From positions 1 through 12,786 of the forward strand of contig CARDPF010000064.1 in the NCBI GenBank assembly GCA_948960675.1: a DNA stretch of 12,786 bases, given 5' to 3'. Under the pieces are notes generated by a model. That model searched no databases, was not told the origin of the DNA, and worked only from the letters and a program-made list of their open reading frames with translations. Source of the DNA: an uncultured Eisenbergiella sp. GTDB lineage: Bacteria; Bacillota; Clostridia; Lachnospirales; Lachnospiraceae. Both the position numbers and the translations under genes were made by a program. How positions within the stretch are numbered: position 1 is the first letter of the stretch; each line of letters opens with the position of its first letter. Shown here piece by piece: positions 1-12,786 of the stretch.

Positions 1-318
1 ATGTTTGGGGAAGGGATTTCCATGACTGGGGACATCCTTGATCTGGCGGCATCCATCAATGTGGTCAATAAGAGCGGCGCATGGTATGCTTATGAAGGCA
101 ATAAGATCGGGCAGGGACGTGAGAATGCCAAGGCTTATTTGAAGGAAAATCCGGAGATCTGTGCGCAGATGGAGGCGAAAGTGCGTGAACATTTCGGCCT
201 TTCCGGGAAAAATACAGGGAAGGATGGGCAGAAAGAGCAAGAAGGCGGGACGGTAGAGCCAAAGCCCGCAAAGGGGAGCCGTGCAGGAAAAGCGGAGACT
301 GTGCAGAAGGAAGAATAA
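1..318 (+). CDS. recA: Recombinase RecA, C-terminal part (5' end outside window)
   Basis: RecA forms the ATP-dependent nucleoprotein filament for homologous recombination and for LexA cleavage in the SOS response. Only the last ~105 residues are present. The open frame runs in from the left edge, so the first ATG in the window is internal and not the start. The visible part carries the characteristic C-terminal RecA stretch: GEGIS near residue 3, a segment like DILDLAASINVV, then KSGAWYAY, KIGQG and ENAKAYL (residues ~24-48), as in other RecA proteins. The last ~35 residues are rich in Lys, Glu and Gly and low in complexity, as usual for the RecA tail. The ATPase core (Walker A/B) lies upstream. 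The TAA stop is 3 bases before the recX start, so the two genes are very probably co-transcribed. Identification is by recognition of conserved family sequence. Confidence 0.95.
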   Translation: MFGEGISMTGDILDLAASINVVNKSGAWYAYEGNKIGQGRENAKAYLKENPEICAQMEAKVREHFGLSGKNTGKDGQKEQEGGTVEPKPAKGSRAGKAETVQKEE

Positions 319-321
319 ACG

Positions 322-933
322 ATGATCGTGACCGGAATAGAGGAACTTTCCCGGACGAAAAGCAAAATCTATCTGGATGAAGCGTTCGCCTTTGTATTGT
401 ACAAAGGCGAACTTCGTCTTTATGGCGTTTGCGAGGGAAAAGAACTGCAGGAGGAGGACTATCAAAAGATCACGGGGGAGGTTTTGCCCAAACGGGCCAC
501 AATGCGCTGTATGAACCTGCTAAAAAGCAGGGACTATACGGAGAACCAGCTTCGGGAAAAGCTGCGGCAGGGGATGTATCCGCAAAAGAGTGTGGATGCC
601 GCACTGGAATATGTAAAAGCGTACGGCTATGTGGACGATCTACGCTTTGTACAGGCATATATTGAAAACCAGCGGGAGAAGAAAAGCCGCCGTGTGATGG
701 AAACGGATCTGATGCGCAAGGGGATTGACGCAGGACTGATCAGGGAGGCCTTTGGATTGCAGGAGGAAGCAGGGAACATGCCGGATGAAGAGGCTCTGGC
801 CCGCCGGCTGCTGGCAAAGAAGAACTTCAATTATGAGACTGCAGATTATAAGGAGAGACAGAGAATGGCCGCTTTTTTATACCGCAAGGGAATCGGCAGC
901 GATACGGTAAGCCGGGTACTGCGCCAGCAATGA
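322..933 (+). CDS. recX: Regulatory protein RecX
   Basis: This 203-residue protein matches RecX, the small helical protein that binds RecA filaments and limits or modulates their activity. The middle shows typical RecX three-helix repeats: a segment with ATMRCMNLLKSRDYTENQLREK (about residues 58-79, split here as ATMRCMNLL and DYTENQLREKL), then YGYVDDLRFVQAYI, then RRVMETDLMRKGI and a final helix block ending RKGIGSDTVSRVL. Tandem repeats with the Y-x-[DE]-x-x-[FY] pattern are a family hallmark. The length suits a clostridial RecX with an extra N-terminal domain of ~55 residues. ATG 322 is supported by AAGGAAG at 307-313 inside the recA end. The 3-base gap after recA points to translational coupling, and the recA-recX order is the classical one. 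Downstream there is no ordinary terminator, only the long hairpin LP1. Confidence 0.93.
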   Translation: MIVTGIEELSRTKSKIYLDEAFAFVLYKGELRLYGVCEGKELQEEDYQKITGEVLPKRATMRCMNLLKSRDYTENQLREKLRQGMYPQKSVDAALEYVKAYGYVDDLRFVQAYIENQREKKSRRVMETDLMRKGIDAGLIREAFGLQEEAGNMPDEEALARRLLAKKNFNYETADYKERQRMAAFLYRKGIGSDTVSRVLRQQ

Positions 934-941
934 CGCATGCC

Positions 942-1269
942 CTCATGTCATTCGTTTAGCCATGGGCTTTAGCGGCGTGCCGACAGGCTGGAGAGTGGGA
1001 ACGTGGCAGCAGGACAGTCCCTTACCGGGCAGACACCTCCTTACGCATGTCTGCATGTAAAACGGGGAATTTCACCAAAACGCTGCCCCATTCCAAGCGG
1101 CCCCAAAACGCGGAAAACTCGCTGCGCTCAAACAGTCCGCGTTTTCCGGCCGGAATGGAACGGCGTTTTGGGAAATTCCATCGTTTTGCATGCCACCATG
1201 CGTAAGGGGGTGTCTGCCCGGTAAGGGGCTGTCCTGCTGCCACGTTCCCACTCCCCAGCCTGTCGGCAC
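942..1269. repeat. Long-hairpin repeat LP1 (near-perfect ~293 bp palindrome)
   Basis: Bases 977-1269 fold into one long hairpin. The outer arms 977-1049 and 1197-1269 are complementary at 70 of 73 positions. The inner arms are less perfect, and the tip is a 10-bp stem (1105-1114 with 1136-1145) closing a 21-nt loop that contains CTCGCTGCGCTC. An inner module bounded by CTTACGCATG (1040-1049) and CATGCGTAAG (1197-1206) also occurs, in inverse orientation, in LP2 at 7106-7271. The left flank 942-976 resembles the outer end of LP2 (ATGTCATTCG... versus ATGTCATTTCG...), but the right side has no counterpart, so this copy seems trimmed on the right. It lies just after recX and before the ssrA promoter. 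Open frames inside it are by-products of the repeat. It could act as a bidirectional terminator or RNA-processing hairpin, or be a MITE-like relic; the sequence does not decide. Confidence 0.9.
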
Positions 1270-1346
1270 TTGGGGCGTGTATCCCTTTATCCACTGAGGG
1301 TAGTAACAATAGTGATACAAAAATTTGGAATAGTAAGAATTGCTGC

Positions 1347-1376
1347 TTGACAAATTCGTTTTTCCATGCATATAAT
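1347..1376 (+). promoter_or_regulatory. Sigma-A-type promoter of ssrA
   Basis: TTGACA (1347-1352) and TATAAT (1371-1376) are both perfect consensus hexamers, separated by 18 bases. Transcription should begin near 1383, leaving a leader of about 40 nt that is removed from the mature tmRNA 5' end at 1423. It is the strongest promoter visible in the window, as expected for an abundant stable RNA. Confidence 0.88.
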
Positions 1377-1422
1377 GGGGGCAGATAAACCGGGTGTGCA
1401 GCGTACCGGTTATACAGTGTTA

Positions 1423-1778
1423 GGGCTAGTCAAGGTTTCGACAGGGGTCTTGCAGCTGGAGAAGCTATCCGCAGGTGGTGCGTCAAACCACAAACCTAAA
1501 TATAAACGCTGAAGACAATTTAGCATACGCTGCCTAATGGCAGCTGTCTGGCTTAAGGCACCCACACTTTAAGACCCAGGCATCGACTATGTGGGAAACG
1601 ATGCAGGTTAAGCTTTGCCCCTGCAGGCGTATCATGAAGCTACCGGACCTTTCAGGGTGTCTGCTCCCTGACCGGCGAGGGAACGGGGCTGCATAAGGCA
1701 GTCCGAAATGAACAGACTATGATAGTAGAAGGACAGGGAATAGGCTTTTGGACACGGGTTCGACTCCCGTCTAGTCCA
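1423..1778 (+). ncRNA. ssrA: Transfer-messenger RNA (tmRNA)
   Basis: tmRNA rescues ribosomes stalled on mRNAs without a stop codon. It is charged with alanine, enters the A site with SmpB, then serves as template for a degradation tag. The ends form the tRNA-like part: GGGCTAG (1423-1429) pairs with CTAGTCC (1771-1777), including the G3-U pair that marks alanine identity, and the T arm reads GGACACGGGTTCGACTCCCGT. The 5' side has the conserved AAGGTTTCGACAGGG. The tag frame starts at GCT 1508-1510 and reads AEDNLAYAA before TAA 1535-1537, so the added peptide is probably A-AEDNLAYAA with the hydrophobic end read by ClpXP-type proteases. The resume codon is my choice by analogy with clostridial tags. 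The 3' CCA is not encoded (discriminator A 1778 is followed by TTG) and must be added enzymatically. The length of 356 nt is normal for a one-piece tmRNA. Confidence 0.96.
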
Positions 1779-1783
1779 TTGGG

Positions 1784-1827
1784 AAGGATGCTTGAAAATG
1801 GAAGTGTTTTGGGCATCCTTTTTTTAT
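1784..1827 (+). terminator. Intrinsic terminator of ssrA
   Basis: AAGGATGC (1784-1791) pairs with GCATCCTT (1813-1820) around a 21-nt loop, and the stem runs into a T-rich tract (1819-1827). It lies 5 bases past the tmRNA 3' end. Confidence 0.85.
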
Positions 1828-1967
1828 TTGCGGATTAAGAATGGTGATTGGAACCGTTTCAATCCGCTTTGCACCATATCAGGCAGGGCCAAAAATTTGG
1901 GCAGGAGGGCTTTGCCTTCATAAGGCATTGTTTTTGGGACAAACAAAAGAAAGGGGTATTGTAAATC

Positions 1968-2435
1968 ATGAAAACAATATGTGGATTGGACTGCGGCGAA
2001 TGCGGAATGCGGGAGCAGGGGCAGTGCAAGGGATGCGTGGAGACAGGGGGACAACCCTTTGGGGGAACCTGTATGATTGCCGTATGCTGCGGGGAAAAAG
2101 GCTGCATAAACTGCGGAAAATCCTTTGAAGCTCCCTGCAGAATCAAAGAGCAGCTCATTGCAGAGTTTAATGCGCTTGGCATTGGGGATATGGGGGAGGT
2201 TACAAATCTCTATGCACTTGTAGGTTCTTTTGTCAACCTTGCCTATACCCTGCCTGGCGGACAGTCGGTCCGTTTTTGGGAGGACGGCAGGGTATATCTG
2301 GGGAACCAACTCCCTAAAAAGAACAGTGAGAGATGCTATGGCCTTTTGGCGGACGAAAACTATCTTCTGGTATGCGAGTATGGCGAAGGTGGCTCTGACG
2401 CTGAAATTATCGTTTACAAAAAGCGCGGAAGATAG
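1968..2435 (+). CDS. DUF3795-type cysteine-rich protein
   Basis: This 155-residue cytoplasmic protein has no known function. The first ~65 residues carry the cysteine pattern I associate with DUF3795: CGLDCGEC near the start, then CKGC, CMIAVCCGEKGC, CINCGK and a final PCRIKEQ, giving about 12 cysteines likely to bind metal (zinc or an iron-sulfur cluster; this is inference). The last ~90 residues have almost no cysteine (one, in ERCYGLL) and look like a separate alpha/beta domain (segments such as NLAYTLPGG, SVRFWEDGRVYLG, YLLVCEYG). There is no signal peptide or membrane segment. The ATG at 1968 follows GAAAGGGG (1949-1956), an adequate but rather distant ribosome binding site. A short stem TGCCTT-CAT-AAGGCA (1913-1927) followed by TTGTTTTT sits upstream and could attenuate transcription. 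No clear promoter was found in 1828-1967. The gene stands alone after ssrA. A 207-residue frame on the opposite strand covering it is considered a shadow. Confidence 0.75.
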   Translation: MKTICGLDCGECGMREQGQCKGCVETGGQPFGGTCMIAVCCGEKGCINCGKSFEAPCRIKEQLIAEFNALGIGDMGEVTNLYALVGSFVNLAYTLPGGQSVRFWEDGRVYLGNQLPKKNSERCYGLLADENYLLVCEYGEGGSDAEIIVYKKRGR

Positions 2436-2557
2436 CAGCAAAATCATTTGTCTTTGTGCCCCGTCGCATGCGGGGCGGTTGTACCGTAACAGTTCACAAA
2501 AAAGTCTGGAGCGTTGCCACTTTATTCTTTTTTTAGAGTTAATTTTGTGCCAATTTC

Positions 2558-2585
2558 TTGCATTTTATCCATAATGCGATAAAAT
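2558..2585 (+). promoter_or_regulatory. Candidate promoter for the zinc-ribbon/DUF5685/J-domain cluster
   Basis: TTGCAT (2558-2563) and TAAAAT (2580-2585) are spaced by 16 bases in an AT-rich stretch. If used, transcription starts near 2592 and leaves an untranslated leader of about 310 nt before the gene at 2903. Hexamer matches are moderate, so this is a suggestion. Confidence 0.45.
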
Positions 2586-2644
2586 AAACGGTATATGTTA
2601 TTATTTACGGGGGCGCGTAGTGTAGAGCAATCCGTGGTATCATA

Positions 2645-2668
2645 GGGGGCAAAATACCGTTTGCCCCC
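2645..2668 (+). other. 9-bp hairpin with a competing partner upstream
   Basis: GGGGGCAAA (2645-2653) is perfectly complementary to TTTGCCCCC (2660-2668) around the loop ATACCG. The loop plus part of the stem (ATACCGTTT, 2654-2662) is also complementary to AAACGGTAT at 2586-2594, so two structures exclude one another. There is no T-tract, so it is not a plain terminator. Confidence 0.5.
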
Positions 2669-2730
2669 AACATCATGGCATTCAGTTAGCGTCTGCGGAC
2701 ATTAGCGTGCTCTATCACGCATATTCAGGC

Positions 2731-2845
2731 AAAGCACCTTGTCCAATTTTCCATCGGACTGCGTTGGCTTCCATCGACGATGCCGCCGGCATCGTCTGGA
2801 AATTTTAACGACGCAATGGTGTGCAGTCCCTGTTTGCAGGTGTTT
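2731..2845 (+). other. Three-tier imperfect hairpin in the leader
   Basis: Outer AAAGCACCT (2731-2739) pairs with AGGTGTTT (2838-2845, one G-T). Middle GACTGC (2757-2762) pairs with GCAGTC (2823-2828). The inner 9-bp stem GACGATGCC (2776-2784) pairs with GGCATCGTC (2788-2796) around GCC. It lies 57 bases before the start of the gene at 2903. I recognise no named RNA family here. Confidence 0.45.
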
Positions 2846-2902
2846 AAACTTCCATGGCAATGATGGCCCGGCAGGGTTTTCAGGTAAGGAGTCGGATACG
2901 GA

Positions 2903-3298
2903 ATGAAAGAAAAATTGATACGTTTTATGCAGGGGCGTTACGGCGCAGATTCATTCGGGAGGTTTTTGTCGGGGGCAGCGATGGTGCTGCTGCTTCTTTC
3001 GCTGCTTTTGCGGCAGCGCGCTTTTTATCCGCTGGCCCTGGCTGTGCTGGTATATTGCTATTTCCGTATTTTTTCTAAAAATATCGCAAAGCGGTATGCG
3101 GAAAACCAGAAATATTTGGCGGTGACAGCAGGGATGAGGCGCTTTTGGAAAAAGAAGAAATGGAAACTGGGGCAAAGGAAAACGCACCACATATACCGTT
3201 GTCCCGGCTGTCGGCAGAAGATCCGTATCCCCAGGGGAAAAGGAAGGATAGAGATCCGGTGTCCAAAATGTAACGGGAAATTTGTCAAAAACAGTTAG
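2903..3298 (+). CDS. Small membrane protein with C-terminal zinc ribbon
   Basis: This 131-residue protein has two adjoining hydrophobic segments (about residues 21-37 and 42-56, rich in Leu, Ala and Val), then a strongly basic stretch (residues ~78-93, with KKKKWK), then a zinc-ribbon: CPGC at 100-103 and CPKC at 120-123, with the linker RQKIRIPRGKGRIEIR. The pattern Cys-Pro-x-Cys twice, about 17 residues apart, is typical of rubredoxin-like zinc ribbons found at the ends of small clostridial membrane proteins. It is expected to sit in the membrane with the ribbon in the cytoplasm. The start at 2903 is supported by AAGGAG (2885-2890) with 12 bases spacing. An earlier in-frame alternative was not seen. 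The stop is 10 bases before the DUF5685 gene, so the two form an operon. Its function is unknown; binding of nucleic acid or a protein partner is possible but unproven. Confidence 0.8.
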   Translation: MKEKLIRFMQGRYGADSFGRFLSGAAMVLLLLSLLLRQRAFYPLALAVLVYCYFRIFSKNIAKRYAENQKYLAVTAGMRRFWKKKKWKLGQRKTHHIYRCPGCRQKIRIPRGKGRIEIRCPKCNGKFVKNS

Positions 3299-3308
3299 GG
3301 ATGAAGAG

Positions 3309-4154
3309 ATGTTTGGATATATTATTGGCAATAAGCAGGAAATGCGTTTTCGGGAGTTTGACTGTTACCAGTCCTATTACTGCGGCCTGTGTCAGGAACT
3401 AAAAAAGCGTTACGGCAGGAGCGGACAGATGACGTTGAGTTATGACATGACATTTGTGGCGATGCTGCTTTCCTCCCTCTATGAGCCGCAGGCAGAGATT
3501 GGCAGCTGCAAATGCATAGCCCATCCCTTTGAGGCGCATCCTACCAGACAGAATCCGTTTACGGAGTATGCCGCAGATATGAATGTTTTGTTTTCCTATT
3601 ATAAATGTCTGGACGATTGGGCGGATGAGAAAAAGCTGTCCGGTAGGGTGCAGGCGGCTCTTTTGAAAAAGAAGACGCAGCGGATTGCGGCAAAGCACCC
3701 ACACAAGGCGGAACGGATTTATACGCTTTTGGGGAATATCCGGCTGTATGAAAAGGCAGGGGAGAAAAACCTGGATTTGGCCAGCGGGTGTTTTGGGGAG
3801 ATTTTGTCGGAGATTTTTGCGTGGAGGCAGGATGAATGGGAGTCGCAGCTGCGCAAAATGGGCTTTTTTCTCGGAAAGTTTATCTATCTGATGGATGCCT
3901 ACGAAGACATGGAGAAGGACGAAAAGAGCGGCAACTATAACGTCTTTTTGCTGAAAAGGAAAGAATCGCAGGGCGCAGGGGATTTTGAAAAAGAAGTTTA
4001 TACGATATTAAGCATGATGATGGCGGAGTGCTGCAGGGCTTTTGAAAAGCTGCCGATCATAGAAAATGTGGAGATTCTTCGCAACATTCTCTATTCCGGT
4101 GTGTGGTGCCGGTATGAAATGGTGCAGAAGAAGAGGAAAAAAGAAAATGCGTGA
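3309..4154 (+). CDS. DUF5685 family protein (Asp-rich helical protein)
   Basis: This 281-residue protein of unknown function begins [20 protein letters not shown], the usual opening of DUF5685 proteins, which is why I start at ATG 3309 and not the in-frame ATG at 3282. AGGGA (3297-3301) is a suitable binding site. Conserved cysteines follow at 19, 25 and 28 (YYCGLC), with CKC near 67-69. The rest is predicted mainly helical with two acidic motifs: LDDWADE at 101-107 and [16 protein letters not shown] at 196-211. Two Asp-rich motifs about 95 residues apart in an all-helical protein recall the Mg-diphosphate sites of squalene/phytoene synthases; this is inference only. No signal peptide is seen; the protein is probably cytoplasmic. 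Its 3' end overlaps the J-domain gene by 8 bases, so translation is likely coupled and the products may act together. Confidence 0.8.
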
Positions 4155-4872
4155 CCCTTATCAGGTACTTGGCGTGTCAAAGGATGCGTCGGAGGAAGAA
4201 ATTAAAAAGGCGTACAGGAAGCTGAGCCGGATTTACCATCCGGACGCCAATGTCAATAACCCGAACCGCGAACAGGCGGAGGAAAAATTTAAACAGATCC
4301 AACAGGCTTACCAGCAGATCATGAAGGAAAAGGAACAGGGAATCTATGGGGGCAGCGACGGGTACGGCGGTCAGGAGGACGGCGGCTTCGATCCTTTTGA
4401 AAGCTTTTTTGGCGGCTTTGGATTTGGGGGATTCGGTGGACAGGGAGGCCGGCAGGGCAGCGCGGGAGAAGGGGATACGTATTCCGTGCACATGAAGGCG
4501 GCGATGAATTATATCAACAGCGGCCACTACCGGGAGGCGCTCCATGTGCTGGACGGCATCGGGGAGCGGACTGCCAGATGGTATTATTACAGTTCCATTG
4601 CCAATCAGGGGCTGGGCAGTAACGCACTGGCGCTGGAGCAGGCAAGGCAGGCGGCGGCCATGGAACCGCAGAATGCAGAATATGGCAGATGGGTGCAGCG
4701 CATGGAATCCGGCGGGAGCTGGTATGCGGGCAGGCAGATGCAGTATGGCGGCATGCCGGTTTCCAACGGCGGCGGTTGGTGCTGGAAGCTTTGTCTGGCC
4801 AATTTGATTTGTAACCTGTGCTGCGGCGGGGGCGGATTATGTTGCGGCGGTATGCCGTTTATATACCGTTAA
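4147..4872 (+). CDS. J-domain (DnaJ-like) protein with Cys-rich tail
   Basis: This 241-residue protein starts with a full J domain (residues ~3-64): DPYQVLGV, helix [17 protein letters not shown], the HPD signature at 31-33 that stimulates DnaK ATPase, and the [13 protein letters not shown] helix. A Gly/Phe-rich linker follows (about 78-107). Residues ~112-185 look like two or three TPR-type helical hairpins ([46 protein letters not shown]). The canonical DnaJ zinc finger (CxxCxGxG repeats) is absent, so it is not DnaJ itself but a class C type partner of DnaK. The last ~32 residues have seven cysteines (212, 216, 222, 225, 226, 232, 233) in a hydrophobic, Gly-rich setting, perhaps for membrane attachment or metal. 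ATG 4147 lies inside the end of the DUF5685 gene (8-base overlap); the longer frame upstream has no J-domain homology. Confidence 0.87.
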
Positions 4873-4926
4873 AAAACCGGGTCTTTTTGCGGCAGGGATT
4901 TCTGCTTGGGAAGGAGGGTGCGTCTT

Positions 4927-5436
4927 ATGCAGGCGATGGTGGTTTATTCCAGTGAAACCGGAAATACACAAAAGATAGCGGCTGCAATTTTTGCAGCCAT
5001 TCCGGGGGAATCGAAGGACATGCAGCGGGTGGATGAATACCGTGGGAAGGATGCGGATACCTTTTTTGTGGGGTTTCGTGTGGAGAAAGGCGACTGCGAC
5101 GTACAGACGGCCAATCTGCTGTCCAGCCTGCACGGCAAACGGATTGCCCTGTTTTGCGCCTGTAGGAACGGTAGGGACAGTGTGTACAATGACCGGATCA
5201 TCAGACAGGTCAAAAGCTGGATTGCACCGGGAAACATTTATATGGGGACGTTTTTGTGTCAGGGAAAAATGCCCATGCAGGTGCGCAAGCAGTATGAGGC
5301 ACAGCTTGCCCTCAAAAATGAGGAGGAACTTTACCGGCAGAGGATCAGGGATTTCGATCAGGCGCTGCTGCATCCGGATAAAACGGACCTGGAAGAAGCG
5401 GCGGCTTTTGCAAGGGAAGTGCTTGCCTGCGTTTAG
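4927..5436 (+). CDS. Flavodoxin-like protein
   Basis: This 169-residue protein shows the N-terminal flavodoxin pattern: a short beta strand (MVVYSS) followed by the FMN phosphate loop SSETGNTQKIA (residues 8-18), matching the T/S-x-T-G-N-T consensus. Later strands are visible as ADTFFVGFRV and RIALFCACR. FMN binding and electron transfer are therefore likely, but the partner is unknown. The C-terminal ~60 residues are helical and charged (VRKQYEAQL, EEELYRQRIRDFDQALL). The start at 4927 is chosen because AAGGAGG (4911-4917) lies 9 bases upstream; an earlier ATG at 4906 lies before that site and a later one at 4936 is too far inside. It follows the J-domain gene by 54 bases and may share its transcript. 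Such proteins occur in several clostridial pathways; nothing nearby shows which one applies here. Confidence 0.82.
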   Translation: MQAMVVYSSETGNTQKIAAAIFAAIPGESKDMQRVDEYRGKDADTFFVGFRVEKGDCDVQTANLLSSLHGKRIALFCACRNGRDSVYNDRIIRQVKSWIAPGNIYMGTFLCQGKMPMQVRKQYEAQLALKNEEELYRQRIRDFDQALLHPDKTDLEEAAAFAREVLACV

Positions 5437-5493
5437 GTGTGCCGACTGTAACGGTTCAGGCAGGTCTGCGCAATGAATGCACAAAAATGACCA

Positions 5494-5522
5494 TTGCATT
5501 TTCAGGCGATTTGTGGTATATA
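5494..5522 (+). promoter_or_regulatory. Candidate promoter of the MATE gene
   Basis: TTGCAT (5494-5499) and TATATA (5517-5522) are spaced by the ideal 17 bases. A start near 5529 would give a leader of about 105 nt. GCAATG (5470-5475) and CATTGC (5492-5497) form an inverted repeat overlapping the -35 box that could be an operator; this is weak. Confidence 0.6.
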
Positions 5523-5552
5523 CGTAACAGTTTGGACAGGTATGTGTTGCGT

Positions 5553-5600
5553 CCTGCCCGTTGCAGGTTTGGTGTCACATCAGCCTGCTGCAGGTTTTTT
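5553..5600 (+). promoter_or_regulatory. Possible attenuator in the MATE leader
   Basis: Two small hairpins share the same arms: CCTGC/GCAGG at 5553-5567, and CCTGC/GCAGG at 5584-5594. The second is followed by six T (5595-5600), like an intrinsic terminator. The first CCTGC could also pair with the second GCAGG, so alternative folds are possible. The stems are short, and a loop of one base forces the second to 4 bp in practice. Confidence 0.3.
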
Positions 5601-5632
5601 GGCTGCGCAGATCGTGCGAAAGGGGATTTTTT

Positions 5633-6988
5633 ATGGTCAGGGATATGACACAGGGAAGTCCGAGAAAGCTGATTCTCGGATTTGCAGTTCCCCTGCTTTT
5701 GGGGAATTTATTTCAGCAGTTTTACAGTCTGGTGGATACGGTTATTGTGGGAAAATTTTTGGGAGTGGGCAAACTTGCGGCAGTGGGGGCCACCGGTTCC
5801 ATCAATTTTTTGATTATCGGGTTTTGTATGGGGATATGCAGCGGTTTTGCAATTCCCATTGCGCAGAAATTCGGGGCGAAGGATGAAAGTTCCCTGCGGC
5901 GTTTTGTGGCTAACAGCGCATGGCTGGGCGGCATGTTTGCGGTGGTGTTGACGGTGCTGACGGTGGCCTTGTGCCGGCACATTCTGACCTGGATGAAAAC
6001 CCCTGCGGACATTATTGAGGATTCCTATGTATACATAGTGATTATCTTTGCGGGGATACCGGTCACCATCCTATATAATCTTACGTCCGCGATCATCCGT
6101 TCCATGGGGGATTCCAAGACACCGGTATACTTTTTGACGCTGTCGGCGGTGCTCAATATTGGACTGGATTTGTTTTGCATCGTCGTGCTGCATATGGGAG
6201 TGGCAGGGGCGGCGGTTGCCACCGTCGTATCTCAGGCAATTGCAGGGGCAGCCTGTCTGGTGTATATGATTCGAAAGTATGAAATTCTGCGGATGCAGCC
6301 AGGGGAAGCGAAAGTACAGCCCGGTCTTTTGCTGCGGCTGACGGTCATGGGGGTTCCCATGGGATTACAGTATTCGGTAACGGCCATCGGCAGCGTCGTT
6401 TTGCAGAGTGCGGTGAATACACTGGGAAGCGTGGCGGTAGCCTCCGTGACGGCTGCGGGAAAAATCAGCATGATTTTTTGCTGCCCCTTTGATGCGCTGG
6501 GCGCTACCATGGCGACTTTTGCCGGGCAGAACATGGGGGCAGGGAAGCCTAAACGGATTCGTCAGGGCTTAAAAGAGGCAAACATCATGGGAAGCGTTTA
6601 TGCCGTTCTTGCTTTTGCGGTGCTGTTTTTTGCGGGAAAATATGTGGCCCTGCTTTTTGTGGATGCAAAAGAGACGGTGATTTTGGACAATGTAGCGCTT
6701 ATGCTTACGGTGAACGGGGCCTTTTATATTCCGCTTGCTTTTGTGAATATCGTGCGGTTTTTAATTCAGGGCGTCGGGTTTTCCGGGCTTGCGATTTTCT
6801 CCGGTGCCTGCGAAATGGTAGCGCGGGCGCTGGCAGGTTTTTTGCTTGTACCGATGTTCGGTTTTTTGGCGGTATGTTTTGCCAACCCGCTGGCATGGAT
6901 TGCGGCGGATCTGTTTTTGTTTCCGGCTTATTTCAAAGTTATGCGCCGTGTGGAGGAGTATCTGGACGGGAAACGGCCGCATCTATAA
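5633..6988 (+). CDS. MATE family multidrug/metabolite exporter
   Basis: This 451-residue integral membrane protein is a multidrug and toxic compound extrusion (MATE) transporter: a cation-coupled exporter of organic cations or metabolites across the cytoplasmic membrane, with about 12 membrane helices in two homologous halves. The first half opens with PRKLILGFAVPLLLGNLFQQFYSLVDTVIVGKFLG, a standard MATE start (PLLLGNLFQQFY, DTVIVGKFLG), then GSINFLIIGFCMGICSGFAIPIAQ. The second half has VPMGLQYSVTAIGSVVLQ and ATFAGQNMGAGKPKRI, the family's repeated G-Q-x-x-G-A-x motif. ATG 5633 is preferred because AAGGGG (5619-5624) lies 8 bases upstream and the protein then begins at the usual point; a longer frame to 5561 adds residues unlike the family. 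The substrate cannot be read from sequence. It is a single gene with its own promoter; LP2 begins 31 bases after the stop. Confidence 0.92.
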   Translation: MVRDMTQGSPRKLILGFAVPLLLGNLFQQFYSLVDTVIVGKFLGVGKLAAVGATGSINFLIIGFCMGICSGFAIPIAQKFGAKDESSLRRFVANSAWLGGMFAVVLTVLTVALCRHILTWMKTPADIIEDSYVYIVIIFAGIPVTILYNLTSAIIRSMGDSKTPVYFLTLSAVLNIGLDLFCIVVLHMGVAGAAVATVVSQAIAGAACLVYMIRKYEILRMQPGEAKVQPGLLLRLTVMGVPMGLQYSVTAIGSVVLQSAVNTLGSVAVASVTAAGKISMIFCCPFDALGATMATFAGQNMGAGKPKRIRQGLKEANIMGSVYAVLAFAVLFFAGKYVALLFVDAKETVILDNVALMLTVNGAFYIPLAFVNIVRFLIQGVGFSGLAIFSGACEMVARALAGFLLVPMFGFLAVCFANPLAWIAADLFLFPAYFKVMRRVEEYLDGKRPHL

Positions 6989-7007
6989 GGAAAAAATTCT
7001 GCGTGAC

Positions 7008-7018
7008 GGTTCAGCCTT
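7008..7018 (+). repeat. Left 11-bp direct repeat flanking LP2
   Basis: GGTTCAGCCTT here recurs exactly at 7351-7361, on the other side of the 331 bp palindrome. One base (C 7019) separates it from the palindrome. This is the expected look of a target-site duplication. Confidence 0.65.
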
Positions 7019-7019
7019 C

Positions 7020-7350
7020 AATGTCATTTCGTTTCGCCTGGGCGCAGGCGGTACGTCGGCAGGCGCGGCAGCGGCAGGACCGCCCCCTTACGGTACGGGC
7101 AGTTCCTTACGCATGGTGGCATGCAAACGGTGGAATTTCCCAAAACGCTGTTTTAGTCCAGCCGGAAAACGCGGACTGTTTGAGCGCAGCGAGTTTTACG
7201 CGTTTTCCGGCTGTTTGGATTAGAACGGCATTTTGGTGAAATTCCCCGTTTTGCATGTATACATGCGTAAGAACTGCCCGCACCGTAAGGGGGTGGTTCT
7301 GCCGCGTCTGCCGACGTACCGCCTGCGCCCAGGCGAAACGAAATGACATT
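7020..7350. mobile_element. Long-hairpin repeat LP2 (331 bp palindrome, MITE-like)
   Basis: The outer arms 7020-7062 and 7308-7350 are perfectly complementary over 43 bases, starting with AATGTCATTTCG. The inner arms continue with small gaps to a 13-bp tip stem (7161-7173 with 7199-7211) and a 25-nt loop containing GAGCGCAGCGAG. An inner module bounded by CTTACGCATG (7106-7115) and CATGCGTAAG (7262-7271) is shared with LP1 in inverse orientation, and 37 bases at the tip (7161-7197) are identical to the complement of 1114-1150. Flanking 11-bp direct repeats suggest insertion. It encodes no plausible protein, so if mobile it would depend on a transposase elsewhere. It follows the MATE gene and precedes the two-component genes, where it may also end or stabilise the MATE transcript. 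Confidence 0.7.
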
Positions 7351-7361
7351 GGTTCAGCCTT
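7351..7361 (+). repeat. Right 11-bp direct repeat flanking LP2
   Basis: An exact copy of GGTTCAGCCTT at 7008-7018, directly abutting the end of the palindrome. Confidence 0.65.
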
Positions 7362-7417
7362 GCCTTAAACTGTTGCAAAAAATCCGAAACGGTCACATTT
7401 TTTACATATTTATCCGC

Positions 7418-7423
7418 TATACT
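7418..7423 (+). promoter_or_regulatory. Possible -10 box for the two-component operon
   Basis: TATACT lies in an AT-rich stretch about 85 bases before the regulator gene, and the overlapping region has a second option TATAAG (7429-7434). No good -35 box sits at the right distance (TTTACA at 7401 is only 11 bases from TATACT). An activator-dependent promoter is possible. Confidence 0.3.
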
Positions 7424-7506
7424 ATGCATATAAGGTGCGGGTGTGCGGATGACAGGAAGGATTTTTCAAACATGCCCTTGGATGGGAAGAAAGGTTGTGT
7501 GATACC

Positions 7507-8184
7507 ATGGACAAAGGCAGGATTTTGGTGGTGGATGACGAGGGCCGGATGCGCAAGCTGGTCAGGGACTTTTTGCAGCGGGAAAATTATGAGGTTTTGG
7601 AGGCGGCGGACGGCAGCGAGGCCTTGGATGTTTTTTTTGCCAACGGCGATATTTCCCTTGTGATTTTGGATGTGATGATGCCGAAGATGGACGGCTGGCA
7701 GGTCTGCAGGGAGATCCGTTCCTTTTCCAAGACGCCGATCATTATGCTGACAGCCAGAAGCGACGAGAGGGATGAACTGCAGGGATTTGAACTGGGCGTG
7801 GACGAATATATTTCAAAGCCTTTCAGCCCCAAGATTTTGGTGGCGAGGGTGGAGGCGATCCTGCGCAGAAGCCGGGGCGGCGCAGAGGACGGGGAAATCC
7901 TTGAGGTCGGGGGAATCCGCATGGACCGGGCGGCGCACATGGTGGAGATTGAAGGCAAAAGCGTGGATTTAAGCTATAAGGAATTTGAACTGCTGGCTTA
8001 TTTTATGGAGAATAAGGGAATTGCCCTGTCCAGGGAGAAGATACTCAACAATGTGTGGAACTATGACTATTTCGGGGATGCCAGAACGATTGATACCCAT
8101 GTAAAGAAGCTGCGCAGTAAGCTTGGTGACAAAGGGGAACTGATCAAAACCATTTGGGGAATGGGGTACAAGCTGGAGGCATAG
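7507..8184 (+). CDS. OmpR/PhoB-type response regulator
   Basis: This 225-residue DNA-binding regulator belongs to a two-component system. The receiver domain (residues ~4-120) has the acidic pair D10-D11, the phosphoacceptor D55 in LVILDVMMPKMDG, switch T82 in MLTAR and K104 in YISKPF. A winged-helix effector domain follows (~131-224) with LSYKEFELLAYFMENKG, LSREKILNNVWNYDYFGDARTIDTHVKKLRSKLG and the wing IKTIWGMGYKLEA, as in OmpR/PhoB. It should bind tandem half-sites when phosphorylated by the adjoining kinase. I start at ATG 7507; GAAAGG (7489-7494) is 12 bases upstream. An in-frame TTG at 7495 would abut that site too closely. The kinase gene begins 2 bases after the stop, so the pair is one operon. 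Target genes cannot be read; the MATE pump just upstream is a candidate only by position. Confidence 0.94.
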   Translation: MDKGRILVVDDEGRMRKLVRDFLQRENYEVLEAADGSEALDVFFANGDISLVILDVMMPKMDGWQVCREIRSFSKTPIIMLTARSDERDELQGFELGVDEYISKPFSPKILVARVEAILRRSRGGAEDGEILEVGGIRMDRAAHMVEIEGKSVDLSYKEFELLAYFMENKGIALSREKILNNVWNYDYFGDARTIDTHVKKLRSKLGDKGELIKTIWGMGYKLEA

Positions 8185-8186
8185 TC

Positions 8187-9650
8187 ATGAAACATTCCAT
8201 CCGGAAACAGTTTGCGGCAATTTTTATCGGATTGATGACCGGCACAATTTTATTGTGCTGGTTTTTGAATGGATTTTTTTTGGAAAGGTATTATATTTCC
8301 AATAAGAGGGCGGTGCTGCTGGATGTATACGGGCAGCTGTCGGAGGCGGCGCGGAAGGGAAAGATGGATTCCGAGGAATATAATCTGCGCCTGCAGCAGG
8401 ATTGCGGGAAATATAATTTGTCCATGTTGGTTTTGAACGAGGATTTAAAGATCGTAAAGTCTTCCGAGAGCGACTCCAATTTTATGAAGCTACAACTTTT
8501 ACAGCATGTGTTCATGCGCACGGAGGTGACGGACGAGATTGAGAAAACGGAACAATATGTGATGCAGCGTGTGGAGGATCCCCGTTCCCATATGGAATAC
8601 ATTGAGGTTTGGGGGATTTTGGAGAACCGGGACTTTTTTATTATCCGTACGGCGCTGGAGGGCATACAGGACAGTGTACAGATCGCCAACCGCTTTTTGG
8701 CGTATGTGGGAATGCTGGCGGCGGTGGCCAGCGGACTGATTATCTGGTATGTGTCGGGAAAAGTGACCACCCCGATTTTGCAGCTGACAGACATTTCCCG
8801 GCGGATGGCGCAGTTGGATTTTGACGTGCGCTACCGGGGGAACGGGCAAAACGAAGTGGATCTTTTGGGGGAAAATATCAATACGCTGTCGGAGACGCTG
8901 CAACACACCATTTCGGAGTTAAAAACCGCCAACAATGAGTTGAAAAAGGATATCGAGAGAAAAAACGAAATTGACGAGATGCGCAAGGAGTTTCTGGCAA
9001 ATGTCTCCCACGAACTTAAAACGCCCATAGCCTTGATACAGGGGTACGCGGAAGGATTGCAGGAGGGCGTCGGGGAGGATGCAGAGAGCCGCAGCTTTTA
9101 CTGTGACGTGATTGTGGACGAGGCATCCCGGATGAACGAGATGGTCAAAAAGCTCTTGACGTTAAACCAGCTGGAATTCGGCAACGAAGTGGTGTCCATG
9201 GAACGGTTTGATATCACGGCGCTGATTGGCAATTACCTGCAGTCTGCAGAACTTTTGGCCAGGCAAAACGGGATCACGGTGCAGATGGAACAAAAAGCCC
9301 CGGTTTTTGTCTGGGGGGATGAATTTAAGACGGAAGAGGTTTTCACCAACTATTTTTCCAATGCGGTGCATTATTGCGGTGGGGACAGGGTGATTGAGGT
9401 GCGGATCGAAAGGCGCATGCAGCATGCCCGCGTTCTGGTTTTTAATACCGGAACCCCGATTCCGCAGGAGTCCCTGCCCCATTTGTGGGAAAAATTTTAT
9501 AAAGTGGACAAAGCGCGGACCAGGGAATACGGCGGAAGCGGTGTTGGGCTTTCCATCGTCAAAGCCGTCATGGAATCCATGAACCAAGAATACGGCGTCA
9601 TCAACTACGAAAACGGCGTGGCCTTCTGGTTCGAACTGGAATTGGCGTGA
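8187..9650 (+). CDS. Membrane sensor histidine kinase (HAMP-HisKA-HATPase)
   Basis: This 487-residue kinase is the partner of the regulator ending 2 bases upstream. Order of parts: membrane helix 1 (about residues 9-31), an outside sensor domain of ~138 residues, membrane helix 2 (~170-192), HAMP linker (~190-245), HisKA with phosphorylated H275 in NVSHELKTP, then the HATPase domain with N box NYFSNA (388-393), G1-like NTGTP (420-424) and G2 GGSGVGL (449-455). In G1 the usual DxGxG is replaced by NTGTP, as in a group of VanS-like Firmicute kinases known to me; whether ATP binding is affected is not clear from sequence. The ATG at 8187 is supported by TGGAGG (8173-8178) inside the regulator end. 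A longer frame to 8154 would overlap the regulator. The stimulus is unknown. Confidence 0.93.
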   Translation: MKHSIRKQFAAIFIGLMTGTILLCWFLNGFFLERYYISNKRAVLLDVYGQLSEAARKGKMDSEEYNLRLQQDCGKYNLSMLVLNEDLKIVKSSESDSNFMKLQLLQHVFMRTEVTDEIEKTEQYVMQRVEDPRSHMEYIEVWGILENRDFFIIRTALEGIQDSVQIANRFLAYVGMLAAVASGLIIWYVSGKVTTPILQLTDISRRMAQLDFDVRYRGNGQNEVDLLGENINTLSETLQHTISELKTANNELKKDIERKNEIDEMRKEFLANVSHELKTPIALIQGYAEGLQEGVGEDAESRSFYCDVIVDEASRMNEMVKKLLTLNQLEFGNEVVSMERFDITALIGNYLQSAELLARQNGITVQMEQKAPVFVWGDEFKTEEVFTNYFSNAVHYCGGDRVIEVRIERRMQHARVLVFNTGTPIPQESLPHLWEKFYKVDKARTREYGGSGVGLSIVKAVMESMNQEYGVINYENGVAFWFELELA

Positions 9651-9707
9651 CAAATGACATTGGCTACGAAACTGCTACCGATTTCCGTGGGAAAATAAAA
9701 AAAGTAG

Positions 9708-9736
9708 TTGAAAAATGGTGGTTTTTAGTATACACT
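9708..9736 (+). promoter_or_regulatory. Candidate promoter of efp
   Basis: TTGAAA (9708-9713) and TACACT (9731-9736) are spaced by 17 bases; TATACA (9729-9734) is an overlapping alternative at 15. Transcription would start near 9743, about 40 bases before efp. Confidence 0.4.
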
Positions 9737-9782
9737 TGTAAAGGGTTTATATGGCGAATTTTGAGTAGGAGGAAGGCTTAGT

Positions 9783-10340
9783 ATGATTTCTGCAGGTGAT
9801 TTTAGGAACGGTGTTACGATTGAATTTGAAGGGAACGTTTATCAGATCATTGAATTTCAGCATGTAAAGCCGGGCAAGGGCGCCGCTTTTGTCAGGACGA
9901 AGTTAAAGAATATCAAGAACGGCGGTGTAGTGGAAAAGACTTTCCGTCCCACAGAGAAGTGTCCCACTGCCCGTATTGACAGGAAAGACATGCAGTATTT
10001 GTACAATGACGGCGAACTGTTTACCTTCATGGATACAGAGACCTATGACCAGATTTCCCTGAATGCGGATTCCATCGGTGATGCGCTGAAATTTGTCAAG
10101 GAAAACGAGGTTTGCAGGATATGCTCCCATAACGGCAGCGTGTTTGCCGTGGAGCCGCCGCTGTTCGTGGAATTGACGGTGACGGAGACGGAACCCGGCT
10201 TCAAAGGAGATACCGCGACAGGGGCGAACAAGCCCGCAACGGTGGAGACAGGCGCACAGGTGAATGTTCCGCTGTTTGTGAATGAGGGGGATGTCATTAA
10301 GATTGATACACGGACGGGTGAATACTTGTCCAGGGTTTAA
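9783..10340 (+). CDS. efp: Translation elongation factor P
   Basis: EF-P binds between the P and E sites of the ribosome and restores peptide bond formation at polyproline stretches. The 185-residue length is standard. Domain I (1-64) begins [43 protein letters not shown] (given in parts: start [10 protein letters not shown], loop [10 protein letters not shown]), with the tip lysine K32 in PGKG, the position that is modified in some bacteria. Domains II and III show [28 protein letters not shown] (family signature region TEPGxKGDTA) and the end [18 protein letters not shown] 9783 follows AGGAGG (9767-9772). No gene for a lysine-modifying enzyme (EpmA/B or similar) is seen nearby, so its modification state is open. 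A terminator follows at 10355, and the gene appears to be a single transcription unit. Confidence 0.97.
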
Positions 10341-10354
10341 ACAGGTATAGGAGG

Positions 10355-10391
10355 ATCCGGAATGCAGGGGGCATTCCGGATTTCTAATTTC
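10355..10391 (+). terminator. Intrinsic terminator of efp
   Basis: ATCCGGAATGC (10355-10365) pairs perfectly with GCATTCCGGAT (10371-10381) around a 5-nt loop, followed by TTCTAATTTCT. An 11-bp GC-containing stem 15 bases after the efp stop. Confidence 0.85.
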
Positions 10392-10426
10392 TAAACAAAG
10401 TATTAAATTGAATTTTCAAGATGCAA

Positions 10427-10484
10427 ATGAGAAAATAAAAGATAAATGGAGAAAATTTTTAAAAACATGAGAAAATAAGAGATA
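10427..10484. repeat. Pair of AT-rich direct repeats upstream of groES
   Basis: ATGAGAAAATAAAAGATA (10427-10444) and ATGAGAAAATAAGAGATA (10467-10484) agree at 17 of 18 positions and start 40 bases apart, with a related AAATGGAGAAAAT between them. They lie just upstream of the groESL promoter in a stretch of very low GC. A regulator site or upstream activating DNA is possible; nothing proves it. Confidence 0.55.
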
Positions 10485-10501
10485 TTGAAATGTATATCGT
10501 G

Positions 10502-10530
10502 TTGCATATTGGCTTGCGGGAACATAATAT
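10502..10530 (+). promoter_or_regulatory. Candidate promoter of groESL
   Basis: TTGCAT (10502-10507) and TAATAT (10525-10530) are spaced by 17 bases. The predicted start near 10537 places the CIRCE operator at the very beginning of the transcript, the usual arrangement for HrcA control. Confidence 0.65.
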
Positions 10531-10541
10531 ACATATAGTGT

Positions 10542-10568
10542 TTAGCACTCGAGTGAAATGAGTGCTAA
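10542..10568. promoter_or_regulatory. CIRCE operator (HrcA binding site)
   Basis: TTAGCACTC, nine bases, GAGTGCTAA: an exact match to the CIRCE inverted repeat. In Firmicutes HrcA binds it and represses the chaperone operon until heat or misfolding titrates GroEL, which HrcA needs to be active. hrcA itself is not in the window. Confidence 0.97.
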
Positions 10569-10615
10569 CAACACGGCAAAGGAGAACGGATAATTTATAT
10601 AAGGAGGCATTGATT

Positions 10616-10903
10616 ATGAAGTTAGTACCTTTAGGCGACAGAGTTGTTTTAAAGCAGTTGGTAGCGGAAGAAACCACCAAATCCGGTATTGTCCTTCCCG
10701 GACAGAGCAAAGAGAAGCCCCAGCAGGCGGAGGTGATTGCAGTAGGCCCCGGCGGCGTGGTGGACGGCAAGGAAGTTAAGATGGAAGTCAAGACCGGGGA
10801 TCAGGTCATTTACTCCAAGTATTCGGGAACGGAAGTAAAGCTGGATGAAGAAGAGTTCATCGTGGTGAAACAGTCCGACATTCTGGCGATCATTGAAGCT
10901 TAA
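10616..10903 (+). CDS. groES: Co-chaperonin GroES
   Basis: This 95-residue protein is the 10-kDa lid of the GroEL chamber. It forms a seven-member ring that closes the cavity after ATP and substrate bind. Recognisable blocks are the start MKLVPLGDRVVLKQL, the mobile loop that contacts GroEL (about residues 16-30, ETTKSGIVLPGQ), the stretch QQAEVIAVGPGG, GDQVIYSKYSGTEVKLD and the end ILAIIEA. ATG 10616 is certain: AAGGAGG (10601-10607) lies 8 bases upstream and the family starts here; the longer frame to 10562 lies in CIRCE and leader. Transcription comes from the CIRCE-controlled promoter and continues into groEL across an 87-base spacer. Expression should rise on heat shock through HrcA release. 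Confidence 0.97.
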   Translation: MKLVPLGDRVVLKQLVAEETTKSGIVLPGQSKEKPQQAEVIAVGPGGVVDGKEVKMEVKTGDQVIYSKYSGTEVKLDEEEFIVVKQSDILAIIEA

Positions 10904-10939
10904 GTCCTGCGGACGGCAGGAGGCACAGTAAATCACATT

Positions 10940-10962
10940 TCCACGGCGGGAAGCGCTGTGGA
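10940..10962 (+). other. Hairpin in the groES-groEL spacer
   Basis: TCCACGGC (10940-10947) pairs with GCTGTGGA (10955-10962, one G-T) around a 7-nt loop. A second small stem CCTGC/GCAGG lies at 10906-10920 right after the groES stop. No T-run follows either, so neither is a terminator; they may affect RNA processing and the groES:groEL ratio. Confidence 0.4.
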
Positions 10963-10975
10963 CGGTAAAAAGTAA

Positions 10976-12616
<1,641 letters not shown>

Positions 12617-12649
12617 GGGTTGGCAAAAAATTGAATTTTGCTTTGCAAA

Positions 12650-12693
12650 AAGGCGGTATGGCTCCGTAAAAAGGGCCGTACCGCTTCTTTTTT
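12650..12693 (+). terminator. Intrinsic terminator of groESL
   Basis: AAGGCGGTATGGC (12650-12662) pairs with GGCCGTACCGCTT (12674-12686) apart from one bulged G and one T-G pair; the stem is followed by CTTTTTTGG. A strong stem with T-run shortly after the groEL stop. Confidence 0.85.
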
Positions 12694-12740
12694 GGGTGGC
12701 AGTGCGTTTATGTGTCTGAACGGTTTTGTGCCCTGTTTGG

Positions 12741-12780
12741 GCATCCGCCCATTAAAATCGCTACGCGATGGGGCGGATGC
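12741..12780. repeat. Nested hairpin at the right edge
   Basis: GCATCCGCCC (12741-12750) pairs with GGGCGGATGC (12771-12780); inside it ATCGC (12757-12761) pairs with GCGAT (12765-12769). The window ends six bases later, so it is unclear whether this is a terminator for a following minus-strand gene, a dispersed palindrome or part of a longer element. Confidence 0.6.
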
Positions 12781-12786
12781 TTGCCA

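What the first reader, a model, noticed from the sequence alone, without database searches (positions are those of the whole stretch)
942..7350. Two long palindromes whose outer arms differ between copies but stay self-complementary within each copy
LP1 (977-1269) and LP2 (7020-7350) are homologous: shared inner module bounded by CTTACGCATG/CATGCGTAAG, and shared blocks GGGCAG, CCCTTAC and GCAGGAC in the outer arms. Yet the outer arms of LP1 and LP2 differ strongly, while inside each copy they match (70 of 73 in LP1; first 43 of 43 in LP2). Free drift would spoil pairing. Either the structure is selected, or a process such as template switching or hairpin repair copies one arm onto the other. 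I do not know a named repeat family with these features.
Basis: partly seen in the sequence, partly recalled or inferred. Interest (0 to 1): 0.8.

Follow-up and report, generated by a model that had tools for sequence, protein, structure and literature searches.

The report
Mobile DNA hairpins with rewritten arms
The two long palindromes belong to a scattered family of bacterial DNA hairpins that share one loop sequence, while their long arms change from copy to copy but keep matching each other within each copy, which suggests mobile DNA in which one arm is copied onto the other.

Summary
LP1 (977-1269) and LP2 (7019-7351) are near-perfect intergenic hairpins with homologous centres, in opposite orientation, and unlike outer arms that pair within each copy.

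They belong to a family that my literature searches did not find. Its shared part is the apical loop, AACTCGCTNCGCTCARACA. Of 397 genomes drawn from the family of the window's nearest relatives, 37 carry the loop (1 to 52 matches each). Of 155 loop occurrences in fetched loci, 146 head a hairpin. Outer arms differ between copies yet pair within each.

In one high-copy genome the hairpins end in inverted repeats (GTWACAGTTCA), many with 8-bp direct repeats outside, and a sister species has one clean empty site: they move like MITEs. LP2 is flanked by an 11-bp direct repeat.

Among close copies, two-sided Watson-Crick changes far exceed chance and grow with divergence, while one-sided mismatches stay near 4-6%. 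Mismatch types do not favour a folded RNA from the loop-bearing strand. Best reading: a non-autonomous palindromic mobile element whose arms are kept complementary mainly by arm-to-arm copying (template switching), while selection keeps the asymmetric loop and internal loop. The transposase and whatever reads the loop are unknown; selection on the whole structure is not excluded.

The parts
977..1269 (.). LP1 hairpin, intergenic between recX (322-933) and tmRNA (1423-1778)
   Evidence: neighbours
1040..1206 (+). LP1 inner module, homologous (inverted) to that of LP2
1116..1134 (+). LP1 apical loop core AACTCGCTGCGCTCAAACA
944..961 (+). LP1 left flank CATGTCATTCGTTTAGCC, resembles LP2 terminus CAATGTCATTTCGTTTCGCC; likely remnant end
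   Evidence: read
7019..7351 (.). LP2 hairpin, intergenic between a MatE gene and a response-regulator gene
   Evidence: neighbours
7105..7271 (-). LP2 inner module, inverted relative to LP1
7177..7195 (-). LP2 apical loop core AACTCGCTGCGCTCAAACA (on the minus strand)
7008..7018 (+). left copy of 11-bp direct repeat GGTTCAGCCTT, probable target-site duplication of LP2
7351..7361 (+). right copy of 11-bp direct repeat GGTTCAGCCTT
7003..7013 (+). GTGACGGTTCA, one mismatch from the terminal motif of the G754 elements; with TTAAACTGTTGC at 7365-7376 it makes a degenerate outer inverted repeat around LP2
   Evidence: partner read

Best explanation
LP1 and LP2 are copies of a non-autonomous palindromic mobile element (MITE-like). 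Shown, for the relatives in genome G754: inverted terminal repeats, 8-bp direct repeats outside many copies, one clean empty site in a sister species, and 48 copies against 6 in that sister. For LP2 only the flanking direct repeat is shown. Inferred: an unidentified transposase inserts it in trans. The element has three zones: lineage-specific ends, long arms of free sequence, and a conserved centre with an asymmetric apical loop and an asymmetric internal loop. Inferred: the arms stay complementary because a mutation in one arm is copied onto the other when DNA synthesis switches template in the hairpin (quasipalindrome correction), so that changes arrive as pairs and arms drift between copies without losing their match. 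Inferred: selection protects the loop and internal loop, probably because a protein or the mobility machinery reads them in a folded DNA strand.
For: Of 155 core occurrences in fetched loci 146 head a hairpin (score 12 or more); random positions had median score 2.4. Outer arms in G754: 93% paired within copies, 0.63 identical between copies; 67 of 119 pairs with two-sided change against 45.5 +/- 2.8 shuffled. Two-sided / one-sided changes: 40/93 of 2391 pairs among copies over 95% identical, rising to 506/90 of 1640 at 60-70%. L102/L108 orthologs: 12 two-sided Watson-Crick changes of 122 pairs (9.8%), four-fold sites 11 of 92 (12%). G.T and A.C mismatches 73 and 75 in outer arms. Direct repeats: 16 of 133 at score 7 or more, shuffled 0.5%. 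Terminal motif 116 times in G754, mirrored once. Empty site whose flanks overlap by 8 bases in G435 (sequence). 48 against 6 copies. Internal-loop asymmetry 50 of 136, swapped 0 of 136.
Against: No transposase with matching ends was found (IS66 only). Of 24 hairpins with direct repeats at score 5.5 or more, 22 are in G754/G435; the others are L197 and LP2; LP1 has none. L119/L120 orthologs changed at 3 two-sided and 3 one-sided of 97 pairs while four-fold sites differ at 33 of 132: far slower than neutral. A.C exceeds G.T near the loop (76 to 43) and among new mismatches (42 to 24), hinting at selection on one folded strand. Of four elements tested for empty sites one was clean, one had about 26 nt of unlike sequence, two were unresolved. 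The paralog comparisons are not independent.
Confidence: 0.6

Rival explanations
1. The hairpin structure itself is selected (as cruciform, folded single-stranded DNA or RNA), for transposition or for a host role, and the paired changes are ordinary compensatory substitutions.
For: Loop and internal loop are conserved and asymmetric; L119/L120 evolves much more slowly than four-fold sites; A.C exceeds G.T near the loop and among new mismatches, as if the complementary strand folds; two loop variants (L117, L166) keep a complementary short stem.
Against: Outer arms show no mismatch-type bias (73 to 75) and no G.T excess in any tally, apart from 33 to 30 at 40-80 nt; two-sided changes are already 40 of 2391 at over 95% identity, about 1 expected from independent change (my estimate); in L102/L108 two-sided changes (9.8%) are about as frequent as four-fold changes (12%); two-sided changes are adjacent 60 times against 24.3 expected if scattered (partly a zone effect).
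Confidence: 0.3
2. The outer arms are pre-existing host hairpins (such as terminators) into whose loops a smaller element with a conserved centre inserted; this would make outer arms unlike between copies but self-complementary in each.
For: In G468 the arms outside the shared centre are unrelated between copies; hairpins lie close to gene 3' ends (median 29.5 nt); LP2 sits inside a degenerate inverted repeat.
Against: T-rich tails (8 or more of 12) flank only 4 of 136 hairpins; no terminator-like site at LP1; in G754 the variable arms lie inside the terminal repeats and direct repeats; the clean empty site shows no hairpin left behind.
Confidence: 0.05

Closest known systems
MITEs (bacterial miniature inverted-repeat transposable elements)
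   Same: Short, without a gene, terminal inverted repeats, direct repeats outside, many copies in one genome, intergenic.
   Different: The part shared across distant genomes is the centre (loop), not the ends; nearly the whole element is one palindrome; the arms between ends and centre are unlike between copies; no source transposon was found. (What defines a MITE is recalled.)
REP / REPIN elements mobilised by RAYT
   Same: Palindromic, extragenic, proposed to move through a hairpin in single-stranded DNA (PMC3116915, abstract).
   Different: REPs are 20-40 bp (PMC3733652, search listing) and many carry GTAG or CGTC tags; here median 259 nt and no clear tag excess. RAYT genes were not searched for.
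Quasipalindrome correction by template switching
   Same: A copying event restores pairing and gives multi-base paired changes (PMC8794818, outline and abstract).
   Different: Described there for RNA genes; here long arms in a mobile family with many copies.

Membership tests
MITE | terminal inverted repeats | tested here: met
   G754: GTWACAGTTCA ends, 116 occurrences against 1 mirrored. For LP1/LP2 only a degenerate outer repeat around LP2 and a partial end at LP1.
MITE | target-site duplication of fixed length | tested here: inconclusive
   8 bp for many G754/G435 copies, 11 bp for LP2, 14 bp for L197, none found for most hairpins of other genomes.
MITE | empty orthologous sites | tested here: met
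   1 clean of 4 tested in G435, 1 imprecise, 2 unresolved; also a hairpin in G737 absent from the same place in G740.
MITE | a transposon with matching ends in the genome | tested here: inconclusive
   IS66 genes only; no matching ends within the fetched loci, which reach about 1.5 kb beyond the match and may miss an end. In the 100 of 116 listed motif places no facing pair 1-3.5 kb apart was seen by eye.
REP / REPIN | GTAG or CGTC tag at the foot of a short palindrome | tested here: not met
   GTAG 11 of 135 (random 5.8%), CGTC 10 of 135 (random 8.7%); median length 259 nt.
REP / REPIN | RAYT transposase in the genome | not tested
   no search made
integron attC site | RYYYAAC / GTTRRRY core sites at the foot | tested here: not met
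   RYYYAAC 0 of 135; GTTRRRY 6 of 135 (random 0.7%) but without its partner (motif recalled)
intrinsic terminator | T tract after the stem | tested here: not met
   4 of 136 with 8 or more T in 12 on either side; none at LP1
known structured RNA (Rfam 15) | match at the family's gathering score | tested here: not met
   window: only tmRNA; five related loci at E up to 1: three matches, all below gathering score (two plant-or-animal-type microRNA models on hairpins, one lncRNA model elsewhere)

The most novel reading that the evidence does not exclude
A selfish DNA hairpin spread across Clostridia whose lasting identity is its apical loop (plus one internal loop). A dedicated factor reads that loop in a folded DNA strand, perhaps through the GCGNAGC mini-hairpin on the complementary strand, while the arms are free sequence continually rewritten from each other, so that heredity is carried by shape and loop and not by arm sequence; different lineages have taken up different ends and so different transposases.
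Probability: 0.25. Interest if true: 0.85.

Novelty: new variant of a known kind. Interest (0 to 1): 0.66.

Why it matters
It is a family of very long palindromes in many bacterial genomes, though such palindromes are generally unstable (recalled). One genome with about 48 copies, several arm lineages and a sister genome with few copies gives a natural record of how inverted-repeat arms change together. That makes the question of compensatory substitution versus template switching directly testable, and matters because covariation of this kind is usually taken as proof of a functional RNA. It also cautions annotators: these hairpins give covariation, sub-threshold microRNA-model matches and small open frames.

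Tried and rejected
Pattern CTTACGCATGNNNNCATGNAAA gave 13 stretches in genome contigs and 1 in viral contigs; I looked closely at three of the 14 (L002, L011, L001) and saw no such hairpin; the record titles of the 13 are of scattered groups, so I take them as chance without having checked the rest. That used the only genome-contig scan. A 33-nt exact core gave nothing in viral contigs. LP1's inner module against plasmids and phages: no match. LP2 with flanks against the genus of G394 (one genome held): no match.

IS66 as mobiliser: genes in 4 of 5 genomes, no matching ends seen, but loci may be too short. Host terminators as outer arms: no T tracts. Known RNA family: none. A dedicated neighbour gene: the commonest cluster of neighbouring frames spanned 9 loci and looks like an ordinary ABC ATPase; no recurrent transposase (loci fetched by then). 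GNA mini-hairpin (recalled literature): the DNA parameters used give 0 kcal/mol for the canonical loops; the two longer variants fold weakly, with 22 and 15 of 200 shuffles as good; it stays a lead. Ortholog pairs between G754 and G435 with both elements in place: none among the loci fetched.

Literature: searches (35 for the mini-hairpin) listed no paper that I recognised as describing this family; judged by titles and abstract starts; of 36 only 20 of 41, of 70 only 15 of 169, of 72 only 15 of 759 papers were listed.
Full report
What is in the window. LP1 (977-1269) lies between recX (322-933) and the tmRNA gene (1423-1778); LP2 (7019-7351) lies between a MatE-family gene and a response-regulator gene. 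Both are near-perfect hairpins. Their inner modules are homologous and lie in opposite orientation: 146 of 168 alignment columns agree when LP2's is inverted, 128 of 177 when it is not. The outer arms pair within each copy and align poorly between copies. With two relatives (L099, L107) added, 37 of 113 pairs have a change on both sides, 15.6 +/- 2.8 expected from shuffles (0 of 500 reach it), 4-9 when slid.

The family. The whole genome of the window is not held. A search of 391 genomes drawn from the class of G001 with LP1's inner module gave matches in 26, many only to some 20-30 nt around the loop; in 15 of these genomes the fetched locus has a core in a hairpin of score 12 or more (my count). 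In 13 genomes of the genus of G700, whose RecX is 57% identical to the window's (the highest score; G394 is also 57%), 6 carry 11 exact cores, the mirrored control 0. Of 397 genomes drawn from the family of G314, 37 carry the core at one mismatch or fewer; the listed counts sum to 183 matches against 15 for the mirrored control (my sums over; the core's middle reads nearly the same backwards, so the control is not fully independent).

Over the loci fetched by then there were 155 distinct core occurrences (two mismatches or fewer), 146 with arms scoring 12 or more and 9 without; 186 random positions had a median of 2.4, the highest three (30, 61, 81) probably falling on hairpins. Median total length is 259 nt, range 107-445, in 135 hairpins scoring 20 or more with room on both sides. 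In 119 hairpins 15 of the 19 core positions are invariant; position 9 is T 73, G 35, A 10, C 1, position 16 is A 102, G 17, and positions 10 and 15 vary once each. Ascertainment: position 9 was left free in the pattern searches and few mismatches were allowed elsewhere, so low variation at the others is partly built in. A search for hairpins of any loop found 50 besides 115 known ones, many of them known hairpins seen off-centre or repeats; among them L117 and L166 have loops in which the short stem inside the loop is longer but complementary, and L163 one with a G.T pair, while flanking loop letters stay (pairing read by eye). A second feature is an asymmetric internal loop: left CTAAA together with right TTAAG in 50 of 136 hairpins, the swapped arrangement in 0 of 136; two control motif pairs gave 14 and 1. 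In LP1 and LP2 this feature is degenerate (read).

Outer arms. In G754, with 28 aligned copies, the outer zone is 93% paired within copies and 0.63 identical between copies; the inner zone is 96% and 0.91. 67 of 119 pairs show a two-sided change, against 45.5 +/- 2.8 (highest 53) in 200 shuffles and 20-28 when slid. In seven groups of copies the outer arms pair within copies at 0.75-0.91 and agree between copies at 0.52-0.76 (in G680 the two are nearly equal, 0.78 and 0.76); in 6 of 7 groups the inner 60 nt are more alike between copies than paired within (the G740 group, drawn from three genomes, is reversed: 0.72 and 0.78).

How the arms change. Among 30 G754 copies, comparisons by identity band gave, two-sided Watson-Crick / one-sided / base pairs: 95% and over 40/93/2391; 92-95% 99/121/2651; 88-92% 240/144/2905; 80-88% 828/336/5902; 70-80% 6583/1640/30388; 60-70% 506/90/1640. 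Copies recur in many comparisons, so these are not independent. One-sided mismatches stay at about 4-6% while two-sided changes climb from 1.7% to 31%. Independent change in the first band would give about one two-sided Watson-Crick change (my estimate). Two-sided changes lie next to each other 60 times against 24.3 if scattered evenly; part of this is that they concentrate in the outer zone. Orthologs: L102/L108 have 12 two-sided Watson-Crick, 1 other two-sided and 8 one-sided changes in 122 pairs, four-fold sites differing at 11 of 92; an RNA-fold-based count gave 12 and 5 of 122, with 0 of 52 flank columns changed. L119/L120 have 3 and 3 in 97, with four-fold sites 33 of 132 in the frame that I take as the gene; two other frames that the script counted (0 of 78, 3 of 31) I dropped as antisense or spurious. 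L022/L023 share only 38 pairs (3 two-sided Watson-Crick, 2 other two-sided, 2 one-sided; four-fold 156 of 291). So one ortholog pair fits copying at about the neutral rate and one shows strong constraint.

Strand test. A folded RNA tolerates G.U; the same change on the other strand reads A.C. Isolated mismatches, G.T and A.C: 149 and 180 over all arms; 43 and 76 within 40 nt of the loop, 33 and 30 at 40-80, 73 and 75 beyond; new mismatches between nearest relatives 24 and 42; distinct events in seven groups 69 and 94, p 0.06. There is no clear excess of G.T, so no sign of a functional RNA from the core strand; the A.C lean, if real, points to folding of the complementary strand.

Mobility. In G754 copies begin GTWACAGTTCA and end with its complement, and 8-nt direct repeats flank many; over 133 hairpins 24 have direct repeats scoring 5.5 or more against 1.0% for shuffled flanks, 16 scoring 7 or more against 0.5%; 22 of the 24 are in G754 or G435, the others L197 and LP2 (assignment mine). 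The terminal motif occurs 116 times in G754, the mirrored one once; among the loci read it encloses core hairpins of about 287-289 nt, a second element of about 151 nt without the core, and short forms of 35-91 nt, of which L277-L280 look like hairpins that lost their centre. G435, of the same genus, has 6 exact cores against 48. A 20-kb stretch of G754 with four cores was compared with G435: one element is missing cleanly, its flanks there overlapping by 8 bases as a target duplication predicts; one is missing with about 26 nt of unlike sequence; two lie beside other differences and are unresolved. One locus of G737 has a second hairpin absent at the same place in G740. In other genomes ends are not shared or are asymmetric. 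LP2 has GGTTCAGCCTT on both sides.

Context. Of 134 hairpins examined (5 incomplete), neighbours are co-directional in 88 (51 and 37 in the two orientations), convergent in 22, divergent in 19; median distance to a gene's 3' end is 29.5 nt and to a 5' end 100 nt; 13 of 258 sides overlap a frame by more than 30 nt (gene models are longest open frames). In viral contigs the core with a following G occurs in 14 stretches, 13 of them hairpins of score 10-25 and 1 without; I did not check whether these are host flanks of proviruses.

Reading. For G754, direct repeats, terminal repeats, copy number and an empty site make a mobile, gene-less palindromic element very likely; for LP2 the flanking repeat makes it likely; for LP1 it rests on homology. 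For the arms, early and steadily growing two-sided changes, in-place change at an orthologous site and the lack of wobble bias fit arm-to-arm copying by template switching, which has been proposed to create and maintain hairpins (PMC8794818, outline and abstract seen; PMC7202029 and PMC8604942 seen in the listing only). The asymmetric loop and internal loop, kept in distant genomes, must be protected from such copying, presumably by selection. What reads them is unknown. The complement of the core contains GCGNAGC, recalled as an unusually stable DNA mini-hairpin with a free middle base; position 9 would be that base, but it was left free in my patterns, and the DNA parameters used do not fold the canonical loop.

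Novelty. Searches in the held open-access library listed no description of this family; closed journals, preprints and supplements were not searched. It works like a MITE, but with a shared centre and private arms. I file it as a new variant of a known kind.

Noticed in passing
window 2486-2496, 5448-5458, 7003-7013: GTAACRGTTCA, the terminal motif of the G754 elements, occurs 3 times (one mismatch allowed) where 0.21 is expected; two are far from the hairpins, perhaps lone ends of degraded elements.
   Followed up: partly
window 1022-1309 (-) and 6846-7223 (+): Open frames across the hairpins contain GLFERSEF, read from the loop core; such frames may be annotated as spurious proteins.
   Followed up: no
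L245 1501-1651 and similar (L249, L250, L281, L282, L290): A second element of about 151 nt with the same ends and no core, present several times in G754.
   Followed up: partly
L191 1041-1067, L192 2049-2075, L201 1880-1888, L120 2162-2166: Further very long hairpins without the core in G406 and G721.
   Followed up: no
L119, L191, L192, L200, L203: In G406 the flanks just outside the hairpins are alike and asymmetric (left GGGGCC, right about TRCTTTGGTGYTGGC), as if the element or its target extends beyond the palindrome.
   Followed up: no
L024 1300-2100: Two core hairpins of G227 lie within runs of short tandem repeats.
   Followed up: no
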